This document shows, piece by piece, positions 1 through 64,000 of a stretch of 64,000 bases of DNA. Where the stretch lies: assembly GCF_006517175.1 (NCBI RefSeq), contig NZ_CP041186.1, forward strand, positions 1,515,001-1,579,000, read 5' to 3'. The notes under the pieces are model-generated. The model saw only the letters and a list, made by a program, of their open reading frames with translations. It was not told where the DNA came from and did no database searches. The position numbers and the translations under genes are program-made. Numbering within the stretch: the stretch's first letter is position 1; every line of letters starts with the position of its first letter. The DNA is from Persicimonas caeni. Lineage in GTDB: Bacteria; Myxococcota_A; Bradymonadia; Bradymonadales; Bradymonadaceae.

Positions 1-128
1 GCTTCGGGCACCTTCCCCACGGGGAAGGGATGACCCTGCGAAAAGCTACTCCTGTGGTGCTCGCAACAGCATCCCTTCCCCCGCGGGGAAGGTGCCGAGC
101 GTGCCGTTTAGCGCGAGGCGGATGGGGG
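1..128. repeat. Interspersed palindromic element, copy A (cut by window edge)
   Basis: Two CCTTCCCC-nn-GGGGAAGG hairpins (about 11-29 and 75-103) flank a core that begins ACCCTGCGAAAAGCTACT, followed by a tail containing TTTAGCGCGAGGCGGATGGGGG. The same arms and tail occur at 61665-61822, but there the core between the hairpins is in the opposite orientation. No ORF here looks genuine. It lies just beyond the stop of the MaoC-like gene and could act as a 3' hairpin for it. Confidence 0.75.
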
Positions 129-139
129 TCCTCAACTTG

Positions 140-1054
140 CTACGCCTTCAACTCATACCCACCGACCATATACGCCGGGCCGCCCGGCGCGTCGCCGACG
201 TACACGCCGTTGTCATCGTCGACGTACAGGCCGACCTCGGCGGGGAGCACCAGCGGGCGGGTGAACTTGACCTCGAAGACTCGAATCTCTTCGAGTCCTT
301 TGTAGAGTTCGCGGTTGATGCCCTCGAAGGCGCGGGCCATCGTCGAGAAGCCGTGCAAAATGACGTTCTTGAAGCCCATGGCGCGCGCATGCGGCGGAAC
401 CCAGTGCACCGGGTTGAAGTCGCCGGTGAGCTTGGCAAAGTCGAGCCCCGCGTCGGCCGGAATCCACCAGCGGGTCACTTCGCGCACGTCGTCGGGCACG
501 CGTGGCTTTTCCTTCTTTTTCTTTGGCTTTTCGCTCTTTTGCGTCTTCGCTGCTTTGCCCCCACCGAGCGGTACGAAGGCGTAGAAGTAGCCCACAAGCG
601 CCTCGGGATTGGAGGCGGTGCCGGTCACAATCTTCTGCTCGAGCACCGCGCGCCGGCCGTTGTCGTCGACGTCGGTGAGCTGAGCGCTGACCTCGAGCGG
701 CTCGTTCGTGGGGAGCGGAGCGTTCACCTCCATGCGACACCCGCCGTTCATCACGCGCATGAGGGGGTAAGGCACGCCCTCGAGGGTGCGCGTCGACAGG
801 GCGAAGCCCCACTGCGGAAAGAGATGCGGCGGCAAGTGGTCACGATACTCGCTCGTGCTGCCGCCGACGTGGCGCACGTAGTCGCGCACCAGGTCGCGCG
901 GGCGCGGGTCGATGGTCTTGCGAAAGACCGGCCCGGGCGCGTGCGCCGTCCCCTTCGACTCGGAGAACTGCTGCTTGATCGCCGCCACGGCCGTCTTCGC
1001 CAGGCCGGCGATCACCGGCCCCTGCTGCAGAATATGCTTGCTCGATACCGCCAT
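140..1054 (-). CDS. MaoC-like hot-dog dehydratase/hydratase
   Basis: 304 aa. The C-terminal half carries the hydratase-2 signature: LTGDFNPVHW followed by a run to LHGFSTMARAF, with the Asp and His of the D-x-N-P-x-H motif used by R-specific enoyl-CoA hydratases. The N-terminal half (about residues 50-165) looks like a second, catalytically silent hot-dog unit, giving the double hot-dog layout of the family. A very Lys-rich linker (about residues 168-186, including KPKKKKEK) joins the halves. Start chosen at the ATG at 1054 because AGGTGG lies five bases upstream. Likely acts on 3-hydroxyacyl or enoyl thioesters in the cytoplasm; the real substrate cannot be read from sequence. It stands alone, with palindromic repeats on both sides. 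Confidence 0.8.
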   Translation of the reverse strand: MAVSSKHILQQGPVIAGLAKTAVAAIKQQFSESKGTAHAPGPVFRKTIDPRPRDLVRDYVRHVGGSTSEYRDHLPPHLFPQWGFALSTRTLEGVPYPLMRVMNGGCRMEVNAPLPTNEPLEVSAQLTDVDDNGRRAVLEQKIVTGTASNPEALVGYFYAFVPLGGGKAAKTQKSEKPKKKKEKPRVPDDVREVTRWWIPADAGLDFAKLTGDFNPVHWVPPHARAMGFKNVILHGFSTMARAFEGINRELYKGLEEIRVFEVKFTRPLVLPAEVGLYVDDDNGVYVGDAPGGPAYMVGGYELKA

Positions 1055-1178
1055 CGATCCACCTGCTGTGAAGGTGCCACGTCTAATTTCAACCGTTTGT
1101 TAGGCGGAAACCTACCATTCGGTAGGGAGTGGGAGCAAGTATGTCGAACGAGAAGGCCCTGCAGAGCAGAAGCGCCCG

Positions 1179-1263
1179 CTACATAAGCAATTAAGGACAT
1201 AAGGGCTGCGAACCGGCGACCAACACCAACTCGCAACCCTTATGTCCTTAATTGCCTATCTAG
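1179..1263. repeat. Long palindromic element, copy 1
   Basis: A 33-base left arm (1179-1211, beginning CTACATAAGCAATTAAGG) pairs with a right arm (1231-1263) with three mismatches around a 19-base loop. Outer bases extend the pairing (GGCCCTGCAG near 1155, CTGCAAGGCC near 1278). A second copy lies at 60667-60751. It sits between the MaoC-like gene and a lipoprotein gene; a pyrimidine-rich low-complexity tract (about 1296-1345) follows. No protein is encoded. It looks like a REP/MITE-type non-coding repeat. Confidence 0.8.
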
Positions 1264-1336
1264 CAGGCGTCACAACCCTGCAAGGCCAAGCTTTTCGCTC
1301 TTTTACTCCTTTACTCTTTTTTACTCCTTTACTCTT

Positions 1337-1906
1337 TCACTCTTCTCCCTGACTCAACCGACGCGTCACCTTCACCGGGATATCCATCTCGACGTTTCGC
1401 TTGGCGGTCACGTTGCCCTCGAGGGTGTCCTCGCTCGTCTTGGTCGCCTGCAACGTGAGGACTTCTTCCTGGTCGTTGGTCGGATTCCATTTGAGGGTCA
1501 GGGTGTTGCCGTCGAAGCTGCCCTCCTGGATATCACCCGACTCGCCGTCGAGGCGCTCGTAGATGCCGAGAGCCATGAGGTACTGTCCGGTGACGGTGGT
1601 GTCGCCTTTGTCCTGGAAGGTGTCGAAGTAGACCGCCGGGGTGTCTTGGTCGGTGGTGGCGACTCGCCACGAGCCGTTCATAAAGCCCGGCTCGACGAGC
1701 TCTTCCTCTTCGGGGCTGGTGCCGTGGCCTTCTTCGTCGACGCTGGGAGTGACTTCGGTGTTCTCGTTTTCCTCTTCTTCTTTTTGCGTCTGGTCGTTGT
1801 TCATGCCTCGAAGCTTGCTCTGCTGGCAGCCCGAGAGGACCAGGCCGAAGACGAGCACGACGAGGGCGAGCGGGAGGACGAGCCGGCGAGTCGACGGAGT
1901 ATACAT
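1337..1906 (-). CDS. Small lipoprotein of unknown function
   Basis: 189 aa from the ATG at 1906, chosen over an upstream in-frame ATG at 1939 because AGAGGCGAAACC precedes it with good spacing. Signal peptide MYTPSTRRLVLPLALV... ends in a lipobox LSGC, so it should be exported and lipidated. A strongly acidic tether (about residues 45-70: EEEENENTE and similar) precedes a compact C-terminal domain with Trp/Tyr/Thr-rich beta-like sequence (GSWRVATTDQDTPAVYFD, later LTLKWNPTNDQEEVLTLQ). No family recognised. It lies downstream of the peptidoglycan amidase, separated by a 27-bp repeat array. Confidence 0.8.
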   Translation of the reverse strand: MYTPSTRRLVLPLALVVLVFGLVLSGCQQSKLRGMNNDQTQKEEEENENTEVTPSVDEEGHGTSPEEEELVEPGFMNGSWRVATTDQDTPAVYFDTFQDKGDTTVTGQYLMALGIYERLDGESGDIQEGSFDGNTLTLKWNPTNDQEEVLTLQATKTSEDTLEGNVTAKRNVEMDIPVKVTRRLSQGEE

Positions 1907-1959
1907 GGTTTCGCCTCTGAGATTCGTAGAATGCTTCATGAGTCTTTACCTTTGCTGAA

Positions 1960-2116
1960 CCAGCGCTTGAAGCGCTGCCTCCAAAACCAGCGCTTGAAGC
2001 GCTGCCTCCAAAACCAGCGCTTGAAGCGCTGCCTCCAAAACCAGCGCTTGAAGCGCTGCCTCCAAAACCAGCGCTTGAAGCGCTGCCTCCAAAACCAGCG
2101 CTCGAAGCGCTGCCAC
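1960..2116. repeat. 27-bp direct repeat array (5 full units + 1 partial)
   Basis: Unit CCAGCGCTTGAAGCGCTGCC + TCCAAAA, at 1960, 1987, 2014, 2041, 2068 and a variant from 2095. Each unit contains the 15-nt palindrome AGCGCTT-g-AAGCGCT. On the minus strand each unit reads TTTTGGAGG followed by the palindrome, so it repeats a Shine-Dalgarno-like GGAGG. The array lies between the stop of the amidase gene and the start of the small lipoprotein gene, both on the minus strand. Units adjoin with no unique spacers, so it is not a CRISPR. Confidence 0.95.
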
Positions 2117-2120
2117 CTAA

Positions 2121-4679
2121 TCAGTTCGTCGGCACGTAGACGCTGGCGCAGCTGGCGTCGGCCTTGAGCTGCCCGCAGTAGTCGGAGCATCCGTATCCGT
2201 CGCCCTGGGCGATTTCGATGTGGCCGTAGCGCGAGTGGAAGCCGCGGCAGCCGGGCGCCCAGGCGATGACGGCGCCTTTGGGCGCGTCTTGGACGGACAT
2301 GTCGACCTTACGCAAGCTCATCGTGTCGGCCAGGTCGGCCGCCGAGGCGCGGTCGGCGGCGCGCTTGAAGCCGGCCGCGGAGACCTGCACCGAGTAGCCG
2401 CTCATGCCGACGCGGGCGGCCAGCGCGTTGATGTCGGCGCGGGTGGCCAGGCCGGCGCGGATCATCGCCGCTTTGACGAAGGCCCAGCACTGGCCGGTGC
2501 TGTAGCCGCCGCGACCGTCGCTGCAACGCGGCCCGCCGGCGCCGTTGCCCACGCCCGAGCAGGTGCCGCCCTCGGTGCCGAGTTCGTCGGCCATCGCCGA
2601 GTTGGTGCCACCGCCCGAGCCCCCCTGGACCTCGATGGTGATCTGGTCGGTGGCCAGCACGTTGCCTCGGCTGTCGTAGCCGCGCACCTCGAGTTGGCGC
2701 ACGCCCATATTCTGGAACTCGTACTCGTGGGGGAAATTCGGCCCCTGCGTGGCCACGCCCAGCGAATAGTCGTCGGCGAAGTACTCGACCTCGGCGATGT
2801 CCTGAGAGGACTCGACCTCGAACTGGACCAGCGGCTCGTGAGTGCTGTTGGGCTGCGGCTTGACGAAGCGCACGAACGAGGGGCTGACCTGCACGGCGGC
2901 GTTGCCGCTCACCCCGCTGCTGACCACCTGCCAGTTCGAGCCGTCGGTGGAGATGGCGATCTCGGCGGTGCCGCTGGGAGCGCAGTCATTGAGGCCCACG
3001 TTGTAGTTGGCTTGGACCACGTGCAGCGTGTCGCCGGGGCGAAGGCCCTCGGAGAACTGCACGATGATGTGGCCGCCGTCCTGGATGCCCGCCACGGTGC
3101 TCGAGCGGTTGTCACAGCTCGTGTTGTCGGGTTGGCCGACCGCAGCGCCCGTATTGGTCGCGCCGCTCGAGCCGCCTACGCCTGCGGCCATGTGGGTGGT
3201 GCCGGCGCCGGCTCGCTCGTAGAAGACGCTGTCGAGCTCGAAGCCTTCCACGGTGTCGTTGGCCCCCAGCGGGTCGGGGCTGACGGCTTTGACGCGCACA
3301 TAGCGGAACTCGGGGGAGCCGGTGTTGCCGCCACCGCCGCCGGATTTCTCGTCGCACTCGGTCTCGGCCTCACCGTTGGCGTGGCGGATGATGCGCTCGA
3401 TCTGGGCGTACAGGTGGTTGCCCGGGCACGCCGTCGAGCCCTGGTCGCGGTGGCCTTTGACGTTGCTCGCGCTGGGGCTGATGCCGTAGCGGTCCGACAG
3501 ATGCCGGATGAGTTGGCCGGCCGAGGCGAGTTGCTCTTCGGTCGGCTGCAGCGACTGGTAGTTGCCCAAGAAGCTGATGCCAATATTGCCGGTGTTGTGC
3601 CCGCCGACGTGCGCGCCGCGCCTGTCGACCGGGTTGCCCTGGTAGATCCGCCCCTGCTGGTCGACCAAGTAGTGGTAGCCGATATCGGCCCAGCCGTTGG
3701 AGTCCATGTGATAGTTCTGGACCTGCTTGACGGTGCGCATGGGGTTGGTGTCGTTGTTCGACGTCACCGTGTGGTGAATCGTGAATCGATTGGGGCTGTG
3801 GCGCGGGCGGTTGTACCGAGGAGCGCGTGCGCCCCACTGGCTACGGGTGATGATGTCGGGCGCGGTCGTGGTGGTGTCGCAGGTCTGCGAGGCGCCGCCG
3901 CCGTCGTCTTCGTCGGGATCGAAGGTGCTGCCGCTATTGGACGGGTCGATGCTCGTCCCGGAGTCGACACACGAGCCCGGAAGCTGGGTGACACGGATAT
4001 CGTCGCCGTAGAAGAAGCGCAGGATGCGCTCGGCGTTCCAGCCGTTGTTGGCCAAACACGCCGCGCCGTTTTGGGACATCGCGCCGCGGTTGGCCGGGCT
4101 GCCGCTCCAGCCCAAGGAGCTGGGGCGCACGCCCGAGCCGATGCGGCCTTCGTTGTAGGTGACGTAGCGCTGGGTGCCCGAGCTTCCCGAGGCCCTGCAA
4201 CTGTTGGAGTCGACGTTCGTGGAGCCAGCGACGTAAAACGGCATGATCAGCTTGCCGTTGTGCGTCAGCACCATGCCCGAGGTCTCTCGGACCGCTTGCC
4301 GGGCGCGGTCGGTCGCCGGACGACCGCAGTTATAGGCCTGGTCGCGCACGGTCGGCGACACGGCGCGCTGCTCGACGTCGACCACGTACTTGGCATAGCC
4401 GCGAGCAGCGATGGCCTGCGCCTTGAGGGTCTCCATCGGAGCACCCTCGTGCTCACAAGTGACCACCTGAGCCAGGTATTCGTCTTCGACGCTCAGCGTA
4501 CCGTAGCCCTCGACCGGGACCTGGCAAAACTCGGTCAACTCGCCACGACGGGTCTCATATTCGGGCCCGTAATCTTCGAGCGGCTGATCGTCGTACATTC
4601 CGCAGCCACTGAGGACTACACCGACGATTAACAAAACCAGACATCGCAACCGAGCAGTCATCCGAGCCATCATCATCAT
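2121..4679 (-). CDS. Lipoprotein with SpoIID, PGRP-type amidase and CHAP-like domains
   Basis: 852 aa, signal peptide with lipobox LSGC (Cys about 26). Residues about 50-240 resemble SpoIID/LytB (EDEYLAQVV...LKAQAIAARGYAKY), a lytic transglycosylase-related family. Residues about 275-435 are an Amidase_2/PGRP domain: ITRSQWGARAP, FTIHHTVT, DIGYHYLVDQQGRIYQG and GHRDQGSTACPG carry the expected zinc ligands His, His and Cys, so it should cleave the MurNAc-L-Ala bond. A beta-sandwich-like region (about 455-690) follows. The C-terminus (about 705-852) looks CHAP-like, with GQCWAFVK (Cys about 731) and RYGHIEI (His about 818) as the Cys/His pair. The start is uncertain among four consecutive Met codons: GGGAG sits one base before the first, so a later Met is likelier. 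Three wall-acting modules in one lipoprotein suggest remodelling of its own or foreign peptidoglycan. Confidence 0.85.
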   Translation of the reverse strand: MMMMARMTARLRCLVLLIVGVVLSGCGMYDDQPLEDYGPEYETRRGELTEFCQVPVEGYGTLSVEDEYLAQVVTCEHEGAPMETLKAQAIAARGYAKYVVDVEQRAVSPTVRDQAYNCGRPATDRARQAVRETSGMVLTHNGKLIMPFYVAGSTNVDSNSCRASGSSGTQRYVTYNEGRIGSGVRPSSLGWSGSPANRGAMSQNGAACLANNGWNAERILRFFYGDDIRVTQLPGSCVDSGTSIDPSNSGSTFDPDEDDGGGASQTCDTTTTAPDIITRSQWGARAPRYNRPRHSPNRFTIHHTVTSNNDTNPMRTVKQVQNYHMDSNGWADIGYHYLVDQQGRIYQGNPVDRRGAHVGGHNTGNIGISFLGNYQSLQPTEEQLASAGQLIRHLSDRYGISPSASNVKGHRDQGSTACPGNHLYAQIERIIRHANGEAETECDEKSGGGGGNTGSPEFRYVRVKAVSPDPLGANDTVEGFELDSVFYERAGAGTTHMAAGVGGSSGATNTGAAVGQPDNTSCDNRSSTVAGIQDGGHIIVQFSEGLRPGDTLHVVQANYNVGLNDCAPSGTAEIAISTDGSNWQVVSSGVSGNAAVQVSPSFVRFVKPQPNSTHEPLVQFEVESSQDIAEVEYFADDYSLGVATQGPNFPHEYEFQNMGVRQLEVRGYDSRGNVLATDQITIEVQGGSGGGTNSAMADELGTEGGTCSGVGNGAGGPRCSDGRGGYSTGQCWAFVKAAMIRAGLATRADINALAARVGMSGYSVQVSAAGFKRAADRASAADLADTMSLRKVDMSVQDAPKGAVIAWAPGCRGFHSRYGHIEIAQGDGYGCSDYCGQLKADASCASVYVPTN

Positions 4680-5139
4680 GCTCCCGGCAAGGGGTTTGCT
4701 GACATGGAGTCAAAGGGTCCGTGTGCGAGTGGCGAAGTCTCGCCCCACGGCGCATCTCCTGCGTCTTCTCGTCCATGAAGAACAGCAAACAGTATGCCAC
4801 ACCGGAAATCCGTCTATCCACCAAGAAGAAACCAATCAACTAAGACACTGATTTAATTAACCTTTTCAACGCAGACCAACCAACCCGTGCTCAACCAACA
4901 CCTGTGACATCTTGTCACACCACGTGTGGTGATGGGGGTTTTTGTCCCCAATGCGCGCACACACACCTACACCCGACCACACACCCCATGGTTCGGGAGC
5001 ATCGCAGATGCCCACTGACAGGCGTCGAGGAGCAAAAAAACCACAGAAACCATTGCTATTACTGGATTTTTCGTTTATTCGTGTCCCCCCTGGAAATGAA
5101 GTTCCACTCTCGCCCAGACAGGGCGCGCCTCAGAGCAGT
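4680..5139. other. Divergent intergenic region
   Basis: 460 bases without a convincing gene, between the amidase (minus) and the unknown 523-aa gene (plus). It is AT-richer than its surroundings around 4780-4900 and 5030-5090 and should hold both promoters. Two adjoining dyads are listed separately. ORFs crossing it lack a ribosome binding site. Confidence 0.6.
4904..4931. promoter_or_regulatory. Two adjacent dyads, possible operator
   Basis: GTGACA-tct-TGTCAC (4904-4918) is followed directly by CACCAC-gt-GTGGTG (4918-4931). Such short perfect dyads in a divergent intergenic region fit a regulator site; no regulator gene is adjacent. Confidence 0.3.
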
Positions 5140-6711
5140 ATGAACCACACGGATCTTTGCCGTAGCCGTCGCATCCAGCGCTTCGTCGACTCTATCCCCG
5201 CGATGTTGGCCGGATGTGCTCACGCGCACCGCGAGTACACGGCGCGTCGCCCCTCGTTGGCCGATGGACTCGAAGACGCCGTCGAGTTGTGTGACGAGTC
5301 GGGGCGTGCGAGCGTCGAGCACTTGCGCAACCACTACGCCTACTGGGGACGAGACGAGCTGGCCGGTGATCGCAGCGAGTTTCGCGAGCGATTCAAGCGT
5401 GGCTTCGAGCGCACGGTGCTCGAAGTCTACGAAGCGTTTGCCGAGGCCCGGTTCGCCGCCTGGCGTTTCACCCCGGGTGGACTCGAGCACCCCGGCGTAG
5501 TCGAGGCGATGGACGGCCAATCGGAGGCGTCGCGCTTCGAAGTCGTGCACGCGACCACCAGCGAGTTGACGCCGCTACGCCACGAGGCATGCGTGGCCGG
5601 ATGGCTGGTCGAGGTCGAGGGGGTGAATATGCTGCTCTTGGCCTGCGAGTTGGAAGACCGCGCCCAGCAAAAGCTCGCCGTGGCGTGCACGCGCTCGGCT
5701 TGGGACGACGGGCAGTACTTTCGAAGCTGCGACTATGAGGCCGACGTCCTCGCCCTGCTCCTCGAGCCGCTATGTGTCGACGTGGGCGGTCACGGGGTGT
5801 GCATCGACCCGGAGCCACACAGGCTCAACGGCGGACGAATTTTCTTGAGCCCGGTCATCAAAGGCTGGGGTTGGGGGCTGGCGTCGATGAATCTGCCCGA
5901 CGCGGTCCAATCGCTGCTATGCGACGAGGGGTTGAGCCACCGCGGCGAGATGCTGCCATGGCACCTGGCGGTCGCGCGCGCCGAGACGACCCAGGACCTG
6001 CAAGATCTGACTCACCAGCTCGCCATCTTGCGCCAACACGCGCTCACACGCCGCCTCGAGCCGCGCCACCCCATCGGGGAGCACACGCTCGAGGCGTTGT
6101 TGTCGTCGTCGTTGCTCATGGAGACCGTCGGACTGACCTCCGACGGAGTGCTCGACGAACACGAGGCGTATCTCGAGTTGAGTCTGCGCCAAGTCGGCTT
6201 CGACTGCGAGGAGCTACATCAGTGCGGCGTCGACCGGGACGCGCCTCTCGACGAGGCGCTTCGGCACAGCGCCCGGTTGTCGCCCCGAGCGCTCGACCAA
6301 CTTGGAGACGCGATCTATTTGGCGCGTGTGAGAGTGCGTTGGACCACCATCTTGCGCTGCTGGCTCGCCGCCGACTCGCCGTGGCGACGCTCCCCGTCGC
6401 TCATCGATCTTTTGGCCGGCATCGACAGCCTCTTTCGCACCGAGTTGTGGAATGTGCCTGTGAGTCGGCTGCCCGATCCGGGCCAAGGCACCTGGAGCCG
6501 GCTCGAAAAGGCGATCCTCGACGTCGGGTTCACCGGCATCCGAGTACGCGTGGGCGACTTGTTCGAGTTTGGCGATATCCTGGCCGAACTCGACGGCGTC
6601 GGCCCCAAGACCCTCGAGCATGCAGCGCTCGCCTTGGCGCAGATTCTGATCGACTGGCCGTCGGGGCCGTGCTGGCTGGAGCCGAACGCAGGGGTGTCAC
6701 AGGCGTCCTGA
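5140..6711 (+). CDS. Conserved-looking hypothetical protein, C-terminal HhH-like motif
   Basis: 523 aa from the ATG at 5140; the frame stays open upstream to 4942 but that part is Pro/His-rich and unlike coding sequence. The ribosome binding site is weak. No signal peptide or membrane segment, so cytoplasmic. Rich in Leu/Glu/Arg and in Cys and Trp. Near the C-terminus (about residues 480-505) FGDILAELDGVGPKTLEHAALAL fits a single helix-hairpin-helix motif (core DGVGPKT), which in other proteins binds DNA or RNA backbone. The central part (KGWGWGLASMNLPDAVQSLL) is unrecognised. The gene is monocistronic, followed by the CBM48 gene 116 bases later. Confidence 0.75.
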   Translation: MNHTDLCRSRRIQRFVDSIPAMLAGCAHAHREYTARRPSLADGLEDAVELCDESGRASVEHLRNHYAYWGRDELAGDRSEFRERFKRGFERTVLEVYEAFAEARFAAWRFTPGGLEHPGVVEAMDGQSEASRFEVVHATTSELTPLRHEACVAGWLVEVEGVNMLLLACELEDRAQQKLAVACTRSAWDDGQYFRSCDYEADVLALLLEPLCVDVGGHGVCIDPEPHRLNGGRIFLSPVIKGWGWGLASMNLPDAVQSLLCDEGLSHRGEMLPWHLAVARAETTQDLQDLTHQLAILRQHALTRRLEPRHPIGEHTLEALLSSSLLMETVGLTSDGVLDEHEAYLELSLRQVGFDCEELHQCGVDRDAPLDEALRHSARLSPRALDQLGDAIYLARVRVRWTTILRCWLAADSPWRRSPSLIDLLAGIDSLFRTELWNVPVSRLPDPGQGTWSRLEKAILDVGFTGIRVRVGDLFEFGDILAELDGVGPKTLEHAALALAQILIDWPSGPCWLEPNAGVSQAS

Positions 6712-6827
6712 GATGCCTGCGGAGCGAGGCGAGGGGGTCGGGTTGCTTTTGAGGTGTTGACGCTTACCGTTCTTAAACGCAGCTAAAAGAATCAGCTAAC
6801 TCTCGCCCGCTGACATTGGGGAAAACG

Positions 6828-7133
6828 ATGATCAAAAAGCAGCGTCTCAAGAGCCGTCCTGTGTGCAAGGTCACCTTTGAAATACCGGCCGGAGAAGTCG
6901 AGGCCGATGAGGTGGAGTTGATGGGGGACTTCACCGACTGGGATCCGGTCCCTTTCAAGCAGCTCAAGAGCGGCAAATGGAAGGTCCAACAGGATGTCGA
7001 GCAGGGTGGACGCTACGAGTTCCGTTACCGAATCAAACGAGACGGCGAAGTGATCTACGACAATGATCCCGACGCCGACGGGTTCGTGCCTAACGAGTTT
7101 GGCACTGAAAACGGCGTCCTCGAATGTAAGTAG
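6828..7133 (+). CDS. Small CBM48 / isoamylase early-set domain protein
   Basis: 101 aa. Nearly the whole protein is one glycogen-binding type immunoglobulin-like domain: VELMGDFTDWDPVPFKQL matches the family's core (G-x-F-x-x-W), followed by GKWKVQQDV and GGRYEFRYRIKRDGEVIYDND-type strands. Start at ATG 6828 because GGGG lies seven bases upstream; a TTG at 6816 is in frame but overlaps that site. Stand-alone CBM48 proteins are usually cytoplasmic and bind glycogen or partner with glycogen enzymes. The maltodextrin locus 40 kb away gives a metabolic link, but no partner is adjacent. Confidence 0.85.
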   Translation: MIKKQRLKSRPVCKVTFEIPAGEVEADEVELMGDFTDWDPVPFKQLKSGKWKVQQDVEQGGRYEFRYRIKRDGEVIYDNDPDADGFVPNEFGTENGVLECK

Positions 7134-7150
7134 CACCTCCCGCACTGACG

Positions 7151-7184
7151 AGCCTGGGGCCGACACCACGCCAAGCCCCAGGCT
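7151..7184. terminator. Hairpin between convergent genes
   Basis: AGCCTGGGGC (7151-7160) pairs with GCCCCAGGCT (7175-7184) around a 14-base loop. It sits between the stop of the CBM48 gene and the stop of the convergent RudS-like gene. There is no U-tract on either side, so it may be a weak or factor-assisted terminator. Confidence 0.5.
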
Positions 7185-7219
7185 TCACGTCCCACGCCTG
7201 CATCGCAGGCGGCAGATCG

Positions 7220-8230
7220 CTAAAACTCCAATCCCTTCCCAGAATCGCGCATCGCGATCAGTTCGCGCGGGTATGGCTCCAAGTACGCCTGATCGGCCAA
7301 ATAATCGTACTCGAAGCGCGCGCACCACGAGCGCAACACGGTCAGCAGCGCATTCAGAGGTAGGTGATGGTTGCGATATTCTTCGAGCATATCGAGAAAC
7401 TCGTCACGCTCGGGGTCGGCCAACTTGTCTTTGAAATGACCGTACATGTGGGTGAGTGCGTTGACGTGCACGCCACGGCTAGGCTTCGACGACAGCGCGT
7501 TGCGGAAATGTGTGACGTACTTTTCGTACACCTCTTCGGGGCTCAACCCGTCTTCGTTCGCCACCAGCCGCCCGAGCACGCGCATCTCGGTCTCGTTATG
7601 GACGAGCAGGAGGTGCTTGTAGCGGCGCTGGAAGTCGATGAGCTTACCAAAGGTGGGCGAGTTACCGACCTCTCGAAGCTCGGCCAGCGAGAAGAGGCGC
7701 GTCAGGAAATGGTGGCGAATCGGGTAATTGCGAAGGCGTCCCTCGTCCTCGACGGCGAGCCCGTCGAATCGCTCGAGGACTTCACGTGCAAAGATGCCCG
7801 CCTCCCTGCGCACGCCCGGGGAGTTTTCGGGCGCAGCGTAGACCTTGACCTGACTGGTGCCACATGACGGCGAGCTATTCTTGAGCACGAACCCGTCGAC
7901 CTCGCCGACCTGGTCGAGAAACTGAGCAGCGAAGCTCTCCATCTTGTCGGTCAGATCGCGCCCGGTCGCCGGTTGGATCAAGCGGGTGCCGCCATCGCCA
8001 TCGTCGACCAGCCGAATCGTATCCCTGGGGATGCCCAACCCGATCGCAAATTCGGGACAAATCGGCACCACCTGCACGTAGCTGTAGAGCCGTCGAACGA
8101 ACGAATCGGCGATGCGCTGCCCGTCATGGCGACACTTTTCGAGTTCTAAACACGCGCTCATGACCACCTTCGGGGTCACGAAGTGTCGGCCGACCGTCGA
8201 GCTCGTCTCTTTCTTCTTTGCGGTGCTCAT
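7220..8230 (-). CDS. rudS: RudS-like tRNA 4-thiouridine desulfidase (DUF523 + DUF1722)
   Basis: 336 aa from ATG 8230, preceded by GGAGAATCG; an in-frame ATG nine codons earlier lacks a site. Residues about 20-160 are a DUF523/TudS domain: VVMSACLELEKCRHDGQ, VVPICPE and KNSSPSCG supply the three Cys (C27, C58, C123) that hold the [4Fe-4S] cluster in thiouracil desulfidases. Residues about 195-315 are DUF1722/YbgA (FQRRYKHLLLVHNE, HMYGHFKDKL, NHHLPLNALL). The TudS-DUF1722 fusion is the architecture reported for RudS, which removes sulfur from s4U in tRNA. Cytoplasmic. It lies on the same strand as the queuosine-salvage gene, but a strong terminator separates them. Function by family architecture, not tested. 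Confidence 0.85.
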   Translation of the reverse strand: MSTAKKKETSSTVGRHFVTPKVVMSACLELEKCRHDGQRIADSFVRRLYSYVQVVPICPEFAIGLGIPRDTIRLVDDGDGGTRLIQPATGRDLTDKMESFAAQFLDQVGEVDGFVLKNSSPSCGTSQVKVYAAPENSPGVRREAGIFAREVLERFDGLAVEDEGRLRNYPIRHHFLTRLFSLAELREVGNSPTFGKLIDFQRRYKHLLLVHNETEMRVLGRLVANEDGLSPEEVYEKYVTHFRNALSSKPSRGVHVNALTHMYGHFKDKLADPERDEFLDMLEEYRNHHLPLNALLTVLRSWCARFEYDYLADQAYLEPYPRELIAMRDSGKGLEF

Positions 8231-8383
8231 CGATTCTCCGAATGGGGAAGCCTTCACCTACTAAGATGCAACACAACCCGCACAGATTCACGCAACAGAA
8301 GACGTTTTGGCGAAAGACCGAGGCCATCAACACCAACGATGACGAGCCATTTCATGCAATATGCTCTCCTCATCCGCTCCCAC

Positions 8384-8417
8384 AAAAAAACCCGCCCGAC
8401 GCGAACGCCGGGCGGGT
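8384..8417 (-). terminator. Intrinsic terminator of the DUF2419 operon
   Basis: On the minus strand ACCCGCCCG (reverse complement of 8409-8417) pairs with 8390-8398 around a ten-base loop, then seven U (8384-8390). It follows the DUF2419 stop by about 70 bases, and ends that transcript before the RudS-like gene. Confidence 0.9.
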
Positions 8418-8490
8418 GGCGGGTTCCCATGCAGCGCCTCTCGCGCTGCACTCGCAAACGTAACCAAGCAGCGGCGAGGTCAAGCTGGCG

Positions 8491-9477
8491 TCAGTAATAC
8501 ACGGTGCGCGTATGGTGGCGCGGCTTCGTCTCGAAACGCGGGTCTTGGCCGAGGTGCCACAGGTAATTGTCGAGTTCGAAGGCCGTTACCGCTCGTCCTA
8601 GCGCGGTCAGCCGTTCCACGAGGAGTTCGACCACGTGGACGCCACACGCGCGAATCTCGACCTCCTCGGGGGAATTGGCTTCGAGCCTGTCGCCGCGGTC
8701 GATACGCTCGGCGAGCGTCTCGTCGTAGCGCAAGAGACCGTCGAGGCGCAGCACGTGCGGGACGAGGTTGTCGGCAAAGAGCGTCAGACCATCCAAGTCT
8801 GAAAACGCGCCCGGCCCCTCGCCGTCGAAGGCGAGCCATAGATCTGCGGCAAGGATCTGCGCACGCTTGTAAAAGGGCACCGTTGTGTCGTGGTAATCGG
8901 CGACGTCGCGGAAGAGCGGCATCTTACTGACGATGTCGACCAACGCCGAGGCGCGACCTCCGGCCGCCTCGACCACCGAGGCAAAGCGCCCGCCGAAGTC
9001 AGCCAAGACAAACCGTCCCAGATCTTCGAGCGCCTGGCTGAACAATCCCATCAACTCGGCAACCGCCTCGTTCGAGAGATTCTGGCCAAAGATCTCGGCG
9101 CAATCCTCGGGCGTCAACGCGATCAGGTCGCCTGCCGACACAGGTGCATTGGCCTCGAAAAAATCCCCGAGCGCGTGGGCCACCATAAAATAGCCCACGA
9201 GCCCGTTACGCGGTTCGAGCTCGGGGAAATACCCCGATCCAAAGTTGATGGAGTCGAGCGCGAGCACATAGGCCACAGTTTGCTCACCGTGGCCCAGATA
9301 ATGGTGCTCGGGCTCGATCACGGGGGAGTGCAGCTTGTCTACCGGCAGGCTGCGTGCGTATGCGTCGAGTTTGTCGCGTTCGATGTGCACACGCTCTGCG
9401 GCACCAGCCACACGCGCGCAGGCGGCGCGGATCTCCTCGAAGACCGCGCCGCCTGCCTCTCTGCGTTCGTCAGTCAT
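8491..9477 (-). CDS. Queuosine salvage N-glycosylase/hydrolase family (DUF2419)
   Basis: 328 aa, cytoplasmic. Family landmarks in order: YVLALDSINFGSGYFPE (family form is LDxLNFCFW-like), PLFRDVADYHDTTVPFYKRAQILA, LTLFADNLVPHVLRLDGLL, RCGDR-like ERIDRGDRLEANSPEEVEIRA, and C-terminal LDNYLWHLGQDPRF. These match the Qng1/C9orf64 family, which releases queuine from queuosine 5'-phosphate so the base can be put back into tRNA at position 34. The segment after INF differs from the usual aromatic form, so substrate preference could be altered. Starts seven bases after the stop of the TerB-like gene, so the two are co-transcribed; the terminator at 8384-8417 ends the unit. Confidence 0.82.
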   Translation of the reverse strand: MTDERREAGGAVFEEIRAACARVAGAAERVHIERDKLDAYARSLPVDKLHSPVIEPEHHYLGHGEQTVAYVLALDSINFGSGYFPELEPRNGLVGYFMVAHALGDFFEANAPVSAGDLIALTPEDCAEIFGQNLSNEAVAELMGLFSQALEDLGRFVLADFGGRFASVVEAAGGRASALVDIVSKMPLFRDVADYHDTTVPFYKRAQILAADLWLAFDGEGPGAFSDLDGLTLFADNLVPHVLRLDGLLRYDETLAERIDRGDRLEANSPEEVEIRACGVHVVELLVERLTALGRAVTAFELDNYLWHLGQDPRFETKPRHHTRTVYY

Positions 9478-9484
9478 TGCCAGG

Positions 9485-10072
9485 TCACACGATTCGCGAG
9501 GTGAAGGGGTTGGGATAGGAGCGCTTCTCGCGCACGTCGTTCCAGTGCTTGCCCTTCAGGATCGGCTTCTTACGCTTCTGACCCGACGCCGAGGCCTGCG
9601 ACTCTTCGTAGCTCTCCCAGACGGCGCGCACCACGTCGTCGACGGTGTCGTACTCGAAACCGAAGTGGTGGCCCGTGGCGTAGAGCAGCGCATGCTCGTT
9701 CTCGTCGGTACCGTCTTCGGTCAGCACGATCGCCAGCAGGCGAAGCACCGCCAGTTTATTCTCTTCATCGACGAATTTCTCGGTCACGCTCTCGATAAAG
9801 CCTTCGAAGCGCTCCGGATCTTCGAGCAGCGCCTCGAGTTCGTCGTGGGTCTGCGCCAGCAGGTGCTCCAAGCTCTCGCCGCTGAGGGCCGGCTGCACGA
9901 AAGGCAGCTTCTGCCACGTCTCGGCCAGCGCCTGCAGTTCGCCGGAGGTCAGCTTGCCGTCCAAGAACACACCGGCCAACAGCAACTTGAGGGTGGCGCG
10001 GGCCTGCGGCTGGGATAGTGACGCAACTCGGTGCCAGTTCGGATGCACATCGCGGTACTTTTCCAGTTCCAT
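9485..10072 (-). CDS. TerB-like all-helical protein
   Basis: 195 aa, ATG at 10072 with GGAG seven bases upstream. Predicted helical throughout; LKLLLAGVFLDGKLTSGELQALAETWQKL resembles the TerB fold with its short acidic loop between helices, and LAVLRLLAIVLTEDGTDENEH repeats the pattern. The last 40 residues are basic and Pro/Ser-rich. Ter-family proteins sit in membrane stress and processing complexes, but nothing here shows tellurite resistance. First gene of a two-gene operon with the queuosine-salvage gene; divergent from mnmD, with 181 bases between that must hold both promoters. Function unassigned. Confidence 0.65.
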   Translation of the reverse strand: MELEKYRDVHPNWHRVASLSQPQARATLKLLLAGVFLDGKLTSGELQALAETWQKLPFVQPALSGESLEHLLAQTHDELEALLEDPERFEGFIESVTEKFVDEENKLAVLRLLAIVLTEDGTDENEHALLYATGHHFGFEYDTVDDVVRAVWESYEESQASASGQKRKKPILKGKHWNDVREKRSYPNPFTSRIV

Positions 10073-10253
10073 TTCGTTACTCCATAGCTCGAGTCAACAA
10101 CCAAGGGTGATTTGGGTCGTCGTTAAAATAAACAGATCTTGGAGATGTCTAGTCAGTCACACTGTTGCGAATCGAGATGCGGTTGCTTTATGGAGTCAGA
10201 CCAACAAGATTAGCCGGGGGAGAGAAAGACTTATCAAGCATCACACACGACCC

Positions 10254-11000
10254 ATGAGTGACCACATCGACATCGTCGAAACCGCCGACGGCTCCAAGAC
10301 GCTGTACGACCGGCAAAAACAGGTCCACTACCGCAACATGGCTGGCGCGCAGACCGAGTCGCGTTACGTGTTTTTGGAGGGCTCCGGCCTCGTCCAGCGC
10401 CCTGCCCCGTGGCGGGTGCTCGAGCTGGGATTTGGCGCGGCGGTCAATTTCACCCAGACGGTCGCAGCCTTCGAAGCCCAACGCGCCGCCGGCGGCCGCC
10501 TCGAGTATCACGCCGTCGAGTACGCGCCGGTCTCCCCCGAGTTGCTCGACTTCCATGCAGGCGAAGCCGGTGACATGGCGCGCGCGGCGCTCGGCGAAGC
10601 TCGAGACACAGGCGAAGTCGCCACCGTCACCAGCACGGACGGCCTTCTGGAATTGCACGTGTACCCGGTAAAATGGGTCGACTTCGAGTCGCCCGGCCTC
10701 GACGCCCACGCCGTTTTCTACGACCCGTTCGGCCCGCGCAGCGAGCCGGACTCTTGGACGGTCGAGTGCTTCGAGAACGCGCGCCGCCACCTCGCGGCTG
10801 ACGGAGTGTTGGCGACGTATAGCGCGGCGACTCACGTCAAGCGCAAGCTCTTCGAGGCCGGCTTTTGCGTCGCCTCGGCGCCCGGCCCCGGACGCAAGCG
10901 CGAGGTAACCTTCGCCTCGCCGACGCGCGAAACGCTCGAAGGTCGAGACGGCTTCGAGATGCTCTCACGAGACAAGTACCTGGAGCAGGATCATGACTGA
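10254..11000 (+). CDS. mnmD: MnmD-like tRNA mnm5s2U34 methyltransferase (stand-alone)
   Basis: 248 aa. SAM-binding Rossmann motif LELGFGAAVNFTQT (about residues 60-73), then HAVEYAPVSPELLDFHAG, AVFYDPFGPRSEPDSW (the DPF catalytic-site motif of the family) and GVLATYSAATHVKRKLFEAGF. These match the N-terminal methyltransferase half of E. coli MnmC, which finishes mnm5s2U at tRNA position 34. Start at ATG 10254; no other in-frame start nearby, and the ribosome binding site is poor. Its 3' end overlaps the FAD partner gene by eight bases, so the two halves of MnmC are separate, translationally coupled proteins here. Confidence 0.88.
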   Translation: MSDHIDIVETADGSKTLYDRQKQVHYRNMAGAQTESRYVFLEGSGLVQRPAPWRVLELGFGAAVNFTQTVAAFEAQRAAGGRLEYHAVEYAPVSPELLDFHAGEAGDMARAALGEARDTGEVATVTSTDGLLELHVYPVKWVDFESPGLDAHAVFYDPFGPRSEPDSWTVECFENARRHLAADGVLATYSAATHVKRKLFEAGFCVASAPGPGRKREVTFASPTRETLEGRDGFEMLSRDKYLEQDHD

Positions 11001-12117
11001 GATTGCGATTATCGGCTCGGGCCTGGCCGGCCTGAGCCTCACCCAGAGCCTGCTCGATCGCGGCGTCGACGCCGAATCGATCACCGTCATCGACGCCGAC
11101 GACGACGAGCGCGCCTCCGACGTGCCGGGCATCTTGATGCACCCGTTTCCCGGCCGCTCGATGAAGCCCAAGCCAGGCCACATGGCCATAGCCCAGAAAA
11201 GCGTGGCATACCTGCGCAGGCTCGCCGACGAGATGGCCGACGGGGCGATTCTCGAACTTCCGATGGCGCGCCCGTTGATCGGTGAGATGGGCGAGCGGCT
11301 CCAGGCGAGTTGGGAAGAGGCGCGCGCGGAGTATCCCGAGTGGTTCGAGAGCCGACTGGTCGCCGGCGACGAACTCGCCGAGGTCGATCCGAACCTGGCT
11401 GCGTTCGACGAAGCGATCGTCTACCGCCCGGCGTTCTCGGTCGACACCAACGCGCTTCGGCGCCACCTGCGCGCCAAATTCACCCAGGCGGGCGTGCACC
11501 TGGTCGACCGGACGCCGGTGGAGCGTCTCGAACGCGCGGGCGATCGATGGAGACTCGTCACCGACGCCGAGCCAATCGAAGCCGACAAGGTCATCTTGGC
11601 GCTCGGCTTCGGCATCGCCGAGTGGTTCCCCGGCCTTCCCATTCACGGCCGTGGCGGCGAGGTCATGATCGTACGGCCTCCCGACGACGGCGAGCTTCGC
11701 TGCATCATCAACGCATCGGGCCACGTGGCGCCCAAGGGTGACGGCACCTGGTCAGCCGGCTCGACCTACTGGTCGCCCGAGGAGTTCGATGGGCGCACCG
11801 ACGAACTCGCAAAGACGCAACTCCTCGAGCGCTGCACGCGCCTCGTACCGGCGCTCGAAGGCGGCGAGCCGGTCTCCTACGGTCGCGGCATTCGCGCGAT
11901 GTATCGCGGCGACAACCGCCCCCTGGTGGGTGATGTGCCCGGCCTCCCCGACGCGTTCGTCTTCGGCGCATTCGGCTCCAAAGGCCTGTTGCGCATCCCC
12001 GCGCTGGCCGACCAACTCGCCGCCCATCTGTGCGACGCCGGCGAGATTGGCGAGCGCGCGAGCACTGCACGCGTCAAAACCGACAAGTGGACACCTGCAG
12101 CCGGCAAGCTCGGCTAG
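10993..12117 (+). CDS. mnmC: MnmC-like FAD oxidase (cmnm5U to nm5U), stand-alone
   Basis: 374 aa. N-terminal dinucleotide-binding motif IAIIGSGLAGLSLTQSLL (G-x-G-x-x-G), conserved GILMHPFPG, then DAO-type core and C-terminal YGRGIRAMYRGDNRPLVGDV and AFGSKGLLRIPALADQLA. This is the FAD-dependent demodification half of MnmC, removing the carboxymethyl group so that MnmD can methylate. Overlaps mnmD (ATGACTGA) and ends at the bidirectional terminator 12145-12180. Length fits the isolated MnmC(o) domain. High confidence in family; exact partner chemistry is inferred from the pair. Confidence 0.88.
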   Translation: MTEIAIIGSGLAGLSLTQSLLDRGVDAESITVIDADDDERASDVPGILMHPFPGRSMKPKPGHMAIAQKSVAYLRRLADEMADGAILELPMARPLIGEMGERLQASWEEARAEYPEWFESRLVAGDELAEVDPNLAAFDEAIVYRPAFSVDTNALRRHLRAKFTQAGVHLVDRTPVERLERAGDRWRLVTDAEPIEADKVILALGFGIAEWFPGLPIHGRGGEVMIVRPPDDGELRCIINASGHVAPKGDGTWSAGSTYWSPEEFDGRTDELAKTQLLERCTRLVPALEGGEPVSYGRGIRAMYRGDNRPLVGDVPGLPDAFVFGAFGSKGLLRIPALADQLAAHLCDAGEIGERASTARVKTDKWTPAAGKLG

Positions 12118-12144
12118 TTTCTGGTTCGACTCCCCCTCAAACGC

Positions 12145-12180
12145 AAAAAAGCCCGCCGGCTCACACCGGCGGGCTTTTTT
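12145..12180. terminator. Bidirectional intrinsic terminator
   Basis: A6, then GCCCGCCGG (12151-12159), six-base loop, CCGGCGGGC (12166-12174), then T6. It works for the mnm operon on the plus strand and for the last of the four lipoprotein genes on the minus strand. Confidence 0.95.
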
Positions 12181-12247
12181 GTCGGTTCTTTGGGCTCGGC
12201 TGCGAGCGCGAACGCTCGCAGCCGAATCCGTCACCTTGTCGTCAGGT

Positions 12248-15200
12248 TTACTGACAGACCAGGGTCAAGCCCCACTCGTTCAACGTACCCTCGTCGTCTC
12301 CTTCGGAGCTGCTCGGGTAGGAGAACCAGTCGTACTCGTCGAAGATCGTCAGCGTCCAGGTGCCGTCGCCGGTCAGGCCGCTGAAGGTGGCCAGGTCGCC
12401 GACGGGCGTCTTCTCCGCCGGGTACCATCCCGTGACGAAGTCGTCGCTGTCGAGGCCGGTGTACTCCTCGAGGAGCACCGAGGTGGTGCCGTCGGGTGCC
12501 GTCAAGGTGATGGTGAGGTCACCGAGCTGGCTGTGGGTGATGTCGACGAACGCCTCTACGGAGCTGACCGTGGCGCAGTTGGTCACGCTGACGGTGTCCG
12601 AGACGCTGGTGGTCTCGTCGTTGGGGATGGCCAAGGCCGGCGTGCTGCCGAAGTCGGGCGGGGGCAGCGGCGTCTGAAGCTCGATCGTCAGGTCGAACGA
12701 CGACGGGGTGTCATCGCCTTCGACGGCGACCAGATACTCGCCTGCCGAGGTGTACGGACGGAAGAGCGTGATACCGCCGGTGGCGGTCTCGTTGACCAGC
12801 GAGGTGTACGCCTTGTCGAAGATGCGAAGGTCGATGTCCTCGCTGTTGCCCGAGGTGCCCGTGATCGACAGGTTGCCGTCTTCGCTGAAGCTAGCCAGGT
12901 AGTACAGACGCTGGTTTTCGAGCAGAGCCGGACCGGTGACGGTCTGGCTGTTGCCCTGGGCGAAGGGGCCCAGCGCTTGCGGCGTGTAGAGGTTGATCGA
13001 GATCACCTCGTTGCTCACGCCGTCTTTGCCTTCGATCTCGAGTTCGAAGCTGCCACCCGCGTCGGTGTAGTAGTAGATGTACTCGGGGTTCGAGTACGAC
13101 AGCGGGTAGAAGGACGACTCGTTGTCGAGCGAGGTGCCGTTGGCGTCGAACAGCTCGAAGTCGTGGTCATCGGAGCTATCGTTTTCATGATAGATCTCGA
13201 TGATCTGACCCGCCGGCACCTGGAATTGCAGCGTCAGCGGCTGATTGTCTCCAAAGGTGGCCATGGAGTGCGTGGTGGTCTGGTCGGCCGGAAGCACGCC
13301 CAGGTCGACCACGCGCGGCGAGCCGTTGAGCGTGACGTCGTAGCCGGTGACCGCTTCGTCGGCTTCGATGCGCACCATGAAAGTTTCGGCCGTGGTGATG
13401 CCGCCACCAACGCTAACTGCGCCGCCCGAGCCGGTCTCACCGACAATCTGGCTGCTGCTGCTGTCGTAGATGTAGAAGTCGACGTCCTCGCCGGCGGCGG
13501 GGACGACCTGGCCGCTGAACACCGTCGGTCCGGTGGTCGTGAACGTGTGGAAGCCACTCTGGCCGTCGGCGATCGCGCCGCCGGTGATGCTCAGGCTGGC
13601 GGTCTCGTCGAGCGTGCCCATATCACTCGGCGTGATGCTGTGCAGCGTCACGGCCAAGTTGGTCATATCCGTGGTCGCGGCCACTTCGAGGGTGAAGGTG
13701 GTCTCAGTTTTGACCCAGTACCACTCGAAGTCGTAGTTGTCGTAACCGCTGTCGTTGGTCACGTCGACGAAGGTGTCGCTCATGACCTCGGTGCCCGTCG
13801 AGTCGATCAGATCGAAGTCGATCTCTTCGTCGGCGTCATTGGTCTGACTGATGGCGAACACCTCGCCGGCGGCGACCGTGAAGGTGTAGATGGCCTTCTG
13901 GTCTTCAGCCAGGGAGCTGACCGCGCTGGTGGGGGTCTGGGTGTTCGTGGGCAGCAGGCCGAGAGCTTCGTAGTTACGGCTGTTGGCGGTGATGACCTGG
14001 TCGGTCGCGTCGCCGTTGTCCGTCACGATGCGCGCCAGGAAGCTACTGCTGCTACCGGCGGTGCGAGCGTAGACGAACTCACCGCTGGTCGACGAGGCCG
14101 CGTAGAAGTACGTGTCGCTGTCGACCACCTCACCGGTGATGTCGAACAATTCGATCTCGACGGCGTCAGACTCGGCGTTGTCGTGGAGCACCTCGAGGAG
14201 TTCGTCGGCGTTGAGCGACATGCTGTAGTAGCGTACGTCGTCCTCGAGCATGTTGACGGGGGTCGACGAGACGCTGCCGCCGGTGGGAACCTGCCCCAGA
14301 TCGGTCGGCGAGCTGATGTTGACGCCCAAGGTGGCGTCGACCGAGCTGCCCGAGTTGTTGGTCAGCGTGAGCACGTAATCGCCGCCGGTGTTGAAGGCGA
14401 TGTGCTCGAAGAGCTCGCCGTCGTCGAGGGTGGTCGTGGCCACCTCGGTGCCGTTGGGATCGGTGATCGACAGGTCGAGCGATTCAGCAGCCGCGTTGGT
14501 CTGGTTGATCTCGAGCAGGTCGAACAGGCCGGCCGACACGGTCATCGTGCCGGTACCGCCGGCAGGAACCGTGACCGTCTGCTGGGCGCCAGTGACCTCG
14601 GCGCTGATGTCGAAGTCCACTCGCGGACCGTCGACCATCGTCCAATCGACCAGCGCCAGCATCGAGCCACTCTCGGGCACACCGACGGTGACCGACTGAC
14701 CGGCCGAAATCGGCTGAGACTCGTGCAGCGTCGTCGCGTCGCCCCACACTTGCAGGACGCCCTGGGCGTCTTCGCCGATGCCGTCGACCGTAAAGGTGAC
14801 CACATCGGTGGGCGCGATATTGGCCATGTTGAACAGGTTGTCGTGCAGGTCGGTCAGCTCACCGGTGAGCTGGACGCTGCCGCCGGAGATGTCCTGGTCG
14901 CTCGCGGTGCCGCCACTGACGGCTTTGAGCGTGCCCACATAACCCCAGTCGTCCGATCCACTCGGGCCGACTTCCTCGCTCGTCAGGTTGAGCGCCGGGA
15001 GCACGGTCACCGTGTAGGTGCCGTCTGCCGGGATGACCAGGTCACGCGCGGTCGCCGCGCCGCTGGTCACCGGACTCCAACGCATGTACTCGCCGTTGGG
15101 GCCTTCGACCACAAAGGCGGGCGCGGGCAGTCCGGTCGATTGGACCATCAGCTCGAACCAGTCGCCTGCGGTGGCGTCGAATTCGAAGACGTCGACGTCT

Positions 15201-16006
15201 TGGTCGACCTCGCCGTCGCCGTCCAGGTCGGTCGGCGCGCCGATGGTACCGGCGAAGACGAACGGGTCGCCGTCGACGGCGTTGACCGTCAGCGTACCGG
15301 CGGTGCCGCCGTCGAAAGCCGGGTCGTTGGGCTCGGTCTCGGTCAGATCCGCGTTGGCAGCGAGCTCCTCGGCGGGGCTCATGCACACGTTGTTGACCAA
15401 GACATCGCCTTCCCCACACGAATCGGGCAGGCAAAGACCGCTGTCGGCGTCGAACTTGGTGCCGGTGTCACAAACTTGGGCGGTCGGCACGCACGCGCCG
15501 GTGTCGCCGTCGAGGGCGGTGCCGTCACCACAGGCCGCGTCGGCCAGGGCGCAGTCGCCAGTGTTCGGGTCGAGCTCGGTGCCCGAGCCGCAGGCGGCCG
15601 CTTCGATGACGCACACGCCGTTTTCGAGCACCGTCTTGTCGGCACACGCCTCGGCGGCCGGCACGCAAATGCCCTCCGCGTTGGCCTCGGTGCCCTCACC
15701 GCAGACGATGTCGGTGTTGGGTACACACGTGCCCGAGCCCTGGTCGAAGGAGGTCCCTTCGGCACAGGAAGCTTCGGCCGGCACACAGTAGCCATTTTCG
15801 AGGACGGTGCCCTCGTCGCAGCCGGTCTCGTTGACCACGCACTGCTTGTTTTCGAGGAGCGTGTTCTCGCCGCAACCTTTCGCGACCAGGACGCACTGCC
15901 CGTCTTTTTCGGCCGTACCCGGCCCGCACTCGTTGCCGCAGCCATATAGTGGCGCGACCGAGGCGGCCAGAAGACCGGTCAGAATGAAGAGTCTTAACTT
16001 CGACAT
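12248..16006 (-). CDS. Cys-stalk/PPC/P-domain lipoprotein, paralogue 1
   Basis: 1252 aa, the longest of four tandem paralogues. Signal peptide MSKLRLFILTGLLAASVAPLYGC with a lipobox-like LYGC. Residues about 24-235 hold ten Cys-pair repeats of the form C-x-x-G-T-x(5-8)-C. Then ETEPNDPAF introduces a PPC-like beta domain with an inserted Ca-loop-like DLDGDGEVDQDVD. Several more PPC-like units (each with a G-x-Y/V-x-L-x-V strand and an aromatic-acidic LFDxxG-type core) fill about 380-1110. The C-terminal 130 residues are a proprotein-convertase-type P-domain (AIPNDETTSVSDTVSV, GDLTITLTAPDGTTSVLLEE, GDGTWTLTIFDEYDW) ending EWGLTLVCQ. GGAGG lies nine bases before the ATG. No catalytic domain seen; probably a surface or periplasmic adhesive or binding protein. 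Confidence 0.88.
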   Translation of the reverse strand: MSKLRLFILTGLLAASVAPLYGCGNECGPGTAEKDGQCVLVAKGCGENTLLENKQCVVNETGCDEGTVLENGYCVPAEASCAEGTSFDQGSGTCVPNTDIVCGEGTEANAEGICVPAAEACADKTVLENGVCVIEAAACGSGTELDPNTGDCALADAACGDGTALDGDTGACVPTAQVCDTGTKFDADSGLCLPDSCGEGDVLVNNVCMSPAEELAANADLTETEPNDPAFDGGTAGTLTVNAVDGDPFVFAGTIGAPTDLDGDGEVDQDVDVFEFDATAGDWFELMVQSTGLPAPAFVVEGPNGEYMRWSPVTSGAATARDLVIPADGTYTVTVLPALNLTSEEVGPSGSDDWGYVGTLKAVSGGTASDQDISGGSVQLTGELTDLHDNLFNMANIAPTDVVTFTVDGIGEDAQGVLQVWGDATTLHESQPISAGQSVTVGVPESGSMLALVDWTMVDGPRVDFDISAEVTGAQQTVTVPAGGTGTMTVSAGLFDLLEINQTNAAAESLDLSITDPNGTEVATTTLDDGELFEHIAFNTGGDYVLTLTNNSGSSVDATLGVNISSPTDLGQVPTGGSVSSTPVNMLEDDVRYYSMSLNADELLEVLHDNAESDAVEIELFDITGEVVDSDTYFYAASSTSGEFVYARTAGSSSSFLARIVTDNGDATDQVITANSRNYEALGLLPTNTQTPTSAVSSLAEDQKAIYTFTVAAGEVFAISQTNDADEEIDFDLIDSTGTEVMSDTFVDVTNDSGYDNYDFEWYWVKTETTFTLEVAATTDMTNLAVTLHSITPSDMGTLDETASLSITGGAIADGQSGFHTFTTTGPTVFSGQVVPAAGEDVDFYIYDSSSSQIVGETGSGGAVSVGGGITTAETFMVRIEADEAVTGYDVTLNGSPRVVDLGVLPADQTTTHSMATFGDNQPLTLQFQVPAGQIIEIYHENDSSDDHDFELFDANGTSLDNESSFYPLSYSNPEYIYYYTDAGGSFELEIEGKDGVSNEVISINLYTPQALGPFAQGNSQTVTGPALLENQRLYYLASFSEDGNLSITGTSGNSEDIDLRIFDKAYTSLVNETATGGITLFRPYTSAGEYLVAVEGDDTPSSFDLTIELQTPLPPPDFGSTPALAIPNDETTSVSDTVSVTNCATVSSVEAFVDITHSQLGDLTITLTAPDGTTSVLLEEYTGLDSDDFVTGWYPAEKTPVGDLATFSGLTGDGTWTLTIFDEYDWFSYPSSSEGDDEGTLNEWGLTLVCQ

Positions 16007-16067
16007 AATCTATATCCTCCGCAATTGCCTATCGGCGCCTGGCCGATGGCAGAACTTCGCAATTTCA

Positions 16068-16121
16068 GGCGGGAGATGACTCCCGCCACAGGCTGCCTCA
16101 GCCCGGAGCGTTGTCGCTCCG
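16068..16121. other. Two hairpins between paralogues 1 and 2
   Basis: GGCGGGAG-atga-CTCCCGCC (16068-16087) and CGGAGCG-ttgt-CGCTCCG (16104-16121) lie in the 133 bases between the two lipoprotein genes. Neither has a U-tract. They could stabilise transcript ends or attenuate read-through. Confidence 0.55.
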
Positions 16122-16139
16122 AGCCGAGAACTCACGCCA

Positions 16140-18911
16140 TTACTGACACACCAACGACAGGCCCCACTCGTTGAAGGTGCCGCCGGTGTCATCCCAGTAG
16201 TCGTTGTCATCGTACACCGTCAGCGTCCAGTCGCCGTTACCCGTCTCGCCGCTATAGACGAGCATCGAGTTATCGGGGACCAGCGGCCTCGGGAGCCAGC
16301 CGACCACGTCGTCGGTGCTGCCACCGTTGTCGGAGTACACGTCCACGGTGGTGCCGTCGGGGCTCGTCAGATCGATCTCGACGTCAGCGCCGTACGGGTG
16401 AGTGATGTCGACGTACAGGTGGACTCGCTGCACCGTCGGGCATCCGGTCACCGTGATGGTGTCGGAGACGCCGGTGGTGGTGTCGTCGTCCGGGATGGCC
16501 GCCGCCGGTGCGCTGCTGAAGTCGGGCGATCCGGTGATCGGGCCGAGCAGCGTGGCGCTCAGGTCGTACGACGGAAGCGCCGCCCAGGCGTGCACGCCGA
16601 TGTAGTAGGTGCCCGCTGTCAGCTCTTCGGACTGGAAGACCTCGTCAGTCGGCGAGGTGCTGTACTCGATGACGTCGAGCGTATCGTCGAACAGATAGAC
16701 ATCGACGTCTTCATCGGCCGGGGTGCTCACGTCGAACTCGACGAAACCGTCGGCGCTCAGCTCCAGCTTGTGGAACTCCATGGCGTTTCGGGCCATCGGA
16801 GCCGGCTGGCTGTAGGTTGCCGAAGCGTCGATCGTCAGCGCGCCCAGGTCATTGGGCACGCCGTAGTTGTCGACCAGGATGACCTGATCGGTCGTCGAGT
16901 AGTCGCTCCACGAGCTGACGTAAGTGGTCACTTCGACGATGTAGGTGCCACCGTTCGGGCTGATGAAGTACTCCCAATCGTAGTCGGGATTACTCGGCTC
17001 GGTGTCGTAGACGTAGGTGAAGTCGTCGACGACCGTGCCGCTCGGGTCGAGAAGCGCGTACTCGATATCATCGTCGCCGGCGTTGTCCTGGCCGATGCGG
17101 AACAGCTCGCCTGCTCCCACGGTGAACGTGACGTAGGTGATGTCGCCTTCGGGCAGATCGAACATCGGCGAGACGCCCGAGTCACCCGGGGCGAGGGTGC
17201 CGATATCGAACGGCGGGAGGACCTTGACGGTGAAGGTCGCGTCGACATTCGCGGAGGTCTCGTTGGTGAAGGTCACCGTGTAGGTGCCCTGGTTCTCCAC
17301 CTTGGCCTTGAGCGACTCGTCGGAGCCGAGCGCTGCTTCGGAGGCAATCTCGGTGCCGCTGAGGTCTTCGACCACGCTGACTTTGAGATCTTCACTCTGG
17401 GTGTTGGTCTGTGCGGCGTAGATCTGGTCGTACGGCTCACCTGTGACCTGGAAGGTCTGGGTGCCGCCGGCCGGAATGGTGACCGTGGTCTCTTCGCCGG
17501 TGATCTCGGCGCTGACCTCGAAGCTGGCGTCGGGACCGCTGAGCTTGACCCAGTCCATGAGGACCGTAGCCGTGTTGCCGATGGCCACGAACTCGAAACT
17601 GGAGCCGGCGCCGGCCGACTCCGAGCGAGCCAAGATGCCGGTGGCGTCCCAGTGCTGCAGCAGACCTTCGACGTCGTCACCGCTGGCGTCGAGCGAGACG
17701 CGCACGATGTCGCCCATCTGCAGGCCAGTCAGGTTCAACACGTTGTCGCTCAGCGTCATGTACTCGCCGCTGAAGCTGGCGTTGCCGGTCGACAGATCGG
17801 CGTCGGTACCGGCCGGGGCCGAGATGGCCTTGAAGCTGCCCACATAACCCCAGTCGTCGCCGCCGACCAAGCTGACTTCGCCTTCGGTCTGGAGCACGAG
17901 AGAGGGAAGCACGGTCACCGTATAGGTGCCGTCCTCCGGAGCGATCATCTGACGGGCAGACGCGTCGGGCTGGCCGATGGCGCTCCAACGCACGTAGCCG
18001 TTGGGGCCTTCGATCACAAAGGCGGGCGCCTGCAGGCCAGTCGACTGGACCATGATCTCGAACCAGTCGCCCTGCACCGCGTCGAACTCGTAGACGTCGA
18101 CGTCTTGATCGAGGCTTCCGTCACCGTCGATGTCGCTCGGGGCGTCGATATTGCCGAGGAAGACGAAGGGCTCGCCGTCGACGGCCGGAACCGTCAAAAG
18201 CTCAGTCTCGGCGCCGAACGCCGGATCGTTGGGCTCCATCTCCTCGAGGTCGAAGTCGAGCGCCAACTCTTCGGCCGGGCTCATGCAGAGGCCGTTGACG
18301 AGCACGTCACCTTCCTGACAAGCGTCGGGAAGGCACAGGCCGGTCTCCGAATCGAAGGCCGTGCCGGCGTCGCACACATCTGCGGTCGGCACACATACGC
18401 CGGTATCGCCGTCGAGCGCCAGGTTGGTGCCGCAGCCCGCTTCGGCGAGCACACAGTCGCCGGTGTTCGGGTCGAGCTCGGTGCCCTGACCGCACGCGGC
18501 CGCGGCCACTACACAGCGGCCGTTGGCGTCGAGTTGCGTCTTGTCGCTACAAGCGTCCGCGCTGGGCACACAGGAGCCTTCAGCCCCAGCTTCGGTGCCG
18601 TCACCACAGACAATATCGGTATTTGGAACACAGGTTTTGGTGTCTTGATCGAAGGTGGTTCCTTCTTCACAGACACCTTCGGCAGGAACGCACAGGCCGT
18701 TGTCGAACACAGTGCCATCGGAGCAGCCGCTGGTGTCGAGGACGCATTCTCCGTCCATCAACACCGTCCCCTCGGCGCAGCCTTTCGATGACACAATGCA
18801 TTGGCCGTCTTTCTCGGTCGTACCGGGTGCGCACTCTGAGCCGCAACCGTATAGCGGCGTCAGCGCAGTGGCCAATAGGCCCACCCACGCAAGCAAACGT
18901 AACTTCGACAT
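16140..18911 (-). CDS. Cys-stalk/PPC/P-domain lipoprotein, paralogue 2
   Basis: 923 aa, ATG at 18911 behind GAGGAGGAG. Signal peptide MSKLRLLAWVGLLATALTPLYGC. Ten Cys-pair repeats (CAPGTTEKDGQC to CQEGDVLVNGLC), then EMEPNDPAFGAE and the PPC-like domain with DIDGDGSLDQDVD. The middle is shorter than in paralogue 1, with about three further beta units, one reading IGQDNAGDDDIEYALLDPSG. C-terminal P-domain from about residue 795 (AIPDDDTTTGVSDTITV, VEIDLTSPDGTTVDVYSD, GDWTLTVYDDND) ending EWGLSLVCQ. The constant ends and variable middle across the four genes suggest duplication followed by gain or loss of beta domains. Confidence 0.88.
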   Translation of the reverse strand: MSKLRLLAWVGLLATALTPLYGCGSECAPGTTEKDGQCIVSSKGCAEGTVLMDGECVLDTSGCSDGTVFDNGLCVPAEGVCEEGTTFDQDTKTCVPNTDIVCGDGTEAGAEGSCVPSADACSDKTQLDANGRCVVAAAACGQGTELDPNTGDCVLAEAGCGTNLALDGDTGVCVPTADVCDAGTAFDSETGLCLPDACQEGDVLVNGLCMSPAEELALDFDLEEMEPNDPAFGAETELLTVPAVDGEPFVFLGNIDAPSDIDGDGSLDQDVDVYEFDAVQGDWFEIMVQSTGLQAPAFVIEGPNGYVRWSAIGQPDASARQMIAPEDGTYTVTVLPSLVLQTEGEVSLVGGDDWGYVGSFKAISAPAGTDADLSTGNASFSGEYMTLSDNVLNLTGLQMGDIVRVSLDASGDDVEGLLQHWDATGILARSESAGAGSSFEFVAIGNTATVLMDWVKLSGPDASFEVSAEITGEETTVTIPAGGTQTFQVTGEPYDQIYAAQTNTQSEDLKVSVVEDLSGTEIASEAALGSDESLKAKVENQGTYTVTFTNETSANVDATFTVKVLPPFDIGTLAPGDSGVSPMFDLPEGDITYVTFTVGAGELFRIGQDNAGDDDIEYALLDPSGTVVDDFTYVYDTEPSNPDYDWEYFISPNGGTYIVEVTTYVSSWSDYSTTDQVILVDNYGVPNDLGALTIDASATYSQPAPMARNAMEFHKLELSADGFVEFDVSTPADEDVDVYLFDDTLDVIEYSTSPTDEVFQSEELTAGTYYIGVHAWAALPSYDLSATLLGPITGSPDFSSAPAAAIPDDDTTTGVSDTITVTGCPTVQRVHLYVDITHPYGADVEIDLTSPDGTTVDVYSDNGGSTDDVVGWLPRPLVPDNSMLVYSGETGNGDWTLTVYDDNDYWDDTGGTFNEWGLSLVCQ

Positions 18912-19282
18912 CTAGTTCTCCTCCTCGCTTCGCTAGCAAAAGCTCGAAACATGCATCTCGACATGCTTGACGCTGCGATGCTCGGAGGATCGGCCGAGCT
19001 GATACTGCAATTGTAAAAAAGCGTATCAATACGGCCAATTGCACCGAGCTTGCGCAACGATACGCGCCAGGCGCGCCTTCGAGCCGCTCATTACCGTCCT
19101 AATGGACGAACTTATGATGCAAATGACCCCCATGAGTGCGCGTAGAGTAACGAGAAGGTCACAAGATTACAACGAATTTTATCAGTTTTGCCGCGAAGTT
19201 AGATGTAGTCACAGTGCACACATCCCTTTTCGTTTGCAATTAAGACACTCGCAAACCGACTAGAACTCAGCCCAAGAAACGC
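18912..19282. other. Intergenic region upstream of paralogue 2
   Basis: About 370 bases with no convincing ORF. It is clearly less GC-rich than its flanks (around 19000-19035 and 19085-19265), as expected for a promoter region, so paralogue 2 probably has its own promoter rather than relying on read-through from paralogue 3, whose terminator ends here. No clear sigma-70 pair could be fixed. Confidence 0.5.
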
Positions 19283-19310
19283 AAAAAACCCTCCGGAAAA
19301 ACCGGAGGGT
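19283..19310 (-). terminator. Intrinsic terminator of paralogue 3
   Basis: On the minus strand ACCCTCCGG pairs with CCGGAGGGT around five bases (19288-19310) and is followed by six U (19283-19288). A second hairpin nearer the gene (19323-19353: GCGCCCGGCAGAC pairing with GTCTG-a-CCGGGCGC) precedes it. Confidence 0.93.
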
Positions 19311-19367
19311 CGAGAGGGCGTTGCGCCCGGCAGACGGAGGTCTGACCGGGCGCGCTCGCACACGTGT

Positions 19368-22300
19368 TTATTGGCACGTGAAGGTCAGGCCCCACTCGTT
19401 GAGCGTGCCGGAGACGTAGAGGCCCACATCGGCTACTTGGAGGCTCCAGTCGCCGTCACCGGTCAGGCCTGAAAAGTTCGCCAAGTTGCCTGCCGGCGTC
19501 AACTGGGTCGGATACCAACCCAGAATATCATCGTCCGAACCACCCGTTTCGTCGTGCAGCAGCACCGAGGTGCCATCGGGGGCCACCAACGACATGCTCA
19601 GGTCACCGCGATAGCCGTGGGAGATATCCACGTACACCTCGACCGAGCTGACCGTCGTGCACCCGCTGACCGTGAGGGTATCCGAGACACCTGCCGGATC
19701 GCCGTCGGGAATCGCCAGCGCCGGCGAGCTCACGTATTGGGGGGGAGGCGGCGGCGCCTGGACGGACACGTCGATGTCGAACGAGGGGACCGTTTCGTTG
19801 GCCTCGACGCCCACCAGATAGGTGCCTGCGCTGAGCGTCGCCGGACCGAGCGGCGACGACCCCGACCAAGCCAACTCCGTGAAGGAGCTGTCGTAGATGA
19901 CCAGATCGACGTCTTCACCGTTGGGCGTGGTCACGTCGACGGTAACTTCGCCGTCTTGGCTGAGCGTGAACGTCTGCGCGCTAAGTTCACCGTTGTCCAG
20001 CCCCGGCAGGCCGGTCTGACTGACCGAGGTGTCCAGGGCGATAGTGCCCAAATCGCCGGGAACGAAGGTGCGCACCGTGACCACTTCGTTGGTGGTGCCG
20101 TTCGTCCAGCCTTCGAGGACGACTTCGTAGTCCGCAGCAGTATCGCTGTACCAGTACACGTAGGTCGGGTCAGTGTCCGACGCGGCGTAAAAGACATACG
20201 ACGCATCCAAGACATTGCCGTTGCTGTCCAACAACTCCATCTCGTGGTCTTCCGACTGATCGTTATCGTGCGAGATTTCGATCATCTGGCCGGCGGGCAC
20301 CGAGAAGCTCACCGTGTAGAGCTGGTTGCGGGAGAATGTAGCCAGCGGCGTGGTTGAGGCGGTGGTGTTGTCGATCGTCCCGAGATCCTCGCGGGTCCGG
20401 ATGGCATCGCCGGTGATATTGTAGCCGGCGCATGCCTCATCACATTCGACGCGCAGCAGGTACGTGCCGGCGGCGTCGAGCCCGATTGTGAACGACACAT
20501 CGCCGCCCGAACCGAACTCGCCACCGATGTAGGTTCCATCGAGCTCGTGCACGCGGAAGTTGACATCTTCGCCACCGAGCGGCGACAGCGTGCCGCCAAG
20601 AGCCATGGCTTCGTTGGCGTCGAGCAGGTGATAGCCCGCGTGACCCCGAGCGATACTGGCGTTGTTGCTGATGCTGAACGGGTCGCCTGCATCCAGCGTG
20701 GCGTCGACGGTCGGGGTAGCGCCGGTGAAGGTGAGCGTCTCACCGGTCCGCCCGGTGCCGGCTTCGACCTCGACCAGCACGGTCATGGCCATGGGAGCAT
20801 AGCTCCAAGGCACGTCGAAGCGGCTGAATTCAGCCGACGAGCGCGCCTCGATACCTGTCGCCTCTTCGATCAGTTGGCCGGTGGCGTCCAATACGCGCAC
20901 GTCGAGGGGGGCTGCTTCGTGGTTGTCGTGCTCGAGTTCGACGACCTGTCCAGCGGCCACGTCGAGGGTGTAGTAGACCTTGGCGCCGGCGGGCATGGCG
21001 ATCGCCGGAGCGCTCACCGTGCCGTTGGCCGGCAGTTGGCCCAAGTCGACGGCCGGGATGATATTGACCCAGGTGGTCGCGTCGACGTCGCTCGAGGTGT
21101 TGTTGGTGAACACCACGTCGTAGTCGCCCGAGGCGTACGCGACGTGCTCGACGCTCGCGCCGCTGGCCAACGTGGCCGTGGCGACTTCGGTGCCGCTCGG
21201 ATCGACGATCGACACGTCGAGGTCGGCCGAAGCCGGGTTCGACTGGGTGATCACCAGTCGATCGAACTGATCGATGCTGACCGTCTCGGTGTAGGCGCCC
21301 CCGGCGGTGATCGTCTGGCTATTCTGCACGCCCGAGACGTTCGCCGTGATGTCGAAGTCGTCTTGCGGGCCGTCGATGCCCGTCCAGTCGACGACCACGA
21401 ACATGTCGCCCGTGCTCGGCACGCCGGTCACGACCGGCTCGCCGGGACGAATCATCTGACTGTGATGCAACGTGGTGGCGTCGGCCCAGATCTGGACGAT
21501 CGCCTCACCGTCCTCGCCGATGGCGTTGGCCTCGAGAGTCACCAAGTCGTTGGCGCCCAAGTTGGTCACGCTGAAGAAGTTATCCTTCAGGTTGCTCAGC
21601 TCGCCGGTCAGGTCGGCGCTGCCGCTCGATGCGTCTTTGTCGGTGGCCGACGGCGCCGTCACACTCGCCAAGCTGCCCACGTAGTTCCAGGTATCGCCGC
21701 CACGAGAAACCTCGTAGTCGCTTGCGAGCACCAGTGAGGGGAGCACGGTGACCGTGTAGGTGCCGTCGGTCGGAATCACCAGGGTGCGCGCGGCGTCGCT
21801 AGAGGTTCCCAGCGCGCTCTGGCGCACGTAGCCGTCGGGGCCGGTGACCACAAAGGCAGGCGCCGGAAGCCCGGTCGACTGGACCATCACGTCGACCCAG
21901 TCGCCGGCGCTGGCGCTGAATTCGAACGCGTCGACGTCTTGATCGACCTCGCCGTCGCCGTCGATGTCACTCGGCGCCGAGATGGTACCGGCAAAGACGT
22001 ACGGGTCGGCGTCGGGCGCCGGAAGCGTCATCGTCTCGGCGGTGCCTCCGAGGGCCGGATCGTTATTCTCCTGCTCGACCACGTCGGCGCCGGCGGCGAG
22101 CTCTTCGGCGTCGTTCATGCACACGCCGTCGATGAGCACGTCGCCCTCTTCACACGCGTCGGGCAGGCAGAGCCCCGAGTCGCTGTCGAAGGCGGTGCCC
22201 GTGTCGCATACTTCGTCGGTCGGCACGCAGGTGCTCGTGTCACCATCGAGCGCCAGGCCGTCGCCACAAGCTTCGTCGACGAGCAGACACTCGCCGGTGT

Positions 22301-22745
22301 TCGGGTCGAGCTCGCTTCCAGCCGTGCACGCGGCGCCTTCGACCACGCATCGGCCGTTGTCGCCCAAGGTCGTCTTGGGACCGCAGGCGTCGGCGCTGGG
22401 TACGCAGGTACCCTCCGAGTTCGGCTCGGTGCCTTCGCCGCAGACGATCTCGCTGTTGGGGATGCAGGTGCGCGAGGCGGCGTCGAAGGTCGTGCCCTCG
22501 GCGCAGTTGGCGTCGGTGGGCACACAGATGCCCTGCTCGAGCACCAAGCCCTCGCCGCAACCGTCCTCGGTCACGACACACTGCTTGTTCTCCAACACGG
22601 TGCCCGCGCCACAACCTTCGGCGACGAGTACGCATTGGCCGTCTTTCTCGGTGGTTCCCGGGCCGCACTCCGAGCCGCAGCCGTAGAGCGGCGCGACCGC
22701 AGCGGCCAGCAGGCCGGTCAACAAAATGAGTCTCAGTTTCGACAT
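19368..22745 (-). CDS. Cys-stalk/PPC/P-domain lipoprotein, paralogue 3
   Basis: 1125 aa from ATG 22745, eight bases after GGAGG; the frame is open 22 codons further upstream but that part lacks a ribosome binding site and the other paralogues begin at MSKLR. Signal peptide MSKLRLILLTGLLAAAVAPLYGC. Ten Cys-pair repeats (CGPGTTEKDGQC to CEEGDVLIDGVC), then EQENNDPALGGT and a PPC-like domain with DIDGDGEVDQDVD. Further beta units include IEISHDNDQSEDHEMELLDS, very close to a unit in paralogue 1. P-domain from about residue 990 (AIPDGDPAGVSDTLTVSGC, GDLSMSLVAPDGTSVLLHDE) ending EWGLTFTCQ. Confidence 0.88.
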   Translation of the reverse strand: MSKLRLILLTGLLAAAVAPLYGCGSECGPGTTEKDGQCVLVAEGCGAGTVLENKQCVVTEDGCGEGLVLEQGICVPTDANCAEGTTFDAASRTCIPNSEIVCGEGTEPNSEGTCVPSADACGPKTTLGDNGRCVVEGAACTAGSELDPNTGECLLVDEACGDGLALDGDTSTCVPTDEVCDTGTAFDSDSGLCLPDACEEGDVLIDGVCMNDAEELAAGADVVEQENNDPALGGTAETMTLPAPDADPYVFAGTISAPSDIDGDGEVDQDVDAFEFSASAGDWVDVMVQSTGLPAPAFVVTGPDGYVRQSALGTSSDAARTLVIPTDGTYTVTVLPSLVLASDYEVSRGGDTWNYVGSLASVTAPSATDKDASSGSADLTGELSNLKDNFFSVTNLGANDLVTLEANAIGEDGEAIVQIWADATTLHHSQMIRPGEPVVTGVPSTGDMFVVVDWTGIDGPQDDFDITANVSGVQNSQTITAGGAYTETVSIDQFDRLVITQSNPASADLDVSIVDPSGTEVATATLASGASVEHVAYASGDYDVVFTNNTSSDVDATTWVNIIPAVDLGQLPANGTVSAPAIAMPAGAKVYYTLDVAAGQVVELEHDNHEAAPLDVRVLDATGQLIEEATGIEARSSAEFSRFDVPWSYAPMAMTVLVEVEAGTGRTGETLTFTGATPTVDATLDAGDPFSISNNASIARGHAGYHLLDANEAMALGGTLSPLGGEDVNFRVHELDGTYIGGEFGSGGDVSFTIGLDAAGTYLLRVECDEACAGYNITGDAIRTREDLGTIDNTTASTTPLATFSRNQLYTVSFSVPAGQMIEISHDNDQSEDHEMELLDSNGNVLDASYVFYAASDTDPTYVYWYSDTAADYEVVLEGWTNGTTNEVVTVRTFVPGDLGTIALDTSVSQTGLPGLDNGELSAQTFTLSQDGEVTVDVTTPNGEDVDLVIYDSSFTELAWSGSSPLGPATLSAGTYLVGVEANETVPSFDIDVSVQAPPPPPQYVSSPALAIPDGDPAGVSDTLTVSGCTTVSSVEVYVDISHGYRGDLSMSLVAPDGTSVLLHDETGGSDDDILGWYPTQLTPAGNLANFSGLTGDGDWSLQVADVGLYVSGTLNEWGLTFTCQ

Positions 22746-22760
22746 AAAATCTATCCTCCA

Positions 22761-22791
22761 AAAGGCGCCGGCGACCTCGCGCCGCCGGCGC
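22761..22791 (-). terminator. Hairpin plus short U-run between paralogues 4 and 3
   Basis: Minus strand: GCGCCGGCG (complement of 22783-22791) pairs with 22765-22773 around nine bases, then CTTTT and the GGAGG ribosome binding site of paralogue 3. The U-run is short, so this may be a partial terminator tuning paralogue 3 against paralogue 4 in the 82-base gap. Confidence 0.6.
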
Positions 22792-22827
22792 TTCAACGTA
22801 GTCGTGTTCAACCTCGCAGCGACGACC

Positions 22828-25209
22828 TTATTGGCAGGTCAAGTCGAGCGCCCAATGCACCAACGATCCATCGTCGCCGCCGGCGTTGTCGGTGATCGAC
22901 AGCGTCCAGTCGCCGTTAGCGTCCTCGCCGGCGAAGTCCGACAGCGCTCCCGGTCCATCGACGGTCAGATCGGTGGGATACCAACCGATGATGTCATCGT
23001 CGCCGTAACCGGTCTCATCGTGCAGCGTCACGCTCGTGCCCGACGGGCTCTCCAGCGTGACGAGCAGGTCGCCGATATAGGTGTGCGGAATCAGCACATA
23101 CACGCGAAGGCTGGCGATATTGGCGCAGCCGCTGACGGTCATCGTGTCGGTGACCGTGTTGTTGCTCGTGACGGCGATACCCGGCGAACTGGCGTTGTCC
23201 GACGGCAGGTCGGGACGCGCGACGGTCACCTCGAAGGCGGTAAGCGCATCGAGCGCCTCCGCTTCGATGAAGTAGGTGCCCGGGCTGAGGCTGTGGTAGT
23301 AGGTGAACGCATCGTCGGTGTACGGACGAGCGTTGATCGCGGTCATCGTCGAGTCGTAGAGCCCGAAGTTCATGTCGCCGCTGTAGGGCCCGGAGAACTC
23401 GAGCACACTCGGCTCGTTCACGATCAGGCGCACGAGCGACGTTTGGTCGGCGGGCACAGTGCTGGGATGGGTGTAGGTGTCCGAGTCACCCGGAGCAAGC
23501 GGCCCGATCGTCGGCAACGGCTGCGCCTTGGCCACGAGGGTGGCGTCGACGTTCGACGAGGTGTTGTTGGTGAAGACGACCTCGTAGTCGCCGGCGCTCG
23601 TCACCAAGGGGTTGATTTGGCTGTCGGAAGCGAGCGTCTCGCTGGCCAACTCGGTTCCGGTGGCGACCTCGGTGATGGTCACGTCGAGGTCGGCGCTCGT
23701 CGGGTTGGTCTGGCTGGCGACGATCTGGTCGAACTCCTGAGCAGTGACCGTAAAGGTGTGCGTGCCGCCCGGCTGAATCGTCGCGATCGTGCTCGAACCG
23801 GTGATATCGGCGGTCAACTCGAAGTTGACGCTCGCCCCGCTGGTCTTCATCCAGTCGATGAGGATGAACTGCGAGGCGTCCGTGCCGTCGAGCTCGACGA
23901 GCGTGTTCGGCCCCAGAGGCTGCGACGAGACCAGCGTGGTCGCGTCACTCCAGACCTGGACGACGCCCTCGGCGTCGGTACCCAGAGCGTCGACGCTCAC
24001 GGTGACGATGTCGCCGGCCTGCGCGCCGCTCAGCTCGAAGAAGTTATCTTCGACGTTGGGGAAATCACCGGCGAGTTGGCCGGCGCCGGTCGACAGATCG
24101 ACAAGGGTGGCGCTCGGTGCCGACAACGTCTCGAACGTGCCTACGTAACTCCAGTCGTCACCGCCGATGCGGCTGATCTCGCCGTCGCTCTCCAACACCA
24201 TCGCCGGCAGCACGGTCACCGTGTAGGTGCCGTCTTCCGGGATGACGACGTCGCGCACGGCGTCACCGCCGCCGAACGGGCTCCAGCGCACGTAGCCGTT
24301 GGGCCCCTCGACCTTGAAGGCCGGGTCGGGCATGCCCGTCGAGAGCACCGAAATCTCGAACCACTCGCCGGCGTTGGCGGTAAATTCGTAGACGTCGACG
24401 TCTTGGTCGACAGTCCCGTCGCCGTCGAGATCGGTCGCTTCGGAGATGGTGCCACTGAACACCTGCGGATCGTCGCCGGCCGTGGGAACGAACAGCGACT
24501 CGGCGGTACCGCCGAACGCCGGGTCGTTGGGCTCGGTCTCGGTCAGGTCCACGTCGCCGGCGAGGTCGTCGGCCGGCGAGGTGCACACTCCGTCGATGAC
24601 CACGTCACCCGGACTGCAGCTGTCGGGCAGGCAGAGTCCGCTGTCGGCGTCGAATTTGGTGCCGGTGTCGCACACGTCGGCGGTCGGCACGCAAGCGCCG
24701 GTGTCGCCATCGAGCGCGGTTCCCTGACCGCAAGCCGCATCGGCGAGCATGCACTCACCGGTATTCGGGTCGAGCTCGGTGCCCGCTCCGCAGGCAGCCG
24801 CGCCGACTACGCAGCGACCGGCGTCGTCGAGCGTCGCCGTGCCGTCACAAGCCTCGGCGCTGGGCACGCACAGACCATCGTCGGCGACCTCCGTACCATC
24901 ACCGCAGATGACGTCGGTATCCGGCACGCAAGTGTACGAGCCTTGGTCGAAGGTCGTGCCTGCTTCACAAACGGTGTCGATGGGCACGCAAAGCGCACCG
25001 TCGAGCATCGTTCCTTCGCCACAACCCGACTGGTCGAGCAAGCACTCGCCGTCTTTGAGGATGGTGCCCTCTGCACAACCCTTGGCGTCCACGATACATT
25101 GACCGTCCTTATCGACAGTCCCCGGGCCGCACTCCGATCCGCATCCATAAAGCGGCGCCAAGGACGCGGCCAACAGGCCGGCCAGCATCGCCGTTCGCAA
25201 CTTCGACAT
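22828..25209 (-). CDS. Cys-stalk/PPC/P-domain lipoprotein, paralogue 4
   Basis: 793 aa from ATG 25209 (MSKLRTAMLAGLLAASLAPLYGC), chosen by alignment with the other three; GGAGAG lies six bases before it. Ten Cys-pair repeats (CGPGTVDKDGQC to CSPGDVVIDGVC), then ETEPNDPAFGGT and a PPC-like domain with DLDGDGTVDQDVD. It has the fewest middle beta units, one with a distinct sequence (LEFSGPYSGDMNFGLYDSTM). P-domain from about residue 665 (SPGIAVTSNNTVTDTMTVSGC, GDLLVTLESPSGTSVTLHDE) ending HWALDLTCQ. First gene of the array on the minus strand and divergent from the Ser/Thr kinase gene. Confidence 0.88.
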   Translation of the reverse strand: MSKLRTAMLAGLLAASLAPLYGCGSECGPGTVDKDGQCIVDAKGCAEGTILKDGECLLDQSGCGEGTMLDGALCVPIDTVCEAGTTFDQGSYTCVPDTDVICGDGTEVADDGLCVPSAEACDGTATLDDAGRCVVGAAACGAGTELDPNTGECMLADAACGQGTALDGDTGACVPTADVCDTGTKFDADSGLCLPDSCSPGDVVIDGVCTSPADDLAGDVDLTETEPNDPAFGGTAESLFVPTAGDDPQVFSGTISEATDLDGDGTVDQDVDVYEFTANAGEWFEISVLSTGMPDPAFKVEGPNGYVRWSPFGGGDAVRDVVIPEDGTYTVTVLPAMVLESDGEISRIGGDDWSYVGTFETLSAPSATLVDLSTGAGQLAGDFPNVEDNFFELSGAQAGDIVTVSVDALGTDAEGVVQVWSDATTLVSSQPLGPNTLVELDGTDASQFILIDWMKTSGASVNFELTADITGSSTIATIQPGGTHTFTVTAQEFDQIVASQTNPTSADLDVTITEVATGTELASETLASDSQINPLVTSAGDYEVVFTNNTSSNVDATLVAKAQPLPTIGPLAPGDSDTYTHPSTVPADQTSLVRLIVNEPSVLEFSGPYSGDMNFGLYDSTMTAINARPYTDDAFTYYHSLSPGTYFIEAEALDALTAFEVTVARPDLPSDNASSPGIAVTSNNTVTDTMTVSGCANIASLRVYVLIPHTYIGDLLVTLESPSGTSVTLHDETGYGDDDIIGWYPTDLTVDGPGALSDFAGEDANGDWTLSITDNAGGDDGSLVHWALDLTCQ

Positions 25210-25388
25210 AAAACTCTCCGTATCAGTCATGAAACTCGACTTGGTTCGCGTGTCAAATGACGCTGGTAGAAGCGCGAAAATCTCAGCTTTCACACCTTCT
25301 TGGAGCCGCCGCCACCAGCGTCGGTTAGACAAAGGATAGAAGTTAACTACCGACCCTGCCCTTCTTTTGCAAGCCGGTTGACCTGCCG

Positions 25389-25417
25389 TTCAAATTTGTC
25401 TGACGCGGTGGTATAAG
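25389..25417 (+). promoter_or_regulatory. Candidate sigma-70 promoter of the kinase gene
   Basis: TTCAAA (25389-25394), 17-base spacer, TATAAG (25412-25417). Transcription from about 25424 would leave a very short leader with the GGAGGAG ribosome binding site of the kinase gene. Weak -35, good -10 and spacing. Confidence 0.4.
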
Positions 25418-25434
25418 CGAACTCTGGAGGAGCC

Positions 25435-27888
25435 ATGAGCGATGACCAATCCGTAAGCGACTCGTTTTTCGACGTTTCCGGCCTCCCCGATGAGGACGTG
25501 GGCGACGATGACGATCTGCTGGTGGGGAGCGTGCTCGACGGGCGTTACCGTCTGGACCGCCTGCTGGGCGAAGGCGGGATGGGGCGAGTCTATGCCGGCA
25601 CGCAGCTGTCGATCGAGCGCGAGGTCGCCATCAAGCTGTTGCGCGGCGAGGCGTTGGCCCAACGCGAGGTCAAGGAGCGCTTTTTGCGCGAGGCCAAGGT
25701 CATCTCGGGCTTCAGTCATCCCAATATCGTCCGCCTCATCGACTACGGCGAAGACCGCGAGCGTCGTCTGCCCTACCTGGTCATGGAGCTGGTGCGTGGG
25801 GTATCACTCGGCGAGTTGACTCGGCGCGGCCGGCTCGAGCTGCCGTTGGCCCTCGAGATTGCCTATCAGGTCTGTGGCGCTCTGGTGCAGGCACACGCTG
25901 CGGGCATCGTCCACCGTGACCTCAAGCCCGACAACTTGCAGCTGGTGCCGGTCGTCGGCGACTCGTTTCAGACCAAAGTCCTCGATTTTGGCATCGCCTT
26001 TCCTAGCGACGCCAACTCCCGGCTGACCTCCACCGGGATGATCTGCGGCACCTCGTATTATATCGCCCCCGAACAAGCTCGCGCACAGGAACTCGACGGA
26101 CGCGCCGACCTGTATGCGCTGGGCATTATCCTTTACGAGATGCTCTCCGGGCAGCTCCCGTTCAGCGGCGACAGCGACTTCCAGATCTTGTTGATGCAGG
26201 TCCAACAGCCACCGCCGCCCCTGGCAGACTATCTGCCGCCCGAAGAAGTGCCGCCGGAGGTCATCAAGCTCGTCCATGACCTGCTGGCAAAGGCGCCCGA
26301 CGAACGACCTCCCTCGGCGCGCGCGGTGCGCGAGCGCATCGAAGTCATTCGCAGACGCTGCGCCATTTCACCGCTGAAGCTCGACCTGGAGGATGCGTCG
26401 GCCGATGCGTTCGAACGCTGGATCCTCCCGCCGTCGGACAACGCACCGATCATCAACGCCGCCACCGAGTTCGACGTCTCGACTCCCGCCGAGGCGGTCG
26501 AGAAACTCGCCAGCCGACGCCACACGCTCGTCGAAGATGGCGGCCCGACCGAGCAAATGGCCGAGGTCGACGGGACCCCCGATGCGGATTCCGAGACGGC
26601 GCCCACTCAAGAGGCTTCTGCCGAAGCGTCCTCGGGTGGCGCAGGCTCCGCGTGGCTGATAGCTGCCCTCGTCGCGTGCATCGCCGTCGCTGGGGGCGTC
26701 GCGGCCTATCTGGCGACGGCAGACGAGTCGGACGATCCCGACGAGGCTGCGACGGCCGTCGCTCGAAAAGCCGACGACGCGCCGGACGTCCCCCACGACG
26801 ACTCTCGCCAAGACGAGCGCCCACGCCCCGTACCCGACAATGTGCCGATCACCGCCTTCGCCGGCCGCTGCATGGTTATCGGCGAGAGCGACACTTGGTT
26901 TCACAGCGTCTTTTTGTATCCGGAGGTCGGCGAGTTGATGCTCCAAGGCGACGAGCGACTCCTGTGGTCGCGCGTCGACATGGGCGAGCGACAGGGAAAG
27001 ACGGCCACCTTCAGCTACGAGGTTCCGGTCGACGATAAGCCGGAGAGCAGCAAGAAAAAGTCACAAACGCTCGAGGCACGTGCGAGCGCCGACAAGCTCA
27101 TCTTCAAGCTTCCCGAGAAAAAGTCGAAGTTCGTCTGCCGCAAACACGACGTCCAGAAGTACTACGACACCCTCGACCTGACGGGGACCTTCGTCGACGC
27201 GGACGATAAAGAACGCACCCTGGTGGTGCCCTCCTCCGGCCAACGACTCGAGATCGGCGGCGCCGAATACGCCTACCGTATTTTGGACGGCCGCACGCCG
27301 GCCGACGGGCACCTGCTCGCGCTCAGAGAGGCCGACGCTGACAAAGCCAAATGGCAGCCCACGCGGCTGAGCTACGATGCGGACGCGGGCGCCCTGACTC
27401 TGGGCGAGGGCGAGCGTGCGCAGCGTTTTGTCTCCGAGGCGGCGCTCGAAGAGGCTGCTCGGGCCGAGAAGAAGCGTCGGCGCAAGAAGAAGCGCTCGCC
27501 GAAGCCTGCTTCCAAGCCGACGCCGACCCAACCCGCACCGCAGCAGGCTCCTGCAGCAGCCCAGCCGGGTTGGCAGCGCGGACCGGCCTCCCAAGAGGTG
27601 GTCGACAAGTACCGCAAGGAGCTGCGGGCGGTCGTCCAGCGCTTCTGCGATGCGCAAGACGATCACAAACAGCGGATCGAGCACTACCAATCGCTGTTGA
27701 GGCAAGGCCGCAAAGAAGACGCCAAAGCCTACCACGAGGCGCATATCAAGGATGGCGGCAAGCTGCGCGACGAAATGACCACCATCAGCCACACCTACAG
27801 CAATATCCTGCAACGCGCGATTTACTCGGGCGTCACGAGCCTGCAAATCCAGCAAATGCCCAGCCTGAGCAACGACGCGTGCAAGTGA
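25435..27888 (+). CDS. Membrane Ser/Thr protein kinase, eukaryotic-like
   Basis: 817 aa, GGAGGAGCC before the ATG. Kinase domain about 38-305: GEGGMG loop (45-50), catalytic VAIK (K67), HRDLKPDN (160-167, Asp162), DFG (184-186), and GTSYYIAPEQ activation segment end. All catalytic residues are present, so it should be active. One membrane helix (about 405-428, AWLIAALVACIAVAGGVAAYL). The extracytoplasmic part has a beta-rich region with CMVIGESDTWFHS and VVPSSGQRLEIGGAEYAYRIL, a Lys/Arg then Pro/Ala/Gln-rich linker (about 680-720) and a helical C-terminus (YRKELRAVVQRFCDAQDDHK). No PASTA repeats. Divergent from the lipoprotein array. Ligand unknown. Confidence 0.9.
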   Translation: MSDDQSVSDSFFDVSGLPDEDVGDDDDLLVGSVLDGRYRLDRLLGEGGMGRVYAGTQLSIEREVAIKLLRGEALAQREVKERFLREAKVISGFSHPNIVRLIDYGEDRERRLPYLVMELVRGVSLGELTRRGRLELPLALEIAYQVCGALVQAHAAGIVHRDLKPDNLQLVPVVGDSFQTKVLDFGIAFPSDANSRLTSTGMICGTSYYIAPEQARAQELDGRADLYALGIILYEMLSGQLPFSGDSDFQILLMQVQQPPPPLADYLPPEEVPPEVIKLVHDLLAKAPDERPPSARAVRERIEVIRRRCAISPLKLDLEDASADAFERWILPPSDNAPIINAATEFDVSTPAEAVEKLASRRHTLVEDGGPTEQMAEVDGTPDADSETAPTQEASAEASSGGAGSAWLIAALVACIAVAGGVAAYLATADESDDPDEAATAVARKADDAPDVPHDDSRQDERPRPVPDNVPITAFAGRCMVIGESDTWFHSVFLYPEVGELMLQGDERLLWSRVDMGERQGKTATFSYEVPVDDKPESSKKKSQTLEARASADKLIFKLPEKKSKFVCRKHDVQKYYDTLDLTGTFVDADDKERTLVVPSSGQRLEIGGAEYAYRILDGRTPADGHLLALREADADKAKWQPTRLSYDADAGALTLGEGERAQRFVSEAALEEAARAEKKRRRKKKRSPKPASKPTPTQPAPQQAPAAAQPGWQRGPASQEVVDKYRKELRAVVQRFCDAQDDHKQRIEHYQSLLRQGRKEDAKAYHEAHIKDGGKLRDEMTTISHTYSNILQRAIYSGVTSLQIQQMPSLSNDACK

Positions 27889-28015
27889 ACGCCGACCTCG
27901 GTGGACGTATTTGCGCGCTCCCGTCTCGTGCGTAACTTGGCAGCCGTGACCCGAATCGACGACGGTCGAGCACACACGTGCTTCTCCGCCCTCTTTCGCA
28001 CGACAGGAGCTCGAT

Positions 28016-28690
28016 ATGACTGCCGGAACGCCCCGTTCTCCCGAGTCCGCTCTTCCAGATCTGTCGGTCGACGTGGTGACGCGTCTGGTCGCCGGCCGCT
28101 GCTACTTCACCGACTTGAGCTCAGGCAATTTTCGCGCGGTGCTCGCGTTTGCCCAGCGGCGCGGCCTGACGGTCGTCCCTGCAGGATGTGAGGCGGACTT
28201 GAGCTACGAAGACGACGACATGCTCATCCAGGGCCCCTTCGTCATCGGTCGTCAGGTGGTGTGGACGACCGCCGACGCCGGGCCATCCCAGCCTTTCGGC
28301 CTCGACGATGTCCAGCAGGCCCAAGAGCTTAGCAGCGCCGGGCTCGACGCCGAATTCGAACAGGTATTTACCGAGCACAGCGGTCCGTCGTCGGCCATCG
28401 AAGAGGGGATCTTCTTGTGCAATACCGGCCCGATGGCGACCGGCACGCTGGTCTTTGGCACCGCAGGCACGCGCGAGGAGGCCGAGCTGACCGGCGGCGA
28501 ATACGTGTGGGGTCATGACATGGAAAAGCTGCCCCACGATGAAGGTGTGATTGGAGAGGTCATCGCCAGTGTCGAGTACGACGAGGTCGAAAAGGTCGAC
28601 TTTAGCGCCGACGCGGACCAGATTCGTCGTGAGCAGGCAGTTCCGTACGCCGACGAGCCCGTCTACTTTCTCGTCTCGCAATACGACTGA
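28016..28690 (+). CDS. Hypothetical protein
   Basis: 224 aa, ATG six bases after AGGAG. No signal peptide or membrane helix. Very acidic (for example YEDDDMLIQGPFVIG, VEYDEVEKVDFSADADQ). The order ACYF-like RCYFTDLSSGNFRAVLAFAQRRGLTVVPAGCEADLSY suggests an alpha/beta start, and IFLCNTGPMATGTLVFGTAGTREEAELTGGEYVWG a beta-rich end. Not recognised. It stands 128 bases downstream of the kinase gene on the same strand and converges with the double-receiver gene. Confidence 0.7.
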   Translation: MTAGTPRSPESALPDLSVDVVTRLVAGRCYFTDLSSGNFRAVLAFAQRRGLTVVPAGCEADLSYEDDDMLIQGPFVIGRQVVWTTADAGPSQPFGLDDVQQAQELSSAGLDAEFEQVFTEHSGPSSAIEEGIFLCNTGPMATGTLVFGTAGTREEAELTGGEYVWGHDMEKLPHDEGVIGEVIASVEYDEVEKVDFSADADQIRREQAVPYADEPVYFLVSQYD

Positions 28691-28711
28691 GCACCGACAG
28701 AAGGCGAGGCC

Positions 28712-29557
28712 TTATTCGCCGGTGGTTGCAGGCGCCGATGCGGTATGTTCGAGCAGGTCTTCGACGGCGTGCTGGAAGGCGTCGAGGGAGTATGGCTTGG
28801 CCAGGAAGCCGAAGGACCGGGGATGGTCTGCGACGATCTCGGGTTGCTCGCCGTTGGCGGATACGAGCAGCGTAACCAGGGCCGGGAATTCTTTTTGGAG
28901 ATGGTGGCTCAAGCGCGCGCCGTCCATGCCGGCCGCGTGAACTTCGCACACCAGCATATCGAGTTGAGTGGCGCCCTGGACCCAGACCAGCGCTTTCTGT
29001 GGTGAACTGAGGACTTCGACGGTATGGCCTTGGCGAGTCAAATTACGCCGAAGCAAGCGCTGAACCCAGGGGTCTTCCTCGACGACCAAGATCTTGGCAG
29101 TGGGTTTGGCTACGCTGGTTGGCTCGGGTTCGTCGACCTCGGGAGCCTTCGCGCGGCGGCGTTCGATGGCATCTAGCACGCGCAGCCCGAGGATCGACGG
29201 GTCGAGATCGGACAACGGCACAAAATCGTCGGCGCCGGCGTCCACGGCCTGCTGACCCATCGCCAGGTCACGCCCCACGACCAGCACGGGGGTGTCGGGC
29301 GACTGCTCGCGCAACTCCGAGAGCGCTTCCAGACCTTCACTGTCGGGGAGTTCGAGGCCAAGGAGCACCGCGTCGATGGCCATGCCCGCCAAGATTTGAC
29401 AGGCGGACCACAACTGACGCGCCGGTGAGACGACAAAATTCGGCGTGGAGGCTTTCAGCGAGTTTCGTACGGCAGCGGCATCCTTGGCATTGCCTTCCAC
29501 CACCAACACCCGAATCCCTTCGGTCGTTGGGTTGGTATGTTCGGCGCTGCGCTCCAT
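28712..29557 (-). CDS. Double receiver-domain protein lacking phospho-acceptor Asp
   Basis: 281 aa. REC1 (about 15-133): IRVLVVEGNAKDA, then IDAVLLGLELPDSEG, where the expected phospho-Asp position is Gly67. REC2 (about 154-272): ILVVEEDPWVQRLLRRNL with the acidic pocket, then LDMLVCEVHAAGMDG, where the Asp is replaced by Glu205, and the conserved Lys in FGFLAKPYSL. No DNA-binding or output domain. Neither domain can be phosphorylated in the usual way; a Glu at this site can mimic the phosphorylated state. Third gene after the histidine kinase and response regulator on the minus strand, 149 bases beyond the latter. Likely a binding partner or decoy in that signalling unit. Confidence 0.85.
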   Translation of the reverse strand: MERSAEHTNPTTEGIRVLVVEGNAKDAAAVRNSLKASTPNFVVSPARQLWSACQILAGMAIDAVLLGLELPDSEGLEALSELREQSPDTPVLVVGRDLAMGQQAVDAGADDFVPLSDLDPSILGLRVLDAIERRRAKAPEVDEPEPTSVAKPTAKILVVEEDPWVQRLLRRNLTRQGHTVEVLSSPQKALVWVQGATQLDMLVCEVHAAGMDGARLSHHLQKEFPALVTLLVSANGEQPEIVADHPRSFGFLAKPYSLDAFQHAVEDLLEHTASAPATTGE

Positions 29558-29706
29558 GAATACGAAACTCCTGTTCGAGTCGTTGAAATCGAATCCTTAC
29601 CGCTTGTCTTCGAGATGCCACCAACGTTGACACGCCGGGCAAATGCGTCAAGCGATGATTTTCGAAATCGCCCCACCAGCGCCGTTTGTGCCCGTCCAAA
29701 GGGTGC

Positions 29707-30402
29707 TCAGATATTCCTCAACCGATAGCCAACCCCGGTCTCAGTGACGATGTACTCCGGCTGGGCCGGATCCTCTTCGAGCTTGCGACGCAGATGCGCC
29801 ATGTAGACGCGCACGTAGTGGTCGCGGCCGACACAGTCGGGCCCCCACACTTCCTCGAGAATCTGGCGGTGGGTGAGCACGCGGCCCACATTTTTGACCA
29901 ACGTGAGCAACAAGCGATACTCGGTCGGGGTCAGATCGATCTCGTTTTCGCCCATAAACACTCGCCGTGCGACGCGATCGACGCGCAACTCACCGTTTTC
30001 GAACACGGCGTCTTCGTCGTCGGGGGCAACCTGCTCGGCGTGCCGCAGGCCCACACGGATGCGCGCGAGCAACTCCTGGGCGCCAAAGGGCTTGGTCAGA
30101 TAGTCGTCGGCGCCTGCGTCCAAAATGGTGACCTTCGAGTCCTCCGAGTCGAGTCCGGAGACGACGACCACCGGGGTGTGCGTCCACTCGCGCAGACGAG
30201 ACAAAACTTCCTCGCCGCGGATATCGGGAAGACGCACATCGAGCAGGATGAGATCCGGATTGTGCTCCGCCGCGCGCTGGATGCCCTCCTCGCCCGTTTC
30301 GGCCTCGAGAGGCTGATAATCATTCGACTCCAGCAAGGTTCGCAAGAACCTGCGCATTTTCGGATCATCCTCGATGATCAGAATTACAGCATTCGGGTCC
30401 AT
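29707..30402 (-). CDS. OmpR/KdpE-type response regulator
   Basis: 231 aa. Receiver domain 1-120 with the acidic pair E11/D12-D13 (ILIIEDDPKMRRFL), phospho-acceptor D55 in LILLDVRLPD, Ser in VVVVSGLD and Lys in LTKPFGAQELLARI. C-terminal winged helix (about 135-230): LTPTEYRLLLTLVKNVGRVLTHRQIL, GRDHYVRVYMAHLRRKLE and IVTETGVGYRL. All key residues are intact, so it should be a DNA-binding regulator controlled by the upstream kinase, whose stop codon lies 15 bases before its start. KdpE is the nearest well-known relative by motif, but no kdp genes are here. Confidence 0.92.
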   Translation of the reverse strand: MDPNAVILIIEDDPKMRRFLRTLLESNDYQPLEAETGEEGIQRAAEHNPDLILLDVRLPDIRGEEVLSRLREWTHTPVVVVSGLDSEDSKVTILDAGADDYLTKPFGAQELLARIRVGLRHAEQVAPDDEDAVFENGELRVDRVARRVFMGENEIDLTPTEYRLLLTLVKNVGRVLTHRQILEEVWGPDCVGRDHYVRVYMAHLRRKLEEDPAQPEYIVTETGVGYRLRNI

Positions 30403-30417
30403 AATGGATGATACCTT

Positions 30418-31221
30418 CTACTCAGTTGCGTCTTTACCCGTTTCAGGGTCGACGAGATCATGAGGCGGTGTGCGTCCACCATACCCCAAGACAAATGCGA
30501 ATACAGCACCGGTTTGATCTTGTCTATTGTGAGCCCAGATCTCCCCGTCGTGCGCGTCGACAATCCTTCGGCTGACAACCAGTCCCAGCGCCCCGCCGGG
30601 AGTGCTTGTTTGCCCGCTCCGGGCACTTGAACGCGCGTCGACCAATACATCTTCCTCGTTATCGAATCGAGGACCGCCGTCGAGCACTTCGACACGACAC
30701 TGCTGGTCGTCGGCACAAACACGTACTTCGACGGGACCACCTGCGGGCGTACAATGAGCGGCGTTATCGAGCAAGTTGATCAACACCGTCTCGATGAGCA
30801 CCTCGTCGCCACGTACAAACGCCAGGTCAGGCTCAATGGTGACAACTACTTGGTGGTCGTCAAGCAACGATCCGAGCCGGCGGATCGCCGAGCCGACCAG
30901 ATCTTCGACCAAATGCCACTCCCAGCGCAACTCGCGCTTGCCCGTCTCGAATCGACTCCACTCGATGAGCGTATCGATCATGCGTCGGATGCGGTCGGCT
31001 TCCGTCGAGATATTCTCGCCCAAGTCGACGAGCTTGTCGCTCGACAGCCGGCCTTCGGCTGACGTGAGCACTTCGGCGGCCAACTTGATATTGGCCAGCG
31101 GAGTGGAAAAGTCGTGAGAAAACGCGCGCAGCAACGCGGCCGCATCGTCGTCGGCGGATGAAGTGTCGGCGGATGAAGATGCGTCGTTATGAACACCAGG
31201 TTCATCTTGCTGTTCTCGCAT
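30418..31221 (-). CDS. Soluble sensor histidine kinase
   Basis: 267 aa, GGAGGAGG before the ATG. Short acidic/Ser-rich N-terminus, then HisKA with SHDFSTPLANIKLAAEVL (phospho-acceptor His36) and HATPase (about 150-255) with N-box VLINLLDNAAHC and G2-like GGALGLVVSRRIVDAHDG; the G1 segment VEVLDGGPRF is slightly degenerate. No membrane helix and no PAS, GAF or other sensor domain, so the signal must come through a partner protein. Operon with the OmpR-type regulator and probably the double-receiver protein. Confidence 0.9.
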   Translation of the reverse strand: MREQQDEPGVHNDASSSADTSSADDDAAALLRAFSHDFSTPLANIKLAAEVLTSAEGRLSSDKLVDLGENISTEADRIRRMIDTLIEWSRFETGKRELRWEWHLVEDLVGSAIRRLGSLLDDHQVVVTIEPDLAFVRGDEVLIETVLINLLDNAAHCTPAGGPVEVRVCADDQQCRVEVLDGGPRFDNEEDVLVDARSSARSGQTSTPGGALGLVVSRRIVDAHDGEIWAHNRQDQTGAVFAFVLGYGGRTPPHDLVDPETGKDATE

Positions 31222-31375
31222 GACCAGTCCTCCTCCAAGGTCCGAGTGGATGCGCTTGAGCGCGCAGACACGCGCATGATACCAAAGCCCTCACATTCGT
31301 GGCGTAAAAAGACGGACGTCATATATTAAAAGCTCGTCAAAACACACGCCTTTCACACCTTCCCCCGGAGCTTCC

Positions 31376-31678
31376 ATGCAGCAGCTCGCCAATTATATCG
31401 TCACTCACGCGCGTTCGGGCTCGCGCCCGGGTCAGCTTGCCGAATTTCGACTCCTCGAGCGCCAAGGCGACCAATTCGAGGACCGCGGCCTGCTCACACG
31501 TGCCGAGGTCATCGAACTCCTCGACTCCGGCGAACGCATCTTCGCCTGGGACTACGAGGGCGAAGACCTGGGCGACGAGGTCGAGCTTGTGCGCGTGCAG
31601 GGAGACCAATTCGTGCGCATCGACGGCCAACGCCTTCGCGCCGACCACCTCGGAGACCTCCCGGAGCCAGGCGAATGA
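31376..31678 (+). CDS. Small hypothetical protein
   Basis: 100 aa, GGAG six bases before the ATG. Soluble and acidic. Looks like one small alpha/beta domain: FRLLERQGDQFEDRGLLTRAEVIELLDSGERIFAWDYEGEDLG, then DEVELVRVQGDQFVRIDGQ. The phrase ...LLTRAEVIELLDSGE resembles the short regulatory or DUF-type helices found next to hydrolases but I cannot name a family. Overlaps the next gene by ATGA, so translation is coupled. Confidence 0.7.
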   Translation: MQQLANYIVTHARSGSRPGQLAEFRLLERQGDQFEDRGLLTRAEVIELLDSGERIFAWDYEGEDLGDEVELVRVQGDQFVRIDGQRLRADHLGDLPEPGE

Positions 31679-32553
31679 ACACTGACGTCCCGTTCAAGCA
31701 TCGGCGCGTGCGCGCCAGCGGTGTCGAGCTGCATTGTGTCGAGTTGGGCGCGCGTGACGACGCGCCGCTGATGCTCTTTCTGCACGGGTTTCCCGAGTTC
31801 TGGTACTCGTGGCGCCACCAGATGCGCGAGTTCGCCGACGACTTTCATGTCGTCGCCCCCGACCTTCGCGGCTACAACACGAGCGACAAACCCGCGGGCC
31901 GCGGCGCCTACAGCCTCGACAAGCTCGTTGACGACGTACGCGCCCTCATCGTGAACCTGGGTTACGACAAATGCGTGCTCGTGGGACACGACTGGGGTGG
32001 CGCCATCGCCTGGCAATTCGCCCACACTCACCCCGAGATGCTCGACAAGCTGGTGGTCATGAACCTGCCCCACCCGGTTCGCTTCTACGAGGGACTTGCC
32101 ACCGCCGCCCAACTTCGGCGCAGCTGGTATATCTTCTTTTTCCAGCTGCCCTGGCTTCCCGAAAAGCTGTTGAGCCGCGACCGCTACCGCACCATCGCCG
32201 AGCTCTTCGAGAAGGAGTCGAAAAACCCCGGCGCTTTCTCGGACGAAGACCTCGAAGCCTACCGTCAGGCCGCCAGCCAACCCGGCGCGCTGACTGCCAT
32301 GCTCAACTACTACCGCAATATCCTGCTCCAAGCATTCAGCTTCGACCCCGACGACTACACGCCGCTCGAGGTGCCCACGCTGCTGATCTGGGGCGAGGAC
32401 GATAGCGCGCTGGGAAAGGAGCTGACCTACGGCACCGAGCGCTTCGTGCGCGACCTGCAAATTGCCTACATCCCGGAGTGCAGCCACTGGGTCCAGCAGG
32501 ACCGTCCTGCCATCGTCAATCGACACATGCGCAGCTTCGTCGACGCCGGATAA
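31675..32553 (+). CDS. Alpha/beta hydrolase, epoxide-hydrolase-like
   Basis: 292 aa. Oxyanion-hole motif HGFPEFWYSWRHQ (about 37-49), nucleophile elbow VGHDWGG with Asp106, acid in WGEDDSALG, and catalytic His in ECSHWVQQDRP. The Asp nucleophile and HGFPE motif are typical of epoxide hydrolases and haloalkane dehalogenases; HGFPE with a Tyr in the cap (RRSWYIFFFQ) favours epoxide hydrolase. No signal peptide. Start overlaps the preceding small gene. Substrate unknown. Confidence 0.85.
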   Translation: MNTDVPFKHRRVRASGVELHCVELGARDDAPLMLFLHGFPEFWYSWRHQMREFADDFHVVAPDLRGYNTSDKPAGRGAYSLDKLVDDVRALIVNLGYDKCVLVGHDWGGAIAWQFAHTHPEMLDKLVVMNLPHPVRFYEGLATAAQLRRSWYIFFFQLPWLPEKLLSRDRYRTIAELFEKESKNPGAFSDEDLEAYRQAASQPGALTAMLNYYRNILLQAFSFDPDDYTPLEVPTLLIWGEDDSALGKELTYGTERFVRDLQIAYIPECSHWVQQDRPAIVNRHMRSFVDAG

Positions 32554-32637
32554 TTCCGGCGCCTCAAGTTGAACCGCCCGCGCGATTGTGGTCTTCTAAC
32601 AACAGGGCGACCAACTTATCTCAGACTGTGATCGACG

Positions 32638-34353
32638 ATGTCCTCTAAAATGAGTCCACTTCTGCGTAGCGTTGTAACCGCAGCGACCCTGGCGATGGTG
32701 GCGCCCGGGTGCATTTTGAGCCAAGACTTCGGCGAAACCGCCAACCCGTCGACCCGTGACACGGGCACCGATACTCAGGGCGATGACGTATCGGGCGACG
32801 ACGTCGGCGGCGATGTGGACGACCCCGCAGACGCTTCGGACACCGGCCAAGACACCAGCCAAGACACCGGTCGCGACGTCGAAGCCGACGTCAGCCCGGG
32901 CAACCGCTTCGCTCCCCTGGCCGTCCAGCAAGCTCAATGTGGCCCCACGCCCACGGTATTCGAGCTCGACCCGAGCAACTTTGGCAGCGCCCGCGACGCG
33001 CTGTCGGCCGACGGCGCCGCTCCGGTCTTCGACCTCGGACCGGCGTCGCGCGACGTGTTCGCCGACGACTGGGCAGTCCACGGCGTGGCAGTCGCCGCGC
33101 CGACGGCTGACAACAAGCTCGCCGTGGGTTGGGCATCGATCGACGTGCGTGACTTCCAACAGACGCCCCCCGAAGAGTCCGTCGCAACTGCCCCCTTGCA
33201 GCTCTCCGGGGGCAGTGTCGCCGATCTTCCCACCGGTCAGTCGAACACTCCCCTTCGCATCCACGACGTCGAGGTCTTCACCCCGCGTGTGGGGGCGTCG
33301 TGGGGCAGATTCCAGATCTACAACATCATGGTGTTCACCAACGTGGGCACATATGCCTGCGACGTCGACGCCACCCGCGACGACGATGGATGGACCGATC
33401 TCTCCGGCGACTGCTCGTATCAGGCCCTGCTCGACGGCGGCGCCTTCGGCCCCAACGAGGTACGTCCCGCCCGCCGCATGAACTGGATGCCGGTCCGCGG
33501 CACCGACGACAAACAATTCGTCAGCGCCGTCACCGGCGGCGCGCCTTCGACGAACACCGCGCTGTTCCACTACAACCCCGATGAAGGCTGGTTGAGCGCA
33601 CTCACGGCACTCGAAGCCGATAACACGGTCAAGTGGTCGGGGGAGTCGAGCGGACCGTTCACCGCGCTTCGTTTCGCGTGGGGTTGGCCCGACTACGCCA
33701 ACGACTATCCGCTCATCTACATGCTCGACCATAGCGGCGAGGAGCCCATTGCGGCCGAGCTCGCCTATGCCAATGGAAGCGGCGGCGCGGACTACCGTGC
33801 CCGACGCGCCGCCATGGACTTGCCTCTCCCCCCTTCGTTGGAGCTGACCGAGGGCGCCTTCTCGTTCACCTACCGCCTCTTCGGCGCGGCGCCCCAGCAA
33901 AACGAAGCCATCACGGCCGGTTTCATCGGCCTCGACGGCGATGACCGAGGGGTTGTCTTCGGCAGCACCGCCGGCTTCGACGATGCCGACTGGCTCACTT
34001 ACGAGGCTAGCGATATCACCAAGTTGTGGGCGTTCCCCACCGGCGGTCCGACCCTCTTGGGATTTGCGCGCGGCAACAATCGAAACGCACTCGAGCTCGC
34101 CAGCTGGGACTTCGCGACCGACCTGCGCACCTTCGGTCCGGCCGTCAGCCTGAGTAATCATGCCCTGGGCCACATCGACGACGTAATCCTGCACTCGAAC
34201 TGGGCGCGCTACGCCACCGCCTTCGACAACTTGTCACCCTACCGCGGCCTGCTCGGCTTCTCGGCACGCGCTCAAGCCGAGACCTCGCGCGGGATCTACC
34301 TGCTCGACGTCGAGGATATCTACGACGCTTACTCGCTCTGCCCGGCGCCCTGA
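32638..34353 (+). CDS. Lipoprotein with Asp/Thr-rich tether, unknown domain
   Basis: 571 aa. Signal peptide with lipobox APGC (Cys25). Residues about 35-90 are a repetitive acidic tether (SGDDVGGDVDDPADASDTG and similar), a common spacer in surface lipoproteins of this lineage. The remainder (about 95-571) is one large Trp/Asp-rich globular region (FADDWAVHGVAVAAP, WGRFQIYNIMVFTNVGTYAC, LGFARGNNRNALELASWDF), possibly a beta-propeller or sandwich; not recognised. ATG 32638 is kept; an in-frame ATG four codons on is possible. Its last 25 bases overlap the 3' end of the convergent dipeptidase gene. Confidence 0.82.
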   Translation: MSSKMSPLLRSVVTAATLAMVAPGCILSQDFGETANPSTRDTGTDTQGDDVSGDDVGGDVDDPADASDTGQDTSQDTGRDVEADVSPGNRFAPLAVQQAQCGPTPTVFELDPSNFGSARDALSADGAAPVFDLGPASRDVFADDWAVHGVAVAAPTADNKLAVGWASIDVRDFQQTPPEESVATAPLQLSGGSVADLPTGQSNTPLRIHDVEVFTPRVGASWGRFQIYNIMVFTNVGTYACDVDATRDDDGWTDLSGDCSYQALLDGGAFGPNEVRPARRMNWMPVRGTDDKQFVSAVTGGAPSTNTALFHYNPDEGWLSALTALEADNTVKWSGESSGPFTALRFAWGWPDYANDYPLIYMLDHSGEEPIAAELAYANGSGGADYRARRAAMDLPLPPSLELTEGAFSFTYRLFGAAPQQNEAITAGFIGLDGDDRGVVFGSTAGFDDADWLTYEASDITKLWAFPTGGPTLLGFARGNNRNALELASWDFATDLRTFGPAVSLSNHALGHIDDVILHSNWARYATAFDNLSPYRGLLGFSARAQAETSRGIYLLDVEDIYDAYSLCPAP

Positions 34354-35351
34354 CCGGTCTCGTCGGAGGCGGCTGACTCGCGCGCCCCGCAGAGCAACTC
34401 GAAGGCGTTGCCCGCCATGATGCGGGCGACGTCCTCGTCGCTATGTCCCCGCCGAAGCAACTCGTCACTCACCAGATGAATGTCTCGGCAGTCGTGGTGA
34501 TCGCTCATGATCGTGGGCAGCCACCCGTCGTAATCGCTGCCGATGGCCACGTGGCGCACGCCCACCCGATCGATGACGTGCTCGATATGGTCGGCGATCC
34601 AGGTGGTGTCGGCGCGCAATTTCCCCGCAAGAAAAGTCGGCGCGAACATGATCCCGATGACCCCGTCGGTCTCGGCGATGGCGTCGATCTCTTCGTCGGT
34701 GATGTTGCGGGCGTGGTCGTTGACTGCCTTGACGCCTGTGTGGGTGCAAAAGACCGGCCGCGTGGCCACCGCGCATGCATCGAGCACCCCGGGGGTGTTG
34801 ACGTGCGCCAAATCGATGGTGATGCCACTCTCGTCGAGCGCGGCAATGAGCTCACATCCGAACTCGCTCAACCCGTCGGTCTCGTTGGCCCCGCGCCCCA
34901 TCGACGGCGTAGCGGCCGAGTTTTTCGAGAAGTGGCACAGCGTCAAATAGGCCACGCGCCGCTCGGCGAGCACTTCGACGCGCTCGAGCTTGCCGTTGAG
35001 CATATGCGCGCCCTCGACCCCCGGCGCCACGCCCAGCAGACCCCGCTCTCGGGCCACCTGCCAGTCGCCGGGCGCCGCCACCCGAAACACCCGCTCGTCC
35101 AAACCGATCACCTCGTCGAGATAATCGATCTGGCGGTTCATCTCGCGCCAGCCGCGCTCGGACTCCCACGGAAAATAGTGGATGCCCAGACACGCCCCCA
35201 GATAGTCGGCCTCGACCATGCGAGGGATGTCGGCGTGCCAGAACAACGGCTGGCCGCCCAGGCCGCGCCGGTGACGTCGGGTGACGTTGTAGCGAAACAG
35301 ACGCTGCTGGATGATGCTGTCGACGTGGAGATCGAGCGTGGGATAGGTCAT
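34329..35351 (-). CDS. Membrane-dipeptidase family (peptidase M19)
   Basis: 340 aa from ATG 35351 (an in-frame TTG lies three codons upstream). M19 landmarks: LDLHVDSI at the N-terminus (His and Asp zinc ligands), GVEGAHML (bridging Glu), YLTLCHFSKN, ITIDLAHVN, PVFCTHTGVKAVNDHARNITDEEI (His and the conserved R-N), and HVAIGSDYDGW. No signal peptide, so probably cytoplasmic, unlike secreted renal dipeptidases. Acts on dipeptides, possibly D-residue-containing ones from peptidoglycan turnover. Convergent with the lipoprotein gene; divergent from the next lipoprotein. Confidence 0.9.
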   Translation of the reverse strand: MTYPTLDLHVDSIIQQRLFRYNVTRRHRRGLGGQPLFWHADIPRMVEADYLGACLGIHYFPWESERGWREMNRQIDYLDEVIGLDERVFRVAAPGDWQVARERGLLGVAPGVEGAHMLNGKLERVEVLAERRVAYLTLCHFSKNSAATPSMGRGANETDGLSEFGCELIAALDESGITIDLAHVNTPGVLDACAVATRPVFCTHTGVKAVNDHARNITDEEIDAIAETDGVIGIMFAPTFLAGKLRADTTWIADHIEHVIDRVGVRHVAIGSDYDGWLPTIMSDHHDCRDIHLVSDELLRRGHSDEDVARIMAGNAFELLCGARESAASDETGQGAGQSE

Positions 35352-35433
35352 GGATGCCAACCGATGGTTGATGCTGGTGACGACAACGGTCTATCTTGAA
35401 CCAAAGTATGTCCCCCAACCTACGTGCCGAACC

Positions 35434-36165
35434 ATGAATCGAACAAGCCTCTGTCTCATCTTGGCCGCCACCCTCCTGACCACCGCTGCCTGCGAGACGC
35501 CCGAGGAAGGTTTGGTCGGCGAGCCGCCCGCCGAGGAGATGCAAGTTGCCAATCGCCCGGCCGGACCGCGGCGCATCAAGCTGCCCAACAGTGACGACAA
35601 GAGGCAGCCCGACAAGAAGTACCCCGAGCCCGTCTTCGGCGCGGCCGTCTGGCCCTATATCGAGGAGGGGACGACGTTCGAGCTGACCTGGGGCGGTCCA
35701 ACGGCGACCCTGGCGGTCCACGAAGGCCCGAACCCGAACAGCGCGATCGTCGGCGAGTACAAAATTCAGAAAGGCGCCAAAATTCCGTGGCGAAACTCCT
35801 GGGTCGGCGTCTACAAGCCGGCGCTCTTCGTCGCCAAGACCAAAGTCGAGATGTCGGGTACGCGCTACTCCCCCGACAACCGCGACCTGCACGACGCCCC
35901 GGTCAACGCCACGGTCCACCCGGGCCAGACGATCGCGGTGTACCACTACGCCGGCGCGGCGACCTGCTTTGTGGGGGTGGGCCAGTCGCTGATGCAGGCC
36001 CCCTGCCCGTCGCCTACGGACTTCAACGGCAACTTCTCCGGCCGCACCCGCGGCGAGCAGATGCACCCCGAAAAGCGAATCTGGTGGGTCTATATCGAGA
36101 CGCAGCAGGCTTCGGGGTGGATTCCGGTCGATGATCGCGTCCTGGTCGATATCCTGAAGACCTGA
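35434..36165 (+). CDS. Lipoprotein, unknown
   Basis: 243 aa from ATG 35434 (MNRTSLCLILAATLLTTAAC, lipobox TAAC at Cys20). The upstream part of the frame is the promoter region of the divergent dipeptidase gene. After a short Pro/Glu tether comes a beta-rich region: FELTWGGPTATLAVHEGPNPNSAI, PALFVAKTKVEMSGTRYS and two short motifs with a Cys pair (ATCFVGVGQSLMQAPCPSP). The last segment WWVYIETQQASGWIPVDDR resembles the end of an SH3-like fold. No family named with confidence. Confidence 0.8.
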   Translation: MNRTSLCLILAATLLTTAACETPEEGLVGEPPAEEMQVANRPAGPRRIKLPNSDDKRQPDKKYPEPVFGAAVWPYIEEGTTFELTWGGPTATLAVHEGPNPNSAIVGEYKIQKGAKIPWRNSWVGVYKPALFVAKTKVEMSGTRYSPDNRDLHDAPVNATVHPGQTIAVYHYAGAATCFVGVGQSLMQAPCPSPTDFNGNFSGRTRGEQMHPEKRIWWVYIETQQASGWIPVDDRVLVDILKT

Positions 36166-36196
36166 TGGGCCTCGATCCGTCGATCCCTTTTCCTCC

Positions 36197-36227
36197 TTGA
36201 TCTGCAGTGCCTATTTTGGCCTATACT
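36197..36227 (+). promoter_or_regulatory. Weak promoter candidate upstream of pta
   Basis: TTGATC (36197-36202) and TATACT (36222-36227) with a 19-base spacer, longer than ideal. It lies about 180 bases upstream of the pta start. Confidence 0.25.
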
Positions 36228-36406
36228 GATGAACCTGCAGTACACAGATTGACTGAACGCTTCATCTCACCCGGCAGTTTTCTCGTTTCGCGGTATCGCG
36301 GGAAAGAGAGTGTGTGAGGCAGCCGAACTGCGCCCCGATGGGCCGCTTCGGCCGACCGAGACAACCAACGCACGTCATCCCAAACCGAACCGACCGAGAG
36401 GACTCT

Positions 36407-37507
36407 ATGACAACGGGCATTCAAAGCCTGTTCGACGCCTTTCTCACCGCCGATCACCGACCTCATCGTATCGTTTTTCCCGACGGCCACGACCCGCGCA
36501 TCGTCAGCGCCGCAGCCTACGCCGGCAGCAAGGACTGGGTGCGCCCCGTCTTGCTCGGCAGTCGCTCCGAAATCGAGCAGGTCGCCGACGACGCCGGCGC
36601 GTCGCTCGAGGCCGTCGAGATTCTCGATCCCGAGGAGTCGCGCCAATTCGACGACTACGCCATCGATTTCGCCGAGCGCCGCGGCATCCCGCTGCATACG
36701 GCGCGCTGCATGACGACCGTGCCGTTCTATTTTGCCGCCATGATGCTGTGCAGCGAAGATGTCGACGCCATGATCGCCGGCGCGCAATGCTCCAGCCAAG
36801 AGATCTTGATGGCCACCGATTTGGTGGTGGGCACGCGCGACGATGTGTACACGCCGTCGAGCTTCGTGGTCATGCAGATCCCAGGCTACGCCGGCCCCGA
36901 AGGCGAGTTGCTGGTGCTCGCCGACTGTGTGGTCAACCCCGAGCCCGATTGCGACACCCTCGCCGACATCGCCCTCGCCACTGCCGACACCGCCGAGGCG
37001 GTGCTCGACTGGGACGCACGCGTGGCCATGCTCTCGCACTCGACCCACGGCCACCCGCTCGAGCCGCGCGCCGAGCACGTCTCCAAGGCCGTCGACATCG
37101 TGCGTCGACGCGCCCCGGGCCTCAAGATCGACGGCGAGTTGCAGCTCGACGCTGCCCTCAACCTGGCCGTAGCTCAAAAGAAGCTCCCCTTTGCCAGCAC
37201 CGTCGCCGGCAACGCCAACGTGCTCATCTTCCCGGACATGAACGCCGGCAATATCGCCATCAAGATGGCCCACGAACTCGCCGGCGCCACCCTGTGCGGA
37301 CCGGTCCTGCAGGGCTTCGCCGAGACGATCGGCCTCGTCTCACGCGGCGCCACCACTCGCGACATCCTCGGCACCATCGCCCTGACCGGCGCCTACGCCA
37401 CTGCACGCAAGCGCCCCCTCCCGCGCATCGTCAACGGCACCGGCGTCGGCGTCGACGCCCGGGCCGCCGCCGGCCCGGGATGGTCACCGAGGGTCGTGCG
37501 GGTCTAG
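36407..37507 (+). CDS. pta: Phosphate acetyltransferase
   Basis: 366 aa from ATG 36407 with GAGAGGACTCT upstream; the longer in-frame ORF start at 36314 has no site. Typical PTA_PTB domain throughout: RIVFPDGHDPRIVSAAAYAG, ARCMTTVPFYFAAMMLCS, DAMIAGAQCSSQEILMAT and the C-terminal ANVLIFPDMNAGNIAIKMAH, GPVLQGFAETIGLVSRGAT. Converts acetyl-CoA and phosphate to acetyl phosphate. No N-terminal DRTGG-type regulatory domain, so the short form. No ackA partner is next to it. A G-rich inverted repeat begins at its stop codon. Confidence 0.93.
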   Translation: MTTGIQSLFDAFLTADHRPHRIVFPDGHDPRIVSAAAYAGSKDWVRPVLLGSRSEIEQVADDAGASLEAVEILDPEESRQFDDYAIDFAERRGIPLHTARCMTTVPFYFAAMMLCSEDVDAMIAGAQCSSQEILMATDLVVGTRDDVYTPSSFVVMQIPGYAGPEGELLVLADCVVNPEPDCDTLADIALATADTAEAVLDWDARVAMLSHSTHGHPLEPRAEHVSKAVDIVRRRAPGLKIDGELQLDAALNLAVAQKKLPFASTVAGNANVLIFPDMNAGNIAIKMAHELAGATLCGPVLQGFAETIGLVSRGATTRDILGTIALTGAYATARKRPLPRIVNGTGVGVDARAAAGPGWSPRVVRV

Positions 37508-37682
37508 GAGTTTGGGGGCTTGGGGGTTTAGGGGTTTAGGGGGGTAAATCGTCCGGAAGCATCGTAGTGGGGTGAGAATGATTTGCACAAACCGCCATTC
37601 AGAGCGACTCTACCCAAGCTCACAACCCCAAACCCCGAACCCCCCAAACCCTAAACCCCTAAACCAAACCCCCTAGCCCCCC
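37504..37682. repeat. G-rich/C-rich inverted pair with TTTAGGGG motifs
   Basis: Left arm 37504-37545 on the plus strand reads as four G-runs (G5-CTT-G5-TTTA-G4-TTTA-G6), a canonical quadruplex pattern; right arm 37624-37682 is its imperfect complement (CCCTAAACCCCTAAACC and CCCCAAACCCCGAACCCCCC). The arms flank about 78 bases of unique sequence. The left arm covers the pta stop codon, and the right arm ends at the ATG of the next gene, which therefore has no Shine-Dalgarno sequence. Confidence 0.9.
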
Positions 37683-38315
37683 ATGCCCAACGACTCCAAC
37701 CAACGCGACCCCTCCGAAGTAATGTACCGCGGCGTGATGGGCATCGGCGGCCTGCTGCTCTTTCTCTTTGGCGCGGGCATGTCCGGCTACGCCATCTATT
37801 CGCTGATCACCGCCGGATTTGCCGTGGGAACTCTGGCCACGCTCGGGATCATGGGGGTGGTCGCCATCGTCGGGTTGGTGATGCTGCGCGTGTCGCGAAG
37901 CTCGAAGTCGAGTGACGACCATAGCGACGACGGCGACCTGCTCGAAGGAAGCCGACAGCGCGGCGTGCTGCGCACGGCGCGCAAATACGAAGGGCGAGTC
38001 ACCCTCGCCGAGATCACCCTCGAGACGCGTCTCGACGTCGCCGAGGCCCGCAAGCTCCTCGACGAATTCGAGCTGCACGGCATCGCCGAGTTGCAGATCT
38101 CGGACAACGGCCAAGAGGTCTACGTCTTCCCCGCCTTCACCGACGGCGGCCGCGACAAGCTCACCGCCCGCTCCCCGCTCGACGAAGATGCCGAGGTCGA
38201 GTTGCTCTTCGAACAACTCGCCGAAGAGCAAGCTGCCAAACAGGCGGAACAATCGGCTGAACAATCGGCCGAAAAGGCCACCGTGTCTGCCCATTCGTCC
38301 GATTCCGACGCCTGA
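37683..38315 (+). CDS. Two-TM protein with winged-helix-like C-terminus
   Basis: 210 aa. Two hydrophobic helices at about 20-41 (IGGLLLFLFGAGMSGYAIYSLI) and 46-69, then a Ser/Asp linker and a soluble domain (about 90-160): EGRVTLAEITLETRLDVAEARKLLDEFELHGIAEL, which reads like a small winged-helix (helix-turn-helix then IAELQISDNGQEVYVFP wing). The last 40 residues are Glu/Gln/Ala-rich. The ATG is preceded only by a C-rich arm of the inverted repeat. No name assigned; possibly a membrane-anchored regulator. Confidence 0.7.
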   Translation: MPNDSNQRDPSEVMYRGVMGIGGLLLFLFGAGMSGYAIYSLITAGFAVGTLATLGIMGVVAIVGLVMLRVSRSSKSSDDHSDDGDLLEGSRQRGVLRTARKYEGRVTLAEITLETRLDVAEARKLLDEFELHGIAELQISDNGQEVYVFPAFTDGGRDKLTARSPLDEDAEVELLFEQLAEEQAAKQAEQSAEQSAEKATVSAHSSDSDA

Positions 38316-38472
38316 ATCACGGGCGCCCGCTCCTCCCCAAAGCCTCCGCACAACCATCACCGACGACCTCTCCGGGGGATGTTGGACCTGCCGCACGTGC
38401 TTAAGTTTAGCGTGGGCGGACCAGAACTTGGGGATTGAAGGACTATTGGAGCTGTTTCCGGGGAGGAAACCG

Positions 38473-39366
38473 ATGCAGATCAACTGGGGAAAATGTTCGA
38501 GTTATGGAGGCCGCGCGGCGGCCTGCACGGCCACTCTTGCGGCCATCGCACTGGCACTCCTTTCGACTGGCTGCGACCGCTACGGCACCCAGGTCGCCAG
38601 CCAACCGGTCGCCATGGGCGTGCCGCCGAAGGTGACCCAAAAGGTCGACAACGCGCAGGCTGCCTATATCAACTCGCTGCGCACCATCGCCACCGACTAC
38701 GACGCGGCCGTCTGCGAAGAAGAGAGCCAGATGGCCCAGTCGAGCCAGGAGCGCCAGGCGATGTCCGAGGCGAACCTGGAGGTGGCTCAAGCGTGGCAGA
38801 CGGCCAAAGAGAGCGTGCAGACCAACCGCGGCGGCGGACCTCCCGGAGACGAGGGCGTCATCATCATCGAAGAGGCGCCCCCCGAGAAGAAGCGCGACCG
38901 CGGCGGCTGGACCTGCCAGAACGCCTCGAACGAACCGTCCTGCGTGGCAGCCACCGCCAGCGCCACCGCGCGCAAGGTCTTCCGCGATCACATGAGCGGC
39001 TACAACCTCAACCCGGTGACCATGGGCGACGTCTTTGAAGCCTTCGCCGCCGACGCCGCCTGGGCCGACCAATACCTGGTCGCCGCCGACACCCAGGGCG
39101 AGGCCTACGAGCAGATTCGCCAGGCATGCAAAGCCGGCGACAGCCCGCTGGCGCAGTTCTTCCGCGCGGCCGCCGACTTCGACCATCCGCAGGTGCGCCG
39201 CGACTTGCTCGCCGTGCGCGACGACTTCGTCGGCGTGCAGCAAAACGTGTGCGAGGCGCTACCCATGTACTACGAGAACGTGCTCAACGACTTGCAATCG
39301 GGCCTGAGCATGCGCATTCGCAATAACCGCTGCACGACTCCGCAGTGGGAAGCCATGTGGGAGTAG
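38473..39366 (+). CDS. Lipoprotein, unknown
   Basis: 297 aa from ATG 38473, preceded by GGGAGGAAACCG; a longer frame exists upstream but has no site. Signal peptide ends in lipobox STGC. Helical, with a Gln/Glu-rich segment (EESQMAQSSQERQAMSEANLEV), a Lys-rich patch (EAPPEKKRDRGGWTC) and three Cys pairs. Second half: AFAADAAWADQYLVAADTQGEAYEQIRQACKAG and QNVCEALPMYYENVLNDLQSGLSM. Not recognised. 38 bases separate it from the next exported protein, so they are likely co-transcribed. Confidence 0.82.
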   Translation: MQINWGKCSSYGGRAAACTATLAAIALALLSTGCDRYGTQVASQPVAMGVPPKVTQKVDNAQAAYINSLRTIATDYDAAVCEEESQMAQSSQERQAMSEANLEVAQAWQTAKESVQTNRGGGPPGDEGVIIIEEAPPEKKRDRGGWTCQNASNEPSCVAATASATARKVFRDHMSGYNLNPVTMGDVFEAFAADAAWADQYLVAADTQGEAYEQIRQACKAGDSPLAQFFRAAADFDHPQVRRDLLAVRDDFVGVQQNVCEALPMYYENVLNDLQSGLSMRIRNNRCTTPQWEAMWE

Positions 39367-39404
39367 GCTTCGACTGAGCAGTCGCTCGTCGCCAGGAGGT
39401 CGAT

Positions 39405-40022
39405 ATGAGCACGAGCCCTCGCAACAACGCCGTACGATTCGTCTGCCTCGTCGCCGTCACGCTCGGCTGGCTGGGCTTCGCGCCCGCTGAGGCCGGCGCT
39501 CAGGACCAGTTTGTCGAGCCGGGCGAACTCGCCGAGGACTACGAACCGCGCGAGGGACTCGAGCTCGACCGTCCCCTCGAGCTCGACATCACCTTCGACT
39601 ACCTGCACGTGGCCCGCAAAGACGGCGATATCGCCGTCGCCTACCAGGTCGCAGATTCAGACTGGAAGCGAGTCCGCCGGCACAACATCACGCTGTGGGT
39701 GAGCATCTACATACCCAGCGAGACCACGCCGCCCACTCTGTCCTACTCCTACCACCTACCGCTCGACGACGGGCGCACGGGCCTGGTCGAGTTTCCCGAG
39801 TGGCTGAGCACCCTCCACGTCGACGAACTCGGCGTCTGCGTGCTCGGCACCAAACCCTACGACAACCTGGGCCTGGGGCGCGGCTACGCGTGCAACGAGC
39901 TGCTCCTGGCGCCGGTGCATCGCCGCCTGCAGCAACGCGGCGACGGCGTGCGCTTCGAACTCACCTACTACGGCGGCATGCCCTATTACGGCTATTTCCC
40001 GTGGCGCGGGCCCTTCCTGTAG
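39405..40022 (+). CDS. Secreted hypothetical protein
   Basis: 205 aa, AGGAGG five bases before the ATG, so the start is secure. Sec signal peptide (about 1-32, FVCLVAVTLGWLGFAPAEAGA, cleavage AGA-QD). Mature part is acidic at first (EPGELAEDYEPREGLEL), then mixed: ITLWVSIYIPSETTPPTLSYSYHLPL, a Cys pair (GVCVLGTKPYDN...GRGYAC) and an aromatic tail YYGGMPYYGYFPWRGPFL. Possibly a Tyr/Gly-rich envelope protein. No family recognised. Confidence 0.82.
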   Translation: MSTSPRNNAVRFVCLVAVTLGWLGFAPAEAGAQDQFVEPGELAEDYEPREGLELDRPLELDITFDYLHVARKDGDIAVAYQVADSDWKRVRRHNITLWVSIYIPSETTPPTLSYSYHLPLDDGRTGLVEFPEWLSTLHVDELGVCVLGTKPYDNLGLGRGYACNELLLAPVHRRLQQRGDGVRFELTYYGGMPYYGYFPWRGPFL

Positions 40023-40125
40023 GCGCTCCACATCTCCGCACGACGACGCTCCAGCAGAGATGACGTCTGGAGCGACATCGCCTATTCTCACCGGTGTGTA
40101 TCACGCATTTTGATGCTAACCGGCG

Positions 40126-42057
40126 ATGAAACGACCGAACAACGACCTCCAAGCGCTCACCACGCAGTGGCAAACGTGGGGCATCGACGACCAGCCGGTG
40201 GTCGATGAGCGAACGCAGACGATGCGTCCGTCCGTCTCCTCCGAAAGCGCGGTCGCGACCTTGCCGCGGCTCCCCTCGCTGCTGAGCCCGCCCAACACCG
40301 ACACCATCCCCGAGGTCGAACTCGGCAGGCGGCTCGGCATGGGCGGCATGGGTGAGGTGCGCCTGGCGAACCAGGTGCCCGTGGGACGCGAGGTCGCCGT
40401 CAAAAGCCTGCGCAAAGACGCCTCCGAGGTCTCCGGTCGCCCCTCGATCGAGGCGACCATGGTGCTGCTCCGCGAAGGCTGGACCACCGGGATGCTCGAG
40501 CACCCCAATATCGTGCCCATCTACACCCTCGGGCGCGACGACCAGGGCTCACCCCTCATCGTCATGAAGCGCATCGAGGGAGTCTCGTGGGCCGAGCTTC
40601 TGCGCGATCCCTCCAAGGCCCCGCGCAACTTCGACTCCGACGACCCGCTCGACTGGCATATCGAGATCCTCAATCAGGTCTGCAACGCGGTCCACTTTGC
40701 CCACAGCAAGGGCATTATCCACCGCGACATCAAGCCCGAGAACGTCATGATCGGCGCCTTTGGCGAGGTCTACCTGCTCGACTGGGGCATCGCGGTGAGC
40801 TTCGGCGAGGAGACCGACGCCCGCCTGCCACACGCCTCCGAGGTGAGCGGACCTGCCGGAACGCCGCACTACATGGCCCCCGAGATGGCCGCGGGCGAGG
40901 TGGGAACACTCGGCGCAGCGACCGATGTCTATCTTCTGGGCGCTACCCTCTACGAAATCCTGACCGGCGAGCCTCCGCACCGCGGCGAGTCGCTCTACGC
41001 GATCATGATCCAGGCCTACCGCGGCGAGCCGGCCGATTTTCCGGACGACGTCCCCGACGGGCTCGCCCAGATCTGCCGACGCGCGATGGCCCGCGAGCCC
41101 GAAGACCGCTTCGCCAGCGCCGAGGCCTTTCGCGTGGCCCTGGCCGACTACTCGCGCCACCGTGAATCGATCCGCCTGACCGAGGAGGCCGAAGCCCGGC
41201 TCTCCGATCTCGTCGCTCTGTCGAACGAGGACGACGACGAGACCACCCAAGCGAGCCTCTACAAACTCTTCGGCGAGTGTCGCTTCGGCTTCGAACAAGC
41301 TTTAGAGACCGACGAGGGCAACGCCCGGGCCCGCGACGGACTACAGCGCGTCCTCGAGGTGATGGCCGAGCGCGAGATCGATCGCGGAGGCTACGCCGCC
41401 GCCGCGCTCCTGCTCGCCGACCTGCCCCACCCGCGCGCCGACCTCGAAGAGCGCCTCGAGGCCCTGCGCGACCGGCTCGACGACCGCGAGCGTGAATTCG
41501 AGGAGCTCAAGCGCGAGCAATTCGAACACAACGTCGAGGTCTCCCGACGCACCCGCAGCCTGGTGACGCTCGCGCTCGGCCTCGTCTGGGGCACACTATC
41601 GGTCTACCGATGGGTCGAGCCGTCCAAGGCCCACGACTCGGGCGACTACTCGCTCTACTTCGTCGAGCTCGGCGTCGTCGCGAGCCTGCTCGCCCTGAGC
41701 TTCTGGCTCGGGCGCAACCGGCTGCTCAAGAATATCGTCAACCGACGCATCTTGATCTGCTTCGGCCTCGGGTTTTTGGGCAGTTGGCTGCTGCGTCTCA
41801 ACGGCGCCACGGCCGGATTGCCCGCCCACATCATCGGAATGCACGAGACCCTGATCTTCGGCGTGTGCGCCGGCGTGATGGCGGTCACCCTCGACCGTCG
41901 CATCTGGTGGGCCGCCGTGCCCTACGTAGCAGGCTCGTTTCTCGGGCTGCTCGTCCCCGACTACACCCAGCTCATTTGGGGGCTGACCAACTACACCTCG
42001 CTCGGCCTTTTGGCCTGGGCGTGGTGGCCGCGCACCTCTCGGACGGCGACCTCATGA
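40126..42057 (+). CDS. Ser/Thr protein kinase, DWG type, polytopic C-terminus
   Basis: 643 aa. Kinase domain about 62-345: GMGGMG (71-76), VAVK (K93), HRDIKPEN (199-206), DWG (219-221) in place of DFG, GTPHYMAPEM. Residues about 345-455 are helical with repeat-like Glu/Arg-rich segments; 455-480 read as a coiled coil (EALRDRLDDREREFEELKRE). The C-terminus has five to six membrane helices (for example VTLALGLVWGTLSVYRWV, ILICFGLGFLGSWLL, AAVPYVAGSFLGLLV). DWG is the norm in one bacterial subfamily, so activity is expected. Ends in ATGA overlap with the PDZ protein gene, its probable partner. Confidence 0.9.
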   Translation: MKRPNNDLQALTTQWQTWGIDDQPVVDERTQTMRPSVSSESAVATLPRLPSLLSPPNTDTIPEVELGRRLGMGGMGEVRLANQVPVGREVAVKSLRKDASEVSGRPSIEATMVLLREGWTTGMLEHPNIVPIYTLGRDDQGSPLIVMKRIEGVSWAELLRDPSKAPRNFDSDDPLDWHIEILNQVCNAVHFAHSKGIIHRDIKPENVMIGAFGEVYLLDWGIAVSFGEETDARLPHASEVSGPAGTPHYMAPEMAAGEVGTLGAATDVYLLGATLYEILTGEPPHRGESLYAIMIQAYRGEPADFPDDVPDGLAQICRRAMAREPEDRFASAEAFRVALADYSRHRESIRLTEEAEARLSDLVALSNEDDDETTQASLYKLFGECRFGFEQALETDEGNARARDGLQRVLEVMAEREIDRGGYAAAALLLADLPHPRADLEERLEALRDRLDDREREFEELKREQFEHNVEVSRRTRSLVTLALGLVWGTLSVYRWVEPSKAHDSGDYSLYFVELGVVASLLALSFWLGRNRLLKNIVNRRILICFGLGFLGSWLLRLNGATAGLPAHIIGMHETLIFGVCAGVMAVTLDRRIWWAAVPYVAGSFLGLLVPDYTQLIWGLTNYTSLGLLAWAWWPRTSRTATS

Positions 42058-42767
42058 ACGATCCCTCGCCAAAGCCCTCGCCAACGGGCATGCGTCTCGT
42101 GCGCTTCGCCACCGTCGGATTGATCGCGGCGAGCGCGGCGTGGTTCGTCAACGAACTCGCCGTCTGGCAGCTCGAGCGTCATGCCCCCAAGCCGCCCGCC
42201 CCCGTCGTCGCGGCCGCCACCCCGAACAAGCCCGAACCGCCGGCGCCCGCACCGGCGCCCGTGGCCCCCGAGATCATCGTCGAGCACGAGCCCAGCATCG
42301 CTCCCGTGCCTGCGCCCCCGTCGGACGCCCCGGTCGCCAAATCCGCCCCCGAGCCGTCCAAGAAGACGCACGACAAGCCGAAAAAGCGTCGCGCGAAGCC
42401 GGCCCGCAAGCAGGCCGCCAGCAAGCAAATAGCCGACAAGCCGACCGTCCGCGTCTTCACCGTCGACAAGCAGAAGCTCAAAAGCCGTTTCAAAAAGCCG
42501 TCCGACACCGCCGGCCACGGCCACGTCGTGCCCAACTGGGTTGACGGCGAGCGCCGCGGTATGAAGTTCGCCGACGTCGCCGCAGGCGGCATCTTCGCGC
42601 GTCTAGGCATCCAGAACGGAGACGTGGTAATGTCGGTCAACGGCATCGAGATTACGACGCAACAAAAAGCGCTGGCCGACCTAAAAAGGTTGCGCAACGA
42701 ACGCACATTTGATGTTGTCCTGCAGCGCGACGGCAAAGAGCGCCGTCACCGCTACATCCTAAAGTGA
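42054..42767 (+). CDS. Membrane-anchored PDZ-domain protein (GspC-like)
   Basis: 237 aa from ATG 42054, overlapping the kinase stop codon. One N-terminal membrane helix (about 15-34, FATVGLIAASAAWFVNELAV), a Pro/Ala then Lys-rich linker (about 45-135) and a C-terminal PDZ domain (about 160-237): FADVAAGGIFARLGIQNGDVVMSVNG, LKRLRNERTFDVVLQRDGKERRHRYI. This order is that of type II secretion GspC, but the usual HR domain is not evident and no gsp genes are present. The coupling to the kinase suggests an accessory or substrate-presenting role. Confidence 0.85.
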   Translation: MNDPSPKPSPTGMRLVRFATVGLIAASAAWFVNELAVWQLERHAPKPPAPVVAAATPNKPEPPAPAPAPVAPEIIVEHEPSIAPVPAPPSDAPVAKSAPEPSKKTHDKPKKRRAKPARKQAASKQIADKPTVRVFTVDKQKLKSRFKKPSDTAGHGHVVPNWVDGERRGMKFADVAAGGIFARLGIQNGDVVMSVNGIEITTQQKALADLKRLRNERTFDVVLQRDGKERRHRYILK

Positions 42768-42833
42768 GCAACCGAGCCCGCCGTTTCGCTCTTTTGCTCG
42801 TTCACTTGTTACTCTTTTGACTGTTTGCGCCCC

Positions 42834-43148
42834 ATGAAACACACGATTCATCACGGACTCGATAAAGACCTCGCCCGCAAAGCCACTCACAAGGCGTTCG
42901 AAAGCTACAAAGAGCGCTTCGCCAAGTACGACCCCAAGGTCGACTGGTCGACCGAAGACCGCGCCGACGTGTCGTTTTCGGCCAAGGGTGTCACCCTCGA
43001 CGGGTCCATCGAGATCACCGACAGCGACGTGCTCCTCGAGCTCGACGTGCCCTTCATCCTCAAGCCGTTCAAGAAGAAGGCCGTCGGCGTCATCGAGGAC
43101 GAGATCCAAAAATGGGTCAAGAAAGCCGAACGCGGCGAGCTCGACTGA
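42834..43148 (+). CDS. Polyhydroxyalkanoic acid system family protein
   Basis: 104 aa. The sequence from MKHTIHHGLDKDLARKATHKAFESYKERFAKYDPKVDW, through VSFSAKGVTLDGSIEITDSDVLLELDVPF, to LKPFKKKAVGVIEDEIQKWV matches the small PHA_gran_rgn family (Pfam PHA-system) found near polyhydroxyalkanoate genes, where proteins of this size bind granules. Start at ATG 42834 (MKHTI); an upstream in-frame ATG is only three codons away. 66 bases after the PDZ gene and 12 bases before the acyltransferase gene, so probably in the same transcript. Confidence 0.8.
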   Translation: MKHTIHHGLDKDLARKATHKAFESYKERFAKYDPKVDWSTEDRADVSFSAKGVTLDGSIEITDSDVLLELDVPFILKPFKKKAVGVIEDEIQKWVKKAERGELD

Positions 43149-43160
43149 GCTATTTGACCC

Positions 43161-44720
43161 GTGTCCCTACTCTACCGCTCGCTTCGACAGCTTCTGAGAC
43201 TGGCGGTCGATCTCTATTTCGTCGAGATCGACTCGACCGGCCGTGAAAAGGTGCCCCGCAAGGGGCCGGTCATCTTCGCGGCCAACCACCCCAACTCGAT
43301 CATGGACACGGTCATTTTGGGGACGCAGGTCGACCGTCAGATCCACTACATGGCGCGAAGCGGGCTCTTCAAAAACCCCGTGGTGGCGACAATCTTCGAC
43401 CGCTGCGGGGTCATTCCGATCCACAAGAATCCCAAACAAGACGGCGGCAGCAACGACGCGGCCTTCGCCAGCGCCTACGAGGTGCTCGCCCAGGGCGGCT
43501 GTATCGGCATCTTCCCCGAGGGCCAAAACTCCCTCGAGCGCGAGGTCCTGCGCGTCAAAACCGGCACCGCGCGCATCGCGCTGGGCGCCGAGCGCGCCAA
43601 CGACTACGACCTCGACGTCAAGATCGTGCCCGTCGGCCTGAACTTCGAGGACCGCGACCGCTTCATGTCGCAGGTGCTCGTGCGCTTCGGCGAGCCCATC
43701 GACGTCGGCGAGTTCGCCGCGACGCACCAGATCGACCCAAAGCAAGCCGTCGTCGAACTGACCGACCGCATCAGCGACGAGCTTCGCCAGATGGCCACCC
43801 ACATCGAGGGCGACCGCGTGCGCCGCCTCGTCGAGCAAATCTGGAGCATTTACGGGCGCGAACTCCTCGAGAATATGCTCGAGCACCGCGCCGAGCTCGA
43901 GCGCGAGCAGCGCTGGGACTTCGACGACCTGCGCGACGGCGACATCGCCGACGACGCCCTCGTCGACGACCTCGCCAACGACGGCGGCGGCCGCGGGCTC
44001 AGAACCTGGCTGTGGGACGCAGTCCGCTCGACCGACGCCCCCCGCGAGGACCTTGAGGCGAAGCTGTGGGTCCAAAAACGCATCGCCGACGCTCTGACCT
44101 ATTTCGAAGAGCACGACCCCGACGTGGTCCGCCAGTTGCGCTACCGGGTCTGGCGCTACCTCGACCACGTGCGCCAGGTGCGCCTCAAGCACGACTTCTA
44201 CGAGCGCCCGCCCGAGACGCTCTCCTCGCGCAAGGAGGGCGCCAAATTCACCGCCTACGCCATCGCGTTTGCCCTGCCGGCCATCTGGGGCTTCGTGCAC
44301 AACTTCGTGCCCTACCAGCTCACCAAGCTCGCGGCGGTGCGCGCCCCCGACGAGGCGATCCGCGCCATCACCGCCCTGCTCACAGGCGCGCTCCTCTTCC
44401 CGCTCTTCTACGCGCTCTACGCCGGAGCACTCTGGTGGTCGACCGACGGCCTCATCTGGCCCGTCGTCCTCTACGTGCTCACGCTCGCGCCGGCCGGCTT
44501 CTTCTTTCTTCGCTACCGCCAGCGCCTCTCCCTATACCGCGGCCGCATCCTCACCCGCACGATGTTCCGCACCGAGCAAAACCTCGTCGACACCCTCGTC
44601 GACGAACGCCGCCAACTCGTCGACGAATTCGACAAGCTGCGCGACCGCTTCCGCGAGGCCCAAGGTCTTCAACTCGACCAGCGTCTTCAACTCGACCAGC
44701 GTCTTCAACTCGAAGAGTGA
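43161..44720 (+). CDS. PlsC-family acyltransferase with C-terminal membrane region
   Basis: 519 aa, GTG start at 43161. Acyltransferase domain about 15-260 with FAANHPNSIMDTVILG (His43 and Asp49, the H-x5-D variant of the H-x4-D motif) and GIFPEGQNSLER (motif III). The second half has a helical region, then three or four membrane helices (AIAFALPAIWGFVHNFVP, ALLTGALLFPLFYALYAGALWW, VVLYVLTLAPAGFFFLRY). The final residues are a short in-frame repeat (LQLDQR units). Such proteins acylate lysophosphatidate or a similar lipid at the inner membrane; substrate unknown. Follows the PHA-system gene by 12 bases. Confidence 0.88.
   Translation: MSLLYRSLRQLLRLAVDLYFVEIDSTGREKVPRKGPVIFAANHPNSIMDTVILGTQVDRQIHYMARSGLFKNPVVATIFDRCGVIPIHKNPKQDGGSNDAAFASAYEVLAQGGCIGIFPEGQNSLEREVLRVKTGTARIALGAERANDYDLDVKIVPVGLNFEDRDRFMSQVLVRFGEPIDVGEFAATHQIDPKQAVVELTDRISDELRQMATHIEGDRVRRLVEQIWSIYGRELLENMLEHRAELEREQRWDFDDLRDGDIADDALVDDLANDGGGRGLRTWLWDAVRSTDAPREDLEAKLWVQKRIADALTYFEEHDPDVVRQLRYRVWRYLDHVRQVRLKHDFYERPPETLSSRKEGAKFTAYAIAFALPAIWGFVHNFVPYQLTKLAAVRAPDEAIRAITALLTGALLFPLFYALYAGALWWSTDGLIWPVVLYVLTLAPAGFFFLRYRQRLSLYRGRILTRTMFRTEQNLVDTLVDERRQLVDEFDKLRDRFREAQGLQLDQRLQLDQRLQLEE
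44665..44717 (+). repeat. 18-bp in-frame tandem repeat in the acyltransferase C-terminus
   Basis: Unit GTCTTCAACTCGACCAGC at 44665 and 44683, third partial unit 44701-44717. It encodes a heptad-free run ending in LQLDQR x2 then LQLEE. Lengths are multiples of three, so copy-number change would keep the frame. Confidence 0.9.
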
Positions 44721-44759
44721 CGCCCTCCAAATCGAGCATCTGCTGCTTATCCTTATGGC

Positions 44760-46634
44760 ATGCTCGACCTCATCATCATCCTCGCCTTCGTCGTCTACGC
44801 CGTCGGCTCCGGCCTCCGCGCCCGCGAAAAGGCCTCCGAGAACCTGCGCGAGTACTTCCTCGCCGGGCGCTCCATCGAGGGCTGGCGCGCGGGCTTTTCG
44901 ATGGCGGCGACCCAATTCGCCGCCGACACGCCGCTCTTGGTCATGGGGCTCATCGCCACCGGCGGGGTCTTCTTGCTGTGGCGGCTCTGGATCTACGGGC
45001 TGGCCTTCTTGCTCATGGGCTTCGTGCTCGCCTCGAGCTGGCGACGCTCGCAGGTGCTCACCGACGCCGAGCTCACCGAGCTCCGCTACGCCGGGCGCGG
45101 CACCCTCTTTTTGCGCTCGGTCAAGGCCATCTACTACGGCACGGTCATCAACTGCGTGGGCATGGCGATGGTGCTCGTCGCCGCCGTGCGCATCGCCGAG
45201 GTTTTCTTGCCGTGGCACGAATGGCTCCCCAAGGCCGTCTACACGGTGCCCTATAGCGCCGTCGACTGGGTCGGCATCCCGCTCGGCGAGAGCATGACCG
45301 GGCTCGCGCCGATGGTGATGACCACCAACAGCCTGCTCTCCATCGTCATCATCGTCCTCTTCGTCGCGCTCTACTCGACCACCGGCGGCCTGCGAAGCGT
45401 CATCGCCACCGACGTCGCCCAGTTCAGCTTGGCCATCATCGGCACGGCCATCTACGCCTGGATTGTCGTCGACGAGGTGGGCGGCATCGGCGCGCTGGGC
45501 GAGCGCATCGTCGACCTGTACGGCCAGGCCAAGGCCATCGAAATGCTGGCGTTTGCCCCCACCGGCGAGGAGATGCTCACCGGCTTCCTCATCGTGGTCA
45601 GCCTGCAATGGTTCTTCCAGATGGGCAGCGACGGCACCGGCTACCTCGCCCAGCGCTCGCTGTCGTGCAAGACCGACCGCGACGCCACCATCGCCGCCGT
45701 CGTGTTCACCTGGCTGCAGATCGTCTTGCGCAGCGTCTTATGGCTCATCATCGGCGTCGGCCTGCTCGTCATCTACCCGTTCACCCAGCAGCAAGCCGGC
45801 GCCGACGACTTCGCCGCCTCCCGCGAGCTGGTCTTCGTGACCGGCATCGCCGAGCTTCTGCCGCCCGGCGTCACCGGTCTGATGCTCGTGGGCTTGCTCG
45901 CCGCCCTCGCCTCGACCATCGACACGCACCTGAACTGGGGGGCGAGCTACTGGAGCCGCGACATCTACCAGCGGCTCGTCTGCCAAGAGTGGCTCGACCG
46001 CCAGCCCGGCGACCGCGAAATGGTCCTCGTCGCCCGCCTGTCGAGCGCCGGCATTCTGGCCATCGCGTTCGTGATCATGGCCAATTTGGGCTCCATCCAA
46101 GACGCCTGGCACATCACGCTCACCTTCGGCGCGGGCATGGGCTCGGTGCTCGTGCTGCGCTGGCTGTGGGAGCGCATCAACCTCTTCTCCGAACTCGCCG
46201 CCATGCTCGTCTCGATGGTCGCCGCCCCCCTGCTCATCGCCTACACCGACGCCGAATGGATCCGCCTGGGCGGCATGGCCGTCCTGTCGACCGCCGCCGC
46301 CATCGGCATCACCTACGTCACCCCGAGCACACCCATCGAGCGACTCGCCGGGTTCTACAAGCAAGTGCGCCCGATGGGCTTCTGGCGCCGCGCCGCCGAA
46401 GCCGCCGACCTGCCCGACGCCCGCCCCGTGCGCCGACTCGGCCGCGGCCTCTTCTACACCGCCGTCTGCGCCGCGAGCGTCTTCTTGATGCTCGTCGGCC
46501 TCGGCAAACTCGTCGTCCGCCCGCCCGGCGAGCCGGTCTGGTGGGCGGTGCTGTACGTCACGGGCTCGCTGGCGCTGATCCCCGCATGGTGGCGCGGCCT
46601 CGCAGAAGACGCGCCGCCGTTCAGGCGCCCCTAA
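44760..46634 (+). CDS. Sodium/solute symporter (SSS family)
   Basis: 624 aa, ATG at 44760 (no strong site; follows the acyltransferase stop by 39 bases). About 13 membrane helices. SSS marks: REYFLAGRSIEGWRAGFSMAATQFAADTPL (N-terminal signature), LYSTTGGLRSVIATDVAQF, TGLMLVGLLAALASTIDTHLNWGASYWSRDIYQ (conserved A-S-x-D-T-x-L region with the Na-binding Ser/Thr). Transports an unknown solute with Na+; the strong neighbourhood of a porin and glucan genes hints at sugar, but inositol, proline or others are as likely by family. Confidence 0.88.
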   Translation: MLDLIIILAFVVYAVGSGLRAREKASENLREYFLAGRSIEGWRAGFSMAATQFAADTPLLVMGLIATGGVFLLWRLWIYGLAFLLMGFVLASSWRRSQVLTDAELTELRYAGRGTLFLRSVKAIYYGTVINCVGMAMVLVAAVRIAEVFLPWHEWLPKAVYTVPYSAVDWVGIPLGESMTGLAPMVMTTNSLLSIVIIVLFVALYSTTGGLRSVIATDVAQFSLAIIGTAIYAWIVVDEVGGIGALGERIVDLYGQAKAIEMLAFAPTGEEMLTGFLIVVSLQWFFQMGSDGTGYLAQRSLSCKTDRDATIAAVVFTWLQIVLRSVLWLIIGVGLLVIYPFTQQQAGADDFAASRELVFVTGIAELLPPGVTGLMLVGLLAALASTIDTHLNWGASYWSRDIYQRLVCQEWLDRQPGDREMVLVARLSSAGILAIAFVIMANLGSIQDAWHITLTFGAGMGSVLVLRWLWERINLFSELAAMLVSMVAAPLLIAYTDAEWIRLGGMAVLSTAAAIGITYVTPSTPIERLAGFYKQVRPMGFWRRAAEAADLPDARPVRRLGRGLFYTAVCAASVFLMLVGLGKLVVRPPGEPVWWAVLYVTGSLALIPAWWRGLAEDAPPFRRP

Positions 46635-46744
46635 TAGCTGGCGCCACTACTCTGCAGGGCCGCCGCATCCCCCTTGAACCCCCCGCTCACCTCACATACA
46701 CTGCGCGAAAATCCAGAAAATGCCTGATTTCAGGATGTTGTAAG

Positions 46745-48241
46745 TTGAAGTACTACCATCACACGGCTCTCCTCATCGCCCTCGGCACGCTTACCCTGAG
46801 CGCCGCTCCCGCAGCCGCCCAACAGGTCCCATCGGGCGACGACGACGCCTCCACGGTCGCCGCCCCCACCGAAGCAAGCAAGGAAGAAACCGACCTCGGC
46901 GCCGCCGCCGAGACCACCGGCGAGTTCCTCTTCGGCTCCTACGGCCGCGCCCAATTCGAGCTCGACGGCGAGGGCAACGACGGCGCCGCGCAGAATATCG
47001 TGTCGCACGGCCCGCGCCTCTTCCAAGAGGACTACGCCGAGTTCGACTTCAGCTACACCCTCGAAAAGCCCGACGGGTTCACCTCGCAGGTGCTCTTCAC
47101 CTTCGCGCTCTTCGGCCCCTTCGCCCACTACGACGGCGACTTCCTCGACCAGCCCATGGCCGTGCGCAACCTGTACGTACGCATGGCCAACCTGAGCCAG
47201 GCCCTCGACGGGCTGAGCCTGTGGGCCGGCTCGCGCATGTACCGCGGCGACGACATCTACCTGCTCGACTGGTGGCCCCTCGACGAGCTCAACACCGTCG
47301 GCGGCGGGCTGGCCTACCGCAAGCACGGCTTCGACGGCCGGCTGCACCTGGGCGTCAACCGCCTCGACAACGACTACCAACTCCAGGTCATCGAGGTCCC
47401 CTCGACCCCCTTCGGCACTCGCCCCAAGGTGCTCCTCGACCGCCAACGCCTGCTCGGCTCGGGCCGCTTCGAGTACGCCGCCACCGACCTGGTCGCCCGC
47501 TGGGGCGCCAAGGGCGTGCTCTACGGCGAATACCACCGCCTGCCCGAAGGCCAGCGCATCCCCCAAGAATTCATCCAAGACGGCGCCCCCACGCGCCCCG
47601 AAGCCGAAGTCCTCGAAACCCTCCCCTCCGACGACGGCTTCGTCCTGGGCGCCGAGCTCGGCCTCTTCGAGTCCGAGACGACCAACCACCTCAACCTCTT
47701 CTTCCGCTACTCCCGCGGCCTGGCCGCCTTCGGCGAATTCGGCGTCCCCTTCGGCACCGCCCTCGACGGCACCTCCGGCGACGCCGAAGAGATCCTGGGA
47801 GCCCTCTCCGGCAACTGGGAGAGCCAATACTTCGGCGTGATGGCCGGCGCCTACCTGCGCAAATTCACTGACGCCGACACCAACACGAGCGACCTCGACG
47901 AATTCGTCGAAGGCACCGCCGTGGTCCGCCCGGCCATCTACGTCACCGACCACTTCCACCAGGCCTTCGAGGTCAGCTACCAACGCCGCTACCCCTTCGG
48001 CCTCGACCCCGATACCGGCGAATTCGAAGACCCGCAGGTCTGGCAACTCAGCGTCCTCGAGCTCCTCAGCCTCGGCCGCGGCAACTACGCTCGCCCCCAG
48101 ATCCGCCTGGGCTACACGGTCGCCTTCGCCAACGATGCCGCCCGCAACGAGTACCCGGTAGGCGACACCCGCCGCCCGGAGGACGTCGAGCACATCGTCA
48201 GCGTCGGCGCAGAGTGGTGGTTCAACTCGTCGACGTATTGA
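46745..48241 (+). CDS. LamB-like carbohydrate porin, TTG start
   Basis: 498 aa from TTG 46745 (LKYYHHTALLIALGTLTLSAAPAAAQ); no in-frame ATG exists near, and AGGA sits at 46733. Sec signal peptide cleaved after AAAQ. The region LSLWAGSRMYRGDDIYLLDWWPLDELNTVGGGLAY matches the maltoporin family's W-x-G-x-R-x-Y segment; FGSYGRAQFELDGEG is the usual first strand, and the rest alternates aromatic and polar residues as in a beta-barrel (YGEYHRLPEGQRI, QAFEVSYQRRYPFG, ending EWWFNSSTY with terminal Tyr). An acidic stretch (GDDDASTVAAPTEASKEET) follows the signal peptide. Expected to let maltodextrins across the outer membrane for the ABC importer downstream. Confidence 0.82.
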   Translation: MKYYHHTALLIALGTLTLSAAPAAAQQVPSGDDDASTVAAPTEASKEETDLGAAAETTGEFLFGSYGRAQFELDGEGNDGAAQNIVSHGPRLFQEDYAEFDFSYTLEKPDGFTSQVLFTFALFGPFAHYDGDFLDQPMAVRNLYVRMANLSQALDGLSLWAGSRMYRGDDIYLLDWWPLDELNTVGGGLAYRKHGFDGRLHLGVNRLDNDYQLQVIEVPSTPFGTRPKVLLDRQRLLGSGRFEYAATDLVARWGAKGVLYGEYHRLPEGQRIPQEFIQDGAPTRPEAEVLETLPSDDGFVLGAELGLFESETTNHLNLFFRYSRGLAAFGEFGVPFGTALDGTSGDAEEILGALSGNWESQYFGVMAGAYLRKFTDADTNTSDLDEFVEGTAVVRPAIYVTDHFHQAFEVSYQRRYPFGLDPDTGEFEDPQVWQLSVLELLSLGRGNYARPQIRLGYTVAFANDAARNEYPVGDTRRPEDVEHIVSVGAEWWFNSSTY

Positions 48242-48267
48242 ACTCACGCACAACAAGGCAAGGGCAT

Positions 48268-48364
48268 CCTCTCCGCCCGCAGCGAAGCGAAGGGAGGGAG
48301 AGGACCGAGGAGAGGCGTCCCTTTCCACGCAGCAAAGCGAAGTGGAGAGGGATTCAGGGAGAGG
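48268..48364 (+). repeat. Twin-hairpin repeat R1
   Basis: Begins CCTCTCCGCCC...GAAGGGAGGGAGAGG (hairpin A), followed by CTTTCCACGCAGC... AGTGGAGAGG (hairpin B) and the tail AGGGAGAGG. Lies 26 bases beyond the porin stop codon. The same structure occurs at 53031, 55035, 55148 and 58349. Confidence 0.9.
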
Positions 48365-48368
48365 CTGT

Positions 48369-48706
48369 TTCGCCGGCCTTCGCTACGCTGCGGCCGGCAC
48401 TTCCCCACGCGCTAAAAAACGCGCTGGGGAAGGGGATTGCATCTCTGAACCACTCTTCTTGCCTGCAATCCCCCTCCCCGGGCCGCCTTTCAGGCCGCGG
48501 GGAGGTGGGGGCTGTAGCGCAGCGGAAGCCCCTGGAGGGGCCCTCTCAACAAGCAAGGGATCTCGACTCGAACCAGCAGCACGGCCTACGTGCATCGACC
48601 GCCCACACATGTTCGGCGGGCCGGAGCACGGTCAACCCGCATAAAGCGCCGCCGGCGGTCGCGACGACCGCGCCCCAACCTCGCTGCGCGCCACAGCCAG
48701 GCCGGG
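48369..48706 (+). repeat. 338-bp direct repeat, copy 1
   Basis: Identical to 49571-49908 except one C/T difference near 48590. Contains a GC-rich inverted part (CCGGGCCGCCTTTCAGGCCGCGGGG) and no convincing gene. Its last 20 bases, plus the following GCGCGGTGCTCTGCGCCGCC, also recur at 49406-49443. Confidence 0.95.
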
Positions 48707-48717
48707 GCGCGGTGCTC

Positions 48718-48995
48718 TGCGCCGCCCAGCAGGTCAAAGAGCGGCTGACCCAGCAGGACCGCGACTTTCTGGCCTCGCAGGTCTTCGCCGGTCGACCGCT
48801 GGTCGAGGTCGTCGACGCCTGGCTCGACACCGCGCTGCTGATGGGTCGCCGCGTCGACGAAAGCAGCGCCACGACCTACTCGCCAGCCTGCGCGAGGCCG
48901 AAGAGACCGCGCGGCGGCGCGCGGCGGGCGAAGAACCGATTGACGAGCCCCAACCTGAGGAGCCCGTGGACGCCGACGTCACCGAACCAGTCTGA
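48718..48995 (+). pseudogene. Frameshifted C-terminal gene fragment
   Basis: Reading from the end of repeat copy 1: QQVKERLTQQDRDFLASQ, FAGRPLVEVVDAWLDTALLMG, then RRVDESSAT in one frame. At about 48870 coding continues in another frame as DLLASLREAEETARRRAAGEE and EPVDADVTEPV, stopping at 48993-48995. Both parts have normal helical protein composition and the stop is followed by a strong terminator, so this is the 3' end of a former gene that lost its 5' end at the repeat and took a one-base indel. No family recognised. Confidence 0.65.
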
Positions 48996-49027
48996 TCCCG
49001 GAGCGCTCCGCTCCGAAAGTCCACCAG

Positions 49028-49071
49028 AGCATCGCCAGGCCGGAGATCTCCGGCCTGGCGATGCTTTTTTT
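49028..49071 (+). terminator. Perfect 38-bp palindrome plus T-run
   Basis: AGCATCGCCAGGCCGGAGA pairs perfectly with its complement through 49065, then six to seven T. It lies 33 bases after the stop of the gene fragment and is a strong intrinsic terminator. Confidence 0.92.
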
Positions 49072-49081
49072 CATGTTCGAG

Positions 49082-49390
49082 ACGGACGCTTCCGCCAAAA
49101 AAGTGCACAAAAGCATTGCGACGGCGGAGGCGTCCGCCGTTTTTCTTCGTCGACAGCCTCGAAAGCCGGACGCTTCCGCCAAAAAAATGCTCTAACCGCC
49201 TCGACGGGCGGACGGTTCCGCCCCTTCGATGCTCCAGAGCACACCAAAGCCGGACGTCTCCGCCCAAAAAATGCTCCAGTTGCCTCGACGAGCGGAGGCG
49301 TCCGCCAGGAAACTGCTCCAGTTGCCTCGACGGGCAGATGACTCCGCCCGAAAAATGCTCCGGCGGGCTCCGTCGGCGGGCGCCTCCGCC
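49082..49390 (+). repeat. 42-bp periodic array of short hairpins
   Basis: About seven degenerate units of about 42 bases. The shared core is ATGCTCCAGTTGCCTCGACG followed by CGGAnGnnTCCGCC, which folds into a small hairpin; examples start near 49188, 49229, 49270, 49312 and 49354. In one frame the period is 14 codons (CSSCLDGxxxPPEK-like), but there is no start, codon bias is odd and stops occur in the others, so I treat it as non-coding. Confidence 0.8.
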
Positions 49391-49570
49391 GCGAGCTTGC
49401 TGCACGCCACAGCCAGGCCGGGGCGCGGTGCTCTGCGCCGCCGCGACCGCCTCCGGCGTCGCCTTGCGTGGTCGACGGGCGACCTCCAAACACGGTGTCA
49501 GACACCATGTTGTGCGTCGACGTATTGAGCGCGGTCTGCGTTGGATTCCCTTGCTTGCTGAGAAGGCCCC

Positions 49571-49908
49571 TTCGCCGGCCTTCGCTACGCTGCGGCCGGC
49601 ACTTCCCCACGCGCTAAAAAACGCGCTGGGGAAGGGGATTGCATCTCTGAACCACTCTTCTTGCCTGCAATCCCCCTCCCCGGGCCGCCTTTCAGGCCGC
49701 GGGGAGGTGGGGGCTGTAGCGCAGCGGAAGCCCCTGGAGGGGCCCTCTCAACAAGCAAGGGATCTCGACTCGAACCAGCAGCACGGCCTACGCGCATCGA
49801 CCGCCCACACATGTTCGGCGGGCCGGAGCACGGTCAACCCGCATAAAGCGCCGCCGGCGGTCGCGACGACCGCGCCCCAACCTCGCTGCGCGCCACAGCC
49901 AGGCCGGG
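49571..49908 (+). repeat. 338-bp direct repeat, copy 2
   Basis: Second copy of 48369-48706, offset 1202 bases. It ends 93 bases before the next gene, so it may carry that gene's upstream region. A GGTGTCAGACACC palindrome lies before it (about 49494). No ORF. Confidence 0.95.
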
Positions 49909-50001
49909 CCACGAGGCATCATTGGCACGCGTCGTGGATCGTCCTACACTGCCCGGAAGACCCGCTCACCACCGCAGCACGCCCCGTCGAGGACTCAGCC
50001 C

Positions 50002-51465
50002 ATGTGCAATCACTACCCCCGCCGACGATGGTCCGTGGCCGCCGGGATGCTCGGCGTCGCCCTCGCCCTGACGTCCTGCTCGAAGCAGGGCGCGGAGCAA
50101 GCCTCGCCTGCGCCTGGCGCCGCCCGCGCCGTCGCCGTCGAGGCGACCGCCGAGCGGGAGCGGGCGGAGGAGACACGTGCGCAGACGATCGCCAAGACCG
50201 CCATCATAGGCGACCGGTTCGAGGCGCGCTTCGAGCTCCCGGACGACGTCGTCGACGAGTACGTGAGCGTGACGATCGAGCTCGCGCCCAGCCCGTCGCA
50301 GATGCGCGTCGCGTTCTACCCACACCTGGTCAAGGCTCCGATGCGGGGCATGATGCTGACGACCTACAGCAATATCCCCAACGCCCTGCTCTTCGAGCGG
50401 CTGCAGACGATTTCGCCGCAGGCGTGGGCCAAAGACGTGACCGTGGCCTACTTCGGGGCCCACACGCGGGGCGCCGACGACTACGCCGCGCACCTGAAGA
50501 GCACCAAAGAGATGCTCGCCGAGGGCTACCAAAAGCTCCTCGGGTACCAGAATGGCTCGCGTGGCTTCACGAACGAGGACGGCGAGATTACGTCTTTGTC
50601 GACCGCGTTGGGACTGTTGCAGTTGGCTGCGCTCGACGAGGTGATCGACATCGACGCCGTGCCCGCGATGCGTCTGGCTGCCGACGGCCTGCTCGAGCGT
50701 CAACAGCCGCTCGGGCATTGGGAGTACGATGACGGCTGGAGCGCCAACGATCCTCCAGGCGACGTCCCGACGATTCGCTCGACCGCCTTTGCGGTCTGGG
50801 CGCTGAGCCGGGCGGGGCTCGGCGAGGAGTACGATGAGGCGATCGACCGCGGCTGCGCGGCGCTCGAAAAGATGGTCGAAGGCCCGAAAGTCGCCCCCTA
50901 CGCCCGCGCCCTCGCCGCCAACGCCCTGCTCGCCCGCGGCCGTCGGGCAGCCGCCGTGACCATCCTCGACACCCTCGCCCAGGACGTGCAGACCCAGGGC
51001 GACCAACGCTACTGGAAGCAGCCGCACCCGACCTGGTCGGGCAACTCGACGAAGTACGCCTCCGTCGCCGCGACCGCCCTCGTGGTGCGCGCTTTCGCCC
51101 GCGCCGAGGTCCACGCCGACCTCATCCCCGGCACCGTCGCCTACCTCGACGAACAGTCGAGCTCGTGGGCTTTCGTGCGCACCGACGCCTCCATCTGGGC
51201 CATCGACGCCCTGCTCACCCTGTACGATGGACTGTCCTGGGCGCCGGTCACGCTCACCGTGCAGGCCGACGGCGAGCCGGTGACGGGAGCGGCGGGGCGC
51301 CGGTTGGAGAAGCTGCGGATCGACCCGAAAGCTGAGGAGGCCGTGACGCTCGAGGCGATCGTGCCGCGCGGCACGCACACCATCACCGTCGTGCCGGACG
51401 AGCCGACGAGTGTCATCGCGACCGTCACAGCTCGTTTCGAGGTCGCCGAGGCGCGAATACGTTGA
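50002..51465 (+). CDS. Lipoprotein with alpha-macroglobulin TED-like domain
   Basis: 487 aa, GAGG nine bases before the ATG. Lipobox TSC at Cys26 (LGVALALTSCS). Residues about 70-155 resemble the segment before the thioester domain (FEARFELPDDVVDEYVSVTI). Residues about 165-400 form an alpha/alpha toroid: KLLGYQNGSRGFTNEDGEITSLSTALGLLQL, WEYDDGWSANDPPGDVPTIRSTAFAVWALSRAG. The final 90 residues look like a beta receiver domain. The C-x-E-Q thioester is absent; its place reads MLTTYSNIPNALLFERL. So it is much shorter than bacterial alpha-2-macroglobulins (about 1500-1900 aa) and has no protease bait visible. Possibly a truncated or repurposed trap. Confidence 0.78.
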   Translation: MCNHYPRRRWSVAAGMLGVALALTSCSKQGAEQASPAPGAARAVAVEATAERERAEETRAQTIAKTAIIGDRFEARFELPDDVVDEYVSVTIELAPSPSQMRVAFYPHLVKAPMRGMMLTTYSNIPNALLFERLQTISPQAWAKDVTVAYFGAHTRGADDYAAHLKSTKEMLAEGYQKLLGYQNGSRGFTNEDGEITSLSTALGLLQLAALDEVIDIDAVPAMRLAADGLLERQQPLGHWEYDDGWSANDPPGDVPTIRSTAFAVWALSRAGLGEEYDEAIDRGCAALEKMVEGPKVAPYARALAANALLARGRRAAAVTILDTLAQDVQTQGDQRYWKQPHPTWSGNSTKYASVAATALVVRAFARAEVHADLIPGTVAYLDEQSSSWAFVRTDASIWAIDALLTLYDGLSWAPVTLTVQADGEPVTGAAGRRLEKLRIDPKAEEAVTLEAIVPRGTHTITVVPDEPTSVIATVTARFEVAEARIR

Positions 51466-51508
51466 TGGCGCCTCAACTCTTTAACTCTCACAAACTTGGA
51501 GACAAATC

Positions 51509-52417
51509 ATGCCCAACGAAAGGAAGTTTATTCTGGTCACCGGCGCCAACCGAGGCGTCGGCCTGGCCACCGTCGCCGCCTTGCTCGACGAGCGCGACGA
51601 CACGCACGTGTTCCTAGGCTCGCGCTCCCTCGAGCGCGGCGAAGAGGCTCGCGACAAAGTTTTGGCCGACCAATCCGACGCCGACCAATCCGACGCCGAC
51701 AAGCGCGTCGAGGTCGTCCAGATCGACGTCTCCGACGACGCCTCGGTGCAACAGGCCGCAGAGACCGTGGCCGAGCGCCTGGGCGACGCGCCGCTCTACG
51801 GCCTGGTCAACAACGCCGGCATCGGCGACCGCGATCGATCCATGCGTACCGTGCTCGACGTGAACACGCGCGGGCCGCACCGGGTCTGCGAGGCCTTCTT
51901 GCCGCTGTTGACCCACGACGATGCGCGCATCGTCAACGTGGCGTCGGCCTCGGGGCCGAATTTCGTGTCGGGGTGCAGCCCCGAGCGCCAGGCGCAGTTG
52001 ACCGACCCCGAGATCACCTGGGACGAGATCGAAGAGATCATGGACGAGGCCATCGCTATCGACGAGGGGGACGGGGACTTCGAGGCGGCGGGCTTTGGCG
52101 GCGGCTCGGCCTACGGGCTGTCGAAGGCGTGCCTCAACGCCTACACGGTCGCGCTGGCCCGCGAGCATTCCGACCTGACGATCAACGCCTGCACGCCCGG
52201 GTTCATCGAGACGGGCATGACCCGGCCGATGGCCGAGCGTCAGGGCGTGAGCCCCGCCGAGATGGGCATGAAGCCGCCCGAAGAGGGGACCACCGCCCAG
52301 ATGTTCTTGCTCTTCGGCGAGCCGGGCGGCAGCGGCTGGTACTTCGGCAGCGACGCCGAGCGCAGCCCGCTCGACCGGTATCGCTCGCCGGGTGACCCGC
52401 CCTACACCGGCGAGTGA
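51509..52417 (+). CDS. Short-chain dehydrogenase/reductase
   Basis: 302 aa, GGAG eight bases before the ATG. Cofactor motif TGANRGVG, NNAG in VNNAGIGDRDR, catalytic Ser in VASASGP region and AYGLSKA (Tyr-x-x-x-Lys), C-terminal INACTPGFIETGM. An insert (about 170-200) separates Ser and Tyr as in carbonyl reductase-like plant and animal SDRs. Contains an in-frame 15-bp duplication giving ADQSDADQSDADK (about 51660-51695). Cytoplasmic, NADP(H)-dependent by family; substrate unknown. 43 bases beyond the TED lipoprotein. Confidence 0.9.
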   Translation: MPNERKFILVTGANRGVGLATVAALLDERDDTHVFLGSRSLERGEEARDKVLADQSDADQSDADKRVEVVQIDVSDDASVQQAAETVAERLGDAPLYGLVNNAGIGDRDRSMRTVLDVNTRGPHRVCEAFLPLLTHDDARIVNVASASGPNFVSGCSPERQAQLTDPEITWDEIEEIMDEAIAIDEGDGDFEAAGFGGGSAYGLSKACLNAYTVALAREHSDLTINACTPGFIETGMTRPMAERQGVSPAEMGMKPPEEGTTAQMFLLFGEPGGSGWYFGSDAERSPLDRYRSPGDPPYTGE

Positions 52418-52439
52418 GGCGAACGCGCCCGCACCACAA

Positions 52440-52525
52440 TTAGAACAATTCTAATACTTTACACTTATCTACCTGGGGCTTTTGTGGCTATACTAAACAA
52501 AACAAGCACATGAAGCCCCAGGTAG
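52440..52525. promoter_or_regulatory. Dyads around the promoter of the YkgJ-type gene
   Basis: TTAGAA-caa-TTCTAA (52440-52454) lies upstream. CTACCTGGGGCTT (52469-52481) and its perfect complement AAGCCCCAGGTAG (52513-52525) bracket TATACT (52489-52494), the best -10 here. With TTATCT (52465-52470, 18-base spacer) as -35, the left arm falls in the spacer and the right arm runs up to the ATG at 52530, covering the AGG that would serve as ribosome binding site. It could be a repressor operator or an RNA hairpin. Confidence 0.55.
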
Positions 52526-52529
52526 TATC

Positions 52530-52904
52530 ATGTCGTCGAAGCCCCATGACGTCCTCATCGATTGCGAAGAGGGCCGCGCATTAGGTTGCGCTACTTTCTG
52601 TTGTCGTCTGCTGGTGCGCCTCGACCCCGACGAGCGCGAAGTCGGCCCCGACGGTCGCGAGCGCCGGTTCATCGAAAAGCGCCCCGAAGATGGCCTCTGC
52701 ATCTACTGCGACCCCGAAAATCACCGCTGCACGCGCTGGGAAACGCGCCCGAGGGTCTGCCGCGAGTACGACTGCAACCAGGACAAGCTGCTGCAGGTCG
52801 TGTTGCGCGACGGGTTCACCTCGCTGAGCGAGTTGGTGACGGCCGACAAGAACTTTCGCGGCTGCCCGCCGGTATGTGTGCCCCCCGTCGACGAGGAGAG
52901 CTGA
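52530..52904 (+). CDS. YkgJ-family Cys-cluster protein
   Basis: 124 aa. Cys pattern CATFCCRLLV, GLCIYCDPENHRCTRWE, RPRVCREYDCNQ fits the zinc- or iron-chelating C-x(3)-C-C family (YkgJ/UPF0153). A late GCPPVC pair is unusual. Cytoplasmic; function of the family is unknown, with metal binding inferred from the Cys set. Monocistronic, with its own inverted repeat over the promoter, a hint of dedicated regulation. Confidence 0.85.
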   Translation: MSSKPHDVLIDCEEGRALGCATFCCRLLVRLDPDEREVGPDGRERRFIEKRPEDGLCIYCDPENHRCTRWETRPRVCREYDCNQDKLLQVVLRDGFTSLSELVTADKNFRGCPPVCVPPVDEES

Positions 52905-52994
52905 GGCGGGTTTGGGCGGCCAACGGCTTGCAAATCCACGCTAAATCAGTGAAAGTCGCTTGTCTTCAAGCGGACCTTATCTTGGGCAGTCGTC

Positions 52995-55013
52995 GTGGTT
53001 GAAAACGAGCAAGTATCGCGAGGCGCGGTGCCTCCTCCTGGATCCTCCTCCACTTCGCTTCCCTTCGCGGAGGAGGGCGCCCCTCCTGGCCTCCCCTCGC
53101 TTCGCGGGGGAGGAATATTGCTGCTCTGTGCGGCGCTGCTGCTGAGCGGTTGCGGTGAGCCATCCGCCCAGAACAACGAGCCGGCGCCGAAGCCCGTCGA
53201 GGCGGTCGAAGAGCGCCCGGTCATCTACCAACTCGTCGTTCGCCTGTTCGGCAATATCAAGAACAACAACCAGTGGAACGGCGGGCTTGTCGAAAACGGC
53301 GTGGGCAAGTTCGCGCACGTCGACGACAAGGCCCTCGCCGAGCTGCAGGACCTGGGGGCGACGCATATCTGGCTGACCGGCGTGCTGCAGCAGGCCACGG
53401 CCACCGACTACGCGCATATCGGCCAGCCGGCCGACGACCCGGACATCCTCAAGGGCAAGGCGGGGAGTTTCTACGCCATCCGCGACTACTTCGACGTGAG
53501 CCCGGACTACGCGCTCGACCCGAAAGAGCGCCTCGAGGAGTTCGACGCGCTCGTCGAGCGTATCCACGCCCGCGACATGAAGGTGGTCATCGACTTCGTG
53601 CCCAACCACGTGGCGCGCACCTACGATTCGGATATTCGCCCGGAGCTGAGCTTCGGCGAGGGCGACGACACCTCGGTGTTCTTCTCGCCGCAGAACAACT
53701 TCTTTTATCTGAACGACCCGCCCGGCCAGAAGCTCGAGATTCCCGCGCCCGACCATTGGCCGCGGCCCGTCGTCGGTGATGGGATCGTCGCAGACGGGAC
53801 GATCGAGCAGGAAGACAACGACGGCACCCCCGAGGGCGACGTGCCCAAGGTGACCGGCAACGAGGTGACCAGCGCGCAGGTCAGCGTCAACGACTGGTAC
53901 GAGACCATCAAGCTCAACTACGGCTACGACTTCACCACCGGCGAGGCCGAGTACGATCCGGTGCCTGACACGTGGGAGAAGATGGACGAGATCTTGGCCT
54001 ATTGGCAGGCCAAGGGCGTCGACGGCTTCCGCTGCGACTTCGCCCACCTGGTGCCCATCGAGGCGTGGGAGTACCTGATTCGGCGCGCCGAGCAGCGCGA
54101 CCCGGAGGTCTTCTTCTTCGCCGAGGCCTACGAGGGCGCCGGCGGCCCGCCCGGGTTCTCGTTCTCGAATTTCGTACAGGTCGGCTTCGACGCGGTCTAC
54201 GATGACGGCTCCTACGACACGCTCAAGGCGGTGTATTGCTGCGGCAAGTGGGCCAACGACCTCGACGATCGCCAGCCGGGCGACTTCATGTTCTCGCGCT
54301 TTTTGCGCTACGTCGAAAACCACGACGAGCGCCGCATCGCCTCGCCGCTCGAGGCGAGCAGCAATCCCGACGACAGCGGCTTCGGAAGCTATGAAGCCGG
54401 CAAACCCGCCGCCGGCGTGCTCTACCTGCTCGGCGACGGACCCATCCTGGTCTACAACGGCCAGGAAGTCGGCGAGGAGGCCGCCGGCAGCGAGGGCTTC
54501 TCGGGCGACGACGGCCGCACGACCATCTTCGACTACTGGACCATGCCGCGCATGGCCGAGTGGGTGAACGGCTACGCCTTCGACGGAGGCGGCCTCGACG
54601 ACGGCCGCAAGCAGCTTCGCCGCTTCTACAAAAAGCTCATCGCCGTCGCCCAGAAGCCCGGCTTCGCCTCGGGCAACTTCTACGGGCTGCAGTCGGCCAA
54701 CAACAGCAACCCCGAGTACACCTCGGGCCAATGGATCTACAGCTTTCTTCGCTACGACACCGACCGCGACGCGGTCTGGCTGGTCGTGGCCAATTTCAGC
54801 GACGAGACGCACAGCTTCGACTTGAAGGTTCCGGCCGAGGCGACCCAGTTCGCCGGCTTCAGCGACGTCGACGAGGTCACGTTCACCGACGTGATGCACG
54901 ACGGCGCTCAGCCGAAGGCGGCCGAAGTGGGACGCCTCGACGTGACCGGCGTGCCGGTCGAGCTTGGGGCGTATGGGTTGAAGGTATTTGAAGTGACGTG
55001 GGAGAAAGAATGA
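52995..55013 (+). CDS. GH13 alpha-amylase-family lipoprotein 1
   Basis: 672 aa from GTG 52995. GH13 regions: VVIDFVPNH (I, about 197), GFRCDFAH with nucleophile Asp (II, about 345), FFFAEAYEG with acid Glu (III, about 375), VENHDE (IV, about 441); all catalytic residues present. A C-terminal beta domain follows (VWLVVANFSDETHSF). The N-terminus overlaps repeat R2 (53031-53116), whose translation SSTSLPFAEEG...LPSLRGGG supplies the only Arg before the hydrophobic core ILLLCAALLLSGC. An alternative TTG at 53118, just behind GGGGGAGG, would give a signal peptide with no basic residue. Expected to be lipidated and to cut alpha-1,4-glucans outside the cytoplasm. Confidence 0.88.
   Translation: MVENEQVSRGAVPPPGSSSTSLPFAEEGAPPGLPSLRGGGILLLCAALLLSGCGEPSAQNNEPAPKPVEAVEERPVIYQLVVRLFGNIKNNNQWNGGLVENGVGKFAHVDDKALAELQDLGATHIWLTGVLQQATATDYAHIGQPADDPDILKGKAGSFYAIRDYFDVSPDYALDPKERLEEFDALVERIHARDMKVVIDFVPNHVARTYDSDIRPELSFGEGDDTSVFFSPQNNFFYLNDPPGQKLEIPAPDHWPRPVVGDGIVADGTIEQEDNDGTPEGDVPKVTGNEVTSAQVSVNDWYETIKLNYGYDFTTGEAEYDPVPDTWEKMDEILAYWQAKGVDGFRCDFAHLVPIEAWEYLIRRAEQRDPEVFFFAEAYEGAGGPPGFSFSNFVQVGFDAVYDDGSYDTLKAVYCCGKWANDLDDRQPGDFMFSRFLRYVENHDERRIASPLEASSNPDDSGFGSYEAGKPAAGVLYLLGDGPILVYNGQEVGEEAAGSEGFSGDDGRTTIFDYWTMPRMAEWVNGYAFDGGGLDDGRKQLRRFYKKLIAVAQKPGFASGNFYGLQSANNSNPEYTSGQWIYSFLRYDTDRDAVWLVVANFSDETHSFDLKVPAEATQFAGFSDVDEVTFTDVMHDGAQPKAAEVGRLDVTGVPVELGAYGLKVFEVTWEKE
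53031..53116 (-). repeat. Twin-hairpin repeat R2
   Basis: Inverse orientation to R1: CCTCCTCCTGGATCCTCCTCC, then CACTTCGCTTCCCTTCGCGG and a tail ending GCGGGGGAGGAA. It lies inside the 5' end of amylase 1, directly upstream of the signal peptide core, and supplies a strong GGGGGAGG. Confidence 0.85.
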
Positions 55014-57049
55014 ACAGCAAGAAAGCAACAGTCTCCTCTCCGCCCGAAGGGAAGGAGAGGACTAAGGAGAGGCGTCCTCTTCCGCGTAGCGAAGCGAAGC
55101 GGAGGAGGATTCAGGAGGAGGAAGGTCGACGTGCAAACGGCAAAAGGGGCCTCTCCCTCGGTCCCTCTCCACTTCGCTTTCGCTACGTGGAAAGGGAGTC
55201 CTCTCCTCGGTCCTCTCCTACCCTTCGCTTCGCTGCGGGCGGAGAGGAAGATGTTGCTTCTCTGAAGCGCCTTTCCGCGTTTGCGTTGCTGTTGTTGCTC
55301 GCCCTGCTTGTTGGCGTCTCGGGCTGCCGCGACGTCGAGTCCATCGAGCCGGGCGCCAATATCGACACCCACGTCGAGGACTGGCGCGACGAGGTCATCT
55401 ACCAGATTCTGGTCGACCGGTTCGCCAACGGCGACCCGAACAACGACTACCGGGTCAACCCGCACGCCATGGCCGCATACCACGGCGGTGACTGGCAGGG
55501 GATCATCGACAAGCTCGACTACCTCGAGGAGCTCGGGGTGACGGCGTTGTGGATTTCGCCGGTGGTCAAAAACGTCGAGACCGACGCGGGCGTAGACGGC
55601 TACCACGGCTACTGGGCGCAGGATTTCCTGGCGCCGAACCCGCATTTTGGCGACCTCGCCAAGCTGCGCGAGATGGTCGACAAGGCGCACGAGCGCGACA
55701 TGAAGGTCATCCTGGACATCGTGACCAACCACGTAGGCCAGGTCTTCTACTACGACATCAACGGAAATGGTCAGCCCGACGAGTCGGTCTTCGGCTCGGG
55801 GACGACCTCCGAGCTGACGCGCGTCTCCGAGTACGACCCCGACTACGACCCGCGCGGCATCCAGGCGCGCACCTCGCTCGGCGAGGCGGGCTTGGCGCCG
55901 GTGATCTTCATGAATCGGCCCGACATCAACCGCATGCCGCCGATGCCCGAGGAGTTCCAGAACCCCGACTGGTATTACCGTAAAGGGCGCGTGTGGGACT
56001 GGAACCAGCGCGACCAAGTCTTGACCGGCGACTTCCCCGGCGGCCTCAAGGACCTGAAGACGACCCACCCGGACGTGCGCAAGGCGCTCATCGACGTCTA
56101 CAGCTACTGGATCGGCGTGGCCGACTTCGACGGCTTCCGCATCGACACCCTCAAGCACGTCGAGTACGGCTTCTGGGAGGAGTTCGCCCCGGCGATTCGC
56201 CAGTACGCCAAGGACCACGGCAAGGACAACTTCTTGATGTTCGGCGAGTCCTTCGACGGCAACGACGAGCTCAACGGAAGCTACACCTTCAACGGCGGCG
56301 TCGACTCGGTCTTTTACTTCTCGCACAAGTTCCAGGTCATCGACGGCGTCTTCGTCCACGGCGGGCCGACCTCGCAGATCGAGAGCCTCTTCCAGGCCCG
56401 CGAGCAGAACTACGCCTCGGTGCCCAACGCCAACGGCCCCACCGACTCGGAGGGCAACGGGCTGAGCAGCCAGGACCTGCTCATCAACTTCATCGACAAC
56501 CACGACATCCCGCGGTTTCTGTACATGAACCCGGACGTCAACGCCCTGCACAACGCGCTGGTCTACCTGATGACCATCGACGGCATCCCGTGCATCTACT
56601 ACGGCACCGAGCAAAACTTCGAGGGCGGCAACGACCCATATAACCGCGAGGACATGTGGGACTCGGGCTACGACACCGAAAACGAGACCTTCAAGCTCAC
56701 CAAGCACCTCATCCAACTGCGCAAAGACCTCGCCCCGCTTCGCCGCGGCGACATGCAGATTCGCTGGGCGACGCCGCGCACCGGCGCCGAAGAGGACGCC
56801 GGCATCTTCGCCTTCGAGCGCACCTACAAGGGCGAGACGGTCCTGGTCGTCATCAACACCCACGACGACGAAGCGAGCCACACGAGCTTCGAGGGCAGCG
56901 ACATGCAGACGAGCTTCTCGCAAGGGACCGTGCTGACCAACGTGTTCGAGGACGACGACACGGCCAACGACCAGGTGACCGTGGGAGCGAACGGGACGTT
57001 GAAGGTCGAAGTAGAGCCACGCGGCGGCAAGGTGTACGTAGTCAAATAA
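55010..57049 (+). CDS. GH13 alpha-amylase-family lipoprotein 2
   Basis: 679 aa from ATG 55010, overlapping the stop of amylase 1 (ATGA), with GGGAGAAAG upstream. Residues about 10-82 come from repeats R3 and R4; only MNSKKAT precedes them. The signal peptide then resumes as LKRLSAFALLLLLALLVGVSGC. Catalytic GH13 regions: VILDIVTNHVG (about 233), GFRIDTLKHVE (about 375), LMFGESFDG (about 410), FIDNHDIPRF (about 495). C-terminal beta domain ends with VEPRGGKVYVVK. An N-region of about 75 residues is far longer than normal for a lipoprotein signal, so either export tolerates it or another start (CTG or GTT at about 55255) is used. Confidence 0.87.
   Translation: MNSKKATVSSPPEGKERTKERRPLPRSEAKRRRIQEEEGRRANGKRGLSLGPSPLRFRYVERESSPRSSPTLRFAAGGEEDVASLKRLSAFALLLLLALLVGVSGCRDVESIEPGANIDTHVEDWRDEVIYQILVDRFANGDPNNDYRVNPHAMAAYHGGDWQGIIDKLDYLEELGVTALWISPVVKNVETDAGVDGYHGYWAQDFLAPNPHFGDLAKLREMVDKAHERDMKVILDIVTNHVGQVFYYDINGNGQPDESVFGSGTTSELTRVSEYDPDYDPRGIQARTSLGEAGLAPVIFMNRPDINRMPPMPEEFQNPDWYYRKGRVWDWNQRDQVLTGDFPGGLKDLKTTHPDVRKALIDVYSYWIGVADFDGFRIDTLKHVEYGFWEEFAPAIRQYAKDHGKDNFLMFGESFDGNDELNGSYTFNGGVDSVFYFSHKFQVIDGVFVHGGPTSQIESLFQAREQNYASVPNANGPTDSEGNGLSSQDLLINFIDNHDIPRFLYMNPDVNALHNALVYLMTIDGIPCIYYGTEQNFEGGNDPYNREDMWDSGYDTENETFKLTKHLIQLRKDLAPLRRGDMQIRWATPRTGAEEDAGIFAFERTYKGETVLVVINTHDDEASHTSFEGSDMQTSFSQGTVLTNVFEDDDTANDQVTVGANGTLKVEVEPRGGKVYVVK
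55035..55121 (+). repeat. Twin-hairpin repeat R3
   Basis: Same orientation as R1 (CCTCTCCGCCCGAAGGGAAG..., CTCTTCCGCGTAGCGAAGCG, tail CAGGAGGAGG). In frame within the start of amylase 2. Confidence 0.88.
55148..55247 (-). repeat. Twin-hairpin repeat R4
   Basis: Opposite orientation to R3 and 26 bases from it (GGCCTCTCCCTCGGTCCC..., ending CTGCGGGCGGAGAGG), so R3+R4 form a large inverted repeat in the amylase 2 message. It is in frame. Confidence 0.88.
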
Positions 57050-57065
57050 ACCAAACAAGACGAGC

Positions 57066-57184
57066 CCGAAGGGCAGATCCCAATCTCTTGATAGCCCCCT
57101 GCGTAGCGAAGCGGAGCTGGGGGATGCGAAGGGCGGATCCCACATTTTTGATAGCCCCCTGCGAAGCGAAGCGGAGCTGGGGGA
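57066..57184 (+). repeat. Two tandem 60-bp hairpin repeats before malK
   Basis: Units 57066-57125 and 57126-57184 are nearly identical (each ATAGCCCCCTGC...GCGGAGCTGGGGG, a CCCCC/GGGGG hairpin). They lie between the amylase 2 stop and the ATPase start. They could lower or stabilise expression of the downstream transport genes relative to the amylases. Confidence 0.9.
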
Positions 57185-58339
57185 ATGAAGGTCAACATGG
57201 CAACAGCCCCCAAGACAACCCAACCCCAAGGCGCCATCGACCTCCGCGACCTCATCAAGTCCTACGGCGACACCGAGGTCCTCAAGGGCATCAACCTGAC
57301 GATCGCCCCCGGCGAATTCTTGGTGCTCGTCGGCCCCTCGGGTTGCGGCAAATCGACGCTCTTGCGCTGCATCGCCGGGCTCGAAGAGATCACCGGCGGT
57401 GACCTGGTCATCGACGGGCGCAAGTGCAACGACGTGCACCCGAAGGACCGCGACCTGGCGATGGTCTTCCAGTCGTACGCGCTCTACCCGCACATGACGG
57501 TGGCCGAAAACCTGGCGTTCTCGCTGACGGTTCGGAAATTCGACGACGCCGAGATCGAAAAGCGCGTCGCCGAGGTCGCCGAGCGCCTCGGGCTGACGCC
57601 CTTGCTCGGGCGGCGCTCGAAGCAGCTCTCCGGCGGCCAGCGCCAGCGCGTGGCGGTGGGCCGAGCGATCGTGCGAGAGCCCAAGGCGTTCCTCTTCGAC
57701 GAGCCCCTGTCGAACCTCGACGCCGCCCTTCGCGGCAAGATGCGCATCGAGCTCAAGAAACTCCACCACGACCTGGGCGCCACGATGATCTACGTGACCC
57801 ACGACCAGGTCGAGGCGATGACGCTCGCCGACCGCATCGTGGTCCTCGAAGGCGGCCACGTCCAACAGGTGGGAAGCCCCACCGAACTCTTCGAGAACCC
57901 GTCGAATATCTTCGTTGCCGGCTTTATCGGCAGCCCGCCGATGAATTTTCTGTCCAGTGAGCCCAGCTCGGATCTGCGCGTGGCCGGCGAGGGCTTCGAA
58001 CTCGCCCTGTCCGACCGCTTCAAAGGCGTCGACCTGCCCGCCGAGGTGACCGCCGGCGTGCGCCCCACTGGGCTCGTGCTCGACGGCGACGGCCAAGGCC
58101 GCGTGCGCGGCCGAGTCGAGGTCGTCGAGCCACTCGGCTGGGAGTCGTACGTGCACGTGAGCATCGGCGACAGCGAGGACGAGCGCATCGTCGCGCAGAT
58201 CCCGACCGAGCGTGCACGGCAATACGACCACGGCGACGCGATCGAGCTGACCGTGGCCGCCGAAGACGTGCACGTGTTCGATTCGAAGACGACTCAGGCG
58301 ATTCGACCCACGACGGAGGAGCGAAATGGGTCGGTATAA
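57185..58339 (+). CDS. malK: MalK-type ABC transporter ATPase
   Basis: 384 aa. Walker A GPSGCGKST (50-58), Q-loop MVFQSYALYP, signature LSGGQRQR, Walker B AFLFDEPLSNLD, H-loop YVTHDQVEAM. The C-terminal third is the TOBE/OB domain of the MalK/UgpC subfamily (GVRPTGLVLDGDGQG, EPLGWESYVHVSIG), so it should energise a carbohydrate importer. ATG 57185 is used; the ATG at 57197 (MATAPK) has AAGG upstream and is a plausible alternative. The 3' end overlaps the next gene by 14 bases. Confidence 0.92.
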   Translation: MKVNMATAPKTTQPQGAIDLRDLIKSYGDTEVLKGINLTIAPGEFLVLVGPSGCGKSTLLRCIAGLEEITGGDLVIDGRKCNDVHPKDRDLAMVFQSYALYPHMTVAENLAFSLTVRKFDDAEIEKRVAEVAERLGLTPLLGRRSKQLSGGQRQRVAVGRAIVREPKAFLFDEPLSNLDAALRGKMRIELKKLHHDLGATMIYVTHDQVEAMTLADRIVVLEGGHVQQVGSPTELFENPSNIFVAGFIGSPPMNFLSSEPSSDLRVAGEGFELALSDRFKGVDLPAEVTAGVRPTGLVLDGDGQGRVRGRVEVVEPLGWESYVHVSIGDSEDERIVAQIPTERARQYDHGDAIELTVAAEDVHVFDSKTTQAIRPTTEERNGSV

Positions 58340-60626
58340 CAACATCTTCCTCTCCACCCGAAGGGAAGGAGAGGACCGAGGAGAGGCCTCCCTTTCCACG
58401 AAGCGAAGCGAAGTGGAGAGGGACCGAGGGAGAGGCCTTCTTCGCGTTTGCAGCGCATTGCTGATTTTGCTGTTCGCACTCCTCACATCGAGCGTCGCCT
58501 TCGCCGCCGAGATCGACGTCTGGCACAGCTACCGCGGCGCCGAAGAAAAGGCGCTCGCCGAGCTCGTCACCCGCTGGAACGACACGCACCCCGACGAGCC
58601 CGTCCGCCTGCTCGCCGTGCCCCACGAGGCCTACGCGAACAAGCTGACCTCGGCGATTCCGCGCGGCCAGGGGCCAGACCTGTTCATCTTCGCCCACGAG
58701 CGCATCGGCGACTGGGCCGAGTCGGGCATCATCGCCCCGCTCGACGACAAGCTCGACGAGGCCGAGCAGGACGCGTTTTTGCCGGTCACCCTCGACGCGC
58801 TTCGCTACGGCGACAAGCTGTACGGCGTGCCGCTGGCGTTCAAGACGGTCGCCCTCTTCTACAACAAAGACCTCGTCGACAACCCGCCCGAGACCACCGA
58901 GGAGCTCGTCGCGCTCGCCGAAGCGCAGCGCGACGAGGAGGCCGGAAGCTTCGGACTCGCCTACCAGGCCGACAGCTTCTACTTCCACGCCGGCTGGTTC
59001 TTCGGGTTCGGCGGCAAGATCTTCAACGACGACGGCACCGCCCGGCTCGACCGGCCGGAGAACGCCAAGAGCCTGGCGTTCGTCGCCGATTTGCGCGAGC
59101 GCGGGCTCATCCCCGAGGAGCCGACCGGCGCGCTCGTCGGCGAGTTGTTCAACGACGGCAAAGCGGCCGCGGTCATCCAAGGGCCGTGGTTCTTGGGCGA
59201 GATCGACGAGTCGGTCGACTACGCCGTGGCGCCGCTGCCGAGGGTCTCGGAGACCGGGCTTCCCGCCCGGCCCTTCCTGACGGTCGAGGCGGCGCTGGTG
59301 TCGGCCGAGGCGACGAACCCCGACGGCGCGATGGCCTTCGCGCGCTATTTGAGCGCGCCCGACGGCGCGAAGTTTCGCCTGCAGGAGGGCAAACAGCTCG
59401 TGGCCAACGAGGCGGTCTACGAGGACGCAAGCGTCGAGCTCCCGCAGGCGCTGCGCGCCTTCCAGGAGCAGTCGAAGCAGGCCAAGCCGATGCCCAACCA
59501 GCCGCTGATGCGCGCGGTGTGGGAGCCGGCGGCGCTGGCGATGCGCAGCGTGCTCCGAGGCTCGCTGGGGCCGGAGGGCGCGCTTAAAAAAGCGCAGCAG
59601 CGCTTCGAAGTCGTCACCCGCGCCCCGCCCGAGCAGAAGAATCCGTTCCCGTACCTCATCGGCCTCGTCGTCCTGCTCGCCGCAGCGCTCGGCTGGCTGT
59701 GGCTCGGCCTGAAGCGCCAGGGCGGCATGGCCGCGCTTCGCCAGAAGAAGCACGCCTACCTGTACCTGCTCCCTGGCGGGCTCGCGCTCGTCTTGCTCGT
59801 CCTCGTGCCGTTCGTGGTGGGCACGGCGGTGGCCTTCTTCAGCCACCGCGGCGGCGAGTTTACGTTCGTCGGGCTGTCGAATTTCGTGAGCATCATCTTC
59901 AGCGAGGACTACCCGGTCACCGACCCGCTGTCGTTCTACTTCACGCTCGGCGTGACGGTGATGTGGACGGCGATCAACGTCTTCTTCCACGTCTCCATCG
60001 GTCTGGCGCTGGCGATGCTGCTGCGCAACAAGTGGCTCAAGCTCAAGGGCGTCTACCGGGTACTCCTGATCGTGCCGTGGGCGGTGCCGAGCTATATCAC
60101 CGCGCTCATCTGGAAGGGGATGTTCCACAGCCAGTTCGGCGCCATCAACGGCATCTTGGAGAGCGTCGGCTTGGAGCCGGTGCCCTGGTTTTCGGGCTTT
60201 TGGACGGCGTTCGCGGCCAACGTGACCACCAACACATGGCTCGGTTTCCCGTTCATGATGGTCGTCTGCCTGGGCGCGCTGCAGGCGGTGCCCAAGGACA
60301 TCGAAGAAGCCGCGATGATGGACGGCGCCAACGCCTGGACGCGCTTCTGGCGGGTCATCCTGCCCCAGATCAAGCCGGCGCTGGTCCCGGCGGTGGTCCT
60401 GGGCAGCGTGTGGACCTTCAACATGTTCAATATCATCTACCTGGTCAGCGGCGGCGAGCCGGACGGCTCGACCGAGATCCTCATCTCGGAGGCCTACAAG
60501 TGGGCGTTTAGCCGCCAAGAGCAGTACGGCTATGCGGCGGCGTACGCCACGTTGATCTTCTTGGCGCTGATTGTGTATTCGGCGCTCACGCAGAAGCTGA
60601 CGGCGGGAGGTGGAGATGATGATTGA
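58326..60626 (+). CDS. MalE-MalF fusion: sugar-binding protein joined to permease
   Basis: 766 aa. Start ATG 58326, inside the end of malK. Residues about 8-37 come from repeat R5; then the signal peptide VCSALLILLFALLTSSVAFAA. About 59-435 is an SBP-1 binding protein (EIDVWHSYRGAEEKALAELV, LFIFAHERIGDWAESG, VPLAFKTVALFYNKDLV). One membrane helix (about 440-462, PYLIGLVVLLAAALGWLWLGL) links it to a MalF-type permease (about 475-760) with EAA motif EEAAMMDGANAWTRFWRVILPQIKP. So the binding protein is fixed to the pore. In E. coli these are separate MalE and MalF. No ATPase or MalG fusion. Confidence 0.92.
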   Translation: MGRYNNIFLSTRREGEDRGEASLSTKRSEVERDRGRGLLRVCSALLILLFALLTSSVAFAAEIDVWHSYRGAEEKALAELVTRWNDTHPDEPVRLLAVPHEAYANKLTSAIPRGQGPDLFIFAHERIGDWAESGIIAPLDDKLDEAEQDAFLPVTLDALRYGDKLYGVPLAFKTVALFYNKDLVDNPPETTEELVALAEAQRDEEAGSFGLAYQADSFYFHAGWFFGFGGKIFNDDGTARLDRPENAKSLAFVADLRERGLIPEEPTGALVGELFNDGKAAAVIQGPWFLGEIDESVDYAVAPLPRVSETGLPARPFLTVEAALVSAEATNPDGAMAFARYLSAPDGAKFRLQEGKQLVANEAVYEDASVELPQALRAFQEQSKQAKPMPNQPLMRAVWEPAALAMRSVLRGSLGPEGALKKAQQRFEVVTRAPPEQKNPFPYLIGLVVLLAAALGWLWLGLKRQGGMAALRQKKHAYLYLLPGGLALVLLVLVPFVVGTAVAFFSHRGGEFTFVGLSNFVSIIFSEDYPVTDPLSFYFTLGVTVMWTAINVFFHVSIGLALAMLLRNKWLKLKGVYRVLLIVPWAVPSYITALIWKGMFHSQFGAINGILESVGLEPVPWFSGFWTAFAANVTTNTWLGFPFMMVVCLGALQAVPKDIEEAAMMDGANAWTRFWRVILPQIKPALVPAVVLGSVWTFNMFNIIYLVSGGEPDGSTEILISEAYKWAFSRQEQYGYAAAYATLIFLALIVYSALTQKLTAGGGDDD
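58349..58437 (+). repeat. Twin-hairpin repeat R5
   Basis: CCTCTCCACCCGAAGGGAAG..., CTTTCCACGAAGCGAAGCGA, tail GGGAGAGGCC. It lies in frame at the 5' end of the MalE-MalF gene, between the start codon and signal peptide. Confidence 0.88.
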
Positions 60627-60666
60627 TCGAGTCAGTTGGAACGGAGTTCAGAAATCGCAACGCCCT

Positions 60667-60751
60667 CTACATAAGCAATTAAGGACATGAGGGCTGCGAT
60701 TTGGAACCACGTCGCGGCTCGCAACCCCTATGTCCTTAGATGCTTATGTAG
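60667..60751. repeat. Long palindromic element, copy 2
   Basis: The 33-base arm 60667-60699 (starting CTACATAAGCAATTAAGG) pairs with 60719-60751 (ending TTATGTAG), loop 19 bases, five mismatches. Same family and length as 1179-1263. Located in the 157-base gap between MalE-MalF and MalG; CTGCAAGGC after it matches the extension of copy 1. Confidence 0.8.
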
Positions 60752-60783
60752 CTGGCGCTACGCACCTGCAAGGCTTTGCTAAG

Positions 60784-61632
60784 ATGAGTCAACCATCAAA
60801 AACCCAGGTTTTCCTGACGAACGCGGCGCTCATCGTCGCCGTCTTCGTCACGCTCTACCCCGTGCTGTGGGTCGTCAAGATGGCGCTGACGCCCTCGCAG
60901 GCGTTTTCGATGTCGGTCAACCCGATCCCGACCGAGTTCTCGCTGGCGAACTTCGAAGACCTGCTCTTCGCTCAGGACATGGAGGGCAACTGGTTGTTTT
61001 TGCACCAGTTCATCAACAGCATCGCCGTGTCGGTGGCCACGACCATTCTGGGCGTCGGCTTCGCGACTACCGCGGCGTACTCGTTCTCGCGGTTTCGGTT
61101 TCCGGGCCGCGAGGGCGGCATGAACCTGTTGCTCATCACCCAGATGTTCCCGGGCGTGGTCATGACGATCCCGCTCTACATCATCCTCGAGGAGCTCGGG
61201 CTGCTGAATTCGCTCACGGGCATGGCGCTCGTGTACTCGACCACCGCGGTACCCTTTTGCGTGTGGATGCTCAAGGGCTACTTCGACACGATCCCGCGCG
61301 AGCTCGAAGAAGCCGCCATCATGGACGGCATGGGCCGCTTCGGCATCTTCACCAAGATTATCTTGCCCCTGGCCAAGCCGGGCATCGTCGTCACGGCTCT
61401 GTTCTCGTTCATGACTGCGTGGAATGAGTTCATCCTGGCCGCGACCTTTTTGAGCGAGCCGACCAAGTTCACCCTACCGGTGGCGCTGCAGCGATACGTC
61501 GGAGACTACTCGACCGAATGGGGCCGCTTTGCGGCGGGCGCGATTTTGGTGTCGATTCCGGTGATGGCGTTGTTCTTTGCGCTGCAGAAGCATCTTGTGG
61601 GTGGGTTGACGGCGGGGAGCGTGAAGGGGTGA
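60784..61632 (+). CDS. malG: MalG-type permease
   Basis: 282 aa from ATG 60784 (MSQPSKTQ); the frame runs upstream through the palindromic element but without a start signal. Six membrane helices, first VFLTNAALIVAVFVTLYPVLWVV. EAA motif EEAAIMDGMGRFGIFTKIILPLAKP marks the ATPase contact. C-terminus ALQKHLVGGLTAGSVKG is the usual MalG end (L-G-G-L-T-x-G-x-V-K-G). Works with MalK and the MalE-MalF fusion. Confidence 0.93.
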   Translation: MSQPSKTQVFLTNAALIVAVFVTLYPVLWVVKMALTPSQAFSMSVNPIPTEFSLANFEDLLFAQDMEGNWLFLHQFINSIAVSVATTILGVGFATTAAYSFSRFRFPGREGGMNLLLITQMFPGVVMTIPLYIILEELGLLNSLTGMALVYSTTAVPFCVWMLKGYFDTIPRELEEAAIMDGMGRFGIFTKIILPLAKPGIVVTALFSFMTAWNEFILAATFLSEPTKFTLPVALQRYVGDYSTEWGRFAAGAILVSIPVMALFFALQKHLVGGLTAGSVKG

Positions 61633-61664
61633 TGCCTCGTTCGAAACGCGAAGCGTAGCAATGC

Positions 61665-61822
61665 GGCGCCCCCCATCCGCCCTCCGCTTCGCTCCGGGCA
61701 CCTTCCCCGAGGGGAAGGGATTCCCTTGCTAGAACCGCAGAAGTAGCTTTTCGCAGGGTAATCCCTTCCCCTGGGGGAAGGTGCCGAGCGCGCGGTTTAG
61801 CGCGAGGCGGATGGGGGGCGCC
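61665..61822. repeat. 158-bp element with perfect 17-bp terminal inverted repeats, copy B
   Basis: Ends GGCGCCCCCCATCCGCC (61665-61681) and its perfect complement (61806-61822). Inside are two CCTTCCCC/GGGGAAGG hairpins flanking a core with AGTAGCTTTTCGCAGGGT. The core is the reverse complement of the core in copy A (1-128), although the outer arms and tail TTTAGCGCGAGGCGGATGGGGG are in the same direction. Non-coding; lies just after malG. Confidence 0.88.
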
Positions 61823-61875
61823 AGAAAGCAAAAAAGTACAGATTTGAACCATACAATAGCCCAACGAGTTCTAAG

Positions 61876-63111
61876 ATGAACAAATACACAATCCTACTCC
61901 TCACAGCCGCCCTCACCCTGGCGGCCTGCTCCGATGACGACACGAACAACGCGTCGAATAACACCAACAACGCCGCCGACACCGGCGTCGACACGTCCCC
62001 TGACACGTCGACAGACACCGCCGAAGAAGGTCTGTCGGTCATGTCGATCCAGCCCACTAGCGGCGGGGTCTCGGGGGGTACGGCGGTGACGATCGCGGGC
62101 ACGGGCTTTGTCGACGGGGCGAAGGTCTTCTTCGGCGACACTGAGGCGACCGACGTCACCTTCGTCTCGAAGTTCCAGCTCGACGCGACCTCGCCGGCGG
62201 GCGCCATCGGATCGGTCGACGTCGTCGTCGAGAACCCCGACGGCGAGCAGGCGACGCTGACGGGCGGCTTCGAGTACGTCGACGATGCGCCGACGTTGTC
62301 GGTGGGATGGTGCGTGCTGCAGTTCCCCGACTCGACCAGCGTCGAGGCGGGCAGTGAGACCGAGGAGATCTTCGGGCGCGTCTACGTCGAGGGATGCTCG
62401 GAGGCCGACGCGCAATGCGCCGAGGTAACTGCGCAGGTGGGCTACGGTGTGGCAGGCGACGACCCCACGGTCGACGCGAACAAGTGGACGTGGACGATGG
62501 CGTCCTACAACCCCGGGCACACGAGCGACGACAACGACGAGTACGGCGCCAAGCTCACGCCCGACACCGCGGGCGACTTCGTGTACGCCTACCGCTTCTC
62601 GGTCGACGGCGGCACCAACTGGACCTACTGCGACCTCGACGACAGCACGAACGGCTTCAGCCTCGACCAGGCCGGCGAACTCACCGTCACCGAAGACACG
62701 ACCGTGCCGACCGTCGACATCGGCTGGTGCCGCCTGCAGTGGCCCGAGTCGACCTCGACCACCGTGGGCGCGAACACCGAGATGATCTACGGCCGCGTCT
62801 ACTCGGCCGGCTGCACCGACGGCAACGCCCACTGCGACGAGATCACCGCCCAGGTCGGCTACGGCCCCACCGACGGCGACCCCACCGCGGACGCCAGCGC
62901 CTACACCTGGACCGACGCCAGCTACAACGCGGGCCACGAGTCCGACAACAACGACGAATACCAGGCCGCCCTGCAACCGACCGCCGAGGGGACGTACAGC
63001 TACGCGTATCGCTTCTCGGGCGACGGCGGCGCCACCTGGACCTACTGCGACTTCGACGACGCGGCGGGCTTCGTCGCGGGCAACATGGGCACGTTGACCG
63101 TCGATCCGTAA
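61876..63111 (+). CDS. TIG-domain lipoprotein with two tandem repeats
   Basis: 411 aa. Lipobox LAAC (Cys18), Asp/Asn/Thr tether (about 20-50), then an IPT/TIG domain (about 52-135: IQPTSGGVSGGTAVTIAGTGF, VDVVVENPDGEQATLTGGF). Two repeats of about 125 residues follow (142-270, 285-405), each with GWC-LQ-P, YGR/FGRVY-x-x-GC, DDPT/DGDPT, a W-T-x-A-S-Y-N-x-GH segment, NDEY and YAYRFS-x-DGG-x-x-WTYCD. Each repeat holds Cys pairs. Such beta units look like carbohydrate- or surface-binding modules; function not known. It may belong to the glucan locus, 243 bases after malG. Confidence 0.83.
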   Translation: MNKYTILLLTAALTLAACSDDDTNNASNNTNNAADTGVDTSPDTSTDTAEEGLSVMSIQPTSGGVSGGTAVTIAGTGFVDGAKVFFGDTEATDVTFVSKFQLDATSPAGAIGSVDVVVENPDGEQATLTGGFEYVDDAPTLSVGWCVLQFPDSTSVEAGSETEEIFGRVYVEGCSEADAQCAEVTAQVGYGVAGDDPTVDANKWTWTMASYNPGHTSDDNDEYGAKLTPDTAGDFVYAYRFSVDGGTNWTYCDLDDSTNGFSLDQAGELTVTEDTTVPTVDIGWCRLQWPESTSTTVGANTEMIYGRVYSAGCTDGNAHCDEITAQVGYGPTDGDPTADASAYTWTDASYNAGHESDNNDEYQAALQPTAEGTYSYAYRFSGDGGATWTYCDFDDAAGFVAGNMGTLTVDP

Positions 63112-63318
63112 CCGCAAGAAATCACCACGGGGAGCACCGAGGCACGGGGAAAAGCCCTAAAAAAGCCTCTCTCCGTGTCCCCGTGCTCCCCGTGGTGAAA
63201 CCCTCGGCACGTTGACCGTCGATCCGTAACGGCAAGAAATCACCACGGGGAGCACCGAGGCACGGGGAAAAGCCCTAAAAAAAGCCTCTCTCCGTGTCCC
63301 CGTGCTCCCCGTGGTGAA
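63088..63318. repeat. 118-bp tandem duplication with long hairpins
   Basis: Copies begin at 63088 and 63206 (offset 118). Each covers the last nine codons of the TIG lipoprotein (GTLTVDP-stop in copy 1) plus a hairpin with CACCACGGGGAGCAC arms (63123-63137/63183-63197 and 63241-63255/63301-63315). They lie between convergent genes and probably end both transcripts. The second copy of the codons is not translated. Confidence 0.92.
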
Positions 63319-63336
63319 TCTCTTCTGTTCCGCTAC

Positions 63337-63597
63337 TCACGTGCGGTTGCGCACCCGCTCGAAGCCGTCGCGGATGTCGCTCATCAGCAGGCGGATGTCT
63401 TCTTTCATCCGGTCGGCCTCCGACTGGCCCTGCTGGCGCAGCCCTTTCATCTTGGTTTCGAGCTCCTGGAAATTCTTCTCGACGTCTTCCCAAGCGTCGC
63501 GCGCTTCCATCTTGCCCAAGTTGAGCTTCACCTTGAGCTCGTCGCGCTTTTGCTTGAGCTTGTCGAATGTTTCTTGAAGATTGTTATTGTCCGCCAT
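63337..63597 (-). CDS. Small coiled-coil protein
   Basis: 86 aa from ATG 63597 (seven bases after AGG; an ATG two codons earlier is too close to it). Almost entirely helical with heptad-like Leu/Lys/Glu (LQETFDKLKQKRDELKVKLN, NFQELETKMKGLRQQGQSEA, LLMSDIRDGFERVRNRT). Strongly charged; no signal peptide. Similar small coiled-coil proteins are often called hypothetical or chaperone-like. Convergent with the TIG lipoprotein gene. Confidence 0.78.
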   Translation of the reverse strand: MADNNNLQETFDKLKQKRDELKVKLNLGKMEARDAWEDVEKNFQELETKMKGLRQQGQSEADRMKEDIRLLMSDIRDGFERVRNRT

Positions 63598-63791
63598 GGT
63601 CATACCTCGTTTGGTTTCATTCCCATTCGTTTCGAGTCCGAAACCAACGTTTACACACGCCGATGAACGTCAAGGACTGCGCCCTGTTCTTGCGCTTGGG
63701 TGGTGGAAACGTTAGGCAAGACGAGACGCCTTGCAGCCCTGAACCACGTTCAAAAGACCCTTTCCAAAACCACCCAAAACGGAAGTCTGTC

Positions 63792-64000
63792 ATGTCTGTA
63801 CTCATCCTGGGAGCAACTTCGCCGATCGCCCGCGCCGTGGCCGAGGAGTACGCCGCCGACGGCAAGTCGGTGGTGTTGGCGGCGCGTAACGCCGACGAGG
63901 CCGAGGCGATCGCCTCGGACATCGCCATCCGCTTCGAGGTCGACACCTTCGCGCGCAGCTTCGACGCGCTCGACATCGACGAGCACGACGCGTTCGTCGC
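63792..64000 (+). CDS. SDR-family dehydrogenase, 5' part only
   Basis: Cut by the window end; 69 codons visible from ATG 63792, with GGAAG seven bases upstream. LILGATSPIARAVAEEYAADGKSVVLAARN is a Rossmann nucleotide-binding start with G-A-T-S-x-I-A in place of the usual TGxxxGIG, as in some short-chain reductases. The rest (IAIRFEVDTFARSFDALDIDEHD) is consistent. Substrate unknown. Confidence 0.75.
   Translation, partial: MSVLILGATSPIARAVAEEYAADGKSVVLAARNADEAEAIASDIAIRFEVDTFARSFDALDIDEHDAFV

Follow-up and report, generated by a model that had tools for sequence, protein, structure and literature searches.

A group of tRNA-modification genes in Persicimonas caeni probably consists of three independent transcription units

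Introduction

Do neighbouring genes with a common functional theme belong together? This question was raised by a locus of Persicimonas caeni for which the initial annotation had proposed a shared theme of tRNA wobble and thio-base enzymes. We analysed it within a window of 64,000 nucleotides from contig NZ_CP041186.1, in which all positions below are numbered. All five genes, rudS, qng1, a TerB-like gene, mnmD and an mnmC1-like gene, were present at 7220-12117. They very probably represent three independent transcription units that gene order has brought together by chance. Profile identities, gene order, terminator-like hairpins, the absence of conserved linkage and the conservation of the third unit were observed directly; the enzymatic activities of all genes in the group we infer from sequence. 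As a cluster the locus matters little: it shows that genes of one functional theme can be adjacent with no conservation of their arrangement.

Results and discussion

On the minus strand, the TerB-like gene (9485-10072, 195 aa) preceded qng1 (8491-9477, 328 aa) by 7 bp. Between qng1 and rudS (7220-8230, minus strand) lay a terminator-like hairpin, read from 8417 to 8390 on the minus strand, with a 12-pair stem containing 10 G-C pairs and a T run (a consensus match only), which places rudS outside the qng1 operon. A gap of 181 bp (10073-10253) separated the TerB-like gene from the divergent mnmD (10254-11000, plus strand, 248 aa), which overlapped the mnmC1-like gene (10993-12117, plus strand, 374 aa) by 8 bp. 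A second terminator-like hairpin, a 17-pair stem followed by a T run, was located 3' of the latter (12143-12182, plus strand). Since such hairpins part rudS from qng1 and follow mnmC1, we count three transcription units. No sigma70-like promoter was found in 6700-12400, where the scan is uninformative for this organism, and no Rfam match in 4700-12400. The other immediate neighbours of the group encode a CBM48 protein, a 589-aa protein without Pfam match and a large secreted-type protein; light or repair genes were not among them.

The first unit would be rudS alone. Its frame is listed as 7220-8257 with a GTG start at 8257, but an in-frame ATG at 8230, giving 336 aa, is the likelier start. 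The protein carries a TudS domain (PF04463, 117.1 bits, cut-off 34.7) together with PF08349 (128.8 bits, cut-off 22.5), and matched DUF1722 at E 1.5e-37 and 2-thiouracil desulfurase at E 8.1e-34. According to passages of PMC11417400, RudS is a TudS-DUF1722 tRNA s4U desulfidase, of which RudS_vir of phage 1H12 has been tested; the two-domain fusion described there is common to both proteins. In an alignment with RudS_vir and TudS as references, with residue roles taken from that paper, the three cluster cysteines and the catalytic Glu, Ser, Ser and Arg were kept. Conserved were the three [4Fe-4S] cysteines, the Glu of Cys-Pro-Glu, the serines of SPSCG, the Arg of PR and also the Ser-Arg pair of DUF1722. 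Differences were seen as well: identity to the tested phage enzyme was 36.6%, His-Asp replaces Tyr-Asn after the tRNA-contact Arg, and, unlike for known RudS, the immediate neighbours of rudS form no light-responsive operon. By family, the protein would strip sulfur from s4U8 of tRNA. ThiI was over cut-off in the genome (TIGR00342, 284.4 bits, cut-off 264.5), so the s4U substrate route is present. A prophage or viral origin of the group was checked against PHROGs: RudS matched a family of unknown function also found in phages, and there was no match for the other two proteins tested.

The second unit, the TerB-like gene and qng1, would supply a queuosine-salvage activity. Qng1 matched PF10343 over its full length (212.1 bits, cut-off 25, profile 2-285 of 285), and solved DUF2419 structures (PDB 7u07, 7uk3 and others) matched it over residues 20-328, a span that takes in TRTxxY at the C terminus. 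Parts of PMC11130926 describe the role of Qng1 as release of queuine from queuosine-5'-monophosphate; by family, the present protein would split this compound into queuine and ribose phosphate. The Qng1 proteins of the family clustered together in a quick tree (SH-aLRT 84-85), although their surroundings differed: qng1 is accompanied by ABC transporter and FtsX genes in genomes G017 and G020, and there is a SWIB gene close to it in G003. Elsewhere in the phylum, a YegS-type kinase was recurrently paired with Qng1, forming a kinase-qng1 operon in other Myxococcota, whereas no such kinase lies upstream of the present qng1. This operon offers a candidate for an unassigned step, the phosphorylation of queuosine. 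The term 'queuosine kinase' was absent from the literature searched; one Salmonella/E. coli study there contains both YegS and queuosine.

The working partners of Qng1 are probably encoded elsewhere in the genome, where QueA, QueG and two TGTs were present. QueC was not found there and was over cut-off in none of the 21 genomes of the family, as compared to 15 of the 76 genomes surveyed; without QueC the family would have no de novo preQ0 and would have to scavenge Q precursors. One TGT is linked to queA; the second, Tgt2, falls in a clade without queA linkage. Queuine freed by Qng1 may be inserted by one of the two. A tentative proposal, to which we give a minor share of our confidence, is that Qng1 feeds queuine from prey or from the cell's own tRNA to Tgt2, which would insert it despite a preQ1-type valine. 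Two parallel routes to Q34 would result, one from preQ1 through Tgt1-QueA-QueG and one from queuine through Qng1-Tgt2, and each would run wholly on scavenged precursors.

We see about even chances that Tgt2 is only a preQ1-type paralogue and that Qng1 breaks down or recycles queuosine nucleotides of the cell itself. The pocket motif of Tgt2 reads GGLSVG or GGVSVG, and the GG[LS][AS]G motif that queuine-type TGTs are said to carry in passages of PMC11570991 was not seen; the valine kept in GGLSVG speaks for this alternative. Two observations speak against it. G003 keeps only the queA-unlinked TGT and Qng1, QueA, QueG and QueC not being found there, and hence has no known way of turning preQ1 into Q. 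Furthermore, a second TGT occurred in 30 of 61 QueC-negative and in none of 15 QueC-positive genomes, raw counts from genomes related by kinship. With only that TGT and Qng1 kept in G003, use of queuine by a TGT with a preQ1-type pocket, as in the proposed Qng1-Tgt2 route, becomes directly testable. No transporter was detected among the 10 proteins scanned beside Tgt2, and none of QPTR/YhhQ type in the genome. Although preQ0 synthesis is apparently missing from this predatory, polyauxotrophic family, TGTs and QueA/QueG are retained and Qng1 is found in some members, and queuine salvage by such predators is suggested. Queuosine is unmentioned in the passages seen of the Bradymonabacteria genome paper (PMC7460792). 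For TGT paralogues, the closest match in the literature searched was a study on Leishmania.

The third unit is the mnmD-mnmC1 pair, a real conserved split pair and the only conserved one in the group. MnmD was over the NF033855 cut-off (137.7 vs 136 bits) and matched 3vyw (MNMC2) and MnmC structures, which likens it to the stand-alone MnmC2/MnmD of the Aquifex-type DUF752; it is a MnmC2-type tRNA methyltransferase without oxidase domain. The arrangement resembles E. coli MnmC (3awi, 3ps9) in that an MnmC1-like partner is present, downstream of mnmD, and differs from it in that two overlapping genes replace one fused protein and the oxidase half is below its family cut-off. In 18 other genomes MnmD had a match; 15 of these MnmD regions were fetched, and in 11 of them MnmC1 follows MnmD directly on the downstream side.

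It is unlikely, in our view, that the oxidoreductase paired with MnmD is of the glycine- or amino-acid-oxidase type instead of a true MnmC1. The protein, an FAD oxidoreductase with DAO fold, reached 90.5 bits with TIGR03197, below the cut-off of 174.2, with the ThiO model close at 82.7 bits, and its best solved match was glycine oxidase 4ysh (E 3.2e-6), ahead of MnmC 3awi (E 4.9e-6). However, MnmC1 was the top-scoring NCBIfam model, and the recurrent adjacency to MnmD as well as the overlapping start in the window argue for a MnmC1-type partner. By context the oxidoreductase would work like MnmC1, and we claim no membership of the MnmC1 family. By family, MnmC1 would turn cmnm5(s2)U34 into the nm5 form, which MnmD would then convert into mnm5. 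The initial annotation was right in the family names RudS, DUF2419/Qng1 and MnmD, its use of the MnmC1 name is acceptable, and its split MnmD/MnmC pair stands as well.

Its theme uniting the whole group did not hold. Linkage was surveyed in 76 genomes, the present one included. Qng1, DUF1722 and MnmD were on one contig in none of the 8 other genomes holding at least two of them; this absence is weaker evidence in some relatives, since some drafts are fragmented and flanks are short in G012, G014 and G017. Homologues of RudS, MnmD, MnmC1 and TerB (E <= 1e-2) were found neither at the Qng1 loci of 7 relatives nor at 80 further Qng1 loci with flanks of up to 10 kb, and 5 fetched RudS regions contained no believable partner genes. 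A conserved tRNA-modification island was rejected on this linkage (0/8 genomes, 0/87 Qng1 loci, 5 RudS regions). Conservation in relatives had been set as the check on the grouping, with freely varying neighbours to be taken as chance; the neighbours do vary freely, so the theme fails and the grouping reads as chance. In a simulation assuming 30-60 tRNA-modification units among 3000-6000 transcription units, 0.05-6.7% of genomes had three such units in a stretch of 3-4 consecutive ones. Such a grouping is uncommon for one genome, which weighs against the chance reading, but unremarkable for a theme picked post hoc in a large scan.

A recent, genus-specific tRNA-modification island whose genes respond jointly to a cue such as stress or light seems improbable to us. 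Four tRNA-acting genes do lie within 5 kb, and the survey includes no second genome of the genus that would show conservation among the closest kin. The hairpin between qng1 and rudS, the absence of linkage in the other genera of the family and immediate neighbours without light or repair genes nevertheless speak against it, and we retain the reading of three independent units.

The TerB-like gene had been taken as a possible missing part of the theme. Its position beside qng1 on one strand and its divergence from mnmD stood; the part in the theme was unsupported. The name itself is weak, since PF05099 scored only 16.7 bits (cut-off 24.4). A single-sequence model was all-helical (mean pLDDT 69.9), and its best Foldseek match, 2h5n, was a weak one (E 0.14). 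An accessory role of the protein in Qng1-dependent queuine salvage, or in the wobble-base theme, is very improbable: the short spacing makes co-transcription with qng1 probable, but none of the 87 other Qng1 loci, from which the present operon thus differs, had a detectable TerB homologue (distant homologues may have escaped detection in this fast-diverging family), G006 carries the TerB-like gene without Qng1, and the two closest homologues sit among unrelated genes. Membership in a tRNA theme was rejected on the gene context of these homologues, with fast divergence as a caveat. The one in G006 (41% identity) adjoins LRR and thrombospondin-type genes, and that in G003 (36%) adjoins GST, ArsR-rhodanese and DsbD genes. 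The TerB-like protein is probably an unrelated or unknown passenger beside qng1. Two observations speak against independence of the units: TerB and MnmD share a contig in G003, 29 kb apart, and in G015 a TerB-like gene with 26% identity (E 1e-7) lies on the contig of mnmC1, about 5.4 kb from it.

Gene identities and organization

The initial annotation had described a group of tRNA wobble and thio-base enzymes, located in the window at 1515001-1579000 of one 8,047,206-base contig. Its family names were right, since RudS (7220-8230, minus strand), Qng1 (DUF2419; 8491-9477, minus) and MnmD (10254-11000, plus) passed their family cut-offs in profile searches, and every gene of the group is a member of an already known kind. 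Aligned with RudS_vir, an experimentally tested phage enzyme, RudS retained all three cysteines of the cluster, the glutamate, serines and arginine of the catalytic site and the Ser-Arg pair of DUF1722, residues whose roles are those described in PMC11417400. ThiI was found in the window's genome. In another genome, G011, the gene 39 bp downstream of rudS on the same strand encodes a fusion of glutaminyl-tRNA synthetase with a GatB/YqeY domain (region L187:5480-8874).

Residues 20-328 of Qng1 aligned with solved DUF2419 enzymes, and the structure matches of MnmD were stand-alone and fused MnmC2. The MnmC1-like protein (10993-12117, plus) is a DAO-fold oxidoreductase scoring below the MnmC1 cut-off, and glycine oxidases were nearly as close to it as MnmC1. 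The TerB-like protein (9485-10072, minus) did not reach the TerB cut-off, and structure and fold comparison yielded no clear solved relative. Two more paralogues of it are encoded in the genome, at C1:529870-530433 (25% identity) and C1:7109626-7110021 (23% identity).

Terminator-like hairpins were located 3' of qng1 (8417-8390, minus) and 3' of mnmC1 (12143-12182, plus). The TerB-like gene and qng1 are spaced by 7 bp, mnmD runs 8 bp into mnmC1, and the TerB-like gene and mnmD diverge with 181 bp between them. From these hairpins and spacings we infer transcription in three units: rudS, terB-like-qng1 and mnmD-mnmC1.

Linkage in related genomes

Among the 76 genomes compared, our own included, Qng1 occurred in 8, DUF1722 in 22, MnmD in 19 and the TerB-like family in 15. 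Eight further genomes (G003, G011, G012, G014, G017, G020, G066 and G070) carried two or more of Qng1, DUF1722 and MnmD; in none of them did two share a contig, a test that is weak in G012, G014 and G017 because flanks are short there. By tblastn (E ≤ 1e-2), no RudS, TerB, MnmD or MnmC1 was detected near Qng1 in 80 further loci from genome_contigs (1.11 Mb in total) and seven loci from relatives. In five RudS regions the sole other match was MnmD, at E 0.005 and antisense over RudS itself. Two cases count against the lack of linkage: G015 carries a weak TerB-like gene at 5.4 kb from its mnmC1, and in G003 TerB and MnmD share a contig, 29 kb apart. Conservation of the group in related genomes was not borne out.

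In 11 of 15 MnmD regions, drawn from 15 of the 18 matching genomes, MnmC1 followed MnmD immediately; in the others it was 2.8 kb downstream (one), convergent and weak (one) or not found (two). Of the shared tRNA-modification theme, to which the TerB-like gene had been proposed as a possible missing part, the mnmD-mnmC1 pair is supported and the remainder is not. The window's Qng1 grouped with those of G017, G020 and G003 in a quick tree (SH-aLRT 84-85), and Qng1 is thus probably old within the family, with changing neighbours. A simulation with assumed numbers gave 0.05-6.7% for the three-unit grouping, i.e. uncommon for a single genome. Given the missing linkage and the changing neighbours, the grouping is best read as chance, a reading limited by the rarity of such a grouping in the simulation and by a comparison in which this genome alone represents its genus. 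We consider the cluster as such of low interest and the queuosine-salvage side lead of moderate interest.

Possible queuosine salvage

QueC exceeded its cut-off in 15 of the 76 genomes and in none of the 21 of the window's family (G000-G020), which despite this mostly retained TGT plus QueG or QueA. Bradymonadales are described in PMC7460792 as contact-dependent predators with many auxotrophies; the members of the window's family appear to rely on precursors of Q that they scavenge. The QPTR transporter family was absent from our genome and present in one of the 21. Our genome encodes QueA, QueG and two TGTs over cut-off. The first TGT occupies the usual order queA-tgt-yajC-secDF; the second (C1:6559735-6560817; L183:5535-6884, minus strand) stands alone, unlinked to queA.

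When 23 TGTs were placed in a tree, all ten that lack a neighbouring queA fell into a single clade (SH-aLRT 99), which includes sequences from six other Qng1-bearing genomes (G003, G017, G020, G061, G064 and G070); this clade is represented in seven of the eight Qng1-bearing genomes examined. Its motif PSRYARSG/PTRxARSG replaces the usual PTRNARNG. Of the 61 QueC-negative genomes, 30 had two TGTs over cut-off, against none of the 15 with QueC (Fisher p 2.3e-4, ignoring kinship). Two TGTs or Tgt2 (the second TGT) alone occurred in 7 of 8 Qng1-positive versus 24 of 68 Qng1-negative genomes (p 0.0067, likewise ignoring kinship). Genomes of the window's family commonly have a second TGT whether or not they carry Qng1.

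In G003 (93% complete; regions L012 and L192), Tgt2 and Qng1 were found and QueA, QueG and QueC were not detected; QueA and QueG were also absent from the 87% complete assembly of its congener G015. Judged by gene content, G003 is predicted to salvage queuine. Its TGT pocket, however, is GGLSVG, of the preQ1 type, the queuine type being reported as GG[LS][AS]G in PMC11570991. That paper describes a comparable discrepancy for the Bartonella TGT, which uses preQ1 and, at high concentration, also queuine, so that queuine insertion by Tgt2 would be possible. In Tgt2 of G017 and G020, the position of Cys158, whose role like that of Val233 is treated in PMC3660597, is a valine.

Elsewhere in the phylum, in many Myxococcota, a DAGK/YegS-type kinase gene lies directly upstream of qng1 (L010:6236-7171, L015:1247-2185, L163:9093-10022 and others), start and stop usually overlapping, mostly by 4 bases; the pair is absent from the window. 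Of 47 neighbours encoded upstream of qng1 on its strand, 10 contained YegS_C, and every other family came up at most twice. By direct comparison, the kinase abuts qng1 in 12 of 80 loci, and a homologue lies about 3.4 kb downstream in three more (Acidobacteriota). Among the 76 genomes, the kinase has its closest homologues in G061, G066 and G070, each with the pair. Our guess is that this is a candidate queuosine kinase feeding Q-5'-MP to Qng1. Common descent alone could also keep the pair together, since the Qng1 proteins of kinase-bearing loci group in a single clade (SH-aLRT 97) and synteny extends in part to the region around the pair.

Other genes in the window

Upstream in coordinates of rudS, a single chain of 852 aa (2121-4679, minus) carries SpoIID and N-acetylmuramoyl-L-alanine amidase together with a weak match to CHAP and is possibly a secreted protein that attacks cell walls. 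A 589-aa open frame (4942-6711, plus) had no match in Pfam and NCBIfam searches. A 105-aa protein (6816-7133, plus) consists of a stand-alone CBM48/glycogen-binding-type domain without an attached enzyme.
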